Part shown: piece by piece, positions 1 through 64,000 of the stretch
Position numbering within the stretch: position 1 is the first letter of the stretch
How the letters are laid out: each line of letters starts with the position of its first letter
Origin: Bolinopsis microptera
Lineage: Eukaryota > Ctenophora > Tentaculata > Lobata > Bolinopsidae
Direction: 5' to 3'
Assembly (NCBI RefSeq): GCF_026151205.1
Contig: NC_087083.1
Coordinates: 3,486,536 to 3,550,535 of the forward strand
Length of the DNA: 64,000 nucleotides
Notes under the pieces: generated by a model
Database searches by the model: none
Told to the model about the DNA's origin: nothing
What the model saw: the letters and a program-made list of their open reading frames with translations, nothing else
Translations under genes and position numbers: made by a program

Positions 1-164
1 GATTCTAATGCTTCTACAGACCTACACAAGTGCAAGTAAGTAAGTAAATATTTCATGCTAGGCATGTGGCACCCATTACGGTAACCATCCATTGAGTTTT
101 TGCTTTTACCCTGTACTATAATTGCACAGCTCCCCATTTTAACCTCACACACGATTTCTCGAGC

Positions 165-322
165 ATTCGGCTGGGGTGAACCGGAGGCTGCATAGATCCT
201 ATGGGATCCTTAGCAGAACGTCGACGACGCTCACCTCACGACTAGGTAGACAGCGGGTTTCGAACTCGCAACCTTACGATTGCAAAGCTGGTGCTCTAAC
301 CAACTGCGTTACCTGGCCGTTG
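165..322 (-). mobile_element. tRNA-derived SINE fragment
   Basis: On the minus strand a tRNA-like head begins near 320. It has a box A-like segment (GCAGTTGGTTAGAGCA, near 293-308) and a strong box B (GAGTTCGAAACCC, near 254-266) at normal tRNA spacing, followed by about 90 bases of non-tRNA body. The segment AATCGTAAGGTTGC next to box B closely matches the tRNA-like part of the hammerhead array at 3493-5299, so the two heads are probably related. The anticodon arm does not pair, so this is not a working tRNA gene. It lies upstream of a WD40 exon, probably in an intron. No poly-A tail or target duplication was identified. Confidence 0.6.
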
Positions 323-535
323 AAGACTCCGTACAGGCAGCCCAGCATTGTATTATTGTACTGAATGAAGACGAGTTTTCTGGTTTTGAGGTCTCCTAGA
401 TACAGAGTAACAAAGATAGAGCTGGATATCAGACTTTGTTGAGTTGATAACATCTGATATGATGTGTCTCCTAATCTCACATTATCTGATTTGTTGGTTA
501 CAATGTTTTGAGGTCTCCTAAATAATTTATTTCAG

Positions 536-714
536 TGGTTACGGGGCGCGTATGTTTTCGTGCGGAGTATCTCACGACAGCAAACTTGGAATTGTAGGAG
601 GACACTCAGGTGCAATGATACTGGACCTAGATACGGGGGAAACGAGGATATCTGTAGATAGTGGGTGCTTCTTTACTGCATTCCTACCCAACTCTTATCA
701 GTTCGTTGTAGAGA
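536..714 (+). CDS. WD40-repeat protein, internal exon
   Basis: This is the first of three visible exons of a WD40 beta-propeller gene whose 5' part lies outside the window. The exon runs from a TTTATTTCAG acceptor to a GAGA/GTAAGT donor and ends in phase 1. The translation contains CGVSHDSKLGIVGGHSGAMI and then LDLDTGE, the core of a WD40 blade with its inner strand, Gly-His pair and D-x-x-TG turn. WD40 proteins act as protein-interaction scaffolds. The partner and the subfamily cannot be told from three blades. The downstream intron is filled by a 22-bp minisatellite. Confidence 0.7.
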
Positions 715-737
715 GTAAGTATCTAGACAACCTCTCT

Positions 738-1655
738 TATCTATCTTTTAGAAATCCTATCTTTATAAACACTATCCCCTTCTTATCAACACTATATCTC
801 CTCCTTATAAACACTATCCCTCCCCCTTATAAACACTATATCTCCTCCTTATAAACACTATCCCTCCTCCTTATCAACACTATCCCTCCTCCTTATAAAC
901 ACTATCCCTCCTCCTTATAAACACTATTCCTCCTTCTTATAAACATTATCCCTCCTCCTTGTAAACATTATCCCCTTCTTATAAACACTATCCCTCCTCC
1001 TTATAAACATTATCCCTCTCCTTATAAACACTATACCTCCTCTTATAAACATTTATTCCTCATCCTTATAAACACTATCCTTCCTCCTTATAAACACTAT
1101 CCCTCCTCCTCATAAACACTATCCCTCCTCCTTATAAACACTATCCCTCCCCTTATAAACACTATATCTCCTCCTTATAAACACTATCCCTCCTCCTTGT
1201 AAACATTATCCATCCTCCTTATAAACAGTATCCCTCAACCTTATAAACACTATCCCTCCTCCTTATAAACACTATTCCTCATCCTTATAAACACTATCCC
1301 TCCTCCTTATAAACACTATTCCTCCTCCTTATAAACACTATCCCTCCTCCTTATAAACACTATCCCTCCTCCTTATAAACACTATCCCCTTCTTATAAAC
1401 ACTATCCTTCCTCCTTATAAACATTATCCCTCCTCCTTATAAACACTATACCTCCTCCTTACAAACATTATTCCTCATCCTTATAAACACTATCCCTCCT
1501 CCTTATAAACACTATCCCTCCTCCTCATAAACACTATCCCTCCTCCTTATAAACACTATCCCTCAACCTTATAAACATTTTTCCTCCTCCTTATAAACAC
1601 TATTCCTCATCCTTATAAACACTATCCCTCCTCCTTATAAACACTATTCCTCCTC
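738..1655. repeat. 22-bp intronic minisatellite
   Basis: About 38 copies of a unit built on CTCCTTATAAACACTATCCC, with lengths of 19-23 bases and small substitutions, fill nearly the whole intron between two WD40 exons. On the plus strand it is pyrimidine-rich and reaches close to the 3' splice site, so it may also serve as the polypyrimidine tract. No coding signal was seen. Confidence 0.9.
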
Positions 1656-1663
1656 CTAATCAG

Positions 1664-1821
1664 ATGGAAGTGGAGTGTACTTGTACTCTGAAGACGGGTA
1701 GGGGATACAGTCACCAGCTTCTTCGGCCACCAGGCACAAGTAGAGACTGGTACTTTTCAAGAGGACCACCTGGTTACGGGGAGTAAAGACGGAACTGTCA
1801 GATTGTTTGATATGAAGACAG
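1664..1821 (+). CDS. WD40-repeat protein, internal exon with apparent frameshift
   Basis: The exon follows the acceptor CTAATCAG and ends at ACAG/GTAAG in phase 1. It encodes GSGVYLYSEDG and then, in another frame, TVTSFFGH and HLVTGSKDGTVRLFDMKTG, clear WD40 blade strands. Entering in the phase left by the previous exon, the frame breaks near 1697-1703 (GGGTAGGGG): the 158-nt length is one base short of keeping both halves in frame. Either a base is missing from the assembly in the G-rich stretch, or splicing uses the AG at 1700-1701 (in phase, but losing a blade strand), or this is a pseudogene. A sequence error seems most likely. Confidence 0.65.
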
Positions 1822-2035
1822 GTAAGTGGTCGAGGAGTGGGATGGAACGTTACCATTGCCCCCGGCCCCTGAACCCCAAAAACCCTTGGAACCCCCAGAA
1901 ACCTTTGGAACCCCAAAACCCCCTGAATTTTTGGCGCCCCTAAAACACTTACCTATTTCTCAAAAAAGGTCAGGTCTTTTTTATGCGCCCCTATAGTTTA
2001 TTGGACCCCCTGAGGCCTTTTGTATCCAAACCAGC

Positions 2036-2130
2036 TATACTATACTATACTATATATGGTAATTACTATAATACAGTTATACTATTACTATATTATATAG
2101 GGTAATTACTATAATGTAGTTATACTATTA
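2036..2130. repeat. AT-rich ~42-bp tandem repeat
   Basis: Units of the type GGTAATTACTATAATGTAGT followed by TATACTATTACTATAT repeat here. The same family returns at 10060-10256 and 10505-10675 in the same intron. Each unit is nearly self-complementary (TAATTACTATAAT / ATAGTAATTA). Confidence 0.85.
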
Positions 2131-2133
2131 CTA

Positions 2134-2462
2134 TATTTGACCAAACCCATAATCATGGGTAGAGTGTACCGCTGCCAGTGTCTCTCTTTTCCAAACAAAA
2201 GGAAATGATATTAATTTGAGGAACCGGTCCGCTAATGCAAAATGATACCGAGAATGAAATCGGTCGCTCGCTTTTCCCATTCGTTCACGGCTACGAATTG
2301 TAATGAAGCTTATTAAATGGGAAAAGCGAGCGACCCAATTCATTCTCGGTATCATTTTGCATTAGCGGGACGGTTCCTCAAATTAATATCATTTCTTTTG
2401 TTTGGAAAAGAGAGACACTGGCAGCGGTACACTCTACCCATGATTATGGTTTTGGTCAAATA
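2134..2462. mobile_element. Foldback MITE, copy 1
   Basis: A 329-bp element is almost entirely an inverted repeat. The left arm (TTTGACCAAACCCATAATCA onward) and the right arm (ending TGATTATGGTTTTGGTCAAA) pair over about 150 bases around a short centre near 2300. It is flanked by TA. A second copy lies at 24881-25754. The structure fits a non-autonomous DNA transposon. No transposase is encoded, and the superfamily is uncertain (TA flanks suggest Tc1/mariner or a similar group). Confidence 0.85.
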
Positions 2463-3492
2463 TCATTCTTTTTGATTATAATGTCAGGATAATTTACACC
2501 GTCGAAACTTCATTACATAATTATAAATAAGGAGATAATTTCAACGATTTCGATATTCTGCCTTTGAAAACTTTTTCCTTGTGTTAGGTAGGTATATCTG
2601 GTCGATAACCGACTGAATATGGCACTTTTACTCATTTAGGTTGGCATTAAATTCATTATATAATGCATTTAAATATCGTGGAAAGCAGAATATATTCGAA
2701 ATCACGAAGATGGCAAAATTCCTCACCTTTCGCACGTGCAAACTTTGAGCGGACGTTGCGTGCGCATACAATATTGAATCACCGGTAAATTTTTGCATAG
2801 TGGTATTTAATATATAGTTTGATAAGCATGCAAAGTTTCAGAAGATTTCAAAAGAACTTGGATCACAACGGGACCTCCAAAGTTGATTAAAAATCGTGAA
2901 AATAAAATTTTTAGTGATTTTAGCTATTTTAAATCAATTTGGGCGTGTCCCCACGTGTGCAACTTTTTCGATTTTCAACTTTAAAACTAGCCTATAACAC
3001 AATTTAGACCTTTAAAAAAGCAAATTTGAGCTCCAAAACCCCAAGGAATGGCCCTACACCAGAGAATACTATTCACAACTTTGTGTTTTTATAAAATTAT
3101 TCTTCAAAAAAGCACTAACTTCAATAGCAAATATCTTTATGAAGGAGCAAGGTAGGAAACTTTTCCGCTAGATTTTCGGAATTCTTAAACAATTATCTTA
3201 GGTAAAAATGTCCTCAGATTTTAAATAAAATTACTCCTTAATGGTGTAAAATCGATTTGAAAAGTTGTTACTTTGTCAAAAATTAAGTTTTAAAACACTT
3301 AATTGATGACGTCATCAAGTGATGATGATGACGTTAAATTATTTTTCAATACAATGTAAACTAAAGCTTAAACGATTATCTTTAAAACCTGTGGTTTCGA
3401 GATGACTGTATCGTATATACTTTTGGATCTACGGACCACCTAAATGTAGGCTACAATTGACTGCCAAAAGCGTCTATACATACATTATTATA
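2463..3492. other. Intronic sequence without recognised feature
   Basis: AT-rich DNA inside the last WD40 intron. No long reading frame, tandem repeat or recognisable element was seen. A direct TGATGATGATGACG run near 3320 is the only local simplicity. Confidence 0.5.
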
Positions 3493-3587
3493 TAAGGCCT
3501 TGGTGGCCCAGTGGCGCGGCGTAGAGCCAGTAATCGCAAGGTTGCTGGATCGATACCCGCCATCGGCAAAACCAACCTTGAAGATTT

Positions 3588-3645
3588 GAGCCATACTGAT
3601 GAGTCCTAATAGGACGAAACACTGTGTCTATGGATAAATATGCTC
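3588..3645 (+). ncRNA. Type I hammerhead ribozyme, unit 1
   Basis: The complete core is CTGATGA, stem II GTCC/GGAC with loop TAATA, then GAAA. Stem III is 3 bp (ACA/TGT) with loop CTG. Cleavage is predicted after the C of GTC at 3628. Stem I CCATA/TATGG is 5 bp, followed by an internal loop and GAG/CTC. The short stem III is known in animal type I hammerheads, some of which cleave best as dimers. Confidence 0.9.
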
Positions 3646-3865
3646 GCCTAGTTTACTAGCTTGAGCACTCTAGGAAATGAATAGATCTACCGTTCAGCTT
3701 AAATGCAAAGCTTCCTAACTTGGTAATGAGTTTTGTAGAGCACTCTGGTACCTATGTAATTCCTCATTATTAAGGCCTTGGTGGCCCAGTGGCGCGGCGT
3801 AGAGCCAGTAATCGCAAGGTTGCTGGATCGATACCGCCATCGGCAAAACCAACCCTTGATGATTT

Positions 3866-3923
3866 GAGCCATACTGATGAGTCCTAATAGGACGAAACAC
3901 TGTGTCTATGGATAAATATGCTC
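3866..3923 (+). ncRNA. Type I hammerhead ribozyme, unit 2
   Basis: Core, stems I-III and the distal GAG/CTC pairing are intact, identical to unit 1. Predicted cleavage is after GTC near 3906. Confidence 0.9.
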
Positions 3924-4142
3924 GCCTAGTTTACTAAGCTTGAGACTCTAGGAAATGAATAGATCTACGTTCAGCTTAAATGCAAAGCTCCTAACTTGTA
4001 ATGAGTTTGTAGAGCACTCTGGTACCTATGTAATTCCTTCATTATTAAGGCCTTGGTGGCCCAGTGGGCGCGGCGTAGAGCCAGTAATCGCCAAGGTGCT
4101 GGATCGATACCCGCCATCGGGCAAAACCAACCTTGATGATTT

Positions 4143-4199
4143 GAGCCATCTGATGAGTCCTAATAGGACGAAACACTGTGTCTATGGTTAAATATGCTC
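4143..4199 (+). ncRNA. Hammerhead ribozyme, unit 3 (stem I lesion)
   Basis: The catalytic core and stems II and III are intact. One A is missing between CCAT and CTGATGA, shortening stem I by one pair, and the 3' internal loop reads TTAAATATG instead of ATAAATATG. Confidence 0.8.
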
Positions 4200-4418
4200 G
4201 CCTAGTTTACTAAGCTTGAGCACTCTAGGAACTGAATAGATCTACCGTTCAGACTTAAATGCAAAGCTCCTAACTTGTAATGAGTTTGTAGAGCACTCTG
4301 GTACCTATGTAATTCCTTCATTATTAAGGCCTTGGTGGCCCAGTGGCGCGGCGTAGAGCCAGTAATCGCAAGGTTGCTGGATCGATACCCGCCATCGGGC
4401 AAACAACCTTGATGATTT

Positions 4419-4475
4419 GAGCCATACTGATGAGTCCTAATAGGACGAAACCTGTGTCTATGGATAAATATGCTC
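4419..4475 (+). ncRNA. Hammerhead ribozyme, unit 4 (stem III lesion)
   Basis: Core and stems I and II are intact. One A is lost just after GAAAC, so stem III reads GAAACCTGTGTC and pairs poorly. It is probably inactive if the deletion is real rather than a sequencing error. Confidence 0.75.
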
Positions 4476-4694
4476 GCCTAGTTTACTAAGCTTGAGCACT
4501 CTAGGAAATGAATGATCTACCGTTCAGCTTAAAGCAAAGGCTCCTAACTTGTAATGAGTTTGTAGAGCACTCTAGGTACCTATGTAATTCCTTCATTATT
4601 AAGGCCTTGGTGGCCCAGTGGCGCGGCGTAAGAGCCAGTAATCGCAAGGTTGCTGGATCGATACCCGCCATCGGCAAAACCACCTTGATGATTT

Positions 4695-4753
4695 GAGCCA
4701 TACTGATGAGTCCCTAATAGGACGAAACACTGTGTCTATGGATAAATATGCTC
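4695..4753 (+). ncRNA. Hammerhead ribozyme, unit 5
   Basis: Core and stems I and III are intact. Stem II has one extra C in its 5' strand (GTCCC), which can be absorbed in the loop. Confidence 0.8.
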
Positions 4754-4970
4754 GCCTAGTTTACTAAGCTTGAGCACTCTAGGAAATGAATAGATCTACC
4801 GTTCAGCTTAAATGCAAAGCTCCTAACTTGTAATGAGGTTTGTAGAGCACTCTGGTACCTATGTAATTCCTTCATTATTAAGGCCTTGGTGCCCATGGCG
4901 CGGCGTAGAGCCAGTAATCGCAAAGGTTGCTGATCGATACCCGCCATCGGCAAAACAACCTTGATGATTT

Positions 4971-5026
4971 GCCATACTGATGAGTCCTAATAGGACGAAA
5001 CACTGTGTCTATGGATAAATATGCTC
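4971..5026 (+). ncRNA. Hammerhead ribozyme, unit 6
   Basis: Core, stems II and III and the CCATA/TATGG pairing are intact. Two bases of the distal GAG strand of stem I are missing. Confidence 0.8.
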
Positions 5027-5248
5027 GCCTAGTTTACTAAGCTTGAGCACTCTAGGAAATGAATAGATCTACCGTTCAGCGTTAATGCAAAGCTCCTAAC
5101 TTGTAATGAGTTTGTTAGAGCACTCTGGTACCTATGTAATTCCTTCATTATTAAGGCCTTGGTGGCCCAGTGGCGCGGCGTAGAGCCAGTAATCGCAAGG
5201 TTGCTGGAATCGATACCCGCCATCGGCAAAACCAAACCTTGATGATTT

Positions 5249-5299
5249 GAGCCATACTGATGAGTCCTAATAGGACGAAACACTGTGTCTATGGATAAT
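5249..5299 (+). ncRNA. Hammerhead ribozyme, unit 7 (3' truncated)
   Basis: The core through the cleavage site and the inner stem I are intact. The element breaks off right after TATGGATA, so the 3' strand of the distal stem I is replaced by the neighbouring interspersed repeat. Confidence 0.8.
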
Positions 5300-5757
5300 T
5301 ATATACATATATATACTTCACGACAATCTGTTGTAAAAACAGGGGTTCCAGAAAACCACTTGCCGATACTGCTGAAACATGAAATTTTGTTTACAGTCGA
5401 TTTGGACAAGGTCGTAGACGCCCGCAAAGTTTCAGATCTCTTACTCAATTTTAACATGGTTTTTAAGGCACCTGAATATGGCGATTTTGTGGGTTTGTAC
5501 TTACTAATTTCCGTGTAACATGCTGGCTCGTATTTTGCGCAAATTTCTTAAAAACCTCCACATAACTATTTCTTTCTTATTCCTGTCATCTTTAACATTG
5601 AATTAGAATGTTTTTTACTTAAATATACCTGCTGAACAACTTTCGATGAGTCTTAATGCCTGGAAAACAATAAAGGGGATATAATAGTATAGGGGGTAAA
5701 TAGTATTGTGAATATAACGGCAACGGTAATGCTTGCCAGCATTGTGATTATATATGG
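5300..5757 (+). mobile_element. Interspersed repeat A, copy 1
   Basis: About 460 bases, from the TATACATATATATAC run to GCCAGCATTGTGATTATATA, recur in reverse orientation at 23157-23600 and partly at 17478-17581. No coding capacity is convincing. Part of the sequence reads as a short open frame (5285-5518), but its frame is not kept in the other copy. The family was not recognised. Confidence 0.8.
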
Positions 5758-6520
5758 TACCTACACACAGCTGTGGAAACTGTAATGCGCACTTTTCACA
5801 AATATTCTGCCTACTTGCAATCATGTGGAATCAATCAGAGTACCAAAGGAAAAATTGCTGGTTAGCAAACATCCAAAGATCTACCATCAACCTTGATCAT
5901 AGGTACTCAAAAGCTAGAGATAAAAAGTCGAATGTTCACGTGGTTGAGGAAGAAAAGGAGGAGGCAACTGTTTTGCCACCGCCAAGCAATACTATTTTAG
6001 CGAAGAAGAAATAGAGATATGTGAGACAACTGATGTGGTGGGAATGTGATGACGTGATTGAAGTACCTCCTCAAGCGATACCGGTGTTAAAAACACCATC
6101 CCCTGACACTCTCACAATACCCATAAAAGGTAATCTAAACCCTGAGATGAATGAAATACTCAAAGACCTTTCTAGCTCACCCACTCCGACAGAGGTCAGT
6201 GTTATGATCGAAAACAAAGCTAAAGTCACCGACAAAGCACCTCTTAAAGTAAAACTGAATACCAATCACCCCGTGCGCGTGAATACCAATGTTCTTCAGC
6301 CCCGGCGGTCAGGTGCTACCAAGCACCCCACAAGAGGAAGTGCCTAATTGTATACGACGACCTCTTCGATGATTTCGATAGCGACAGATTCAGTGGACAG
6401 TTTGACATAAACAAGTACAGAGCGTTCTCAGTTGACGACATCCTTACAAAGGGGGTTTTTTCTAACCCCCAAATGCGAACTTAAACCTGAGATGCTCCTA
6501 ATGTAGGACACCGGAACTTT
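5758..6520 (+). pseudogene. Degenerate coding-like stretch, possibly retroelement ORF
   Basis: Short open segments carry low-complexity acidic and Pro-rich peptides (for example VVEEEKEEATVLPPPSN at 5941-5990, and a 108-codon frame at 6021-6347), followed by YDDLFDDFDSDRFSGQFD in a shifted frame. The coding-like base use and position, between a SINE array and retroelement fragments, suggest a decayed retrotransposon ORF1 or a cellular pseudogene. No domain was recognised. Confidence 0.3.
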
Positions 6521-6599
6521 GGCAGAGCCAGTGCCGAAGATCTGCTTCTAAAAAACAAACAAGCATTACAAACTCCTGGAACAACAGAGCAAAAATCTT

Positions 6600-7100
6600 T
6601 TTTAAACCCTTATTTTCCTGCCCCGGGTTTCCCAATTAAAGAGACACCCAAATCGTCAATGATCGTCTATCAACCTTCTTTCGAACTTGAGAAAAGGGCA
6701 AGGTAAAGTCCGCCCCCATTTTTTACCTCAAGCAAAGACAGTTAGGGGATACTAACTAAAGGGAATGAAGCCCCGGTGGACCATCTTCCGTCCCAAGGAG
6801 CAAAAAACTTGGGCTCCCCTCAAAAATGCGCTACAAAATCCCCTTTGGTTTAACCGAGACCGCGAAAATAAAATTAACCTATCTCGACGCACAAATAAAA
6901 AAAAAACCCAAAAATTTTAAAAAGCATCTCCATTTAGAGACACGGCCGTCTACAAGACTCCCAATATATCATGGAATGTCCACGTTTTATGACAAGTAAG
7001 GGGGACCAAAAACGGAGGGAAAAGGGTTTTGTAGACGGCGGGTGCAGAGTCAATATTTTTTCCCGAAAAAAAGCGAAATTTTTTACCTAACTATTGCTTT
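6600..7100 (+). pseudogene. Possible reverse-transcriptase remnant
   Basis: In broken frames the peptides LTYLDAQIK (near 6876-6903) and ETAVYKTPNISWNVH (in the 6940-6985 region) resemble the 'FLD...sVYRKPT...W.S.HP' region of Penelope-like and related reverse transcriptases. The sequence loses quality from here rightward (long homopolymers, falling C content), so frames cannot be followed. This is weak evidence. Confidence 0.25.
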
Positions 7101-7625
7101 AATAGCCTAGAAAAACTCTCGCTCGGGGTCGTATCGGATTCACCGCCATCTCAGGAAAAGGAAAAGGTTAAATTTTAAGGTTTCCCCGAATTTTAAAAAA
7201 GGGGACTTTTTTGAAGAGATGAAATTCAAATTTTTAATGTTAGAATTCCGGAAACGTTTCATACAAAACCAAAATAAAGCCAAAGGGAGTGGGCCAACCC
7301 CCAAAAAGAATTAGAGAAATCATGGGGTTTGAGCAAATCCAAATATGGGGGAATCCGGGTTGGGGGAAGAATGGTAAGGGAACCCTACGTTGTAGAAGCT
7401 AGTGATTAATCTAAGACTTAACGAAGTTTTGGAACATGAAAAGAGCCCGAAGGCCAAAAAGTCAAAAGGGGAAATTTTTATGGACTTCCTGGGGTGTAAA
7501 AAATAAAAATTTAATGGGTGTATTTTGGGGGAAATTTTGGAAGTTAATTTTAATAAATGGGGGGGTATTGATAAGGAGTTTGACCCCAAAGAAGCGGTAT
7601 TTTTTAAAAATTTTGGTGAAAAAGC

Positions 7626-8443
7626 ATTGATAAAATAATTTGTGTTTTAAGTGTATAATAAAATTTGTAGTAGATTTTGATTTGAGAGGAAAATAAAATG
7701 GGGAAAAGAAAGAAGGGATATTTAATTTGGTGAAAAATTTTTAAAGGTAAAGGTTTAAGTTTTGGGAAAAAAAAAAGATATAAATTAATAGTAATTGTTT
7801 TTTAAGGAATAGGGGGGTTTAAAATTTTGAAAAAGAAAAGGGAAATAAAAAGATAAAAAGGGGGTTTAAAAAAATTTTTTTTTTGGATTTTAAAGGGGAT
7901 TAAAGGTAGTAAAAAATTGGGAAAAAATAAATAATTAGGAATTGATGTAGGGTTTTAAAAAATTAAGTAAAGGGTTGTTATTTAAGAAGGGATTTGGGGG
8001 AAAAAATTTGGGGGGATTAAAAGATGTGTAAAAAGTATGGGAGTTTTTTGATATGTTAATTTTTAAATTTAAAAAAATTTTTGTTTGGGTAAAAAAAAAG
8101 GGTAAAAGGGGTGGGGAAAGAAAAGTTGGAAATTTGAATGATATTTTTAAAATGTTTTTAAAAATAGGGGTTTTTAAAAAAAAATAAAGGGTGTGAAGAT
8201 TTATGTTTTTAATGAGTTTTATGGGAAATTGTGTGTTTGATTTAAAATTTGTATTTGTGTTAAGTGGGAAATTTGGATTTAATAAAAAGGGGTTTTTTTA
8301 AAAATAGGGTAAGTAGTTTTTGGGGTTTGGGGAATTTTGTAAGATAATGAATTTATTAGTGTGATAAAAATTTTTGGGGGGTTTTTAAGGGGTAAAAGGA
8401 AAATTGTTAAAAGATTAAAAATAGTTAAATAAAAGAAGGTTTT
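7626..8443. other. 818-nt cytosine-free tract
   Basis: No C occurs on the plus strand between the C at 7625 and the C at 8444. The tract is made of A, T and G with many homopolymers of three to nine bases. Cytosines thin out gradually from about 7040 and return abruptly at 8444, in the middle of a reverse-transcriptase reading frame. This pattern is easiest to explain as a low-quality read tail in the assembly. A biological cause such as strand-specific deamination is possible but unsupported. Confidence 0.85.
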
Positions 8444-9780
8444 CTTGGCTTTGTAGACTATGCAAAGGCTTTTGACACTGTTTGTAGGGAAGCGCTACTC
8501 TACAAACATTGGAAAACTAGGAGTTCAAGGGGCGATTTTTCAATTGTATGGAACACATGTACACCCATTCATCTGCAAAAACTAAAACCTCTCCCACAAG
8601 CCTCTTGGAAGATGTACGTCCTCTGTGGAACTGAACAAGGGCACCCCAGTGTCCCCGGAACTGTTCAAATTCTTCGTACATGCCCCTCCCGAAAGACTGA
8701 ACGAGCTAGATATCATCGAAGTGCCCATCATTTAACTCCATCAGGTGACACATCTTGCTCTGGGCTGATGGACTTAAGTACTTCTGGCTTGGATTCCTGA
8801 AGCCTACATAATAATGCGCCTCTGTTCTGTACCGCCCTACTGTCAGGAGTGGGGCCTAGTGGTCAACATGTCTAAAACCGCTATCATGGTGTTCAACCGC
8901 GCTGGTCGTATACTCAAAGACAGCAAGATCTTGGCTTTTGGTTTAACACCGATCGACTCAGTTCGTGAGTACACGTACCTAGGAATGACACAGGACGCTA
9001 CCCTTTGGCGATAGAGCTATCATCCCAAGTGTATAACTACTGGGAAAGATTAGATAAAATGGAGAAAGCTGGATCTAACAGTCTTGTGCGACATGCCTTC
9101 AAAGAGCAACGCAGCCTCAGTCTTTCTTGGAATACCAACATCGAGACTGCACGGTCGGTTCTAAACCAACCCAATGGACATCATCTAAAACTCTCACCTT
9201 CACAAACCAAAGAAGCGATGCGTTCCAACTTCAGGCAGATATGGAACACTGAGAGATGGAACAACAAGAAACTAACGTTCTACAACACCATAAAGATGAG
9301 TTTTGGCTATGAGCAGTACCTCAATATGAATCTGTCGCACGCTGAATCCAAAAGCTGGCTCAATTCAGATCAAGCTCACACAATTTCAATATTGAGACAG
9401 GACGTCATGGAACCCACAAAAGAAACCAGATCGTACCTCGGATATGTAAAGCTTGCTCAACAGAGGACATGGACATGCTCGAAAATTTCGCAGAAATGCC
9501 ATTCTTCGACCCCATCATCGAAGATGAGGTACACGTCCTCCGGACCTGCTCCCTGTATGAAGACTACCGACACCGCTTTAGTCAGAGAGCCAAAACCTGT
9601 CTTTTCGCTAACTTAGAGGGGCTATTCACAGATGCCAGCCTCATAAGAGAGACAGCGAGGTTCTTGGTGAGAGCAAACAACAGGCGTTTCCCGAAGAAGG
9701 AAGTCACTAAGAAGGATCTGCTGAAGTCCAGCTGTAAAGTCCCCGCTACACCTCAACAGAACTCCTCTGCGGACACGTGA
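8444..9780 (+). pseudogene. Non-LTR retrotransposon (LINE) 3' fragment
   Basis: Reverse-transcriptase motifs can be read across several frameshifts: FLGFVDYAKAFDTV (motif A, near 8443-8482), GTEQGHP (near 8629), VNMSKTAIMVFNR (near 8861-8900) and VREYTYLGM (near 8963). A C-terminal C-x2-C / H-x4-C type region (ICKAC ... DEVHVLRTC, 9450-9550) is typical of many LINE tails. Stops and shifts at several points make it inactive. It starts abruptly at the edge of the C-free tract. Such an enzyme could in principle mobilise SINEs in trans, but this copy cannot. Confidence 0.75.
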
Positions 9781-9960
9781 CGGTCAAGTCGAGCTTCATT
9801 TCATTTCATATCACGATCACCATATCATATCATTTTGGAACATGTTCATGGGAATTAAATTATTTTATTTGCACTTGTTTCTCTTTCAACAAAAGATGTG
9901 ACGAAGTTAAATTTTTATGATTTTTAAATTTTTATTTTAAGAAAACTCTTGCACATTATT

Positions 9961-10256
9961 TATTTATTTATTTCTATTATATTGATGTATAGTCAAGACG
10001 TGAGTGTTAGGGCTCTCATTGACAAATTTATGTTTAATCCTGTTTAATCCTGTTTATGGTCATTACTATAATTTAGTTATACTATTACTATACTATATAT
10101 GGTAATTACTATAATGTAGTTATACTATTACTATATTATATATAGTAATTACTATAATTTAGTTATACTATTACTATATTATATAATATGGTAATTACTA
10201 TAATGTAATTATACTATTACTATATTATTATATATGGCAATTACTATAACTAGCAG
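9961..10256. repeat. AT-rich tandem repeat (second block)
   Basis: From about 10060 the ~42-bp units of the family at 2036-2130 recur, four to five copies. Sequence before that is plain AT-rich intron. Confidence 0.8.
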
Positions 10257-10515
10257 GAACCCGTCTACCCTAAAGTGGTGTCAAGACTCGAGAGAATAAA
10301 ATAATTATTACCTATTTAATTCGCCGATTTTTAATTTTTTCATGCTGATTTGAAGGCCATTAAAGCATTTGACCCAGTCAAAAAAGTTTCAGTTTTATAT
10401 CTTTTACGATTTTTGCGGAAAGTCGCGTTAAAGTTGATGCCCTGGTGTCAGTAAAATGGCACGGATAAATAAATATATATATATATATCGTCTCGCTTTA
10501 TATATAGTAAGATAT
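10252..10515 (-). mobile_element. Interspersed repeat B, copy 1
   Basis: Read on the minus strand this matches the copies at 13467-13760 and 44588-44905. It starts near TATAAAGCGAGACGAT, continues through GCGACTTTCCGCAAAAA and ends near GGGTAGACGGGTTCCTG. It is about 260-330 bp and non-coding. The family was not recognised. Confidence 0.8.
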
Positions 10516-10675
10516 AATTATACTATTTCTATATTACATATGGTAATTACTATAATTTAGTTATACTATTACTATGTTATATATGGTAATTACTATAATA
10601 TAGTTATACATAGTTATACTATTACTATATTATATATGGTAATTACTATAATGTAGTTATACTATTACTATATTA
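10505..10675. repeat. AT-rich tandem repeat (third block)
   Basis: Four further units of the 42-bp AT-rich family end directly at the 3' splice site of the last WD40 exon. Confidence 0.8.
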
Positions 10676-10682
10676 CCCGCAG

Positions 10683-10810
10683 GTGAGTGTGTTTATGCGT
10701 TCTTCAACCACAGATCACAGGATATGAAGTGTTTAGCAGTTTCTCAGACTGGTCTGCGTCTACTGCTCGCCTCCAATTCTAATGGAATGCTTTACGTGCT
10801 CAAATATTAG
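10683..10810 (+). CDS. WD40-repeat protein, terminal exon
   Basis: The acceptor is TATTACCCGCAG. The phase joins the exon ending at 1821 to give FDMKTGECVYAF, an unbroken WD40 signature across an ~8.9-kb intron. It encodes a last blade (CLAVSQTGLRLLLASNSNGM, then LYVLKY) and stops at 10808-10810. The product ends directly after the final strand, usual for propeller proteins. An AATAAA-type signal lies at about 11080. Confidence 0.75.
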
Positions 10811-11297
10811 AGTGTACTGCTTAGACACGTGTAGTTTTGTAGTTTTTACTTCTTCTTTACATATAGTGTATTCCGCTTATAGGGAATTTGTTTTTACGAA
10901 TTTGTTTTTACTATACAGTGTACAAAACCATTAAGTTTGCATTTTCAGATTTTTAGAAAGCTAGTTGATTTATTTTAACTTATCCGCTCGAAGGAATTCA
11001 AATTCAAAACCATTGAAAATTAAAGATTTTTGTCATATTTTTGGGCGCTTTTAATCCAATTTGAACGATAATGTTTTAATAAATTTGTTAATACAGCAAG
11101 CACGAAAAATATTTGTTAAGCAGTCAAAATGTTGATATGATTTAGTCTGATGAAAGAAATTGAAATCGAAGAAATTATAAAGTAGTCATACAATTACAAA
11201 CAGTGTACAGAGTTACTTGGGCTATAAATTAAGCTGCGGCGGAATGACAGGCTGAGTGCTGCCCAGTAAATACATATCTTGGACAATAATACTATTA
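10811..11297. other. 3' flank of WD40 gene
   Basis: AT-rich 3' untranslated and intergenic DNA. At 11233-11270 it holds, in reverse, a ~35-bp motif (CGCTCAGCCTGTCATTCCGC) also found at 25891-25930 and 28501-28540, so a small interspersed repeat is present. Nothing else was seen. Confidence 0.5.
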
Positions 11298-12994
11298 TTT
11301 CGTACCAAATTTAGTCGATTTTGGCCCATAAATTGGTCAAATATCAATATTTTTGAATGAAACCAACTTTATATGAAAGGTACGCCTATACTACACATTC
11401 TATATGATTATCAGCTCAGTATCTACCTAACTGTGGATTCTGTGTTCAATTAATCGTAAAAAATGAACAAAATCGCCCATATAATATCTCAGTTCGCGAT
11501 ATTTGCGAAACTGATTTCGTTCAAAACAATAGAACTCAATAGGGTTTCAATATTTTTACATGAAATTTTCAGAATCAACGTAGAAGCGTTTCGACCTTAA
11601 GTTTTAATATGGAATTTTGAGTTAGGCCTTTAAAAAAATTTGGCGGCCAAATTCTGAAATTTGCCGGGCTGATTTTTTTGTGAAACTTGGTTTCGAGATA
11701 GCAGTTGACCAACAAACTAGGACCGGTGACCAAACTTTTGAGAGGGTCCCAGACCCCAACCGCCAAACGGTGCCCGCGGGGCAGCCACGCCCATATTCGG
11801 TCCAAATTAGGCCCAATTTAGCCAAATACCCTGAACATGCCCAAAATCCAGATTTTAGGTGCTCTACTTGTAGCTAGTGGTCCCCTGAACTCGTATATGA
11901 ATTTTCATTAAGATTGGACAACAAATGACTGAGTTATGAGCCAAAAACCATATGCCCATATTTGGGTATACCCACCAAATTTGGTCGATTTTGGCCTATC
12001 AATTGGTCAAATATCAATATTTTTGAATGAAACCAACTTTATATGGAAGGTAAGCCTATACTACACATTCTCTATGATTATCAGCTCAGTATCTACCTAA
12101 CTGTGGATTCTGTGTTCAATTAATCGCAAAAAATGAACAAAATCGCCCATATCTCAGTTCGCGATATTTGCGAAACTGAATTCGTTCAAAACAATAGAAC
12201 TCAATAGGGTTTCAATATTTTTACATGAAATTTTCAGAATCAACGTAGAATTGCATTTCGACCTTAAGTTTTAATATGGAATTTTGAGTTAGGCCTTTAA
12301 AAAAATTTGGCGGCCAAATTCTGAAAAATGCCCGGCAAATTTTAGAATTTGGCCGCCAATTTTTTTAAAGGCCTAACTCAAAATTCCATATTAAAACTTA
12401 AGGTCGAAATGCGATTCTACGTTGTTTCTGAAAATTTCATGTAAAAATATTGAAACCCTATTGAGTTCTATTGTTTTGAACGAATTCAGTTTCGCAAATA
12501 TCGCGAACTGAGATATGGGCGATTTTGTTCATTTTTTGCGATTAATTGAACACAGAATCCACAGTTAGGTAGATACTGAGCTGATAATCATAGAGAATGT
12601 GTAGTATAGGCTTACCTTCCATATAAAGTTGGTTTCATTCAAAAATATTGATATTTGACCAATTGATGGGCCAAAATCGACCAAATTTGGTGCGTATACC
12701 CAAATATGGGCATATGGTTTTTGGCTCATAACTCAGTCATTTTTTGTCCAATCTTAATGAAAATTCGTATACGAGTTCAGGGGACCACTAGCTACAAGTA
12801 AAGCACCTAAAATCTGGGTTTTGGGCATGTTGAGGGTATTTGGCTAAATTGGGCCTAATTTGGACCAAATATGGGCGTGGCTGCCCCGCGGGCACCGTTT
12901 GGCGGTTGGGGTCCGGGACCCCCTCAAAAGTTCGGTCACCGGTTTTAGTTTGTTGGTCAACTGCTATCTCGAAACCAAGTTTCACAAAAAATCA
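11298..12994. repeat. 1.3-kb palindrome with an extra direct copy
   Basis: Sequence 11670-12331 is repeated in reverse complement at 12341-12994 around a short centre near 12336 (spacer ATGCCCGGCA), with arms of about 660 bases that differ at few sites. The inner half of the left arm is also present as a direct repeat at 11298-11665. Open frames inside the arms are mirror copies and not credible genes. It could be a foldback transposon or an inverted duplication. It directly abuts a poly-C run and then the piggyBac-like element. Confidence 0.85.
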
Positions 12995-13001
12995 GGGTGA
13001 A

Positions 13002-13027
13002 CCCCCCCCCCCCCCCCCCCCCCCCCC
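13002..13027. repeat. Poly-C run (26)
   Basis: Uninterrupted C26 between the palindrome and the TTAA target site of the piggyBac-like element. Confidence 0.95.
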
Positions 13028-13159
13028 TTAACCCATATAATACCAACAACTCTAAACGTTCGAATTTTTTGGTGAAATTTTGTTTCCTAAGCACTGAGGT
13101 ACCAACTCCGACGGTGCAATAATTATTTTGAAAAAATTTATATTTTTTATAGCTTTTTC

Positions 13160-13325
13160 GACCCGTACTTTTAAAAGTTCATTGTTGGAGCTTGCTTTTT
13201 TGGAACATTGCATCGTACTTTTAAAAGTACATCATATTTGAATGATGTACTTTTGAAAGTACGGGTTTAATAAATAATGTACTTTTAAAAGTACGGGTTT
13301 AATGAATAGTGTACTTCTGGAGGTA
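13160..13325. repeat. Left subterminal palindromes
   Basis: Four intact or slightly altered copies of GTACTTTTAAAAGTAC are separated by 20-40 bases and joined by ATGATG/CATCAT spacers that themselves form a hairpin. Each palindrome is centred on TTAA. Clustering at both ends of the element suggests transposase-binding sites (inference). Confidence 0.75.
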
Positions 13326-13466
13326 CGTTAGTTAATTAAACAGAAACTCAGGGTCAGATAATTAACCTAAAAGCCCTTGTCAGAATGGCTGAATAAAATT
13401 TAAACAATACATACAAAATTTAAGTGGTACACTAAACAAATCATGATAGTGGGAACAGCTATATCT

Positions 13467-13760
13467 AACTATATATAAAGCGAGACGATATATATCCGTG
13501 CCATTTTACTGACACCATGGCATCAACTTTAACGCGACTTTCCGCAAAAACCGTAAAAGATATACAACTGGAACTTTTTTGGCTGGGTCAAATGCTTTAA
13601 TGGCCTCCAAATCAGCATGAAAAAATAAAAAATTGGCCAAGGAATAATGATTTTAGAGCAGAAAACTTGGACCCCTAAGTGGTGTCAAAAACGCCAATAA
13701 AATAGGTAATTATTATTTTAGTATCTTGAGTCTTGACACCGTTTAGGGTTATATTAATTT
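13467..13760 (+). mobile_element. Interspersed repeat B, copy 2
   Basis: Starts at TATATAAAGCGAGACGATAT and runs to the CCGTTTAGGGTTA region. It matches the copies at 10252-10515 (reverse) and 44588-44905. It is inserted inside the piggyBac-like element. Confidence 0.8.
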
Positions 13761-13925
13761 TACGAAAATTTTCAGGTTTTGTGCTTTTTACTCTAACTGA
13801 TGATAAGGCTAAGGATAAACAAAGCACACAAAGTGCAACGTCACACACTTCACACTTAATAGCCAGACGCTTTTCACAACTTAAAGAACACCGAAAATGG
13901 TGAGAATGAGAATAGAGTAGCAGAG
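13690..13925 (-). pseudogene. piggyBac-type transposase C-terminal zinc-finger remnant
   Basis: A minus-strand open stretch includes the peptide KRLAIKCEVCDVALCVLCLS. The C-x2-C...C-x2-C spacing and the preceding Arg/Lys-rich, Cys-containing segment fit the Cys-rich C-terminal domain of piggyBac-family transposases. The catalytic DDE part was not found between the element ends, so it is a leftover. The call depends partly on the TTAA termini. Confidence 0.4.
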
Positions 13926-16356
13926 GCTGAGACAATTCTAGAGGAACAGAAGAGAGTAGCAGAAGCTGAGAGAGTTCTAGAGGAACAGAAGAGAGTAGCA
14001 GAAGCTGAGAGAGTTCTAGAGGAGTAGAAGAGAGTAGCAGAAGCTGAGCGTATTCTAGAGGAACAGAAGAGAGTAGCAGAAGCTGAGAGAGTTCTAGAGG
14101 AACAGAAGAGAGTAGCAGAAGCTGAGAGAGTTCTAGAGGAGCAGAAGAGACTAGCAGAAGCTGAGATAGTTCTAGTGGAAAAGAAGAGAGTAGCAGAGGT
14201 GGAGAGAATTCTAGAGAAACAGACGAGAGTAGCAGAAGCTGAGAGAGTTCTAGAGGAACAGAAGAGAGTAGCAGAAGCTGAGCGTATTCTAGAGGAACAG
14301 AAGAGAGTAGCAGAGGTGGAGAGAATTCTAGAGGAACAGACGATAGTAGCAGAAGCTGAGAGAGTTCTAGAGGAGCAGGAGAATGTAGCAGAAGCTGAGA
14401 GAGTTCTAGAGGAGCAGAAGAGAGTAGCAGAAGCTGAGCGAGTTCTGGAGGAGCAGGAGAAGGTAGCAGAAGCTGAGCGTATTCTAGAAGAACAGAAGAG
14501 AGTAGCAGAAGCTGAGCGTATTCTAGAGGAGCAGAAGAGAGTAGCAGAAGCTGAGCGTATTCTAGAGGAACAGAAGAGAGTAGCAGAAGCTGAGAGAGTT
14601 CTAGAGGAACAGAAGAGAGTAGCAGAAGCTGAGAGAGTTCTAGAGGAGCAGAAGAGACTAGCAGAAGCTGAGATAGTTCTAGTGGAAAAGAAGAGAGTAG
14701 CAGAGGTGGAGAGAATTCTAGAGGAACAGAAGAGAGTAGCAGAAGCTGAGAGAGTTCTAGAGGAGTAGAAGAGAGTAGCAGAAGCTGAGCGTATTCTAGA
14801 GGAACAGAAGAGAGTAGCAGAAGCTGAGAGAGTTCTAGAGGAACAGAAGAGAGTAGCAGAAGCTGAGAGAGTTCTAGAGGAGCAGAAGAGACTAGCAGAA
14901 GCTGAGATAGTTCTAGTGGAAAAGAAGAGAGTAGCAGAGGTGGAGAGAATTCTAGAGGAACAGACGAGAGTAGCAGAAGCTGAGAGAGTTCTAGAGGAAC
15001 AGAAGAGAGTAGCAGAAGCTGAGCGTATTCTAGAGGAACAGAAGAGAGTAGCAGAGGTGGAGAGAATTCTAGAGAAACAGACGATAGTAGCAGAAGCTGA
15101 GAGAGTTCTAGAGGAGCAGGAGAAGGTAGCAGAAGCTGAGAGAGTTCTAGAGGAGCAGAAGAGAGTAGCAGAAGCTGAGCGAGTTCTGGAGGAGCAGGAG
15201 AAGGTAGCAGAAGCTGAGCGTATAATTCTAGAGGAACAGAAGAGAGTAGCAGAAGCTGAGCGTATTCTAGAGGAGCAGAAGAGAGTAGCAGAAGCTGAGC
15301 GTATTCTAGAGGAACAGAAGAGAGTAGCAGAAGCTGAGAGAGTTCTAGAGGAACAGAAGAGAGTAGCAGAAGCTGAGAGAGTTCTAGAGGAGCAGAAGAG
15401 ACTAGCAGAAGCTGAGATAGTTCTAGTGGAAAAGAAGAGAGTAGCAGAGGTGGAGAGAATTCTAGAGGAACAGACGAGAGTAGCAGAAGCTGAGAGAGTT
15501 CTAGAGGAACAGAAGAGAGTAGCAGAGGTAAAGAGAATTCTAGAGGAGCATAAGAGAGTAGCAGAAGCCGAGAGAGTTCTAGAGGAGCAGAAGAAGGTAA
15601 CAGAAGGTGAGCGTATTCTAGAAGAGCAGAAGAGAGTAGCAGAGGTGGAGAGAGTTCTAGAGGAGCAGAAGAGAGTAGCAGAAGCTGAGAGAGTTCTAGA
15701 GGAGCAGGAGAAGGTAGCAGAAGCTGAGCGTATTCTACAGGAACAGAAGAGAGTAGCAGAGGTGGAGAGAGTTCTAAAGGAACAGAAGAGAGTAGCAGAA
15801 GCTGAGCGTATTCTAGAGGAGCAGGAAAAGGTAGCAGAAGCTGAGCGTATTCTAGAGGAACAGAAGAGTCAAGAGAGTAGCAGAGGTGGAGAGAGTTCTA
15901 GAGGAACAGAAGAGAGTAGCAGAAGCTGAGAGAGTTCTAGAGGAACAGAAGAGAGTAGCAGAGGTGGAGAGAATTCTAGAGGAACAGAAGAGAGTAGCAG
16001 AGGTGGAGAGAATTCTAGAGGAACAGAAGAGAGTAGCAGAAGCTGAGAGAGTTCTAGAGGAACAGAAGAGAGTAGCAGAAGCTGAGAGAGTTCTAGAGGA
16101 GCAGAAGAGAGGAGCAAAAGCTGAGAGAGTTCTAGAGGAGCAGAAGAGAGTAGCAGAGGTGGAGAGAATTCTAGAGGAACAGAAGAGAGTAGCAGAGGTG
16201 GAGAGAATTCTAGAGGAACAGAAGAGAGTAGCAGAAGCTGAGAGAGTTCTAGAGGAGCAGAAGAGAGGAGCAGAAGCTGAGAGAGTTCTAGAGGAGCAGA
16301 AGAGAGTAGCAGAAGCTGAGAGAGTTCTAGACGAGCAGGAGAAGGTAGCAGAAGCT

Positions 16357-16358
<2 letters not shown>
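13905..16358 (+). repeat. 39-bp minisatellite encoding a 13-residue coiled-coil repeat
   Basis: About 63 copies of a 39-bp unit read RVLEEQKRVAEAE in one plus-strand frame. Because 39 is divisible by 3, the frame stays open for long stretches (14175-14768, 14916-15929, 15886-16425), broken by TAG stops near 14026 and 14766 and a frameshift near 15869. The unit types occur in a higher-order order, and the block 14040-14768 is repeated almost exactly at 14780-15500. No start context, splice site or non-repetitive coding flank supports a gene. If translated it would be a charged alpha-helix. It ends in a 32-base poly-G run. Confidence 0.85.

Positions 16359-16390
<32 letters not shown>
16359..16390. 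repeat. Poly-G run (32)
   Basis: Uninterrupted G32 at the right edge of the 39-bp minisatellite. Confidence 0.95.
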
Positions 16391-16391
<1 letters not shown>

Positions 16392-16984
16392 TCAGGTAAC
16401 AAGTGCTGTACGTGACGTCGACTAAGTGCAACTTTGGAATTTACAAAAAAGACCCACCCACCCCCTTCGCGGTACTAACTGTTTTTTTTCGGATAATATT
16501 TAGGACACCCACCCCTTTTGCGCTACTAACTGTTGAGAAATCACGGTACTGACTGTGTTTTGGTATATAAAATAAGATACCCACCCATAAATTGCTTTAA
16601 ACAGCTCATTGAACATTGGGAAATGGACAAAGTATACCCACTATTTAATAGGGGTTTTGTTTTCAATGCAGTCGAATTAAATAAAAAGTTACAAAAAAAG
16701 GAAACAAAATAAAAAAACCCAAAAAAAAGGAAAAAAACCTCAAAACCCAAATAAAATATGACCCACCCCCCGCATTAAGTAAGAGTATATTGAAGGCCGC
16801 TCTGGAAGACGTGGAATAACCGGGTGAAAACGTGGATCCTTCAAGATCGACTAAATCCCAGAAGTCACAACAGAAAGTTTCTGTTGTGACTTCCGTTCTG
16901 ATTCAGAACAATTTACCTGCCATTACAGTCTTACCGACATTAATCATGCCAGCACACATTGTGTAGTCTAAATAGATTATAAAC

Positions 16985-17120
16985 CTGTACTTTTAAAAGT
17001 ACATTTTTCGTGAAACCTGTCCTTTTAAAAGTACAATATTCGAAGATAATGCACTTTTAAAAGTACGTACTTTTAAAAGTACATCATTGTCTAGAATGAT
17101 GTACTTTTAAAAGTACACCC
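16985..17120. repeat. Right subterminal palindromes
   Basis: Five copies of the TTAA-centred palindrome GTACTTTTAAAAGTAC or close variants. Two lie back to back (GCACTTTTAAAAGTAC then GTACTTTTAAAAGTAC), and one pair is joined by CATCATTGTCTAGAATGATG. A further copy sits 16 bases from the right end (17441-17457). Confidence 0.8.
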
Positions 17121-17477
17121 AATTAACATCTCAATTAGAGGCAATTTATGATTTTTATGTCGCCCCACATTATTGCCTATTTATTGCACAATCGTTTAGG
17201 CAATATTAAAAAACCAAATTTGGGATCCATCAAAGTTGGAGAATTGGCTGGTGGTACCGAAATTTACCATTTTTCAAAGTACCATTTTTGACCACCTTTG
17301 CCAACATCCTATAAATTTCTTGCTTTTTTTAACCATCTGGCCAGGGTGCTAAAATCATCAGCAGACCTTTTCTTACCTAATGCAAAAAACTGTATCAAAA
17401 AATATTTGTCACGAGACAAGTTAGGTCACTGTTTATGAACCGTACTTTTAAAAGTACCGTGGAAGAATATGGGTTAA

Positions 17478-17581
17478 GAGTCTTATATTCACAATACTAT
17501 TTACAATTTACCCCCTTTACAATTTACCCCCTTTATTATTTACCCCCTTTACTATGATCGTGCTTGCCAGCACTGTGATTT
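17478..17581. mobile_element. Interspersed repeat A, partial copy
   Basis: TATTCACAATACTATTTAC, a TTTACCCCC run and GCTTGCCAGCACTGTGATT match the terminal part of repeat A (5300-5757 and 23157-23600). Confidence 0.6.
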
Positions 17582-18180
17582 TTGGTGGCTAAAGATAAAG
17601 GAAAAAAACAATACAATTGATAATTTTGAAAGATTCCACTTTTTGATACGCTCACTAATTCAATAAATGAAAGACCATCGTGATTCGCGGGCATGATGAA
17701 TTTATCGAATCCACTTAAAAATCACGGCTTTATATTCTGCTGCACCTATTCTCAAAACATCCAGTGGTCAATCAAATGGATCTTTGATCTGCGTAAGAGA
17801 ATAAAGCCTTTATCTTACATGTTACAACTATTTTATAATTCACGTTGAAGTTAAATAAAAGCTCAACGGAAAAATGTGTTTTGTTGGCAACGTTTTTTAG
17901 ATTAAAAACGCCTCACTAAATGGTTAACAAACAGCACATTAACTTTTTTTTAGTTAAAAATATTGAATCTCGAACATTTTATGTATATATCTGCCGATGG
18001 GGTCCCCATTGCTACTAAATATGTAGCAGCACGAACAATGTTAGCATTTAAAATGTTTCGAGTGAACAATTCACGCGTTTTTTTTTTTCATTATCTGGGG
18101 GAACGGGAGACTATAAGTACTTTTAGGTATTGAGACACTCCTCACTATTTGAAATATACAGCATAGTTAAATCTGGAAAC
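17582..18180. other. 5' flank of the GPCR gene
   Basis: AT-rich upstream DNA. An ACTATAAGTA stretch near 18109 could be part of a core promoter about 70 bases before the ATG, but this is not certain. No other feature was seen. Confidence 0.4.
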
Positions 18181-18232
18181 ATGTTGCTGCTAATAGTTAT
18201 ACTGATACGATCTCTACATACTCTGCCCGAAA
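18181..18232 (+). CDS. LDLa-domain GPCR, signal-peptide exon
   Basis: ATG at 18181 encodes MLLLIVILIRSLHTLPE, a hydrophobic signal peptide. The donor GAAA/GTGAGT leaves phase 1, which joins the exon at 18488 to give PESNAKFYLING. Together the two exons encode 1230 residues. Confidence 0.8.
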
Positions 18233-18487
18233 GTGAGTATTTACGCTAGTTGTTTAGTGGGTATTCTTTCCAACGATTTCAGAATATGTTGTGGATTGTT
18301 GACAAGATTATTCTTAACTGACACAAAACCGTTGCTTTTAGAGTTTAAAACTTTGTCTTGACAGCTAATTTAATTAGTTAATCAACTTCAAGGCATATCA
18401 GATATGAAAGTTTACGTGTCTAGGTGGCTGAAATCTCAACCTAATTTACCAGCAAGCAATTAATTTCTCAGAAAATAATTTAAACAG

Positions 18488-21400
18488 GTAACGCAAAGTT
18501 TTACCTGATCAACGGAGAGGGTGCACAAGCAACGAATGGACTTGGTGTCTTGTGGGTCCAGAAGGGCCAACTCTCGGGCCATGTTTTATTTGAAGGAAAC
18601 AAAGGATTCGATCAAGAGTGTCTGCCTAACCACATATGCCAAATGATGGGGTACCAGTTTGCAATAAGTTGGTTCTCAGATCTAAAATCCGTTCTTGACA
18701 CCAAGCGAAAGTCTATGCATGCATTTACATTCGACGATATTTTCTGTCCAGCAGATAACAACGTAACTGGTAATGCGACGTTTAAAATAAAAAAGATAAA
18801 GGAATTAACAGCTTTTTCTTCAAATATACCATCAGCCGCTGTCCTCTTCTGCGGTCCTTTTAAAGGCACTTGTCCAATCGTGGAGCGATATAATTTCCTT
18901 AAGAGAGTTTGTATTGAGGAATTGGGCTCCTTAGTATTTCAATGTCACCACTCTGACAAGCTTTACATAGCCAGACCCGGGTACCACCACTCTACATTTA
19001 ACACCGTCTGCGACAACGACCCTCATTTCTATCAAAGCTGTGGTATCAGAAATTCACTGACCTCATCAAACTCTGCTGCAATTTGTGACGAGTACGTCTG
19101 CGAAGTGAAGAAAAATACCGTCTTCCAGACGAAAGGTGTTATGTCTACCGTCACAGTTTCTTCAGCGATATTGTGCCAATTGCAATTAGACCCAGCATTT
19201 GACAATTTGCTCTATTCACAAAGCTGCTCCAATTTACCGGACAACATTTGTTCAGCAGAAAATGAAGAGGAAGATGTAGCTCATACATCTTTAACTTTAA
19301 GAAGCGGACTAACAGTGGGCAAGTCCTCAGTTTGCAATGGACGCTGTGATGGACGTAGTTGTGAGGACGAGGCTTTCTGTGGTGGCTATCTGTACGGTTT
19401 GTACTGCATTGGCTGGAAACAAAGACTCAATTACATCAAACCAAGTGAAGTGTGCGATGGGTACTCGACGTACCTGTGTCCAGATGGTGAGGACGAAAGG
19501 AACTGTCCAGAACAAGACTCCTTACCAAGGCACGAAAAATGTAGAAGGTCCACCTTTAGTTCATTCACAGGAAGACAAACTTCTTCGGTGATCCCAATTA
19601 TCAATATTACAAGGTGTGGCGCTCCATTCAGCTTTGAACTAATTGAAGTATTAGTTGACCCTGTATCAATCTGTGATAACTTTCTAGATCAAACCAACTG
19701 TACAGACCAGAGCCGTTCAACACTAACCTGTTATATCAACGGCTATCTTTCAACCATATCCAAATTTTTTGTGTGTCATGGTCAAGAGGAGGTTCCAACA
19801 TTATGTGACAACGGAATAGACCAGGTCTGTGTCAAGGTATCCCTCACCTGTGAGGTACATAAACACCAACTGTGTGACGAAATTGAAGATTGTCTGAGCG
19901 GGGCTGATGAAAACATAGCAATCTGTCGCTCCATGACAAAGAGGGTTTGTCACAGAGCTTACAAGCCCGACCAGGCATTACAAATTCCCATTGCATGGCT
20001 AAGGGATGGGGTTGAGGACTGTTTAGATGCAATCGACGAGGAGGACGTGTGGAAAACTTGTGGCATTGGTTCAACAAAACGATTCGTAGTGTCAATAGAT
20101 GAAACGTGCGAGGAGGTGTTTCTTTGTAAACATGATCAAGCAGCCTTCGTAGAATTCAAAAATATATGTGATGGGATTGATACGTCATGTGGTATTGAAA
20201 CGAATATATGTGCGAAGTCGCATAAGATCAATCCTACTTTTGACAGTGTACTGACTGTGCAGAAATCAGGTGGAGAATTGAAAACTTTGATGTATTGCTT
20301 GCCTGGTCTCGAGAGTCTGCAGGAAATAGCAAATCGTTGCGTTATCAATGAAGTTAATCTTTCGGGACTTGATGTCTTCGGAGTTCAATCCATTTTGACA
20401 ATTATCCGCCCTAACGCAATAGTTAACTGTGATCATACCTTTGGAGATATTTACGTGACTCTGAGTTGTGCAGGGTATTGTGAAGACTCAGTTTGCCCTT
20501 TGCAAAAAAAGATCCAATACAATTCTTGTCCTCAGCAACACCAAAATAGAATATACACAATTGCTGATAATAATTTCCTTTCGTTCGTGACAAAAATAGG
20601 TAATAAGTCGTACAGAAATGACTATTTTCGATGCGACAACGGTGTTTGCTTAAACTATGAACAAGTTTGCAACGTGGTCGATGACTGTGGGGATGGTTCT
20701 GACGAAATACTCTGTACTAATGTGTTTTTGTGTGATTCCAAAGACCAACTGGTCCCGATCACTGAAAAGTGTAATGGAAATATTGACTGCATGGATTTCT
20801 CAGACGAGTGTAACTTACACTGTGGCAAACAAATATTACAAAGCATTTTTCTAAAGATTTTGAGCTGGAATCTAGCTGTGCTAGCCATATTCCTTAACTT
20901 GATTTCACTCTATCGAACTCTAACCGATTTCAACAAAGAAATGTCAAAAGTGGCTATGAACAATAAGATGCTGATACTTCTCATAAATCTCGGTGATCTG
21001 CTGATCGGAGTGTATTTGATCTATATAGCAATAATGGACACAATAGTTTATGGGAGTGGATACTGCTCCGAACATATAAATTGGCTGTCTAGCGCTCATT
21101 GTAACATAATAGGCGTCATCAGTACGATTGGTTATGAAATGTCTCTTGTTTCCATGACAATTCTTGCCGTAACTAGGTTGGGGGTGATAAAAGATAAGAC
21201 TCGGATCAGCGAACGATTTACAAGAAGAGTCCTTTTCAAAATTAGTCTAGGTGCACTAATTATCGTCATGATTTGTATTACTATTGCAGTAATTCCTCTG
21301 GTGCCTCAATTTGAAGACTTCTTTGTCAATGGCATGACATACAGACCCTCAGTAAGACTCTTTATCGGAGCTCCCGATAAACAAATCCATCTCAGCATCC

Positions 21401-22128
21401 TACAGGAGTACTATGGCAAAATTAAGGGCAAAAATCTTAAATGGAGAGTGATAAATGATCTTGTTGATGGTATGTTTTCTAGTGATTATGGAGGTGATGT
21501 ACTTGGTCGAAAGAAGATTGAATTTTACGGGAATGAAGGAGTTTGTCTATTCAAGTTTTTTGTTAAAGCAGACGATCCTCAACGAATTTATGCTTGGGGC
21601 ATCCTATCATTAAACATGGTTTGCTTTTTAGTAATTTCAGTCTGCTACATTTTCATCGACAATAGAACCAGAACCACGTCAAAAGTGCTTACCCAGGGTA
21701 AAACACATACAGGTCATGAAGTAAGGAAAAGGAACAGAAGATTGCAGCGAAAAATATCGCTGATCATAGCAACGGATTTTCTTTGTTGGTTACCAGTTAC
21801 CATAGTTTCCTGTCTCCACTCGGGAGCAGTCATCGACGCTACACCATACTACTCTCTTATCTCCATAGTATTTTTACCTATCAACTCTGTAATCAACCCT
21901 ATTTTGTACAACGATTTCTCCACAACTTTATTAGAAAAAGTCAAAGAAAAATCGAAACCAGTTTTTGCTAAGAAGTGGAGAAATAAGAAAGTTTCCCCTG
22001 AACAATTTAACACTACCTGTAATTGTATCAATAAAAATGAGTGTCGCCATGATCAAGTCCAAATGATTGAGATGAAAGTTTTAAAAGCAAAAGAAAATGA
22101 TTTAACAAAGATCAGTATCGCCAAGTGA
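18488..22128 (+). CDS. Rhodopsin-family GPCR with LDLa-rich ectodomain (LGR/GRL101-like, no LRRs seen)
   Basis: One large exon encodes residues 18-1230 of a surface receptor. The first ~60 residues (LINGEGAQA ... HVLFEGNKGF ... ICQMMGY) loosely resemble a scavenger-receptor Cys-rich fold. The long ectodomain has several Cys-rich LDL-receptor class A modules. The clearest is CDNGVCLNYEQVCNVVDDCG followed by DGSDEILC (about residues 730-760). Weaker ones end PDGEDERNC, EDCLSGADENIAIC and MDFSDEC. Seven TM helices span about 805-1140. TM3 ends in AVTRL instead of DRY, TM6 reads TDFLCWLP and TM7 reads INSVINPILY, all like leucine-rich-repeat GPCRs. Extracellular loop 2 is unusually long. LGR and GRL101 receptors normally carry LRRs between LDLa and 7TM, and none are visible here. 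Ligand unknown. Confidence 0.88.
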
Positions 22129-23156
22129 AACAAAACGTTTTATTATATTATTTCTCATTTGGGAAACTGGTACATAAATTTTAAATATTTTACGTTTACA
22201 CTGCACAGTACAAACTATGAACTAATATAATTTCAACTCAATTGTACAAAGATGATTTTATTAAAATCCCATAATTATGTATAAATACCACCAATTAAAA
22301 TTTAAGAAACACTTGTAATTGTTGTAGGCATAGTTCAATAATAAATTTATTTATTATCCAATTTTAACAAAAATTGGTTAGCTTACTCATAGACTTTCAC
22401 TTACAAGGAAAGTGTCCGAAAAATGTAAAGCATATCCAACCATCAGACATTACGTTACAGCTAAAAGTAGCGTATTTTGCCCCATTTTGCCCCATTTTTA
22501 TCACTATATCAACTCCAATATCCACCAAATTTTTCGGACAGTTGTGAATGCCCTATTGGAAGGTCTTCACCAATTTTCAGAATAATCTCATTCAAGGAAC
22601 TGAAGATATGACAGAATAATACGACAAAAATCAACGAATTTCGTCAAATTATGCGACTTTTACACCTACTTTTGCTCCGAAAGCCGCGCACCATCAAATA
22701 TGGCAACAAGGCGAAACTCACTGATCAAGTGATCATTTCAAAAAGGTATGACAAATTTGGTATTGTGAAAATTCTCACAGTCTCTAGAAAACAATGGTAC
22801 AAAAATTTCGAAAATCCGAGCAAGTTTATTTTTTATCGTGCACCCCTGTTAAGGGGCTAGCTCGGATTTTAGCACGTTCAACTTATTAAAACTACCTACT
22901 TCAAGTATTATTTTCCCATGACTACTAGAGATTATTTAATTCTTATATTTCATTAAATTAGGATCGCATTAAATGTTATGGTTCTCCCGGTTTGAGACTC
23001 ACTCAGGGAAGAAGTTCAAGCCCAAACTCTCATTGTACAGATAATTATTAGGACAGTAAATTTATATTGCAATTATGGACTTTAGAATTTTATGTGAATT
23101 TATATCTGGAAGATAACTGCAATTGAAACAGGTAAATAAGGATAGTTAAATGATTG
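22129..23156. other. GPCR 3' flank and intergenic DNA
   Basis: A poly-A signal AATAAA lies near 22341. From about 22440 to 22860 the sequence is less AT-rich (GCCCCATTTTGCCCCA) and may be an old repeat. Short open frames there carry no recognisable domain. Confidence 0.5.
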
Positions 23157-23600
23157 TATTATATCACAATGCTGGCAAGCATTACCGTTGCCGTTATATT
23201 CACAATACTATTTGCCCCCTATACTATTAGTATTATATCCCCTTTATTGTTTTCCAGGCATTAAGACTCATCGAAAGTAGTTCAGCAGGTATATTTAGGT
23301 AAAAAACATTCTAATTCAATGTTAAAGATGTCAGGAATAAGAAATAGTTATGTGGAGGTTTTAAAGAAATTTGCGCAAAATACGCGCCAGCATGTTATAC
23401 GAAATTAGGTTAAAAAACCAAAATCGCCATATTCAGGTGCCTTAAAAACCATGTGAAAATTGAGTTAGAGATCTGAAACTTTACAGGGCGTCTAGACGTT
23501 GACCAAATCGACTGTAAAAAAATGTCGTGTTTCAGGAGTATCGGGAAATGGGTTTTCTGGAACCCCTGTTTTACGATAGATTGTCGTGATACATACATAC
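23157..23600 (-). mobile_element. Interspersed repeat A, copy 2
   Basis: This is the reverse complement of 5300-5757 over its full length, with scattered differences. It ends in a CATACATACATATATAT run directly before a mariner-type MITE. Confidence 0.8.
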
Positions 23601-23614
23601 ATATATATAATATA

Positions 23615-24874
23615 CAGGGTGGGCCAAAAGTCAGTACCCATACGTTGGCCTTAATAGCTCAGTCACTGAGTGCTCAATTTTAATACTTCTTTCTGGTATG
23701 ACTTAGTACCATTACTGGTTCGAGGAATTTGTCAACTCGAAAAATATTCACGTTAATTTTTTTAAAATGGAGGTTCATTTTCACATTTATTTTATAGTTT
23801 GGATAGTCGGATAAAGCTAAATGTTATTGAATTGTGTTTGGCCATTCGAATTACGTTTGTCCTGAAAGAATTAGAACTGTAGCTTCTCAGATGACCGAGA
23901 TATGAAGCATAACGAGTTTATTCATTACGTGTGATCAGGTGATTGGTTTACCTAATCACGTGATAAGGTGTTTGTTTTTTGTTTTTTTGGGCCCGGACGG
24001 TGCCGGTGGTTCTAATGACCATTTACTAAAATACATAAATACAAAATACAATATAGTATACATATTATAATCAGAAGTTTTATAAATCCTATCCGTCCAA
24101 GTTAAACTTGAAGGGCGCTACACGCACGACGAAAACTCCCTTTACTGTGACCTGAAGTAGACTACTAGTAGTAGAGCTAGTAGCGCTTGAAATTGACAGA
24201 ACTGAAAACGAAATCTGACAATTGTCGCGAAAACTGACAGTTTTGTGTGCTCAAAGTGTCGAGAAATACTGACAGTGCAAGATTGGGCACACAAGAGTGA
24301 GTTAAAACATCCTCCACACAACAAAAACTTGAATACACTAATAATAATCAATTATTAAAAACACACAAGCTCATTCTGCAGTCTTATTAGTCTTATCAGT
24401 ACTCTTTATAGCACCGTTTCTGATAAAGTGTAGCTTATCAGGCTGCTCAGTTACCAGGTGACCCCGTTAACTACCCCGTTAAACATTATGGGAATTGTTA
24501 AGGGTGCCCAATTAAGGTGTCGTGTCACGGTGTCACATAATCACCCAGTCAATTTTGTTAACGAGATACAGAAAATGCTTGATAAATTCGTCATTTCTTA
24601 TCCGTTTTGCCTCATGTTTTCAGCTCATATGCAACATTTGATAATCTACCGTCTCTGAAAAAATTAGGCGTTCAGCATGTTCAGAGAAAACAATATAGTT
24701 GTTTTAATATTGAATGGGCGTGGTCTAAAATATTCGAATTTTCAAATTTTGACGACGGAATCCTCGAACCAGTAATAAGTACAGTATGCCATCTGCAAAG
24801 CAACAGCTCTCAAATATAAAACACGGCGGAGGTATAAGACCCAACGTATGGGTTCTGACTTTTGGCCCACCCTG
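23615..24874. mobile_element. Tc1/mariner-type MITE, copy 1 (with insertion)
   Basis: Flanked by TA on both sides. The TIRs begin CAGGGTGGGCCAAAAGTCAG and match over about 38 bases. The internal sequence matches the 770-bp copy at 40933-41702, interrupted here by a ~490-bp insertion (23971-24459). No transposase is encoded. TA target and the CAGGG terminus fit Tc1/mariner. Confidence 0.88.
23971..24459 (-). mobile_element. Retroposed insertion inside the MITE
   Basis: Alignment with the intact MITE copy at 40933 shows ~490 extra bases, flanked by AGGTG on both sides (a short target duplication). The insert starts TTTGTTTTTTGTTTTTTTGGG, i.e. an A-rich tail if read on the minus strand. This suggests reverse transcription of an RNA. 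No tRNA boxes or reading frame were recognised, so it could be a SINE or a processed non-coding RNA copy. Confidence 0.6.
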
Positions 24875-24880
24875 TACATA

Positions 24881-25754
24881 TTTGACCAAAACCCATAATC
24901 ATGGGTAGAGTGGACCGCTGCCAGTGTCTCTCTTTCCCAAACAAAAGGATATGATATCAATTTGATTGACCGTTCTCAAATGCAAAATGATACCGAGAAT
25001 GAAATCGGTCGCTCGCTTTTCCCATTCATTCACGGCTTACGAATTGTAATAAGTTTCGATTAATTACATCAATCACATGCTGTCAAAATCTCTTTGGGTT
25101 GTGTTCGGGTCGATACCTAGTATTTCGGGATAAGGGTGGTAGTTAGTGAATTAGCTGAAGTTTATTGAATCTTTGTTTCCCAGTACAGCTGCCTTCGGGT
25201 AGTTCTTCTTAATCTATTACAATTGTAAATGAATGGGAAAAGCGAGCGACCGATTTCATTCTCGGTATCATTTTGCATTTGAGAACCGAGCGTGCTAAAT
25301 CACTTTACAGTCGATCTTCGAGATTGTTCTAAAAGGGCTCCCGACAGTTGAAACCAACTTCAATCGATGTATATTTTCGGACGCTGATTCCGAATCACCC
25401 CCCATGACATAGGGTTAAAATGCTCCCCTGACGAGATATTGGCGAAAAACTGTCTCGATCACGTGATATGACCATATAATTTCTCGTTAGGGTTAGGGTT
25501 TCAGCATATGCTTTTGTTATGGATTGGGTTAGGGTTAGGGTTGGAATCAGACTAGAGGGTTAGGGTTTCGAATAGTCTTTCAGGGCCAGCTAGAGAACGG
25601 GTTGAAAAAGTCACGTGACAGTCGAGTGTAGAGTGATTAATCATCATCCTCTGAGAACGGTCAATCAAATTGATATCATATCCTTTTGTTTGGGAAAGAG
25701 AGACACTGGCAGCCTAGCGGTCCACCCTACTCATGATTATGGGTTTTGGTCAAA
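24881..25754. mobile_element. Foldback MITE, copy 2 (with nested element)
   Basis: Ends TTTGACCAAAACCCATAATC / GATTATGGGTTTTGGTCAAA, TA-flanked, arms homologous to 2134-2462. The centre is larger than in copy 1. The right arm is interrupted by the telomere-repeat MITE at 25287-25649. It sits six bases after the mariner-type MITE. Confidence 0.85.
25287..25649. mobile_element. MITE with internal TTAGGG repeats, copy 1
   Basis: 363 bp, from CGAGCGTGCTAAATCAC to GATTAATCATCATCC. Near-terminal inverted repeats TAAATCACTTTACAGTCGA / TTAATCACTCTACACTCGA lie nine bases in. The flanking 9-mers are TTTGAGAAC and TCTGAGAAC. The interior holds GGGTTAGGGTTAGGGTT telomere-like runs. The second copy is at 27492-27882. 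A 9-bp duplication would suit Mutator-like elements, but the family is unconfirmed. Confidence 0.8.
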
Positions 25755-26145
25755 TATACTAATTATAAAAAACGTTATATTTGGCCCACAGATTTGAAGG
25801 AAAATACGCGAATTTGGTCCTCAGATTTAAAGGAAAATGCACAATTTGACGCGGAGAACTGAAAAAATCGCGATTTGTCTTACTGCCAGAGCCACTGGGC
25901 CGCGCTCAGCCTGTCATTCCGCCGAAATCGAATCTCTATTGATCGGTGATTTATGTTCATATGAATATGATTATAAACATGAATATAATAGCCTGAGGCC
26001 CCCATGTAAGATTTTGTGATGCCAGGATCTGAAAAATCGCGATACCGCACATCAACATGCTGCAATTTCCTTTTGTCCTTACCCTGGAATTTTTGGCTTT
26101 GGCGCGAAGCGTCAAAAAATATTAATAAGGCTGTGGCGCGAAGCT

Positions 26146-26168
26146 CCCCCCCCCCCCCCCCCCCCCCC
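26146..26168. repeat. Poly-C run (23)
   Basis: Uninterrupted C23 after GGCGCGAAGCT. Confidence 0.95.
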
Positions 26169-26356
26169 TTTATTTATTATAAAGTTTGAATAATCTTAGG
26201 TTAATCAAGCTTTTTGTTTATTAACAAACTATTCTATCAAGTTCACTCAATTTGGAATTGAAATTCCACCCTCGGCAAATTTAACCTTGTCCCTGAGTGA
26301 TCAGGCTGAAAATTGCGCGTTGTTATGACGACATCGTTTTGCGGAGTGATCGAGCT

Positions 26357-26407
26357 TTTTGGATATCGCAGCTTCCTACATCATGTAGGAAGCTGCGATA
26401 TCCAAAA
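26357..26407. repeat. Perfect 25-bp hairpin
   Basis: Arms of 25 bases (reading TTTTGGATATCGCAG onward and its complement) around a single C at 26382. Weaker pairing extends outward (GAGCTTTTT / AAAAAGC). No promoter or poly-T terminator is obvious. It could be a small foldback insertion or a transcribed hairpin. Confidence 0.85.
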
Positions 26408-26697
26408 TGAAAAAGCATGTAGTACATGCGCGCTCTGATCAAACCGAAAATAAAAGTTGTTGTCTAATCACTCCATCTTACAATATAAAAGGAAAAACAA
26501 ATTATTATCTGAAAGTTATTAATATTAACGAAATAATTACAATTTGTAAAAAAGTTTGGGATTCCAGATTCGAAGTCAAAAGTCGGACTATAGTGGTGAT
26601 AATATTGATGATAATATCGGTTTTCTGCCCCACAAAAATGATCTCTCAATTTGTGATATATAAATGTGGGCAGGCTTTTGGTATCTGGTCAAAAAGC

Positions 26698-26848
26698 CTA
26701 GCAGTATCCAATCTTGTGTTTTGTTTCCAGACACTTAAGTTCTTGAGTTTCTTCTACAACTTCGTACTTTGAACACCAGAACAGCCCGTTAACGTTGTAA
26801 CGAGCGTTCATTAATCGGAACATCCTGTTCTTTCTCCCCATATCGTAC
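26698..26848 (-). CDS. B4GALNT1: beta-1,4-GalNAc transferase, exon 13 (last)
   Basis: Follows the acceptor TTGTTCTCAG, enters in phase 2 and encodes YDMGRKNRMFRLMNARYNVN onward to a TAG stop at 26698-26700. The basic KNR/MF segment and ending match the position of the short C-terminal tail of the family. Confidence 0.75.
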
Positions 26849-26945
26849 CTGAGAACAAGCAACATCAACTTACTCTAACTTACTCTAACTTTTAGTGTTG
26901 CTATGATGTTGCTATAGTAACTTCTAGTGTTGCTATAGTAACTTG

Positions 26946-29077
26946 GGTTCTTTTGCGATAGTCAAAACGCGACAACTAGCGCTGGATGGCGACAACTAGC
27001 GCTATCCAGCGCTAGTTGGCGCCATCCAGCGCTAGTTGTCGCTATCCAGCGCTGGATAACGCTGGCCAGCGCAAAATTTATATGTTCGATAATTGTCGCT
27101 ATCCAGCGCTAGTTGTCGCCATCCAGCGCTAGTTGTCGCCATCCAGCGCTAGTTGACGCCATCCAGCCTTAGTTCAACTAGCCAGCGACAACTAGCGCTG
27201 GATAGCGACAACTAATAGTTGTCGCTATCCAGCGCTAGTTGTCGCTGGCTATGCGACACTGTCGCACGCGATAGTTTGCGATGGCCAGCGCAACTGGCCA
27301 TCGCAGAAAACAGTTTGATAACTAGCGCTGGATAGCGACAACTAGCGCTGGCCAGCGCTGGCCATCGATAGCCAGCGCAAAATGTTTGCAATATTACTCG
27401 TCAGCTAGCGCTGGCCAGCGCTATCCGGCGCTATCCAGCGCTATCCAGCGCTATCCAGCGCTATCCAGCGCTATCCAGCGCTATCCAGCGCCGAGCGTGC
27501 TAAATCACTCTACAGTCGATCTTCGAGATTGTTCTAAAAGGGCCCCCGACGGTTGAAACCAACTTCAATCGATGTATTTTCGGACGCTGATTCCGAATCA
27601 CCCCCCCCCCCCCCCCCCCCCCCATGACATAGGGTTAAAATGCTCCCCTGACGAGATATTGGCGAAAAACTGTCTTGATCACGTGATATGACCGTATAAG
27701 GAAGTTAGTCTAATTTTTCGTTAGGGTTAGGGTTTCAGCATATGTTTTTGTTAAGGATTGGGTTAGGGTTGGGATCAGATTAGACTAGAGGGTTAGGGTT
27801 TCGAAAAGTCGTTCAGAACCAGCTAGAGAACGGGTTGAAAAAGTCACGTGACAGTCGAGTGTAGAGTGATTAATCATCATCCATTCAGCGCTAGCCAGCG
27901 CTATCCAGCGCTGGCCAGCACAATGTATCAAAATCATATACTTGCGATATTATTCGTCAGCTAATATATGAAAATCAAATATTTGCGATATTGCTCGTCA
28001 GCCAGCACTGGCCAGCGGAATATAGTTGCAATAATAATATTGTTCGTCAGCTAGCGCTAGCCAGCGCAATGCCATGATAACTCAAAATCAAATATTTGCG
28101 ATATTACTCGTCAGCTTGCGCCGGCTCTCGCTAGCCAGCGCAATATACCAAAATCAAATATTTGCGATATTATTATAATCGTCAGCTGACGCTTTGCTCT
28201 AACCAGAGCCCTCTCGCTTGCAGTAGCGCGCGACAACAAGCGCGTCACGCACGCAGTACGCGTAGGCACATGGCTATGTGAAGCTGACGCTGACTGACCA
28301 GCGCAATATATTTGCAATATTTTTTGTCAGCTTAAAGTTAACGGGTGATAGTCTGATACTCGTAAAATTGGAAATATTTTTCAAATCCAAGTCCAACTCG
28401 GTGCGCAAATATTTGTAAAAACTAAAACTAAAACTAAAGGTACGGTTATAAACCTACATTTACAATCGTTAGCGTTGGCTTACTAGCTGGGTGGAGCTCA
28501 ACTTACTGGGCGGCGCTCAGCCTGTCATTCCGCCGAATTTCTATTCTAATAGTAATAATATATTGCTTAATAAGTATATAGTAATATCGCAAGTATATGA
28601 TATTGATTTTGATACATTGTGCTGGCCAGCGCTAGCTGACGAGTAATATCGCAAAAATTTTGCGCTGGCTATCGATGGCCAGCGCAGGCCAGCGCTAGTT
28701 GTCGACATCCAGCGCTAGTTGTCGCTGTCCAGCGCTAGTTGTCGCTATCCAGCGCTAGTTGTCGCTGTCCAGCGCTAGTTGTCGCTATCCAGCGCTATTT
28801 GTCGCGACAATTATCGAAAAATTATCAAAAATTGATATTTTGCGCTTGATAGCGACAACTAGCGCTGGACAGCGACAACTAGCGCTGGATAGCGACAACT
28901 AGCACTGGATGTCGACAACTAGCGCTGGATGGCGACAACTAGCGCTGGATAGCGACAATTATCGAACACATATATATTTTGCGCTGGCCAGCGTTATCCA
29001 GCGCTGGATAGCGACAACTAGCGCTAGTTGTCGCCATCCAGCGCTAGTTGTCGCGTTTTGACTATCGCAAAAGAACC
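26946..29077. mobile_element. Foldback-type DNA element with 58-bp TIRs and 8-bp TSD
   Basis: The two ends are perfect inverted repeats for 58 bases, beginning GGTTCTTTTGCGATAGTC. They are flanked by the direct 8-mer GTAACTTG (26938-26945 and 29078-29085). The interior, and much of the TIR itself, is made of short repeats of the type GCGACAACTAGCGCTGGAT and CCAGCGCTA in both orientations. There is no transposase frame. A telomere-repeat MITE is nested at 27492-27882. The architecture resembles Foldback/Galileo elements. It lies in the last intron of the GalNAc-transferase gene. Confidence 0.85.
27492..27882. mobile_element. MITE with internal TTAGGG repeats, copy 2
   Basis: Homologous to 25287-25649, with a poly-C run expanded to C23 (27601-27623). 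The flanking 9-mers are ATCCAGCGC and ATTCAGCGC, again differing by one C/T. Inserted in the CCAGCGC minisatellite. Confidence 0.8.
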
Positions 29078-29229
29078 GTAACTTGTACTGTTGTCCAGTT
29101 GTCTGTAACGATGCTAACTTTTAGCGTTACTGTAGTAAATAAGTAACTAGAAGTTTAGCTATAATGTTGCTATAGTGACTTGCTGCGTTGCTATAGTAAC
29201 CTATAGTATTGCTATAGTAAATTATTAAC

Positions 29230-29387
29230 CTGAGTTTTTGATAATTTTTGGATCGTTCCTCCGGAGTCTCCTGTTGATTTATAACCTCTATATCGTCACA
29301 GTACACTATTTTATTTCCCACGGCTTTCATTTTTACGAAGAAATCTGCATGTTCTGCTATCAGTAACTCTTCGCTCCAGCCTCCTAT
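29230..29387 (-). CDS. B4GALNT1: beta-1,4-GalNAc transferase, exon 12
   Basis: Acceptor CGCATCAG, phase 0 in, phase 2 out at an unusual donor AG/GTTAAT. Encodes IGGWSEELLIAEHADFFVKM and then YCDDIEVINQQE. The W-x-E...EH-x-DFF motif is the acceptor-side/catalytic region of this glycosyltransferase family. Confidence 0.85.
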
Positions 29388-29399
29388 CTGATGCGAAAA

Positions 29400-30275
29400 C
29401 AAATGTTAGGACAAATATTAAAACAATTATCAGGACAGGTATTAGGAAAGATATTAGGACAGGTATTAGGAAAGGTATTTGGACAGGTATTAGGAAAGAT
29501 ATTAGGACAGGTATTAGGAAAGATATTAGGAAAATTATTAGGAAAGATATTAGGATAGGTATTAGGAAAGATATCAGGACAGGTATTAGGAAAGATATTA
29601 TGACAGGTATTAGGAAAGATATTAGGACAGGTATTAGGAAAGATATTAGGACAGGTATTAGGAAAGATATTAGGACAGGTATTAGGAAAGATATTAGGAC
29701 AGGTATTAGGAAAGATATTAGGACAGGTATTAGGAAAGATATTAGGACATGTATTAGGAAAGATATTAGGATAGGTATTAGGAAAGATATTAGGACAGGT
29801 ATTAGGAAAGATATTAGGACAGGTATTAGGAAAGATATGAGGACAGGTATTTGGAATGATATTAGGACAGGTATTAGGAAAGATATCAGGACAGGTATTA
29901 GGAAAGATATTATGACAGGTATTAGGAAAGATATTAGGACAGGTATTAGGAAAGATATTAGGACAGGTATTAGGAAAGATATTAGGACAGGTATTAGGAA
30001 ATATATTAGGACAGGTATTAGGAAAGATATTAGGACAGGTATTAGGAAAGATATCAGGACAGGTATTAGGAATGATATTAGGACAGGTATTAGGAAAGAT
30101 ATTAGGACAGGTATTAGGAAAGATATTAGGACAGGTATTAGGAAAGATATTAGGACAGGTATTAGGAAAGATATTAGGACAGGTATTAGGAAAGATATTA
30201 GGACAGGTATTAGGAAAGATATCAGGACAGGTATTAGGAAAGATATCAGGACAGGTATTAGGAAAGATATCAATG
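29400..30275. repeat. 24-bp minisatellite
   Basis: About 36 copies of GGACAGGTATTAGGAAAGAT plus ATTA (24 bp). The multiple-of-3 period leaves frames open on both strands (for example 29600-30304 + and 29311-30273 -), which are artefacts. It sits between exon 12 and the 70-bp array in the same intron. Confidence 0.9.
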
Positions 30276-30280
30276 TCCTA

Positions 30281-33200
30281 CCTCTAATACAGGCTGAGTT
30301 TTAGCCATGAAGATGTTGCTGGTGGAGTCGCACTGCTCGCACCCCCCTTACCTCTAATACAGGCTGAGTTTTAGCCATGAAGATGTTGCTGGTGGAGTCG
30401 CACTGCTCGCACCCCCCTTACCTCTAATACAGGCTGAGTTTTAGCCATGAAGATGTTGCTGGTGGAGTCGCACTGCTCGCACCCCCCTTACCTCTAATAC
30501 AGGCTGAGTTTTAGCCATGAAGATGTTGCTGGTGGAGTCGCACTGCTCGCACCCCACTTACCTCTAATACAGGCTGAGTTTTAGCCATGAAGATGTTGCT
30601 GGTGGAGTCGCACTGCTCGCACCCCACTTACCTCTAATACAGGCTGAGTTTTAGCCATGAAGATGTTGCTGGTGGAGTCGCACTGCTCGCACCCCACTTA
30701 CCTCTAATACAGGCTGAGTTTTAGCCATGAAGATGTTGCTGGCGGAGTCGCACTGCTCGCACCCCACTTACCTCTAATACAGGCTGAGTTTTAGCCATGA
30801 AGATGTTGCTGGTGGAGTCGCACTGCTCGCACCCCACTTACCTCTAATACAGGCTGAGTTTTAGCCATGAAGATGTTGCTGGTGGAGTCGCACTGCTCGC
30901 ACCCCACTTACCTCTAATACAGGCTGAGTTTTAGCCATGAAGATGTTGCTGGTGGAGTCGCACTGCTCGCACCCCACTTACCTCTAATACAGGCTGAGTT
31001 TTAGCCATGAAGATGTTGCTGGTGGAGTCGCACTGCTCGCACCCCACTTACCTCTAATACAGGCTGAGTTTTAGCCATGAAGATGTTGCTGGTGGAGTCG
31101 CACTGCTCGCACCCCACTTACCTCTAATACAGGCTGAGTTTTAGCCATGAAGATGTTGCTGGCGGAGTCGCACTGCTCGCACCCCACTTACCTCTAATAC
31201 AGGCTGAGTTTTAGCCATGAAGATGTTGCTGGTGGAGTCGCACTGCTCGCACCCTCCTTACCTCTAATACAGGCTGAGTTTTAGCCATGAAGATGTTGCT
31301 GGTGGAGTTGCACTGCTCGCACCCCACTTACCTCTAATACAGGCTGAGTTTTAGCCATGAAGATGTTGCTGGTGGAGTCGCACTGCTCGCACCCCACTTA
31401 CCTCTAATACAGGCTGAGTTTTAGCCATGAAGATGTTGCTGGTGGAGTCGCACTGCTCGCACCCTCCTTACCTCTAATACAGGCTGAGTTTTAGCCATGA
31501 AGATGTTGCTGGTGGAGTCGCACTGCTCGCACCCTCCTTACCTCTAATACAGGCTGAGTTTTAGCCATGAAGATGTTGCTGGTGGAGTCGCACTGCTCGC
31601 ACCCCCCTTACCTCTAATACAGGCTGAGTTTTAGCCATGAAGATGTTGCTGGTGGAGTCGCACTGCTCGCACCCCACTTACCTCTAATACAGGCTGAGTT
31701 TTAGCCATGAAGATGTTCCTGGTGGAGTCGCACTGCTCGCACCCCACTTACCTCTAATACAGGCTGAGTTTTAGCCATGAAGATGTTGCTGGTGGAGTTG
31801 CACTGCTCGCACCCCCACTTACCTCTAATACAGGCTGAGTTTTAGCCATGAAGATGTTGCTGGTGGAGTCGCACTGCTCGCACCCCACTTACCTCTAATA
31901 CAGGCTGAGTTTTAGCCATGAAGATGTTGCTGGTGGAGTCGCACTGCTCGCACCCCACTTACCTCTAATACAGGCTGAGTTTTAGCCATGAAGATGTTGC
32001 TGGTGGAGTCGCACTGCTCGCACCCCACTTACCTCTAATACAGGCTGAGTTTTAGCCATGAAGATGTTGCTGGTGGAGTCGCACTGCTCGCACCCCACTT
32101 ACCTCTAATACAGGCTGAGTTTTAGCCATGAAGATGTTGCTGGTGGAGTCGCACTGCTCGCACCCCACTTACCTCTAATACAGGCTGAGTTTTAGCCATG
32201 AAGATGTTGCTGGTGGAGTCGCACTGCTCGCACCCCCCTTACCTCTAATACAGGCTGAGTTTTAGCCATGAAGATGTTGCTGGTGGAGTCGCACTGCTCG
32301 CACCCTCCTTACCTCTAATACAGGCTGAGTTTTAGCCATGAAGATGTTGCTGGTGGAGTCGCACTGCTCGCACCCCACTTACCTCTAATACAGGCTGAGT
32401 TTTAGCCATGAAGATGTTGCTGGTGGAGTCGCACTGCTCGCACCCCCCTTACCTCTAATACAGGCTGAGTTTTAGCCATGAAGATGTTGCTGGTGGAGTC
32501 GCACTGCTCGCACCCCACTTACCTCTAATACAGGCTGAGTTTTAGCCATGAAGATGTTGCTGGTGGAGTCGCACTGCTCGCACCCCACTTACCTCTAATA
32601 CAGGCTGAGTTTTAGCCATGAAGATGTTGCTGGTGGAGTCGCACTGCTCGCACCCCCCTTACCTCTAATACAGGCTGAGTTTTAGCCATGAAGATGTTGC
32701 TGGTGGAGTCGCACTGCTCGCACCCCCCTTACCTCTAATACAGGCTGAGTTTTAGCCATGAAGATGTTGCTGGTGGAGTCGCACTGCTCGCACCCCCACT
32801 TAACTCTAATACAGGCTGAGTTTTAGCCATGAAGATGTTGCTGGTGGAGTCGCACTGCTCGCACCCCCACTTACCTCTAATACAGGCTGAGTTTTAGCCA
32901 TGAAGATGTTGCTGGTGGAGTCGCACTGCTCGCACCCCACTTACCTCTAATACAGGCTGAGTTTTAGCCATGAAGATGTTGCTGGTGGAGTCGCACTGCT
33001 CGCACCCCACTTACCTCTAATACAGGCTGAGTTTTAGCCATGAAGATGTTGCTGGTGGAGTCGCACTGCTCGCACCCCACTTACCTCTAATACAGGCTGA
33101 GTTTTAGCCATGAAGATGTTGCTGGTGGAGTCGCACTGCTCGCACCCCACTTACCTCTAATACAGGCTGAGTTTTAGCCATGAAGATGTTGCTGGTGGAG

Positions 33201-36031
33201 TCGCACTGCTCGCACCCCACTTACCTCTAATACAGGCTGAGTTTTAGCCATGAAGATGTTGCTGGTGGAGTCGCACTGCTCGCACCCCCCTTACCTCTAA
33301 TACAGGCTGAGTTTTAGCCATGAAGATGTTGCTGGTGGAGTCGCACTGCTCGCACCCCACTTACCTCTAATACAGGCTGAGTTTTAGCCATGAAGATGTT
33401 GCTGGTGGAGTCGCACTGCTCGCACCCCACTTACCTCTAATACAGGCTGAGTTTTAGCCATGAAGATGTTGCTGGTGGAGTCGCACTGCTCGCACCCCAC
33501 TTACCTCTAATACAGGCTGAGTTTTAGCCATGAAGATGTTGCTGGTGGAGTCGCACTGCTCGCACCCCACTTACCTCTAATACAGGCTGAGTTTTAGCCA
33601 TGAAGATGTTGCTGGTGGAGTCGCACTGCTCGCACCCCACTTACCTCTAATACAGGCTGAGTTTTAGCCATGAAGATGTTGCTGGTGGAGTCGCACTGCT
33701 CGCACCCCACTTACCTCTAATACAGGCTGAGTTTTAGCCATGAAGATGTTGCTGGTGGAGTCGCACTGCTCGCACCCCACTTACCTCTAATACAGGCTGA
33801 GTTTTAGCCATGAAGATGTTGCTGGTGGAGTCGCACTGCTCGCACCCCACTTACCTCTAATACAGGCTGAGTTTTAGCCATGAAGATGTTGCTGGTGGAG
33901 TCGCACTGCTCGCACCCCCCTTACCTCTAATACAGGCTGAGTTTTAGCCATGAAGATGTTGCTGGTGGAGTCGCACTGCTCGCACCCCCTTACCTCTAAT
34001 ACAGGCTGAGTTTTAGCCATGAAGATGTTGCTGGTGGAGTCGCACTGCTCGCACCCCCATTTAACTCTAATACAGGCTGAGTTTTAGCCATGAAGATGTT
34101 GCTGGTGGAGTCGCACTGCTCGCACCCCCACTTAACTCTAATACAGGCTGAGTTTTAGCCATGAAGATGTTGCTGGTGGAGTCGCACTGCTCGCACCCCA
34201 CTTACCTCTAATACAGGCTGAGTTTTAGCCATGAAGATGTTGCTGGTGGAGTCGCACTGCTCGCACCCCACTTACCTCTAATACAGGCTGAGTTTTAGCC
34301 ATGAAGATGTTGCTGGTGGAGTCGCACTGCTCGCACCCCACTTACCTCTAATACAGGCTGAGTTTTAGCCATGAAGATGTTGCTGGTGGAGTCGCACTGC
34401 TCGCACCCCACTTACCTCTAATACAGGCTGAGTTTTAGCCACGAAGATGTTGCTGGTGGAGTTGCACTGCTCGCACCCCACTTACCTCTAATACAGGCTG
34501 AGTTTTAGCCATGAAGATGTTGCTGGTGGAGTCGCACTGCTCGCACCCCACTTACCTCTAATACAGGCTGAGTTTTAGCCACGAAGATGTTGCTGGTGGA
34601 GTTGCACTGCTCGCACCCCACTTACCTCTAATACAGGCTGAGTTTTAGCCATGAAGATGTTGCTGGTGGAGTCACACTGCTCGCACCCCACTTACCTCTA
34701 ATACAGGCTGAGTTTTAGCCATGAAGATGTTGCTGGTGGAGTCGCACTGCTCGCACCCCACTTACCTCTAATACAGGCTGAGTTTTAGCCATGAAGATGT
34801 TGCTGATGGAGTCGCACTGCTCGCACCCCACTTACCTCTAATACAGGCTGAGTTTTAGCCATGAAGATGTTGCTGGTGGAGTCGCACTGCTCGCACCCCA
34901 CTTACCTCTAATACAGGCTGAGTTTTAGCCATGAAGATGTTGCTGGTGGAGTCGCACTGCTCGCACCCCACTTAACTCTAATACAGGCTGAGTTTTAGCC
35001 ATGAAGATGTTGCTGGTGGAGTCGCACTGCTCGCACCCCCCTTACCTCTAATACAGGCTGAGTTTTAGCCATGAAGATGTTGCTGGTGGAGTCGCACTGC
35101 TCGCACCCCACTTACCTCTAATACAGGCTGAGTTTTAGCCATGAAGATGTTGCTGATGGAGTCGCACTGCTCGCACCCCACTTACCTCTAATACAGGCTG
35201 AGTTTTAGCCATGAAGATGTTGCTGGTGGAGTCGCACTGCTCGCACCCCACTTACCTCTAATACAGGCTGAGTTTTAGCCATGAAGATGTTGCTGGTGGA
35301 GTCACACTGCTCGCACCCTCCTTACCTCTAATACAGGCTGAGTTTTAGCCATGAAGATGTTGCTGGTGGAGTCGCACTGCTCGCACCCCACTTACCTCTA
35401 ATACTGGCTGAGTTTTAGCCATGAAGATGTTGCTGGTGGAGTCGCACTGCTCGCACCCCACTTACCTCTAATACAGGCTGAGTTTTAGCCATGAAGATGT
35501 TGCTGGTGGAGTCGCACTGCTCGCACCCCCCTTACCTCTAATACAGGCTGAGCTTTAGCCATGAAGATGTTGCTGGTGGAGTCGCACTGCTCGCACCCCA
35601 CTTACCTCTAAACCTCTAATACAGGCTGAGTTTTAGCCATGAAGATGTTGCTGGTGGAGTCGCACTGCTCGCACCCCACTTACCTCTAATACAGGCTGAG
35701 TTTTAGCCATGAAGATATTGCTGGTGGAGTCGCACTGCTCGCACCCCCCTTACCTCTAATACAGGCTGAGTTTTAGCCATGAAGATGTTGCTGGTGGAGT
35801 CGCACTGCTCGCACCCCCACTTACCTCTAATACAGGCTGAGTTTTAGCCATGAAGATGTTGCTGGTGGAGTCGCACTGCTCGCACCCCACTTACCTCTAA
35901 TACAGGCTGAGTTTTAGCCATGAAGATGTTGCTGGTGGAGTCGCACTGCTCGCACCCCACTTACCTCTAATACAGGCTGAGTTTTAGCCATGAAGATGTT
36001 GCTGGTGGAGTCGCACTGCTCGCACCCCCAC
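30281..36031 (-). repeat. ~82-copy 70-bp array of exon end plus 5' splice site
   Basis: Each 70-bp unit, read in the gene direction (-), is the last ~50 bases of exon 11 (GCEQCDSTSNIFMAKTQPVL, E) followed by its donor GAG/GTAAGT and a few intron bases, directly joined to the next exon copy. About 82 units show very low divergence; the main variants sit at the ACCCCAC/ACCCCCC junction. Reading through the first donor hits TAA within the next unit, so only the 5'-most donor (35964) keeps the protein intact. Confidence 0.93.
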
Positions 36032-36183
36032 TTGGTGAGGTTTCTGTCACAGTGCCCGCTGAAAATAGCAAATTCTTCTCTCCCGTGGTAGTTACCGAAC
36101 CTCAGCGCTCCCGCAAACTTCATAAACCCTTCAAACTTGCCTCCAACCAGGGTAGCGTCCGTTGTGTCGAGTATCTCTATCAT
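35965..36183 (-). CDS. B4GALNT1: beta-1,4-GalNAc transferase, exon 11
   Basis: Encodes MIEILDTTDATLVGGKFEGF onward to CDSTSNIFMAKTQPVLE, 73 codons, phase 0 at both ends. It continues the VDDD sheet, with LVGG then the N-x-F-MA-T motif typical of B4GALNT enzymes. Its 3' end is amplified in the array at 30281-36031. The chosen 3' end is the first donor. Confidence 0.88.
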
Positions 36184-36309
36184 CTGAATGTTTTATAGTT
36201 AGTTATAAGATACCTCAACATAGCAACTATGGTTTAAAATGTTACAATTTCTTAATGTTAGTTTCTTTCTTTCTAATTATCTTTACTTTGACATATTTAA
36301 TTATGTTTA

Positions 36310-36600
36310 TCAAAAACAGTAGAACCTATAACAACTGACCTTGTCAAGATTAGACTTATCAAAAACAGTAGAACCTATAACAACTGACCTTGTCAAGATT
36401 AGACTTATCTAACAGTAGAACCTATAACAACTGACCTTGTAAAGATTAGACTTATCTAACATTAGAACTTATAACAACTGACCTTGTCAAGATTAGACTT
36501 ATCTAACAGTAGAACCTATAACAACTGACCTTGTCAAGATTAGACTTATCTAACAGTAGAACCTATAACAACTGACCTTGTCAAGATTAGACTTATCGTT
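36310..36600 (-). repeat. 46-47-bp array of exon end plus 5' splice site (6 copies)
   Basis: Units carry TCTAATCTTGACAAG/GTCAGT, i.e. the last 15 coding bases of exon 10 and its donor, then GTTATAGGTTCTACTGTTA. Six copies include the authentic boundary at 36577. Confidence 0.9.
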
Positions 36601-36664
36601 GAATACATGATCGTCATCCACCAGGAGGAAATACTTAGTTTTTACCATCTTGAGAGCCAAGTTC
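36577..36664 (-). CDS. B4GALNT1: beta-1,4-GalNAc transferase, exon 10 (DxD motif)
   Basis: Encodes NLALKMVKTKYFLLVDDDHV, F, NDKSNLDK. The VDDD is the metal/UDP-sugar-binding DxD motif of the family. Phase 2 in, phase 0 out, donor AAG/GTCAGT. Confidence 0.9.
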
Positions 36665-36744
36665 CTGCAGTGTAATGTGGTAAGTTTAGTGAGTAAGTGC
36701 AGTGTGTACTGTGTAGTGTAAGAATACCTGTGAGCAGGCCGAGT

Positions 36745-37384
36745 TTATCACAGGTACGCCCATATATGACTAGTCTGGTTGCCTCTATTTTACACTACAT
36801 GCCTAGCGAGATGCCCATATCATCACTGTCTCCTATCATTTACTGAAGGAATGGAGCCAAGTTCCTTATGGTTACTAATGGTTACTAATGGTTACTTATG
36901 ATTATTATTTTACACTACCTGCCTAGCGAGATGCCCATATCATCACTCTCTCCTATCATATACTGAAGGAAGGGAGCCAAGTTCCTAATGGTTACTAGTG
37001 GTTACTAATGGTTACTAATGGTTACTTATGATTATTATTTGACACTACCTGCCTAGTGAGATGCCCATATCATCACTCTCCCCTATCATATACTGAAGGA
37101 AGGGAGCCAAGTTCCTAATGGTTACTAGTGGTTACTAATGGTTACTAATGGTTACTTATGGTTACTTATGATTATTATTTGACACTACCTGCCTAGTGAG
37201 ATGCCCATATCATCACTCTCCCCTATCATATACTGAAGGAAGGGAGCCAAGTTCCTAATGGTTACTAGTGGTTACTAATGGTTACTAATGGTTACTAATG
37301 GTTACTAATGGTTACTTATGATTATTATTTGACACTACCTGCCTAGTGAGATGCCCATATCATCACTCTCCCCTATCATATACT
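36745..37384 (-). repeat. Staircase repeat with chimeric exon borders
   Basis: The landmark TACTGAAGGA recurs at 36841, 36961, 37091, 37231 and 37381, i.e. spacings of 120, 130, 140 and 150. The increase comes from extra copies of the decamer GGTTACTAAT in each unit. Read in the gene direction, each of the first four units has AG/GAACTTGGCTC + CCTTCCTTCA/GTATATG: the start of exon 10 fused to the end of exon 9, with acceptor- and donor-like ends. Confidence 0.88.
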
Positions 37385-37474
37385 GAAGGAAGGGGTACTC
37401 TTTCATATCATCCCAAACTTCTTTTGGGTAGTCGTTAGGACCATCGTCATATGCTATTATCCTTAGATCATATC
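37384..37474 (-). CDS. B4GALNT1: beta-1,4-GalNAc transferase, exon 9
   Basis: Encodes YDLRIIAYDDGPNDYPKEVW then DDMKEYPFL. The IAYDDG segment is the position of the 'IADDS' strand in GT-A fold family members. Phase 1 in, phase 2 out. Confidence 0.85.
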
Positions 37475-37651
37475 CTGTAATGTGGTATTGGTCAAAGAGA
37501 TCAGGTTAAATCATTGGACAGCATGTGAAGCATATCTCAAAAAACCGAGAGGAAACCATGGTGATACTTAGCTAAATAGTAAATGATCCCTGACCGTGCG
37601 TTTATAAGTAAGTGCTGATTGTCAGTAAATGACAAACTACAAACTACAAAC

Positions 37652-37749
37652 CTTTTTTGTCCCTGATAGATTTAGCAAGCCTCATGACAAGGTAAGGTCT
37701 TCTCGCTGTCTTTGTTACCACGGTTACACAATCAAACACTTTCTTACAT
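37652..37749 (-). CDS. B4GALNT1: beta-1,4-GalNAc transferase, exon 8
   Basis: Encodes CKKVFDCVTVVTKTARRPYL, VMRLAKSIRDKK. The VTVVTKT strand opens the GT-A nucleotide-binding fold. Phase 2 in, phase 1 out. Confidence 0.88.
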
Positions 37750-37905
37750 CTGACAATCATTGTTTTTGTCATTATTTTAAATTTAAGTTTTCATTCAAAA
37801 AATAATTATTCTTGATTCACATCATTATAGATTTGCCTGCGTTTATTGTATTTTTATTCGAAAATTCGATCAATTATTATATAAAAGAATCAAGAATCAT
37901 TGTAC

Positions 37906-38035
37906 CTGATGGAAAAGAGAGGTTTTAACATCTCCACTGCTTTGACAGGGGGGTTCAGTCCGCATGCTTTAAAAGTGCATGACCCGGTTGACGGGGCGAC
38001 TGTGTCTTTGAAAGTTTTTCTCTCCGACAAGAAAA
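37906..38035 (-). CDS. B4GALNT1: beta-1,4-GalNAc transferase, exon 7
   Basis: Encodes FLSERKTFKDTVAPSTGSCT, FKACGLNPPVKAVEMLKPLF. This is the linker between the lectin-like N-terminal part and the GT-A domain. Phases 1 in and 2 out are consistent with its neighbours. Confidence 0.8.
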
Positions 38036-38224
38036 CTGAAAATGTTAATCAATCAGTAACAATACTATAAATTAGCAATACTAATACAATGATTGCAATG
38101 CTAATTGTTTTTATTTCATTTAACCACTTTTTTCTATTAATATATTAACATAGTCACCATAAAATTCATACTAATCTTTTTTGAAATGTTTGTACTTTGT
38201 ATGGTAAAAATTGATAATAACATT

Positions 38225-38430
38225 TATTGTTATTGTTACCGGGAGTAACATTGTATTGCTATGGTAACACTAAGATTAACATTGTATTGCTATGGTAACA
38301 CTGATAGTAATATTGTATTGCTATGGTAACATTGAGAGTAACATTGTATTGCTATGGTAACACTGATTGTAACATTGTATTGCTATGGTAACACTGAGTA
38401 ACATTATATTGCTATGTTAACATTGAGAGT
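38225..38430. repeat. ~30-bp minisatellite in intron 6
   Basis: Six copies of GTAACATTGTATTGCTATGG. No splice site is included in the unit. Confidence 0.88.
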
Positions 38431-38446
38431 AAAATAATACACTAAC

Positions 38447-38551
38447 ATGATTCCTCGATAAGCTCTATTCGTGAATCCTCTTCGTGACATGGCGTCAAAG
38501 CAACAGGGACATTCAAACAGGTGAATCTATTAGATTGGCGGATATCTGTCT
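38447..38551 (-). CDS. B4GALNT1: beta-1,4-GalNAc transferase, exon 6
   Basis: Encodes TDIRQSNRFTCLNVPVALTP, CHEEDSRIELIEES. Last part of the beta-trefoil-like region. Phase 1 in, phase 1 out, donor CAT/GTTAGT. Confidence 0.8.
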
Positions 38552-38617
38552 CTGAAATAAAAAATATTGAATTTAAAATAAACAAATAGGAGAAAAAAAA
38601 GCTGGTAGATAAGGCAG

Positions 38618-38815
38618 TTACCATGGTAACCTTGTGCAATGTGCAGTTACCATGGTAACCTTGTGCAATGTGCAGTTACCATGGTAACCTTGTGCAATGT
38701 GCAGTTACCATGGTAACCTTGTGCAATGTGCAGTTACCATGGTAACCTTGTGCAATGTGTAGTTACCATGGTAACCTTGTGCAATGTGCAGTTACCATGG
38801 TAACCTTGTGCAGTT
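38618..38815. repeat. 29-bp minisatellite in intron 5
   Basis: Seven copies of CAGTTACCATGGTAACCTTG plus TGCAATGTG. Each contains the palindrome GTTACCATGGTAAC. Confidence 0.9.
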
Positions 38816-38860
38816 AACATAGGAAATATCTCGGGAACACTGGAACAGATAGCAACTTAC

Positions 38861-38962
38861 GGACTGTAGGAGAGATGCACATTGTCCTGCCACCTATATC
38901 ACTTCTGATGAAGGAGTTATTAAACAGGTTGAATATCATACCCTCTTCGCAATCCACTAAAT
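38861..38962 (-). CDS. B4GALNT1: beta-1,4-GalNAc transferase, exon 5
   Basis: Encodes LVDCEEGMIFNLFNNSFIRS, DIGGRTMCISPTV. Cys pairs and an F-x-x-x-N-x-F-I strand pattern fit a beta-trefoil (ricin-B-type) repeat. Phase 1 in, phase 1 out. Confidence 0.82.
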
Positions 38963-39084
38963 CTGAAATAGAATATTGTTAATCAAAATCAGAAAATTTA
39001 AACTGATTTCTAAGTAAAACCTTTTTATCAGTTGATTACTAAGTAGAAGGTATATTGATTTTATTATTTATTATTATAAATACT

Positions 39085-39175
39085 TACTTAGTGAATAAAG
39101 TTAATCTTTATTATACTTACTTAGTGAATAAAGTTTATTTTCATTATACTTACTTAGTGAATAAAGTTTATTTTT
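39085..39175 (-). repeat. Three-copy repeat of exon 4 end plus 5' splice site
   Basis: In the gene direction the segment AACTTTATTCACTAA/GTAAGT occurs three times, ~35 bases apart. The upstream-most copy is the real end of exon 4. Confidence 0.85.
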
Positions 39176-39247
39176 ATTGAGAGCGGCACACTTTCCCGAC
39201 GGGTCGTGAATCAGTTTACCCTCCGCCGTTAAACTAAAGGTTTGTTC
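39154..39247 (-). CDS. B4GALNT1: beta-1,4-GalNAc transferase, exon 4
   Basis: Encodes EQTFSLTAEGKLIHDPSGKC, AALNKNKLYSL. The Q-x-F ... L ... GKC pattern is the ricin-B repeat signature. Phase 0 in, phase 1 out. Confidence 0.82.
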
Positions 39248-39415
39248 CTGAGGAAAGCGCGATTATTCTGCAGTTAAACTAAAGGTTTATTCCCCAATAT
39301 GCCCCCTATCCCCCACCATTGTACCCCCAATATGCCCCCTATAGGCACGTAGCCAGGGGGGGGGTCCCTACACACACCCTTGAACATTGCACCCTGATCA
39401 TGTCTTAACACCTAC

Positions 39416-39522
39416 CCAGTCAGGATTGCAGTGGGCAACTGTAAGTTCTTTATTGTCATCATCTGCATCAATACAGCGACCACCAAACCAGATCTTTAAC
39501 CTGTTTCCTGTGAAAGTGTCAC
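39416..39522 (-). CDS. B4GALNT1: beta-1,4-GalNAc transferase, exon 3
   Basis: Encodes DTFTGNRLKIWFGGRCIDAD, DDNKELTVAHCNPDW. The GRCIDA...V-x-x-C start is characteristic of a ricin-type beta-trefoil subdomain. Phase 1 in, phase 0 out. Confidence 0.82.
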
Positions 39523-39527
39523 CTGAG

Positions 39528-39765
39528 GAAGTAACCATTAGTAACCATTAGTAACCAATAGTAATCATAGGTAACCAATAGTAACCATTAGTAACCATTA
39601 GTAACCAATAGTAATCATAAGTAACCAATAGTAACCATTAGTAACCATTAGTAACTATTAGTAACTTTTAGTAACCATTAGTGACCACTAGTAACCATTA
39701 GTAACCAATAGTAACCAATAGTAACCAATAGTAACCAATAGTAACCATTAGTGACCCCACGGTTA
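39528..39765. repeat. 10-bp GTAACCATTA minisatellite
   Basis: About 22 copies of GTAACCATTA / GTAACCAATA directly upstream (in gene sense) of the exon 3 acceptor. Same decamer family as 36880-37330, 48545-48690, 52400-52860 and 52999-53349. Confidence 0.9.
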
Positions 39766-39939
39766 CTCAGTTAACCTTTTTATGAATATGTTACTCATTA
39801 GTCCAAACTGTTATCTAAAACAAAATAGTAAAATAAAAGCAGCAGCAATTCAGCGGCAGATAGCGGCGAGCATTATTAAAAACTCACGGCAGTATCGAGA
39901 TAGCCCGACCACTGTCCGCGGACCACTGTCCGCGGACCA

Positions 39940-40660
39940 CTGTAATCTAATTAAAGTAAAACTCACTGTAATCTAATTAAAGTAAAACTCACTGTAATCT
40001 AATTAAAGTAAAACTCACTGTAATCTAATTAAAGTTAAACTTACTGTAATCTAATTAAAGTTAAACTTACTGTATGTAATTAAAGTAAAACTCACTGTAT
40101 GTAATTAAAGTAAAACTCACTGTAATCTAATTAAAGTAAAACTCACTGTATGCAATTAAAGTTAAACTTACTGTAATCTAATTAAAGTAAAACTCACTGT
40201 ATGTAATTAAAGTAAAACTCACTGTAATCTAATTAAAGTTAAACTCACTGTATGTAATTAAAGTAAAACTCACTGTAATCTAATTAAAGTAAAACTCACT
40301 GTATGTAATTAAAGTAAAACTCACTGTAATCTAATTAAAGTAAAACTCACTGTATGTAATTAAAGTTAAACTCACTGTAATCTAATTAAAGTAAAACTCA
40401 CTGTATGTAATTAAAGTTAAACTTACTGTATGTAATTAAAGTAAACTCACTGTAATCTAATTAAAGTTAAACTTACTGTAATCTAATTAAAGTTAAACTT
40501 ACCGTATGTAATTAAAGTAAAACTCACTGTAATCTTATTAAAGTTAAACTCACTGTAATCTAATTAAAGTTAAACTCACTGTATGTAATTAAAGTAAAAC
40601 TCACTGTAATCTAATTAAAGTTAAACTTACTGTAATCTAATTAAAGTAAAACTTACTGTA
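39940..40660 (-). repeat. 23/26-bp array of exon 2 donor (~27 copies)
   Basis: In the gene direction each unit reads ACA/GTAAGTTTTACTTTAATT (or GTGAGT), repeating the exon 2 donor as ACAGTAAGT/ACAGTGAGT. The first copy is the true exon border at 40657. Read-through meets TAG within the first unit. Confidence 0.9.
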
Positions 40661-40743
40661 TTGGTTGGCAACAGCGCTCAGCGGCTGCGGTTTAGCTTTA
40701 CCGTCTAATTTTATAATAACTTCTGAGGGTATCTTCATGTGAT
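40657..40743 (-). CDS. B4GALNT1: beta-1,4-GalNAc transferase, exon 2
   Basis: Encodes HMKIPSEVIIKLDGKAKPQP, LSAVANQY, the stem region after the membrane anchor. Phase 1 in, phase 1 out, donor ACA/GTAAGT. Confidence 0.8.
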
Positions 40744-40932
40744 CTGAAATTCAGATCACTTACTTTTAACACAGCATATTAATTAACTTACTACTTACTA
40801 TACTTAATACTAACACAGCATATTGATTAACTTGCTACTTACCATACTTACTACTAACACAGCACATTAATTAACTTACTACTTACTATACTTAATACTA
40901 AGTACTAACACAGCATATTACTGTACATAATA

Positions 40933-41702
40933 CAGGGTGGGCCAAAAGTCAGTACCCATACGTTGGCCTTTATATAGCTCAGTCACTGGGTGCCCAATTT
41001 AAATACTTCTTTCTGGTATGACTTAGTACCACCACTGGTTCGAGGAATTTGTCAACTCGAAAAATATTCGCGTTCATTTTTTTCAAATGGAGGTTCATTT
41101 TTACATTTATTTGATAGTTTGGATAGTCGGATCAAGCTAAATGTTATTGAATTGTGTTTGGCCATTCGAATTACGTTTGTCCTGAAAGAATTAGAACTGT
41201 AGCTTCTCAGATGACCGAGATATGAAGCATAACGAGTTTATTCATTACGTGTGATCAGGTGATTGGTTTACCTAATCACGTGATAAGGTGCCCCCGTTAA
41301 CTACCCCGTTAAACATTATGGGAATTGTTAAGGGTGCCCAATTAAGGTATCGTGTCACGGTGTCACATAATCACCCAGTCAATTTTGTTAACGAGATACA
41401 GAAAATTCTTGATAACTTCGTTATTTCTAATCCGTTTTGCCTCATGTTTTCAGATCATATGCAACATTTGATAATCTACCGTCTCTGAAAAAAATTAGGC
41501 GTTCAGCATGTTCAGAGAAAACAATATAGGTGTTTTAATATTGAATGGGCGTGGTCTAAAATATTAGAATTTTCAAATTTTGACGACGGAATCCTCGAAC
41601 CAGTAAGTACAGTATGCCATCTGCAAAGCAACAGCTCTCAAATATAAAACACGGCGGAGCTATTAAGGCCAACGTATGGGTACTGACTTTTGGCCCACCC
41701 TG
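40933..41702. mobile_element. Tc1/mariner-type MITE, copy 2 (intact)
   Basis: TA-flanked, with ~38-bp TIRs starting CAGGGTGGGCCAAAAGTCAG, 770 bp, no reading frame of note. Lies in intron 1 of the GalNAc-transferase gene. Confidence 0.9.
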
Positions 41703-41870
41703 TAGTAATGTGGAAGTGTGAAACAGAATAATATTACATTTACTGGCATTTAGCAAAAACAGCAGTTCAGCAAGACAGCAGTTAAAACTGAGTCAATAAA
41801 AAGCTTAATCAATGAATAAAAAAATATTATAATATGAATAACTTAACAAATAACTAAATAAATAAGAAAC

Positions 41871-42033
41871 CTTGTCTCCGGCTGGATCGCTCTGTGTTGA
41901 TAGTGGTGAGAGTGAAGTTGAGAGAGTTGATGCAGGGGGGACTGACGAACTGAGCAATCTCTTTAAGAGCCAGTATTGCGCAAATTAGCAGTACTACTAA
42001 ACCCACATACTTCTTCATTAGGTTACTAACCAT
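41871..42033 (-). CDS. B4GALNT1: beta-1,4-GalNAc transferase (type II Golgi enzyme), exon 1
   Basis: ATG at 42033 begins a 13-exon, 530-codon gene with every splice phase consistent. Residues ~8-24 (YVGLVVLLICAILALKEIA) are the signal anchor of a type II Golgi protein. Then come a stem, a Cys-containing ricin-B-like beta-trefoil (exons 3-6) and a GT-A domain with VTVVTKT, IAYDDG, VDDDHVF, LVGG, NIFMAKT and EHADFF, matching the order in GM2/GD2 synthase-type enzymes (533 aa in human). Family members transfer GalNAc from UDP-GalNAc to galactose-containing glycolipids or glycans. The acceptor here is unknown. Four of its introns contain repeats copied from their own 5' splice sites, and a fifth (intron 9) has a chimeric exon-border repeat. 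Confidence 0.85.
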
Positions 42034-42837
42034 CCTGCCTATATACCTTCAGTGCAGAGCTTTTAGTAATAATAACTAAATACTTCGGACAACCATGGCT
42101 ATATAGTTAACCTTTTTATTAAACAGTAAAGACAATTCGGAGGACGACTAACCACACAGTTTTAGTCGTCCTTACAGTTGGCACTACTAGAGGCCAGAGG
42201 GGGGTGCCAATTTGCTGATTTTGATGCCAAGTTGATGCAAATAAGTTCAATTTATCGTCCTATAGCCGCAAAAAAGAGAGGGTGCGAACAAAGCAAATAA
42301 AACTGCCAAAGCATAAGCAAAAGACATGAAAAAGACATGAAATAATTTTAGGGGCTAAAATTGCGAGGTTACACTAATTAAGGAACTCGTTTACCTTGGC
42401 AACTGTGTTACCTTGGCAACCCCTTGTTATACTTGCCAACTGTGTGCAATACAATCTAACAAGTCGGTGTTATAGCTGTAATTGTACTGTGTCGTGTGTA
42501 AAAATGCCAACAACAAAAAGGGGGACAATGACCTTCACAAAAAGTGGTAAATAGGTGTCATGTAAGAGGAGCTCTATAGTAACAATTAAAACTTTGAGAC
42601 AATTCACGTGTAATTCGGAGCAACTATTTCCTGTGTTATATGTATAGATTGTGTAGTTTCTTTAGTATAAGGCAACAAATATTTAAGTAAGATTTGCGAT
42701 TAAGTTGGTCTACAAGTATTAAACTGGAAGTAACCCGAGTTAAGATAGCATCAGCAGAAATACACAACTCAAATTAAACTCTAGCTATGTCCTGTGAGAT
42801 TGCAATCACACGGAACTCTGAAATAGTGACACCTCGT

Positions 42838-42873
<36 letters not shown>

Positions 42874-43200
42874 TGTAACACCTAATGTGTAATCAGCTTT
42901 ATATTATCCAGTGCTACTGCTAACAGGAATACAATAAATCACGGTGCTTTAATTACATTTCAGTTTGATCTTACATCCAATAATACAATTACATCCGGGA
43001 TTAGATTACAATATCCACCCCTCGTTTATATAGAAGGGGTATATTATATATATATACGATATATGATATCCCTGTAAAAATATCGTGAAACCTCATACTG
43101 ATGGGCGCTGTAAGCCTCGTGGCTCGTATATTATATCAGACTGCAAAGTCAAGAACACTGATTCTCATCCTAGTGCCAAATCACGTACAAATTTTCTATA
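42034..43200. other. Intergenic DNA upstream of the GalNAc-transferase gene
   Basis: No gene recognised. Contains a C32 run (42839-42870) and AT-rich DNA. This interval should hold the minus-strand promoter, but no clear core motif was found. Confidence 0.5.
42839..42870. repeat. Poly-C run (32)
   Basis: Uninterrupted C32, the longest of the window together with the G32 at 16359. Confidence 0.95.
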
Positions 43201-43208
43201 AAATTGTA

Positions 43209-44036
43209 TAAGAGTATAAGCTGTTTGATCAATTGTTCGATCAGTTGTTCGATCAGTTGTTCGATCAATTGTTCGATCAGTGGTTCGATCAGTTGTTCGA
43301 TCAGTTGTTCAACCAATTCTTCGATCAGTTATTCGATCAGTGGTTCGATCAGTGGTTCGATCAGTGGTTCGATCAGTTGTTCGACCAGTTGTTCGATCAG
43401 TGGTTCGACCAGTTGTTCGATCAGCGGTTCGACCAGTTGTTCGACCAGTTGTTCGATCAGTGGTTCGATCAGTGGTTCGATCAGTTGTTCGACCAGTTGT
43501 TCGACCAGTTGTTCGACCAGTTGTTCAACCAATTCTTTGACCAATTCTTCGACCAATTCTTCGATCAGTTATTCGATCAGTGGTTACATCAGTGGTTCGA
43601 TCAGTGGTTCGATCAGTGGTTCGATCAGTGGTTCGACCAGTTGTTCGATCAATTGTTCGATCAGTGGTTCGATCAGTGGTTCGATCAGTTATTCGATCAG
43701 TGGTTCGACCAGTGGTTCGATCAGTGGTTCGATCAGTGGTTCGATCAGTGGTTCGATCAGTGGTTCGACCAGTTGTTCGATCAGTTGTTCGATCAGTGGT
43801 TCGATCAGTGGTTCGATCAGTTGTTCAACCAATTGTTCGATCAGTTGTTTGATCAGTTGTTCGACCAGTTGTTCGACCAGTTGTTCGATCAGTTGTTCGA
43901 CCAGTTGTTCGACCAGTTGTTCGATCAGTGGATCGACCAGTGGTTCGATCAGTTGTTCGATCAGTGGATCGATTAGTGGATCGATTAGTGGATCGATTAG
44001 TGGATCGATTAGTGGATCGATTAGTGGTTCAACCAG
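43209..44036. repeat. 12-bp TTCGATCAGTGG minisatellite
   Basis: About 69 copies of TTCGATCAGTGG / TTCGATCAGTTG, with a terminal subfamily ATCGATTAGTGG (43965-44030). The 12-base period leaves open frames on both strands (for example 43204-44040), which are not genes. Confidence 0.93.
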
Positions 44037-44587
44037 TTGATTTACCACTTGCAAAAGAAAAGAACAAAAGGTTTGGGGGAAACAGAGATAAAAAGGGGTC
44101 GCTAACGATCCATGTCCAGTAGTTTGAGCATTAAAAAGCAGGACGAACTAGACTGCAGCAACCGACAAAACAGAATTAATTAATTAATAAACTCCTAAAA
44201 TAATGATGACACGAAAAAAGGGAGTTTTAAAAGAAGTGATCCCAAGAATTAGAGTAGTTATAAGCTGACTAAAATGACAGAGGAGAGAGAGGAGTGACAT
44301 GCAGCCCAACTGAGAGTTACTGGCTCTCCCCTGTGTTTTGCTGACGTGTACTATACACTAGCTCTCATTACACTATAACTATCTTGATCTAGCAGGTATT
44401 TACTTCCTAATTTATCGAGTACAGACAGCTACAGCTCTGTGATTACAGTATTGTTGTTGGCGAATATCCGGTCCTACAGACTATTATTCTTGCTTCGAAA
44501 ATAAAAATTAGATTTGAGACAGCAAATAATTCAAACCACTCCACCGAGGCACTTCATCTCGTATCCTCCGCCATGTTTGTTTATTTT

Positions 44588-44905
44588 TATGGTATAGACA
44601 TATCTTACTATATAAAGCGAGACGATCTTACTATAAATATCCATACCAATTTTTTGACACCACGTCATCAACTTTAAGTTTAACAATAACGCGACTTTCC
44701 GCAAAAACAGTAAAAGATATACAACTGAAACTTTTTTGACTGGTTCAAATGCTTTAATAGCCTCCAAATCCGCATGAAAAAATTAAAAAATTGGCCAAGG
44801 AATAAGAATTTAAGTGCCCAAAATTTGGACCCCCATAAAACGCGAATTTAAACAGGTAATAATTATTTTAGTCTCTTGAGTCTTGACACCACTTTAGGGT
44901 TAGAC
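44588..44905 (+). mobile_element. Interspersed repeat B, copy 3
   Basis: The most complete copy: ATCTTACTATATAAAGCGAG through GCGACTTTCCGCAAAAAC to TTAGGGTTAGACGGGTTCCT. No coding capacity. Confidence 0.8.
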
Positions 44906-45317
44906 GGGTTCCTGGAAGGTAAGCACTAAAAATAAGCTGAAAGGCAGGTGCAAAGAAACCTCAAAAGCATTTATAATCTGACATCAATAAGTGATCTGTG
45001 ATTATCATCATGAAAAACGGCAAAATTGATCTTGGAAACGCAATTATTAACGGAGATACAGTCGTTTCCATGCATGATACTGATCATACAAAAAGCATAC
45101 ATAACGGCAAAGTTTCACTGTTATATACATTTTTAAAGAAACAGAGCATGCAATGCATGAGAAATGATTGCAAAGATACTAGGGAGGGTTTTTAATAATT
45201 GCTAGAGCCGGGAGATATAACGATGTTAACTACTAGAATTTAAATGTTAAACTTAGTTTTCATTATCAGATTTAAATTATATTTAGATTATGCTCCTGAG
45301 CAAACAAGGCTGATGTC
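44906..45317. other. Intergenic DNA
   Basis: No recognised feature. A short 65-codon frame at 44998-45195 has no domain. Confidence 0.4.
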
Positions 45318-45713
<396 letters not shown>

Positions 45714-45900
45714 GTTATACAGTATAATAATATCTGCATTATCGCGATGTAGATTGTATACTGTAGATTGTATGTAGCTCCCATATGGTCACGTGTACAA
45801 AGATAAAAAGTCTCCAGAATCCATGTGATTGTGTGCCTGGTTTACTTTAATGTTAGTGCTAGTTTCGTTCTCTTATATTGTTTCAGCTGATCAAACCACA

Positions 45901-45958
45901 ATGAAGTGGTTGATCCTTTTCTTGTTAATAGCTGGTGTCTGCTCTGCGGAGATTACAG
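45901..45958 (+). CDS. Gly/Pro/His-rich secreted protein, signal-peptide exon
   Basis: ATG at 45901 encodes MKWLILFLLIAGVCSAEIT, a classical signal peptide with an expected cut after CSA. Donor ACAG/GTAGAA, phase 1, joins the exon at 46114. A pyrimidine-rich stretch ending TTGTTTCAG at 45882-45890 suggests a 5' UTR intron. Confidence 0.75.
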
Positions 45959-46113
45959 GTAGAAAACGGTTTACATTTATAAATAATTTAACTGCGAGCA
46001 GATTAAACTTAGACCATCAAAGCAGTCAGATATTGGAATACTTATATTTATTTTGCCACGATCGGACTAACTTGATAACAACATTTATAAGTTTAAAAAA
46101 TGTATCGTTTTAG

Positions 46114-47801
46114 ATGAAGAAGAAATTGTGAGCCAGCCTCCAGAAGGCCCAGGAGGCCCAGGAGGCCCAGGAGGCCCAGAAGGCCCAGAAGGCCCTGGTG
46201 GACCTGGTGGACCTGGTGGACCTGGTGGACCTGGTGGACCTGGTGGACCTGGTGGACCTCCACATGGTGGACCTGGGGGACCTGGTGGACCTCCACATGG
46301 TGGACCTGGTGGACCTCCACATGGTGGACCTGGTGGACCTCCACATGGTGGACCTGGTGGACCTCCACATGGTGGACCTGGTGGACCTGGTGGACCTCCA
46401 CATGGTGGACCTGGTGGACCTCCACATGTTGGACCTGGTGGACCTCCACATGGTGGACCTGGTGGACCTCCACATGGTGGACCTGGTGGACCTCCGCATG
46501 GCGGACCTGGTGGACCTGGTGGACCTGGGGGACCTGGTGGACCTCCTCATGGTGGACCTGGTGGACCTCCACATGGTGGACCTGGTGGACCTCCGCATGG
46601 TGGACCTCCACATGGTGGACCTGGGGGACCTGGTGGACCTCCACATGGCGGACCTGGTGGACCTCCACATGGTGGACCTGGTGGACCTCCACATGGTGGA
46701 CCTGGTGGACCTCCACATGGTGGACCTGGTGGACCTCCACATGGTGGACCTGGTGGACCTGGTGGACCTGGTGGACCTGGGGGACCTGGTGGACCTCCTC
46801 ATGGTGGACCTGGTGGACCTGGTGGACCTCCGCATGGTGGACCTGGTGGACCTCCGCATGGTGGACCTGGTGGACCTCCGCATGGTGGACCTGGTGGACC
46901 TCCACATGGTGGACCTGGTGGACCTGGTGGACCTCCACATGGTGGACCTGGTGGACCTCCACATGGTGGACCTGGTGGACCTGGTGGACCTGGTGGACCT
47001 CCGCACGGTGGACCTGGTGGACCTGGTGGACCTGGTGGACCTCCGCATGGTGGACCTGGTGGACCTCCGCATGGTGGACCTGGTGGACCTCCACATGGTG
47101 GACCTGGTGGACCTCCACATGGTGGACCTGGTGGACCTGGTGGACCTGGTGGACCTGGTGGACCTGGGGGACCTGGTGGACCTGGTGGACCTGGTGGACC
47201 TCCACATGGTGGACCTGGTGGACCTGGTGGACCTCCACATGGTGGACCTGGTGGACCTCCGCATGGTGGACCTGGTGGACCTGGTGGACCTGGTGGACCT
47301 CCACATGGTGGACCTGGTGGACCTCCACATGGTGGACCTGGTGGACCTGGTGGACCTCCACATGGTGGACCTGGGGGACCTGGTGGACCTCCGCATGGTG
47401 GACCACCTGGTCGTGGACTACCTGGTCGTGGACCACCTGGTCGTGGACCACCTGGTCGTGGACCGCCCAGGCGTGGACCACCTGGTCGCGGACCACCCAG
47501 GCGTGGACCACCTGGTCGTGGACCACCCAGGCGTGGACCACCCAGGCGTGCACCACCCAGGCGTGCACCACCCAGGCGTGGACCACCCAGGCGTGCACCA
47601 CCCAGGCGTGCACCACCCCCTCACAGGTCTCCTCACAGGCCACGTCCAAGATCACCTAAGAGAAGGAGACAGAGAAGGAGAAGGATTGTTCACAGAACAA
47701 GATGTCGTAGATCTCGCCGACAAATGCTCCAGGCACGCAGATTGTTCTTCCAGCGTCTTAGACAGCGGAGGAGGGAAGCGAGGAAGAGGAGAGGGTACTA
47801 G
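46114..47801 (+). CDS. Gly/Pro/His-rich secreted protein with Arg-rich tail
   Basis: Enters in phase 1 to give [18 protein letters not shown], then ~420 residues of GPGG and GPPHGG units, then ~45 residues of [16 protein letters not shown] and a non-repetitive basic tail ([20 protein letters not shown] ... ARKRRGY). TAG stop at 47799-47801, 581 residues in all. The repeats are not Gly-X-Y collagen. They resemble structural matrix, cement or silk-type proteins, and the basic tail could bind acidic polymers. The function is inferred from composition only. The antisense frames that stay open (46093-47655) are artefacts of the 9-bp repeat. Confidence 0.7.
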
Positions 47802-48273
47802 AGGAGGGGTTATCAGATCAAGACACTGTAAATAGTATATAGCATTTAGAGGGTAATTTGTCCTACTATAAGATGATTTGATTTGTGCTTTCATGGTGAA
47901 TTATTCTGCTGATGAGTAATACTGTTATGCTGCTAAATTTGGATCTTTAAATCAGCTCAATTATTCAAGTTTGATATGATTTAGTTCTTGTCTTCTTTAT
48001 TAAAATACCGTCCTTAATTGTGTCCAACAACAAATCACCCTCCATTAGTAACCACTAGTAACCACTAGTAACCAACAAACCCTCCATTCAGAAGGTTGTA
48101 TTTTCAATTTAATTAACTACAATATAGGAAGCAAGGTAAGCGTGGGCTGTAAACACTCAAATGAACCTGTCACGGTAATATTCACAAAGTATTGCTGTGC
48201 CGAAGAAGTTTTCTTATTTATAGTTTTCCTTGCTTGTAGTATAGCAGGGCTCGTTTTCAACTAATTTTCTACA
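47802..48273. other. Intergenic DNA
   Basis: 3' flank of the Gly/Pro-rich gene, and the 5' flank of the membrane-protein gene. A few GTAACCACTA decamers at 48047-48073. No clear promoter motif. Confidence 0.4.
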
Positions 48274-48356
48274 ATGATGCCTAAAACAGGAAAGCTGGAA
48301 TGGGGACGGTATTCAGAGTACCTGTCGTTCAAATTATTATTTGACTTTGATGAATT
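48274..48356 (+). CDS. Multi-pass membrane protein, exon 1
   Basis: ATG ATG at 48274 starts MMPKTGKLEWGRYSEYLSFK, LLFDFDE. The donor ATT/GTAAGT leaves phase 2 and joins exon 2. The gene has six exons and 277 codons with all phases consistent. About six hydrophobic segments are predicted overall (LLTAAVAAFLTPLVGLL, ALFIILTRVLTLI, MLASAVGCFVACAFQTW, MVRVAVLTFAY, GPVLAFLALLAFDLVLSSV, TVGVLTVLLFMNSQFII). The family was not recognised. Confidence 0.72.
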
Positions 48357-48694
48357 GTAAGTTAGATATTATCTAGTTTGTGTTGTGATTTGTGAAAACA
48401 ATAATGAAATGAACAAACCATAGTTCACTAAGGGCATCCTATAAACGATATGAGAGTTAACAAATTTAATTAACTCAAGGAATTTCTTACCTGCGTCCGC
48501 GTGGACAATTAAACATTAAACCACAAACCATGTCAAAAATTAAAACTAAAAATGTAACCAATAGTAATCAATAGTTACCGCTAGTAACCACTAGTAATTA
48601 TTAGTAACCACTAGTAACCAATAGTAACCAATAGTAACCACTTATAGTTACCACTAGTAACCACTAGTAACCACTAGTAACCATGTGTGTCCAG

Positions 48695-48888
48695 GAGTCG
48701 GAGAGAGGAGAAGCACGTGATGAAGGTGTTAGAGAGGAACTCTACTGAACTTCTTACAGCAGCAGTAGCCGCCTTCCTCACCCCTTTAGTGGGGTTGTTA
48801 CAGTACAAGAGTGTAGCTCTCTTCATCATCCTAACAAGAGTACTGACACTCATCAATACTCCTACATATCACAAACAAACACACACTG
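48695..48888 (+). CDS. Multi-pass membrane protein, exon 2
   Basis: Encodes SRREEKHVMKVLERNSTELL, TAAVAAFLTPLVGLLQYKSV then LTLINTPTYHKQTHT. Acceptor GTGTCCAG, donor ACTG/GTAAGAG, phase 1. The last ~50 bases are amplified in the following array. Confidence 0.75.
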
Positions 48889-51800
48889 GTAAGAGTACTG
48901 ACACTCATCAATACTCCTACATATCACAAACAAACACACACTGGTAAGAGTACTGACACTCATCAATACTCCTACATATCACAAACAAACACACACTGGT
49001 AAGAGTACTGACACTCATCAATACTCCTACATATCACAAACAAACACACACTGGTAAGAGTACTGACACTAATCAATACTCCTACATATCACAAACAAAC
49101 ACACACTGGTAAGAGTACTGACACTCATCAATACTCCTACATATCACAAACAAACACACACTGGTAAGAGTACTGACACTCATCAATACCCCTACATATC
49201 ACAAACAAACACACACTGGTAAGAGTACTGACACTAATCAATACCCCTACATATCACAAACAAACACACACTGGTAAGAGTACTGACACTCATCAATACT
49301 CCTACATATCACAAACAAACACACACTGGTAAGAGTACTGACACTCATCAATACTCCTACATATCACAAACAAACACACACTGGTAAGAGTACTGACCCT
49401 CATCAATACTCCTACATATCACAAACAAACACACACTGGTAAGAGTACTGACACTCATCAATACTCCTACATATCACAAACAAACACACACTGGTAAGAG
49501 TACTGACCCTCATCAATACTCCTACATATCACAAACAAACACACACTGGTAAGAGTACTGACCCTCATCAATACTCCTACATATCACAAACAAACACACA
49601 CTGGTAAGAGTACTGACCCTCATCAATACTCCTACATATCACAAACAAACACACACTGGTAAGAGTACTGACACTCATCAATACTCCTACATATCACAAA
49701 CAAACACACACTGGTAAGAGTACTGACACTCATCAATACCCCTACATATCACAAACAAACACACACTGGTAAGAGTACTGACACTCACTGGTAAGTAACA
49801 AACACACACTGGTAAGAGTACTGACACTCATCAATACTCCTACATATCACAAACAAACACACACTGGTAAGAGTACTGACACTCATCAATACTCCTACAT
49901 ATCACAAACAAACACACACTGGTAAGAGTACTGACACTCATCAATACTCCTACATATCACAAACAAACACACACTGGTAAGAGTACTGACACTCATCAAT
50001 ACCCCTACATATCACAAACAAACACACACTGGTAAGAGTACTGACACTCATCAATACCCCTACATATCACAAACAAACACACACTGGTAAGAGTACTGAC
50101 ACTCACTGGTAAGTAACAAACACACACTGGTAAGAGTACTGACACTCATCAATACTCCTACATATCACAAACAAACACACACTGGTAAGAGTACTGACAC
50201 TCATCAATACCCCTACATATCACAAACAAACACACACTGGTAAGAGTACTGACACTCATCAATACCCCTACATATCACAAACAAACACACACTGGTAAGA
50301 GTACTGACACTCATCAATACCCCTACATATCACAAACAAACACACACTGGTAAGAGTACTGACACACATCAATACCCCTACATATCACAAACAAACACAC
50401 ACTGGTAAGAGTACTGACAGTTGACACTCATCAATACCCCTACATATCACAAACAAACACACACTGGTAAGAGTACTGACACTCATCAATACCCCTACAT
50501 ATCACAAACAAACACACACTGGTAAGAGTACTGACACTCATCAATACCCCTACATATCACAAACAAACACACACTGGTAAGAGTACTGACACTCATCAAT
50601 ACTCCTACATATCACAAACAAACACACACTGGTAAGAGTACTGACACTCATCAATACTCCTACATATCACAAACAAACACACACTGGTAGGAGTACTGAC
50701 ACTCATCAATACTCCTACATATCACAAACAAACACACACTGGTAGGAGTACTGACACTCATCAATACTCCTACATATCACAAACAAACACACACTGGTAA
50801 GAGTACTGACACTCATCAATACTCCTACATATCACAAACAAACACACACTGGTAAGAGTACTGACCCTCATCAATACTCCTACATATCACAAACAAACAC
50901 ACACTGGTAAGAGTACTGACACTCATCAATACTCCTACATATCACACACAAACACACACTGGTAAGAGTACTGACACTCATCAATACCCCTACATATCAC
51001 AAACAAACACACACTGGTAAGAGTACTGACACTCATCAATACTCCTACATATCACAAACAAACACACACTGGTAAGAGTACTGACACTAATCAATACTCC
51101 TACATATCACAAACAAACACACACTGGTAAGAGTACTGACACTCATCAATACCCCTACATATCACAAACAAACACACACTGGTAAGAGTACTGACACTCA
51201 TCAATACTCCTACATATCACAAACAAACACACACTGGTAAGAGTACTGACACTCATCAATACTCCTACATATCACAAACAAACACACACTGGTAGGAGTA
51301 CTGACACTCATCAATACTCCTACATATCACAAACAAACACACACTGGTAGGAGTACTGACACTCATCAATACTCCTACATATCACAAACAAACACACACT
51401 GGTAAGAGTACTGACACTCATCAATACTCCTACATATCACAAACAAACACACACTGGTAAGAGTACTGACCCTAATCAATACTCCTACATATCACAAACA
51501 AACACACACTGGTAAGAGTACTGACACTCATCAATACTCCTACATATCACACACAAACACACACTGGTAAGAGTACTGACACTCATCAATACCCCTACAT
51601 ATCACAAACAAACACACACTGGTAAGAGTACTGACACTAATCAATACTCCTACATATCACAAACAAACACACACTGGTAAGAGTACTGACACTCATCAAT
51701 ACCCCTACATATCACAAACAAACACACACTGGTAAGAGTACTGACACTCATCAATACTCCTACATATCACAAACAAACACACACTGGTAAGAGTACTGAC

Positions 51801-52268
51801 CCTCATCAATACTCCTACATATCACAAACAAACACACACTGGTAAGAGTACTGACACTCATCAATACTCCTACATATCACACACAAACACACACTGGTAA
51901 GAGTACTGACACTCATCAATACCCCTACATATCACAAACAAACACACACTGGTAAGAGTACTGACACTAATCAATACTCCTACATATCACAAACAAACAC
52001 ACACTGGTAAGAGTACTGACACTCATCAATACTCCTACATATCACAAACAAACACACACTGGTAAGAGTACTGACACTCATCAATACCCCTACATATCAC
52101 AAACAAACACACACTGGTAAGGGTACTGACACTCATCAATACTCCTACATATCACAAACAAACACACACTGGTAAGAGTACTGACACTCATCAATACTCC
52201 TACATATCACAAACAAACACACACTGGTAAGAGTACTGACACTCATCAATACTCCTCACACACTGGTA
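48837..52268 (+). repeat. ~60-copy 55-bp array of exon 2 end plus 5' splice site
   Basis: Each 55-bp unit repeats the end of exon 2 (AGTACTGACACTCATCAATA ... CACACACTG) and its donor GTAAGAG, directly fused to the next exon copy. Variants are few (ACT/CCT, TCC/CCC, GTAAGAG/GTAGGAG), with three short deleted units near 49780, 50100 and 52245. Reading past the first donor ends at TAA in the next unit. Confidence 0.93.
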
Positions 52269-52380
52269 AAAATTTGGTGCAAAAAACAACAACTTTTAAG
52301 AAACATGAAACTTTATTTTCGCGCTTTATCTAATATCTTTGTCAATCAATTAATTGAATGATGTGATAATCAAACACTGT

Positions 52381-52445
52381 ACTTGCAGTGAATATGAAAA
52401 TGTTAGCAAGTAGTAACCACTAGTAACCATAGTAACCGCAGTGAA
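52381..52445 (+). repeat. Duplicated 3' splice site and exon 3 start
   Basis: GCAG/TGAATATGAAAATGTTAGCA at 52385 is followed by GCAG/TGAATATGAAGATGTTAGCA at 52438. The first copy runs into TAG, so the second is the true acceptor. Confidence 0.8.
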
Positions 52446-52520
52446 TATGAAGATGTTAGCAAGTGCTGTTGGGTGCTTTGTAGCATGTGCTTTTCAAACC
52501 TGGACTAATGTTTCTGCGTG
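52442..52520 (+). CDS. Multi-pass membrane protein, exon 3
   Basis: Encodes NMKMLASAVGCFVACAFQTW, TNVSA, a hydrophobic helix. Phase 1 in, phase 2 out, donor GTG/GTGAGA. Confidence 0.75.
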
Positions 52521-52529
52521 GTGAGAATA

Positions 52530-52860
52530 ATTACTTTCACTAGTTACCAATAGTAACCACTGGTTACCACTAGTAACCAATAGAAACCAATATTCTAAAA
52601 CTTTGTAGTAACACTATTATAGTAACACTATTCACTAATAATAACCATTAGTCACCATTAGTAACCAATAGTAACCACTGGTTACCACTAGTAACCAATA
52701 TTCTAAAACTTTGCACTTTTATAGCTACACTATTCACTAATGGTAACCATTAGTCACCAATAGTAACCAATAGTAACCAATAGTGACCACTAGTAACCAA
52801 TAGTCACCACTAGTAACCACTAGTAACCAATATTAACCAATAGTTACCACTACTATGTTT
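52530..52860. repeat. Decamer TAACCACTAG-type repeats, irregular
   Basis: Interrupted copies of TAACCACTAG, TAACCAATAG and TAACCATTAG in the intron after exon 3. Confidence 0.85.
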
Positions 52861-52872
52861 TTCTACGCGCAG

Positions 52873-52956
52873 GACTGTTGGATGTTGGATGGTACGAGTA
52901 GCTGTATTAACATTCGCTTATAGTCGAGCTACTGTAACATTCTCTGAATACCTCCA
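52873..52956 (+). CDS. Multi-pass membrane protein, exon 4
   Basis: Encodes TVGCWMVRVAVLTFAYSRAT, VTFSEYL, phase 2 in and out. Acceptor TACGCGCAG, donor CCA/GTGAGT. Confidence 0.75.
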
Positions 52957-52998
52957 GTGAGTAACCTCTTATTACTTTTATTAGGGTACACCCTTTTT

Positions 52999-53349
52999 AG
53001 TAACCACTAGTAACCACTAGTAACCACTAGTAACCACTAGTAACCACTAGTAACCACTAGTAACCACTAGTAACCACTAGTAACCACTAGTAACCACTAG
53101 TAACCACTAGTAACCACTAGTAACCACTAGTAACCACTAGTAACCACTAGTAACCACTAGTAACCACTAGTAACCACTAGTAACCACTAGTAACCACTAG
53201 TAACCACTAGTAACCACTAGTAACCACTAGTAACCACTAGTAACCACTAGTAACCACTAGTAACCACTAGTAACCACTAGTAACCACTAGTAACCACTAG
53301 TAACCACTAGTAACCACTAGTAACCACTAGTAACCACTAGTAACCACTA
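52999..53349. repeat. Perfect 10-bp TAACCACTAG array (35 copies)
   Basis: Thirty-five identical copies of TAACCACTAG with no visible variant, ending 13 bases before the exon 5 acceptor. The uniformity indicates very recent expansion. Confidence 0.95.
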
Positions 53350-53362
53350 GTCATATCCACAG

Positions 53363-53540
53363 AAGAGTGAAAGGTCGACTGAGTTCGAAAAAAATAACTG
53401 ATATAAAGGAAGAAAGAAAAGGAACGGAGTTGTCGTTCAACAGACTTAACCTTTACGCAACCGGTCCAGTACTCGCCTTTCTAGCCCTTCTAGCATTCGA
53501 TCTAGTTTTATCCTCCGTTACAACTTACAGTGTTGATATG
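53363..53540 (+). CDS. Multi-pass membrane protein, exon 5
   Basis: Encodes RVKGRLSSKKITDIKEERKG (cytosolic basic loop), then NLYATGPVLAFLALLAFDLV, LSSVTTYSVDM. Acceptor ATCCACAG, donor ATG/GTAAGT, phase 0 out. Confidence 0.78.
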
Positions 53541-53835
53541 GTAAGTTACCAATAGTAACTGCTAGTAACCAATAGTAACCAATAGTAACCAATAGTAACC
53601 AATAGTAACCAATAGTAACCAATAGTAAGCACTAGTAACTATTGGTTACTAGTTTTATCCTTCGTTACAACTTACAGTGTTGATATGGTAAGTTACCAAT
53701 AGTAACTGCTAGTAACCAATAGTAACCAATAGTAACCAATAGTAACCAATAGTAACCAATAGTAAGCACTAGTAACTATTGGTTACTAGTTTTATCCTTC
53801 GTTACAACTTACAGTGTTGATATGGTAAGTTAGTT
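53496..53835 (+). repeat. Three-copy repeat of exon 5 end plus 5' splice site
   Basis: TAGTTTTATCCTTCGTTACA through GTTGATATG/GTAAGTTA occurs at 53500-53547 (authentic, TCCTCC variant), 53650-53696 and 53786-53832, separated by TAACCAATAG decamers. Confidence 0.88.
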
Positions 53836-54136
53836 TACTTAGACACTTTTTAGTTATAATATTAAGTGATTCCATACTGTTTGAATTAAATAGTGTAAAA
53901 ATAAGGCTTCAGTAAGAGAATCTTTAAAATGTTCAAACGTACACGCACCAAAACGAAACCTCACGTTCTTTATCTAAAATCGTTATATTTGTTTATTTAT
54001 GTATATCATTTAAATGATTGCAATTAAGTATTTTAAGGCGTTTATAGTGACCCTAGTAGTAATCAATACAATTATTACAATAATTTATTCAAGTTAAAGT
54101 AATAATTTTAATGTTTACTTTTTAACTGATTCTCAG

Positions 54137-54352
54137 GCGTTCCAGCTAAAAACCGTAGGAGTGCTCACAGTTCTTCTATTTATGAACAGTCAGTTTATAA
54201 TCGCAAAGAGTAACTACTATGACAGGGATCACATCACACAGGTGATGGAAATGTACGGGGAGACCTTGCTGTCTCTCTATTATCTTCCCAAATCTGCTTT
54301 CTTCTATAGTTTCAGTGGAGACACTTTGCAAACTAAAGTATCTGCTGACTAA
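54137..54352 (+). CDS. Multi-pass membrane protein, exon 6 (last)
   Basis: Encodes AFQLKTVGVLTVLLFMNSQF, then a ~50-residue hydrophilic tail ending SADstop. TAA at 54350-54352. AATAAA at about 54495 is a fitting poly-A signal. Confidence 0.78.
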   Translation, partial: AFQLKTVGVLTVLLFMNSQFIIAKSNYYDRDHITQVMEMYGETLLSLYYLPKSAFFYSFSGDTLQTKVSAD

Positions 54353-55816
54353 TAATGATACTGATGGCAGTTTGCCAGGTTACAAAATATTACTTTTGTT
54401 AATTTCAGTTTGGGTTATGATTCTGTAATTTACCATGATGTTTGATTCTTGTTATCATTTTCTATAATTACTACTTGTTCTGGTTTAACATTTGAATAAA
54501 ACATTACTCTTTCTTGTAATATTAACAACAACAATAACTTAGTGACCAAGTATCAGGGTTATAGGAATCAATTTCTTCGTGGGGGGAGGGGGGTTGATTC
54601 ACGATGTCAATCGTTCACAGCTCGGCAAGGCCCAGTGGTGCATTTTTGAAATGTCGCGCGCTGTGCGCCTGAATATCAAAACAGTGAAACATTCAGTAGT
54701 GTTGCAACCATGCCTGTAAAAGTTTAAAGTTCAAACTTTATGACTTACCCTATAATACTTACCCCCTCCCGTCGGCCAGCGAGGGGTTTTGAAAGTTCGG
54801 ACACACCCGAACAAGTGAAGGGGTGGTCTGAAAATCTGCGATTTTGGCGGACGTCCTAAGTAGATGGCCTCCAACAAATTTCAGTTCACCGAATTGTACT
54901 AATATTGAGGAAATTAGCGAAGTTTTATTGTTAATAAAATTGATTTGAAACAACAAAAAATTCCAAAATTTACGTTACATTTCTGCTGACGTCAGGAAGG
55001 CTCAGACTCTCCTCCCCCCATTCAGCATTTCCATTTCCAAACCGGCCGCTCTTTCCCCTTGGCTGCTGACGTCATAACATGTTAACGCTCCCATACCCAC
55101 AACTTGATTGTTCAATACTCCAGCTCAAACTTTTGAAGGTATCGGTATTTATAATAAGTGTAGACTGTCCCTCATCACGTCGAGACATGAAACATTGAAA
55201 CATTTGCACTGCCACACTTGAAATTTGTATCTTATGAGGTCGGTAGTAAACTGACCACAGCTATATTTAATAAACGATATTATTTCCATTTTATTACTAA
55301 ACTTTGAACTCATTTTCGATTTTTCACGTTTTGAGTACGCCTTGACTTTGAAAGTTGATCAGTACGATTAGTAAGTTTTTCGCCCCCCCCCCCCCCCCCC
55401 GTCAGCAACTGACAGTATTTCCAAACCCTCTACCCCCTCGGCTGCTGTAGTCATATGTGAACGCTCCAATATTGTATTCTTTGGAAGAATTTCAGAAAGT
55501 TTGGTTTCAGGATTGAACTATAGCAATGTGAAATCATAAGGTGAAATGCTGTGCCAAGTTTATATGGGTCAAAGGATAAATTCCTTTAAATTTTGAATAT
55601 TTACAGTAGTAGGTCTCAAAAAGGGTGCAAAGAGAAAGAATCTGGAGTTTTTTTGCTTAAAGGAAGGAATTGTAGCAAAGAGGAATGTAAATTTGAACTA
55701 CACTTTGTCTTTAGCAATATGACAATTTGGATAATGCAATGGCAGATTGGCCAGGTGTGCCCCCCCCCCCCCCCACGATTCACGAATAATTCCAAGTAAA
55801 CTACAGCAGCAGATTA
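54353..55816. other. Intergenic DNA
   Basis: 3' flank of the membrane-protein gene and 3' flank of the convergent Ser-rich gene. Poly-C runs C18 (55383-55400) and C15 (55760-55774). Otherwise AT-rich with TGACGTCA-type words near 54992 and 55067. No gene recognised. Confidence 0.45.
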
Positions 55817-58210
55817 TTAATCGTATTTATTCATTTCCCCCATACTAACCACGGTTAGATCCATGGCCACCATATCAGCTATTATACTGTCTGGAACAGG
55901 TTTTAGAGTGTCCGGGACTCTGACGGAGTCCGGACCCCGTTTCAGAGAATCTTCTTTCTGTGCCACATTCTCATTGCTTCTCTTAAACTTGATACTCGGC
56001 TGTACTAAAGTTTTACGACCTATTCTAAACAAGGCCCTAAATCTTCCACTACGTTTTGGTAGAGCGCCGTTTATTTTGGACCTTTGGGAATTGTTCTCGT
56101 TTTTAATATTTGAATTCGGAGTATGACTAATCAACCGCAAGTCTTTATCAGCATTATTTGAATGTTCCTCGGGTTGTTTCACAGCAACGTCTTCTGATGC
56201 GATGGTGTGTGATGTCACAGCACGTGGTGTGACGTCATAACACGTGGTGTGTGAGGGAACCTCGTGTTTCTCGTTACTCTGACCATTGTAACTGTGAATT
56301 GTGTGTAGAGATGAACTCTTTTGAAGCAGGATAGCATCTTCTTCTGTTATCTTGCTATTGTCACATGTTTCTCTGTAAAAGGTATTGTCGGGCTCCTTCA
56401 CAAATAACTCCATGACTCTCCTTCTGGGGAGGGAGAAACTGGAGCTTGTAAAGTCTTCCCTTCTAGACAAACTCTTTTTGCTGGACAAAGTGTCAAAATC
56501 AATACAAGATCTATTCGAGGCTAAAGATTCTCTTTTCCATTTGGCTCCTCTCACAGAAGTGTATACACTTCTAACAATGCTTTGTTTTCTTCTTTCACGA
56601 TATTCCGGTAGATTAACTGAAGAAATACTCCTTCCTAAACCATGTTTATTATCATAAACTCTTGAGGTGAGCCTAGAACTACTTGTGGCTGTTGGAAGAA
56701 CCAGTGGTTGATTCCAATTTGAGGTGCGATCAAGAGATCTCTTTCTCAAAGACTCAAAAGAAGGAGGCTCGCTAAACTCATGTGACAAGTCAGTGTTTTC
56801 TTCTGCTGAAGAGGGGCCGGGAACTGTTTCTGATACAGTAGTGTCCGAGGGAACGAGTAAAGCCAGTGTTTCCATATTTTCATACTCATTTTCGCTCTGA
56901 AATTCATCAGCAAGTGATTCCAGTTCCGATTCCAGTTGCTCAGATTGTAGCTCCTCAGATTGTAGCTCCTCTGGTTGCAAGTCACCAGATTCCCCCATCT
57001 CTCTCATGACTCCCTTAACACCAGGAGGTAGACTACTGTGTTTAACTTCCATCTCTACAGAGGACTTCCTCCGCTTGAAGAAGCTCTGGAGAAGAGAGGA
57101 ATGTCGGGCTGGTTTCTCCCTTTTCCTGGTCGGGGGAGGAGTGTACTCCTTCTCCTGCACGAGAGAGGTCTCCGAGCATACTTCCCCAAAAGAGTGAGAC
57201 AGTTCTGTACTGTTCTCCATATCCTGGTCAATTGCAAAGGTCGATGTTTCGTCTATGGAGATTGATAAGTCGTTCTTTTGCTTTTTATCTTGCTTCAGCT
57301 TGCGAAAGTAATCAATCTTTGGAGATGGCTGGACATTTATTGGATCAGTCAAATTATCAGCGTACAGTCTGTGTGTGTCTTGATCGTCCTTGTCAATTGC
57401 ACCACTTGATAAATATTGTTCTTCAAGGAGTATTCCATCCTCCAGACAATGATCGAGATTCTCATAAAGCGGAGGCACATTCTCATACACTGTGCCGGAT
57501 GAGAGACCTGATCCCGGTCTAGAGTTTTCAGAGTCCCGGGTGTATCTACGCATACACAATGTCTCTATATCGTCATAACTGTGCGCACTTGAGAGATTTC
57601 CATACATCAGATCGGGTGTGTCGGTGTTAATGAGGTCAGGTGAAGAGTTCTCAACTATACTCTTGACTAATTCTCCTTCTTCTTCTTCTCCCTGCTGGGT
57701 ATCTTCTCCATTCAACAAAGTTATCTCTATCGAAGAAACTTTTCCTAAAGTAGAGACTGATTCGCTATTACTTAAACAATCCTGTCTCAATGCCATATCT
57801 GTTCTAGTTTCATTTGAAGGGTCTTCTTCTTTTGATCCAATATCACTCTCAAAATCTGTGCTGGTAGTTTTTAGTTCACAGCTACTTAAGAGATCTCCTT
57901 CAAGAGACATGCTTGATTCTCTATCGACATTATCTATGAAGAATCTTCCTGAGACTTCAGAGTTTACATATATATTGTCATTTTTAGAACCTGAACCCTC
58001 TCTATCTCCAGAATTGGAACTGTTGTCGCCTAAACCCTCTCTGCCTCCAGAATTGGAACTGTTGTCGCCTAAAAGATTGGTGTATGTTCCCTGAGCTTGT
58101 GTTTCTAATAGCTCTACTGATGGAGAGGACTGGAACTCTTCACTAGACTCCGAAGAGGAGGATGAAACTGAGTGAAAGGAATCTGAGGAGTCTTCTGAGG
58201 AGTGTGACAT
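55817..58210 (-). CDS. Ser-rich disordered protein with repeated Tyr-x-Asn motifs
   Basis: One uninterrupted 797-codon frame starts MSHSSEDSSDSFHSVSSSSS. The sequence is acidic and Ser/Glu-rich at the N terminus, with basic patches later (SFFKRRKSS, ALFRIGRKTLVQ). It contains five Y-x-N motifs, IYVNS, MYGNL, VYENV, LYENL and EYENM. Y-x-N is the binding signature of Grb2-type SH2 domains when phosphorylated, so a phosphotyrosine docking/adaptor role is plausible but unproven. A short tandem duplication reads GDNSSNSG twice near residue 50. No folded domain was seen. AATAAA overlaps the last codons. It may be a single-exon gene or one exon of a larger one. Confidence 0.7.
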   Translation of the reverse strand: MSHSSEDSSDSFHSVSSSSSESSEEFQSSPSVELLETQAQGTYTNLLGDNSSNSGGREGLGDNSSNSGDREGSGSKNDNIYVNSEVSGRFFIDNVDRESSMSLEGDLLSSCELKTTSTDFESDIGSKEEDPSNETRTDMALRQDCLSNSESVSTLGKVSSIEITLLNGEDTQQGEEEEGELVKSIVENSSPDLINTDTPDLMYGNLSSAHSYDDIETLCMRRYTRDSENSRPGSGLSSGTVYENVPPLYENLDHCLEDGILLEEQYLSSGAIDKDDQDTHRLYADNLTDPINVQPSPKIDYFRKLKQDKKQKNDLSISIDETSTFAIDQDMENSTELSHSFGEVCSETSLVQEKEYTPPPTRKREKPARHSSLLQSFFKRRKSSVEMEVKHSSLPPGVKGVMREMGESGDLQPEELQSEELQSEQLESELESLADEFQSENEYENMETLALLVPSDTTVSETVPGPSSAEENTDLSHEFSEPPSFESLRKRSLDRTSNWNQPLVLPTATSSSRLTSRVYDNKHGLGRSISSVNLPEYRERRKQSIVRSVYTSVRGAKWKRESLASNRSCIDFDTLSSKKSLSRREDFTSSSFSLPRRRVMELFVKEPDNTFYRETCDNSKITEEDAILLQKSSSLHTIHSYNGQSNEKHEVPSHTTCYDVTPRAVTSHTIASEDVAVKQPEEHSNNADKDLRLISHTPNSNIKNENNSQRSKINGALPKRSGRFRALFRIGRKTLVQPSIKFKRSNENVAQKEDSLKRGPDSVRVPDTLKPVPDSIIADMVAMDLTVVSMGEMNKYD

Positions 58211-59424
58211 TAAGAGTAGGTTTATAACCTAGGTTTATAACCTACCAATGTTACTTAATGTTAACATCAAGAGCAGACAACTGATTCACTGCAGTAAGTC
58301 GTAATCATGGTCATCATCTGAAGGTTTGTGGTTTAGTTTCAGTTGTCATAAGACATTACAGAGCGTGGCAATAACAAGGGCATAAACTGTTTGAGATCAA
58401 GTGAAAATCAAAATAAGTTGTATGAAAACTATAAAACAGTTTAGGAAATCAAGCGAGCCAACAAGTGACACAAGCTCATCCCTCTATAATGTAGTCCACG
58501 TAACGTTGTTATAGTAATAAGATAATAACATGACCTAGTAGTGTGAGCTAACTATGAACAATATATAAAGTAAACAATACTGATATAATGGGACTCTTGT
58601 TTATCACATGTCGTTATTTTGACGATCCCTTGGTGCTGACTGCTGGGTGCATGTTTTCTAGACCCAGCAGAAAGTTGGAGCAACTTTACAGTTCACATAG
58701 TAGTAGGTAGAGTTGTAGGTACTAGGTAGAGTAGGTAGATAGAGGAGTTATGGTAGATGACGTAGAAGAGCAGCAGGTACATACAGAACATACTATTAGT
58801 CTGACGTATAGTTCCTGTATCCTATACTAATATACAATGTAAAGCTTATTATAAGTTTACTGTCTGCAGTGAGCAGGTAGTAATGATGTGTTGTATTGAA
58901 CTGCAAGGTCTAAACTGTAGACTCTACAGTATCAGTACAATAGGATATGTGTATTTAACGTTCATGTGCTCACTACGTCTTATTACTTTATTACTTATTG
59001 TTCGTGTTTATTTTTGTGTCTTGCTTGCTAGTTGTTTTGTTTTTGTACGTGCAAAAACGGTTAGTTTTTCCTTTCGCATACTTGACTAATGTCCTGTTTT
59101 TATTGATGTACTTGTTTGATGCTTCTCCGAGCTCGCAAGGGTAATCGGTTTAGTAATAGTATCGGGAAAGTTAACAGTTCGTTCCTTATTTTGCACTAAG
59201 AGGTATAGGTATTATAGGTATAGGTATAGTAAAACATTCCTTTTGGCTGTGTGATGTGAACAACGAGCGACCATTTCAAAACGGCTCCTCTTGTTTCAAT
59301 TTAGTACTTACTCTACTTAGTAGTTAGTATAGTAGTAATAGTCTACGTAACAGTAACACTTAGTACGGGCCACTGAGTTTGAACTAACCTTAACATTAAA
59401 CCTCCAGTTTATAGAATAAAGTGA
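58211..59424. other. Divergent intergenic/promoter region
   Basis: Lies between the minus-strand Ser-rich gene and the plus-strand NPC1-domain gene, so it should hold both promoters. No decisive core motif was found. A TAGGTAGAGTAGGTAG stretch lies near 58700. Short frames here have no domain. Confidence 0.45.
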
Positions 59425-59619
59425 ATGAAGCTGTTGCTATGGCGCGTTGTCATGGTGACGTTGGTTTTGTCACGTGTCAGTTCAGTAACACGTGGTGAGG
59501 GGTATTGTGTGACGTATAGTGACTGCGGAGGTGTGCCTTGTGTTAACAACACTCCAGCTAAACCCATCTCCAGTTATCAGACACTCTCCTCTCTCAGGGA
59601 GTTCTGTCCTCATCTCAAG
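59425..59619 (+). CDS. NPC1: NPC1 N-terminal-domain protein, exon 1
   Basis: ATG at 59425 opens a signal peptide (LLLWRVVMVTLVLSRVSS), then YCVTYSDCGGVPCVNNTPAK and LREFCPHLK, matching the start of the cysteine-rich, sterol-binding N-terminal domain of Niemann-Pick C1. Five exons with consistent phases give 215 residues and 14 cysteines, ending in TAA TAA after CPSSSSCQC, exactly where the domain ends in NPC1. No sterol-sensing or RND transmembrane part is found in the window. Either a free luminal/secreted sterol-binding domain or the 5' part of a longer gene. Confidence 0.78.
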
Positions 59620-60047
59620 GTATTTAGTTGGGAACTTATCAGGGTCATGCTTTGTTGAGCGATATCAGAGATCCTGTTAGGATAGTGAGCATCCTGCTAG
59701 CTGAGTTTACAAATACACTAGCTGAGTTTAATATAATTATTATAATTTAGTTTATTGTTATTATTTAAGGCACACTTTGTTTTTAAGAGGATAATTATAG
59801 GCTAACTATATTCTGAAAATATGTGAAGGACGCGGCGTAACCATGATCCGGCGTAACCATGGCTACCACGTTGCTGAGTTAAAGTAGCTAAACTACATCT
59901 CCTTCTCAAGTAATATTTCCTGTTCTGATAATTCATTTCAAAGGAGACTAGAAAAGCCTGGAATGAATTTAGTTTTAAGAAAGAATCTTAACGTAAGAAA
60001 AGTACAAATAGTTTTACTTATGATCTGTGAAATAAAACTTTGTTCAG

Positions 60048-60127
60048 GAGGAATCTGGGTTTTGTTGCGACGCCGAACAAGTGACTATCATGGAGAAAGC
60101 TCTTTCAAAAGCTGATAATCTGCTGAA
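60048..60127 (+). CDS. NPC1: NPC1 N-terminal-domain protein, exon 2
   Basis: Encodes EESGFCCDAEQVTIMEKALS, KADNLL. The FCCD...Q pattern is diagnostic of the NPC1 N-terminal domain. Donor GAA/GTAACT, phase 2. Confidence 0.78.
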
Positions 60128-60285
60128 GTAACTAAACATTGAAGTCTCTCACTTTATCATAGCAAAGATTACCATAATCAGTAAAAACTAACATCCCCCA
60201 TGAATTCTTTTACTTCGATGAAAGGTAAATGTCATGACAAGAATTGCAGTTTTATTTGGCACGAATCAAGCACTCTCATTTATAG

Positions 60286-60430
60286 GTGCACGCCAGGGAG
60301 AGACAATTTCAGAACTCTAATTTGTGACATGGTATGTGGGCCTAACCAGGCTAACTACTTGGAGATAACAGAGAGCAAACAGTACGGAGACAGGATTCAG
60401 GCTACCCACATCAAATACTTTATCTCTACC
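60286..60430 (+). CDS. NPC1: NPC1 N-terminal-domain protein, exon 3
   Basis: Encodes CTPGRDNFRTLICDMVCGPN, QANYLEIT and IQATHIKYFIST. The C...N...C-x-x-x-C-x-P-x-Q segment matches the family. Donor ACC/GTAAAT, phase 0. An open frame extends upstream of the acceptor (from 60200), but the joined phases favour this exon start. Confidence 0.78.
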
Positions 60431-60563
60431 GTAAATACTTTCACTTTCTTTTAGATACTTTCACTTGTTTACTTTCACCTTCTCTTAGATACTTTCACTT
60501 TCGTTTTCACTCAACTTCAAGTTCGCGTTCGTTGTGCTAGTCCGTTTAATTTGTATAATATAG

Positions 60564-60666
60564 GAATACAGTGACGCAGTATGGAGAAGTACTAGAAAAC
60601 AAAGCAAATTACTTTGCGGGAAAATATTCAGTGAATGCTCTAAACAAGACCTCTTCAAATTCATAG
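60564..60666 (+). CDS. NPC1: NPC1 N-terminal-domain protein, exon 4
   Basis: Encodes EYSDAVWRSTRKQSKLLCGK, IFSECSKQDLFKFI. LLCGK followed by a second Cys is conserved in the family. Phase 1 out at ATAG/GTATT. Confidence 0.78.
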
Positions 60667-60874
60667 GTATTATTTTATTTGTTATAGGTATTACTATTAT
60701 TATTATTGATAAGTAGATTGCATTCTGTTTATATCAATCATTAGCAAAGTGTTTTTGTTAACGAACTACTGTAAGTTTTGTTTTTGGTGCCAATTTTAGA
60801 CGAACAATTTATTTATTTAATTATGTTAGAACGTTAAATTGGTAATGTTTGTTTCTATTTGTTCCATTGTTCAG

Positions 60875-60999
60875 GAGATAACAGATGGACTAAGTTGAAG
60901 ACAGATTACGTTATAGAGAACACACCGTCTCGTCCGGGGATCAAACATTCCTCTCCCTCCCAGTTAGCATGCCCTTCCTCCTCCTCCTGTCAGTGCTAA
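60875..60999 (+). CDS. NPC1: NPC1 N-terminal-domain protein, exon 5 (last seen)
   Basis: Encodes GDNRWTKLKTDYVIENTPSR ... LACPSSSSCQC, then TAA TAA at 60997-61002. A weak donor-like CA/GTGCTA overlaps the final codons, so continuation into a further exon cannot be excluded, although the next gene on the right is on the opposite strand. Confidence 0.72.
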
Positions 61000-61715
61000 T
61001 AACGTATTGAGAAAACTGTTCTGTTATAGGTATTATTGGAGGACTTCGCCGCTTCGACGCGCCGCGCAAACTAGCATTCTTGCTTCGCATCATCGATGGG
61101 TTGACACCGTCAATCAATAGGTATTATTAAACTTACAGCTTAGTTAACTTATTGAGTTTTCATCTTAGTTCCAGTCTTTCAAAGAACGTGTGTTAGGGAG
61201 AATTTCCAGAAATCATAATATCGATGGCATTTAGTTAATAATTTTGACAGAAACTTTTGTTTAGTTTAATTTTTCTTGGTCTCATTCTCATTATAATAGT
61301 CATTATTTATACATTATAGTTTTCTTTGTAAAAACGAAGTTGCGTGAATATTTTGTTGCTTTTAACAAAATATATAGAAATTAAAAGAGTCCTGTACAAC
61401 GTTACTATTCAGAAATTGAAACCCATTACCCAGCAAGCATTAACATTTAACAAATATTACATTATTTATTATTATTTACTACTCAAGCAAATAAAAATCA
61501 AACCAATCATAACCATTACTGAAGAAATAAAATATTAACTTAAGTTAAAGTCTGATAAACTTGCAAAGAAATTCGTAGATCTAATTACAAAGTCATACTG
61601 ATAAATAAACTTTCATAACTCTGAACAAAAAAGGTTTTAAAACACACTGATAACTGAGATTATCAGAGTGTCACGTGTGATCCTCGTGTATCTCGGGAGT
61701 GTACGTGAGAAGTGG
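61000..61715. other. Convergent 3' region between NPC1-domain and golgin genes
   Basis: AT-rich. AATAAA at about 61524 on the plus strand is a candidate poly-A signal. A 46-bp tandem duplication (GTCACGTGTGATCCTCGTGT onward) at about 61670-61760 overlaps the golgin stop codon region. Confidence 0.5.
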
Positions 61716-62069
61716 TCACGTGTGATTCTCGTGTATCTCGGGAGTGTAGGTGAGAAGTACCACCATAACCCAGCTGTGTAGCAGTAACATGTAGCCTAGT
61801 ACCATTAGCCTGGCTTGTGGGTACCTCCTAAGAAACACACCTAATCTCACACTAAACTTATCTATAGAGTTCAGAGCGTCTCTCAGTCTCTCATTCTTGT
61901 AACTAGGTCTAGAAGTTTCCACAAACCCCTCCCTCTCGACTGGCACTGAAACAGAGTTATTTCTCCTCTCAACTTGCTGTAACACTCCCTCTAATCCCTC
62001 CAGACGCAACACTAGACTACTCCTCTCACTGTTCAACCTCTCTACTTCACCCTGCTTGTTTAGCAACAC
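61716..62069 (-). CDS. GOLGA5: Golgin-84, last exon with C-terminal membrane anchor
   Basis: Encodes LLNKQGEVERLNSERSSLVL, RLEGLEGVLQQVERR (end of the coiled coil), then FSVRLGVFLRRYPQARLMVL and HSWVMVVLLTYTPEIHENHT, stop at 61716-61718. The SIRLG-x-FLRRYP...LLH-WVM-VLLTYTPE signature and the single C-terminal TM helix are those of golgin-84, a Golgi tail-anchored tether. The gene runs leftward from beyond the window, and five exons are visible with consistent phases. Confidence 0.92.
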   Translation of the reverse strand: MLLNKQGEVERLNSERSSLVLRLEGLEGVLQQVERRNNSVSVPVEREGFVETSRPSYKNERLRDALNSIDKFSVRLGVFLRRYPQARLMVLGYMLLLHSWVMVVLLTYTPEIHENHT

Positions 62070-62252
62070 CTGAACATATTGTCATAGTTACCAATATCAT
62101 CATATTTCTATAGCAACCAGTATTACGGATGATACTGAAAGCTAGATTACCGAAATTTTTGTTGATAAACAGAAAATCATTAGAATAGAAGGAGACATTT
62201 AATAAGTTTAATGCTATAAACGGTAAGATTTAACTACTGTCATTTCTAGTAC

Positions 62253-62417
62253 CTCAGTGAGTGAGTTTATCTTGACCTCCAATTCCGAGTCACTGCCAGC
62301 TCCATTGACGACAAACCGCGCGTTACGTACAGTCTCCAGCTCAGTGCGCAGCGCGCGCACTTCCGCCGCAGAGGTAGAACGCAAAACAGTCATGTCTCTC
62401 TGACAAATTACCATCTC
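62253..62417 (-). CDS. GOLGA5: Golgin-84, coiled-coil exon
   Basis: Encodes EMVICQRDMTVLRSTSAAEV ... SELEVKINSLTE, phase 0 both ends. KINSLTE joined to VLLNKQ matches the golgin-84 'QLTETL' heptads. Confidence 0.85.
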
Positions 62418-62494
62418 CTGAGAGTGTTTTCAGGGTAACAAAGTGTTGAGATCATTGCAGATCAGACAAGATATAAGACGGTTGTTCTGGTTAC

Positions 62495-62599
62495 CTCTTT
62501 CAGTCGCGACACTATGTCTTGGTACTCAGTTAACTCGTTTTCTCTGTCTTTTGTTGCACTTTCTGCCGTTGAGCACTGCTCTAATGCTTGTTGCAGCTC
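62495..62599 (-). CDS. GOLGA5: Golgin-84, coiled-coil exon
   Basis: Encodes ELQQALEQCSTAESATKDRE, NELTEYQDIVSRLKE, heptad pattern, phase 0 both ends. Confidence 0.82.
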
Positions 62600-62644
62600 C
62601 TACAATGGTATGGGATTCACAACCAACAGAAACAATATAGTGAC

Positions 62645-63065
62645 AAGATCTGGGTAACTAGGCGGTAACTAGGTGGTAACTAGGTGGTAACTAGGTGGTA
62701 ACTAGGTGGTAACTAATGGTAACTAATGGTAACTATTGGTAACTAGGTGGTAACTAGGTGGTAACTAATGGTAACTAATGGTAACTATTGGTAACTAGGT
62801 GGTAACTAGGTGGTAACTAGGTGTTAACTAGGTGGTAACTAATGGTAACTAATGGTAACTATTGGTAACTAGGTGGTAACTAGGTGTTAACTAGGTGGTA
62901 ACTAGGTGGTAACTAGGTGGTAACTAATGGTAACTAATGGTAACTATTGGTAACTAGGTGGTAACTAGGTGGTAACTAGGTGTTAACTAGGTGGTAACTA
63001 GGTGGTAACTAGGTGGTAACTAGGTGGTAACTAGGTGGTAACTAGGTGGTAACTAGTGGTAACGT
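62645..63065. repeat. 11-bp TAACTAGGTGG minisatellite
   Basis: About 38 copies of TAACTAGGTGG, with 10-bp TAACTAATGG/TAACTATTGG variants arranged in a higher-order order, in a golgin intron. It is related in sequence to the decamer family elsewhere in the window. Confidence 0.92.
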
Positions 63066-63207
63066 GTTTGCAAGATCTGGGTAACGTGTTTGCTTCCCGA
63101 GCCCCCTCGAGTACAGTGTACGAATAACCACCCGGTTTTCCCTTAATATATAAGTAAGTAAGTACAGTTACAGTAAATAATGAGAGCTGAGTGTTTGTTA
63201 TAGTTAC

Positions 63208-63274
63208 CTCGCTGTGAGTTTGCTCTACACTGGTCAAATGCTCCTTCGTAATCACCAACTCGCACTTAGTCGAC
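63208..63274 (-). CDS. GOLGA5: Golgin-84, coiled-coil exon
   Basis: Encodes STKCELVITKEHLTSVEQTH, SE. Phase 2 in, phase 0 out, donor GAG/GTAACT. Confidence 0.82.
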
Positions 63275-63371
63275 CTATAATAATAACACTGTTATTATAG
63301 TTCCATCAAATTTAAATAAGAAATTTGCAGAATATCATTTTGTGTTGATGTGAGAATTTATAAACTCTAAC

Positions 63372-63469
63372 CTGAGCTCGGACTCTATCAAGTTGCGCTC
63401 TTGAATCATCATCTCCACTCCTTCGTCATCTAAAATTGAGGTATCTGCAGGGGATTTCTTTTCTTTTGC
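63372..63469 (-). CDS. GOLGA5: Golgin-84, coiled-coil exon (first in window)
   Basis: Encodes AKEKKSPADTSILDDEGVEM, MIQERNLIESEL. Acceptor AATAATTCAG, phase 2 out. Further 5' exons lie outside the window. Confidence 0.8.
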
Positions 63470-63812
63470 CTGAATTATTTGATGGTATTTATGATGAAGT
63501 ATAATGAGAAAGATAATAGTATATTTGAGAAATTAAAGACCGCCCCACAAGCTCTTTATATAATTTCAGTTTAAGTTTACCCCTTACTAGCCTGTCACGT
63601 GACCAAAACAGTTTTTTGCCCATGATAACTCTCCGGGGACGCATTTTTACAATACATCATGGGGGGTGATTCGGAATTAGCGTTCAAAAATACACCGATC
63701 ATGATTATTGTCATACCCTCAGGGCCTTTTCACAAGAATTTTCTTTTAATTTGGGCGAGCGATTTAGTGGGAGCGGTTACAGTTAAATTACATTTTTTTC
63801 CCTTAATATGTA

Positions 63813-64000
63813 CAGGGTGGGCCAAAAGTCAGTACCCATACGTTGACCTTTATAGCTCAGTCACTGAGTGCCCAATTGAAATAATTCTTTCTGGTATGAC
63901 TTAGTACCACCACTGATTCGAGGAATTTGTCAACTCGAAAAATGTTCGTGTTCATTTTTTTCAAATGAAGGTTCATTTTTGCATTTATTTGATAGTTTGG
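63813..64000. mobile_element. Tc1/mariner-type MITE, copy 3 (cut by window end)
   Basis: TA then CAGGGTGGGCCAAAAGTCAG and the same interior as 40933 onward. Lies in a golgin-84 intron. Confidence 0.88.

Follow-up and report, generated by a model that had tools for sequence, protein, structure and literature searches.

How does a short repeat that combines a hammerhead ribozyme with promoter-like boxes come to be copied and inserted across an animal genome? The question is raised by a tandem array in the window analysed here, a 64-kb stretch of DNA from the ctenophore Bolinopsis microptera. A preliminary description had read this array as a retrozyme- or SINE-like element whose RNA cuts itself into unit-length pieces.

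Anatomy of the array

The array (Table 1) was delimited by TRF as 6.6 copies of a 276-nt unit with 95% matches. Each unit is 277 nt long with a GC content of 0.45 (45%); a head that carries the two boxes, A and B, precedes the type I hammerhead, after which comes a tail of ~130 nt. The seven units of ~278 bp described previously are confirmed as to array and period but not as to number, as the seventh stops just past its own hammerhead and leaves 6.5 units. Over 1809 nt, comparison of the units shows 4 substitutions and 39 indels of a single base, 28 of the latter of homopolymer type. In an array this close to homogeneous these indels look like uncorrected long-read error, a reading we prefer to biological variation. 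The longest frame of the consensus unit spans 69 amino acids, and a search of protein predictions with it yielded no element copies; the element encodes nothing that could be seen.

A comparison of the window with 4227 Rfam families placed RF00163 (Hammerhead_1) on all seven units, six of which scored above the gathering threshold (best match 41.1 bits, E 4.7e-7), and these six hammerheads were the only matches over the Rfam cut-off in the 64 kb. Hammerhead 4, whose stem III is shortened by a deletion of 1 nt, falls short of the cut-off. The core, the 4-bp stem II, the 3-bp stem III, the GTC, the 5-bp stem I and the distal GAG/CTC helix all read as previously described, as does the predicted cleavage C at 3628. 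RNA of the array is predicted from this structure to self-cleave at the hammerheads, and the array itself ends 8–13 nt beyond the predicted cut of hammerhead 7. An energy model without tertiary contacts predicts that the 58-nt ribozyme piece, taken by itself, favours a different fold (-10.1 vs -4.3 kcal/mol). Folded as a circle, the unit reaches -78.4 kcal/mol against a shuffle mean of -65.0 (z -2.8; 0 of 200 shuffles as stable), with 65% of nucleotides paired vs 60% in shuffles and a minimum-energy fold that does not include a complete hammerhead.

Table 1. Coordinates of the array and its surroundings, numbered within the window
Feature	Position	Strand	Remarks
Tandem array	3487..5302	+	six whole 277-nt units and a partial seventh
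Unit starts, array 3487-5302	3494, 3772, 4047, 4326, 4601, 4880, 5153	+	
Box A TGGCCCAGTGG, unit 1	3504..3514	+	also at 3782, 4057, 4336, 4611, 5163; altered in unit 6
Box B GGATCGATACC, unit 1	3547..3557	+	also at 3825, 4101, 4379, 4655
Hammerhead 1, type I	3589..3635	+	RF00163 35.9 bits; predicted cut after 3628
Hammerhead 2, type I	3867..3913	+	RF00163 35.9 bits; predicted cut after 3906
Hammerhead 3, type I	4144..4189	+	RF00163 38.3 bits; predicted cut after 4182
Hammerhead 4, type I	4420..4465	+	RF00163 29.2 bits (cut-off 34); predicted cut after 4458
Hammerhead 5, type I	4696..4743	+	RF00163 41.1 bits; predicted cut after 4736
Hammerhead 6, type I	4971..5015	+	RF00163 34.1 bits; predicted cut after 5009
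Hammerhead 7, type I	5250..5296	+	RF00163 35.9 bits; predicted cut after 5289
Unit 4 tail, example of the part from hammerhead to next head	4471..4600	+	used as tail query
Left remnant of the TA-rich target tract	3475..3493	+	
Right remnant of the TA-rich target tract	5298..5316	+	
Right part of the dispersed host repeat whose TA tract is the array insertion site	5300..5748	+	89% to 23163-23607, opposite strand

The boxes of the head were assigned by the Pol III box A and box B consensus. Both had been reported for every unit, which is accurate for most of the array: box A is exact in six of seven units and box B in five, those of units 6 and 7 being altered by indels. The "tRNA-like 5' part" likewise stands in so far as the two boxes are present and the head resembles that of another SINE, while no tool calls a tRNA. 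Neither ARAGORN, applied to the array and to 14 further loci, nor Rfam, applied at E up to 10 to positions 3300-5500 and at E up to 3 to four further element loci, recognises the head as a tRNA. The similarity is to a tRNA-type SINE without a hammerhead that occupies positions 1-325 of the window on the reverse strand and belongs to an abundant family (at least 40 matches; 40 scored among 678 candidates). Array and SINE heads agree at 24 of 29 nt, a value attained by none of 2000 shuffles and, with softer gaps, by one of 2000.

This resemblance leaves room for a reading in which a retrozyme-type element is transcribed by read-through from neighbouring promoters and its boxes, possibly inherited with such a head, are functionless relics. 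Box conservation is in keeping with it, being unexceptional: box B ranks 2 of 85 and box A 10 of 85, and with other head positions nearly as constant we regard conservation as too weak to prove Pol III use. Counting against relics are the absence of mismatches in 270 cells at the tested box B positions (a mask that omitted variable position 56), the rarity with which a loose box A/B pair is generated at random (24 occurrences over 200 simulated windows of 64 kb), and a consensus unit without a T4 run, a property shared by 31% of shuffles. We consider relic boxes possible but rather doubtful; that Pol III transcribes the element from its own boxes is plausible on the sequence evidence.

Two further features of the window lie outside the array. 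A region of about 1 kb (7440-8440) has 1.5% C on the forward strand vs 20% window-wide and adjoins frames interrupted by stops, which match a reverse transcriptase weakly (8778-9011, E 0.041). An uninterrupted forward-strand frame of 1214 amino acids (18484-22128) encodes an LDLa plus 7TM receptor with 749 relatives; those of the 120 listed that carry an organism name belong to two ctenophores, Mnemiopsis leidyi and Bolinopsis microptera.

Dispersal, ends and target of the family

A search of the Bolinopsis microptera genome (264.65 Mb, 232 contigs) gave at least 69 matches to the ribozyme model at E up to 0.001, at least 67 of them over the cut-off, and at least 85 matches to a one-unit DNA query. 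An exact 25-nt core occurs 73 times, its reversed control never. Taking one representative per cluster of ribozyme-model and DNA matches, and leaving aside the exact-core positions C3:11570494, C4:2030980, C6:9062749, C12:8958982 and C13:5797621, we read 52 family loci on contigs C1-C13 and C70. Merging three pairs with identical flanks and 5' end reduced these to 49 independent insertions, among which C6:18073485 and C6:18075889 have a common 3' flank and are maybe one event. The expectation of further copies, and with it of a mobile hammerhead-bearing family of SINE or retrozyme type, is therefore borne out. A 33-nt element pattern searched in the genome-contig collection and three other element patterns revealed no relatives outside the Bolinopsis microptera genome. 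A viral-collection contig (L001, 7214-7238) carries the same 25-nt core and was judged unrelated; its hammerhead fails the Rfam cut-off and, in our reading, has a permuted form.

Across the family the base pairs of the hammerhead hardly vary, and in 36 of 37 loci the hammerhead has diverged less than the unit's remainder (1.1% vs 5.1% on average), with the qualification that shared subfamily changes make the loci less than independent. The conservation set comprised 40 of the 52 loci, the 12 known from the ribozyme model alone being left out, and 37 of the 40 entered the paired test.

The ends of the insertions are markedly asymmetric. In 44 of 49 the 3' end falls at unit position 142–151, that is 7–16 nt past the cut predicted after position 135, and the remaining five stop at positions 48, 50, 132, 137 and 268. 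The common 3' end is also seen in 35 of 40 loci found without the ribozyme model. The 5' ends vary from unit position 15 to 275 and insertion lengths from 51 to 1816 nt, with 28 of 49 no longer than one unit and 21 longer. A single 3' end combined with ragged 5' ends reads as the mark of reverse transcription from a fixed point on an RNA. The life cycle proposed previously, in which self-cleavage frees units that circularise and are retrotransposed, agrees with such mobile, retroinsertion-like copies but not with where they end, which lies beyond the cut in the AU-rich loop of stem I. Because the copies extend across the cleavage site, their template was not an RNA that ended at the hammerhead cut. 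The copied RNA would instead have been continuous there, which suits a circle as well as an uncut multimer. A circular template is consistent with the 5' ends of four insertions, which lie in the loop itself (positions 138–141) after one or two whole turns.

The insertions lie in a particular sequence context. Defining a TA run as at least three TA repeats beside an insertion end, we found one adjoining the 3' end in 37 of 44 insertions against 98 of 2850 control stretches, a count slightly favoured by its inclusion of the ATA of the element's own end. A run adjoins the 5' end in 38 of 49 insertions and both sides in 27 of 44; seven of 44 have none on the 3' side. As judged from these junctions the family targets (TA)n, a feature missed in the preliminary description. 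The window array interrupts the TA tract of a host repeat that is itself dispersed, and the same target site without an array is present in 115 copies in the genome (reversed-pattern control 0), one of them in a locus examined here. Members at C13:674506, C4:15000596 and C11:9594695 lie in the same host repeat as the window array and have different 5' ends, and are therefore separate insertions. The candidate flanking duplication of the window array consists of 8-nt matches that are not significant (P 0.10 with local composition), in a (TA)n context that masks duplications.

Junction sequences further point to where copying starts. Internal junctions read TATGG, then ATAAATAT, then GCTC in 33 of 35 cases (19 loci), whereas the last TATGG of an insertion is followed by ATAAAT in 1 of 43 and by ATATA in 27 of 43; downstream of the last hammerhead of the window array the sequence is (TA)n-like. 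Since the sequence after the terminal TATGG differs from that at internal junctions, the 3' flank derives from the target and not from the RNA. ATAAATAT pairs at 7 of 8 positions with (TA)n, and a nicked (AT)4 end pairs at 7 of 8 with the loop AUAAAUAU. Within the hammerhead this loop separates UAUGG from the distal GCUC, on the 3' side of stem I, where it is left unpaired. This stem-I loop, we infer, is where nicked (TA)n DNA anneals and primes.

Two loci depart from the simple pattern. At L020 (C2:15529235) a two-turn insertion has the internal spacer ATATATAT instead of ATAAATAT and may be two insertions within one TA tract. At L096 (C9:10730286) two element copies have their 3' ends facing across two TA tracts plus about 50 nt, possibly a single event primed on both strands.

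A candidate partner and a proposed route of copying

The same target is used by a family of GIY-YIG elements, a domain with at least 147 matches in the genome (150 scored of 524 candidates). PF01541 (GIY-YIG) is present in frames of L030, L064 and L084. Three GIY-YIG matches lie less than 1 kb from element loci. All three lead into (TA)n at the 3' end, and two of these copies are 5'-truncated at (TA)n. Genome-wide, 114 of 119 exact 3' ends of one GIY-YIG family lead directly into ATATATAT, as counted with a search pattern free of bias towards TA flanks. A partner-type 3' end occurs within 150 nt of 5 of 49 element loci and 0 of 200 control stretches, with a query partly derived from L030, itself one of the five. 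At L030 and L093 the 3' ends of element and partner face each other across one TA tract.

As to a reverse transcriptase, none of the 150 matches listed of 6502 candidates lies near the GIY-YIG matches. P0126, a 65%-identical relative, shows RT-like motifs by eye and gave no match to Pfam RVT_1, and P0166, 25% identical, has RVT_1 beside GIY-YIG. We name as likely machinery for moving the element a Penelope-like element known here from its GIY-YIG domain, bearing in mind that a common target is no proof of a common enzyme. For moving animal retrozymes a previous study puts forward Penelope-like elements as strong candidates, without demonstrating the link (PMC7229834), and the Anolis Penelope-like enzyme starts internally, prefers AT-rich DNA and extends both strands (PMC11167929). 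A different GIY-YIG family of ~924 amino acids (L105-L108), with many near-identical copies and distinct from the (TA)n-targeting one, was set aside as partner, there being no TA tract in the 3' stretch read.

The unit anatomy, the dispersal, the pattern of 3' and 5' ends, the (TA)n target, the array-free sites and the GIY-YIG element with the same target are read directly from the sequence. We think it probable that they describe a non-autonomous retrotransposon of the metazoan retrozyme kind, in which a self-cutting RNA is copied from its AU-rich loop, primed by (TA)n, by a Penelope-like enzyme. In the proposed course of events, Pol III would start near the AAGG of the head and, with no T4 terminator to stop it in the consensus unit, read through the array. 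The hammerheads would cut after GTC, and a host ligase would close 277-nt circles. The Penelope-like enzyme would nick (TA)n, and the (AT)n end, paired 7/8 with the loop, would prime a copy starting at ...UAUGG. Early stops would produce the 5'-truncated copies, copying round again the one-turn, two-turn and 6.5-unit insertions, and the far end of the copy would join the TA tract. More tentatively, and with Pol III drive and Penelope-like copying both assumed, the hammerhead could have two jobs, its core freeing the RNA unit and its AU-rich stem-I loop serving as the (TA)n priming site. The Penelope-like element would then sometimes use both strands of a TA tract, one per RNA (cf. L030, L093).

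An alternative takes the element for an ordinary SINE that ends in a (TA)n tail, whose linear transcripts read into flanking (TA)n and are copied by a (TA)n-targeting retrotransposon, with arrays arising from uncut multimeric transcripts and the hammerhead a passenger or a trimmer of the RNA. It draws on the extension of insertions past the cut site, on the position of the window array's left end near the predicted transcription start, and on the Anolis Penelope-like element, whose hammerhead mutants insert normally in vitro, cleavage not being needed (PMC11167929). If copying did not depend on cleavage, the ribozyme would have no demonstrated role, a point against the retrozyme reading. Set against this alternative, in nearly every locus compared no part of the unit has diverged less than the hammerhead, the internal junctions overwhelmingly keep ATAAATAT rather than (TA)n, and a circle explains simply the four insertions with 5' ends at the loop. 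We consider the SINE reading unlikely. Spread at the DNA level of a hammerhead satellite by unequal crossing-over, with no RNA step, would account for the near-homogeneous tandem units but is contradicted by the junctions, with dispersed loci that end alike on the 3' side, are ragged on the 5' side and have a common target, most insertions at or below one unit and many array-free target sites, and we regard it as very improbable.

Relation to known retrozymes

On sequence features the family, presumably (TA)n-primed and probably Penelope-mobilised, appears to work like a metazoan retrozyme. Metazoan non-LTR retrozymes, as far as the accessible text of PMC7229834 and PMC7761336 describes them, have type I hammerheads in tandem repeats of 170–400 nt with GC below 50%, values within which the ctenophore unit falls, as it does within the wider bracket of about 150–450 nt, and likewise have a predicted well-paired circle, no LTR seen and dispersed copies. 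The same sources also set them apart. Promoters seem absent there and no motif points to a partner (PMC7761336), whereas the present family has Pol III-type boxes, inserts into (TA)n and has a start of copying that could be mapped; and motifs run to thousands in Acropora and Mytilus (PMC7229834), against about 50 loci in this ctenophore host. Relative to known retrozymes, the novelty would lie in the promoter boxes, in the targeting of (TA)n and in the mapped start point.

Schistosome Sm-alpha and Sj-alpha, short SINE-like retroposons, similarly combine a hammerhead with a part of tRNA type (PMC2770079, PMC4918200), and PMC4918200 notes that the schistosome repeats contain a tRNA. They differ in that tRNAscan-SE calls a tRNA-Gln there, in contrast to the head described here, and the accessible text of PMC2770079 and PMC4918200 does not mention (TA)n targeting. 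Anolis PAc shares tandem copies, a hammerhead, a start of reverse transcription downstream of the cut and AT-rich targets; its RNA start is not homologous to the cut DNA (PMC11167929), unlike the loop of the present element with its match to (TA)n. Unlike Penelope-like elements, the present element was seen to encode nothing.

In the full-text literature searched, which leaves most subscription papers outside its scope, we found no report of a hammerhead in ctenophores in the accessible portions, and Mnemiopsis together with hammerhead led, in what was accessible, only to a paper reporting no such ribozyme. A full-text search for hammerhead ribozymes and retrozymes together with microsatellites returned a plant paper only, and the main text of a 2011 survey (PMC3088659) contains neither 'ctenophor' nor 'Mnemiopsis'.

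The accessible text of PMC7761336 treats both the source of transcription and the mobilising enzyme of animal retrozymes as open. The family described here extends the retrozyme kind to a ctenophore and makes both questions testable: it has Pol III-type boxes inside the unit, its priming point is mapped, and a candidate partner shares its preference for (TA)n. If the hammerhead does both free the RNA unit and offer the priming site, with Pol III driving the element, the family would represent a retrozyme that carries a promoter outside schistosomes and whose mechanism of integration is mapped, in an animal lineage of very early divergence.
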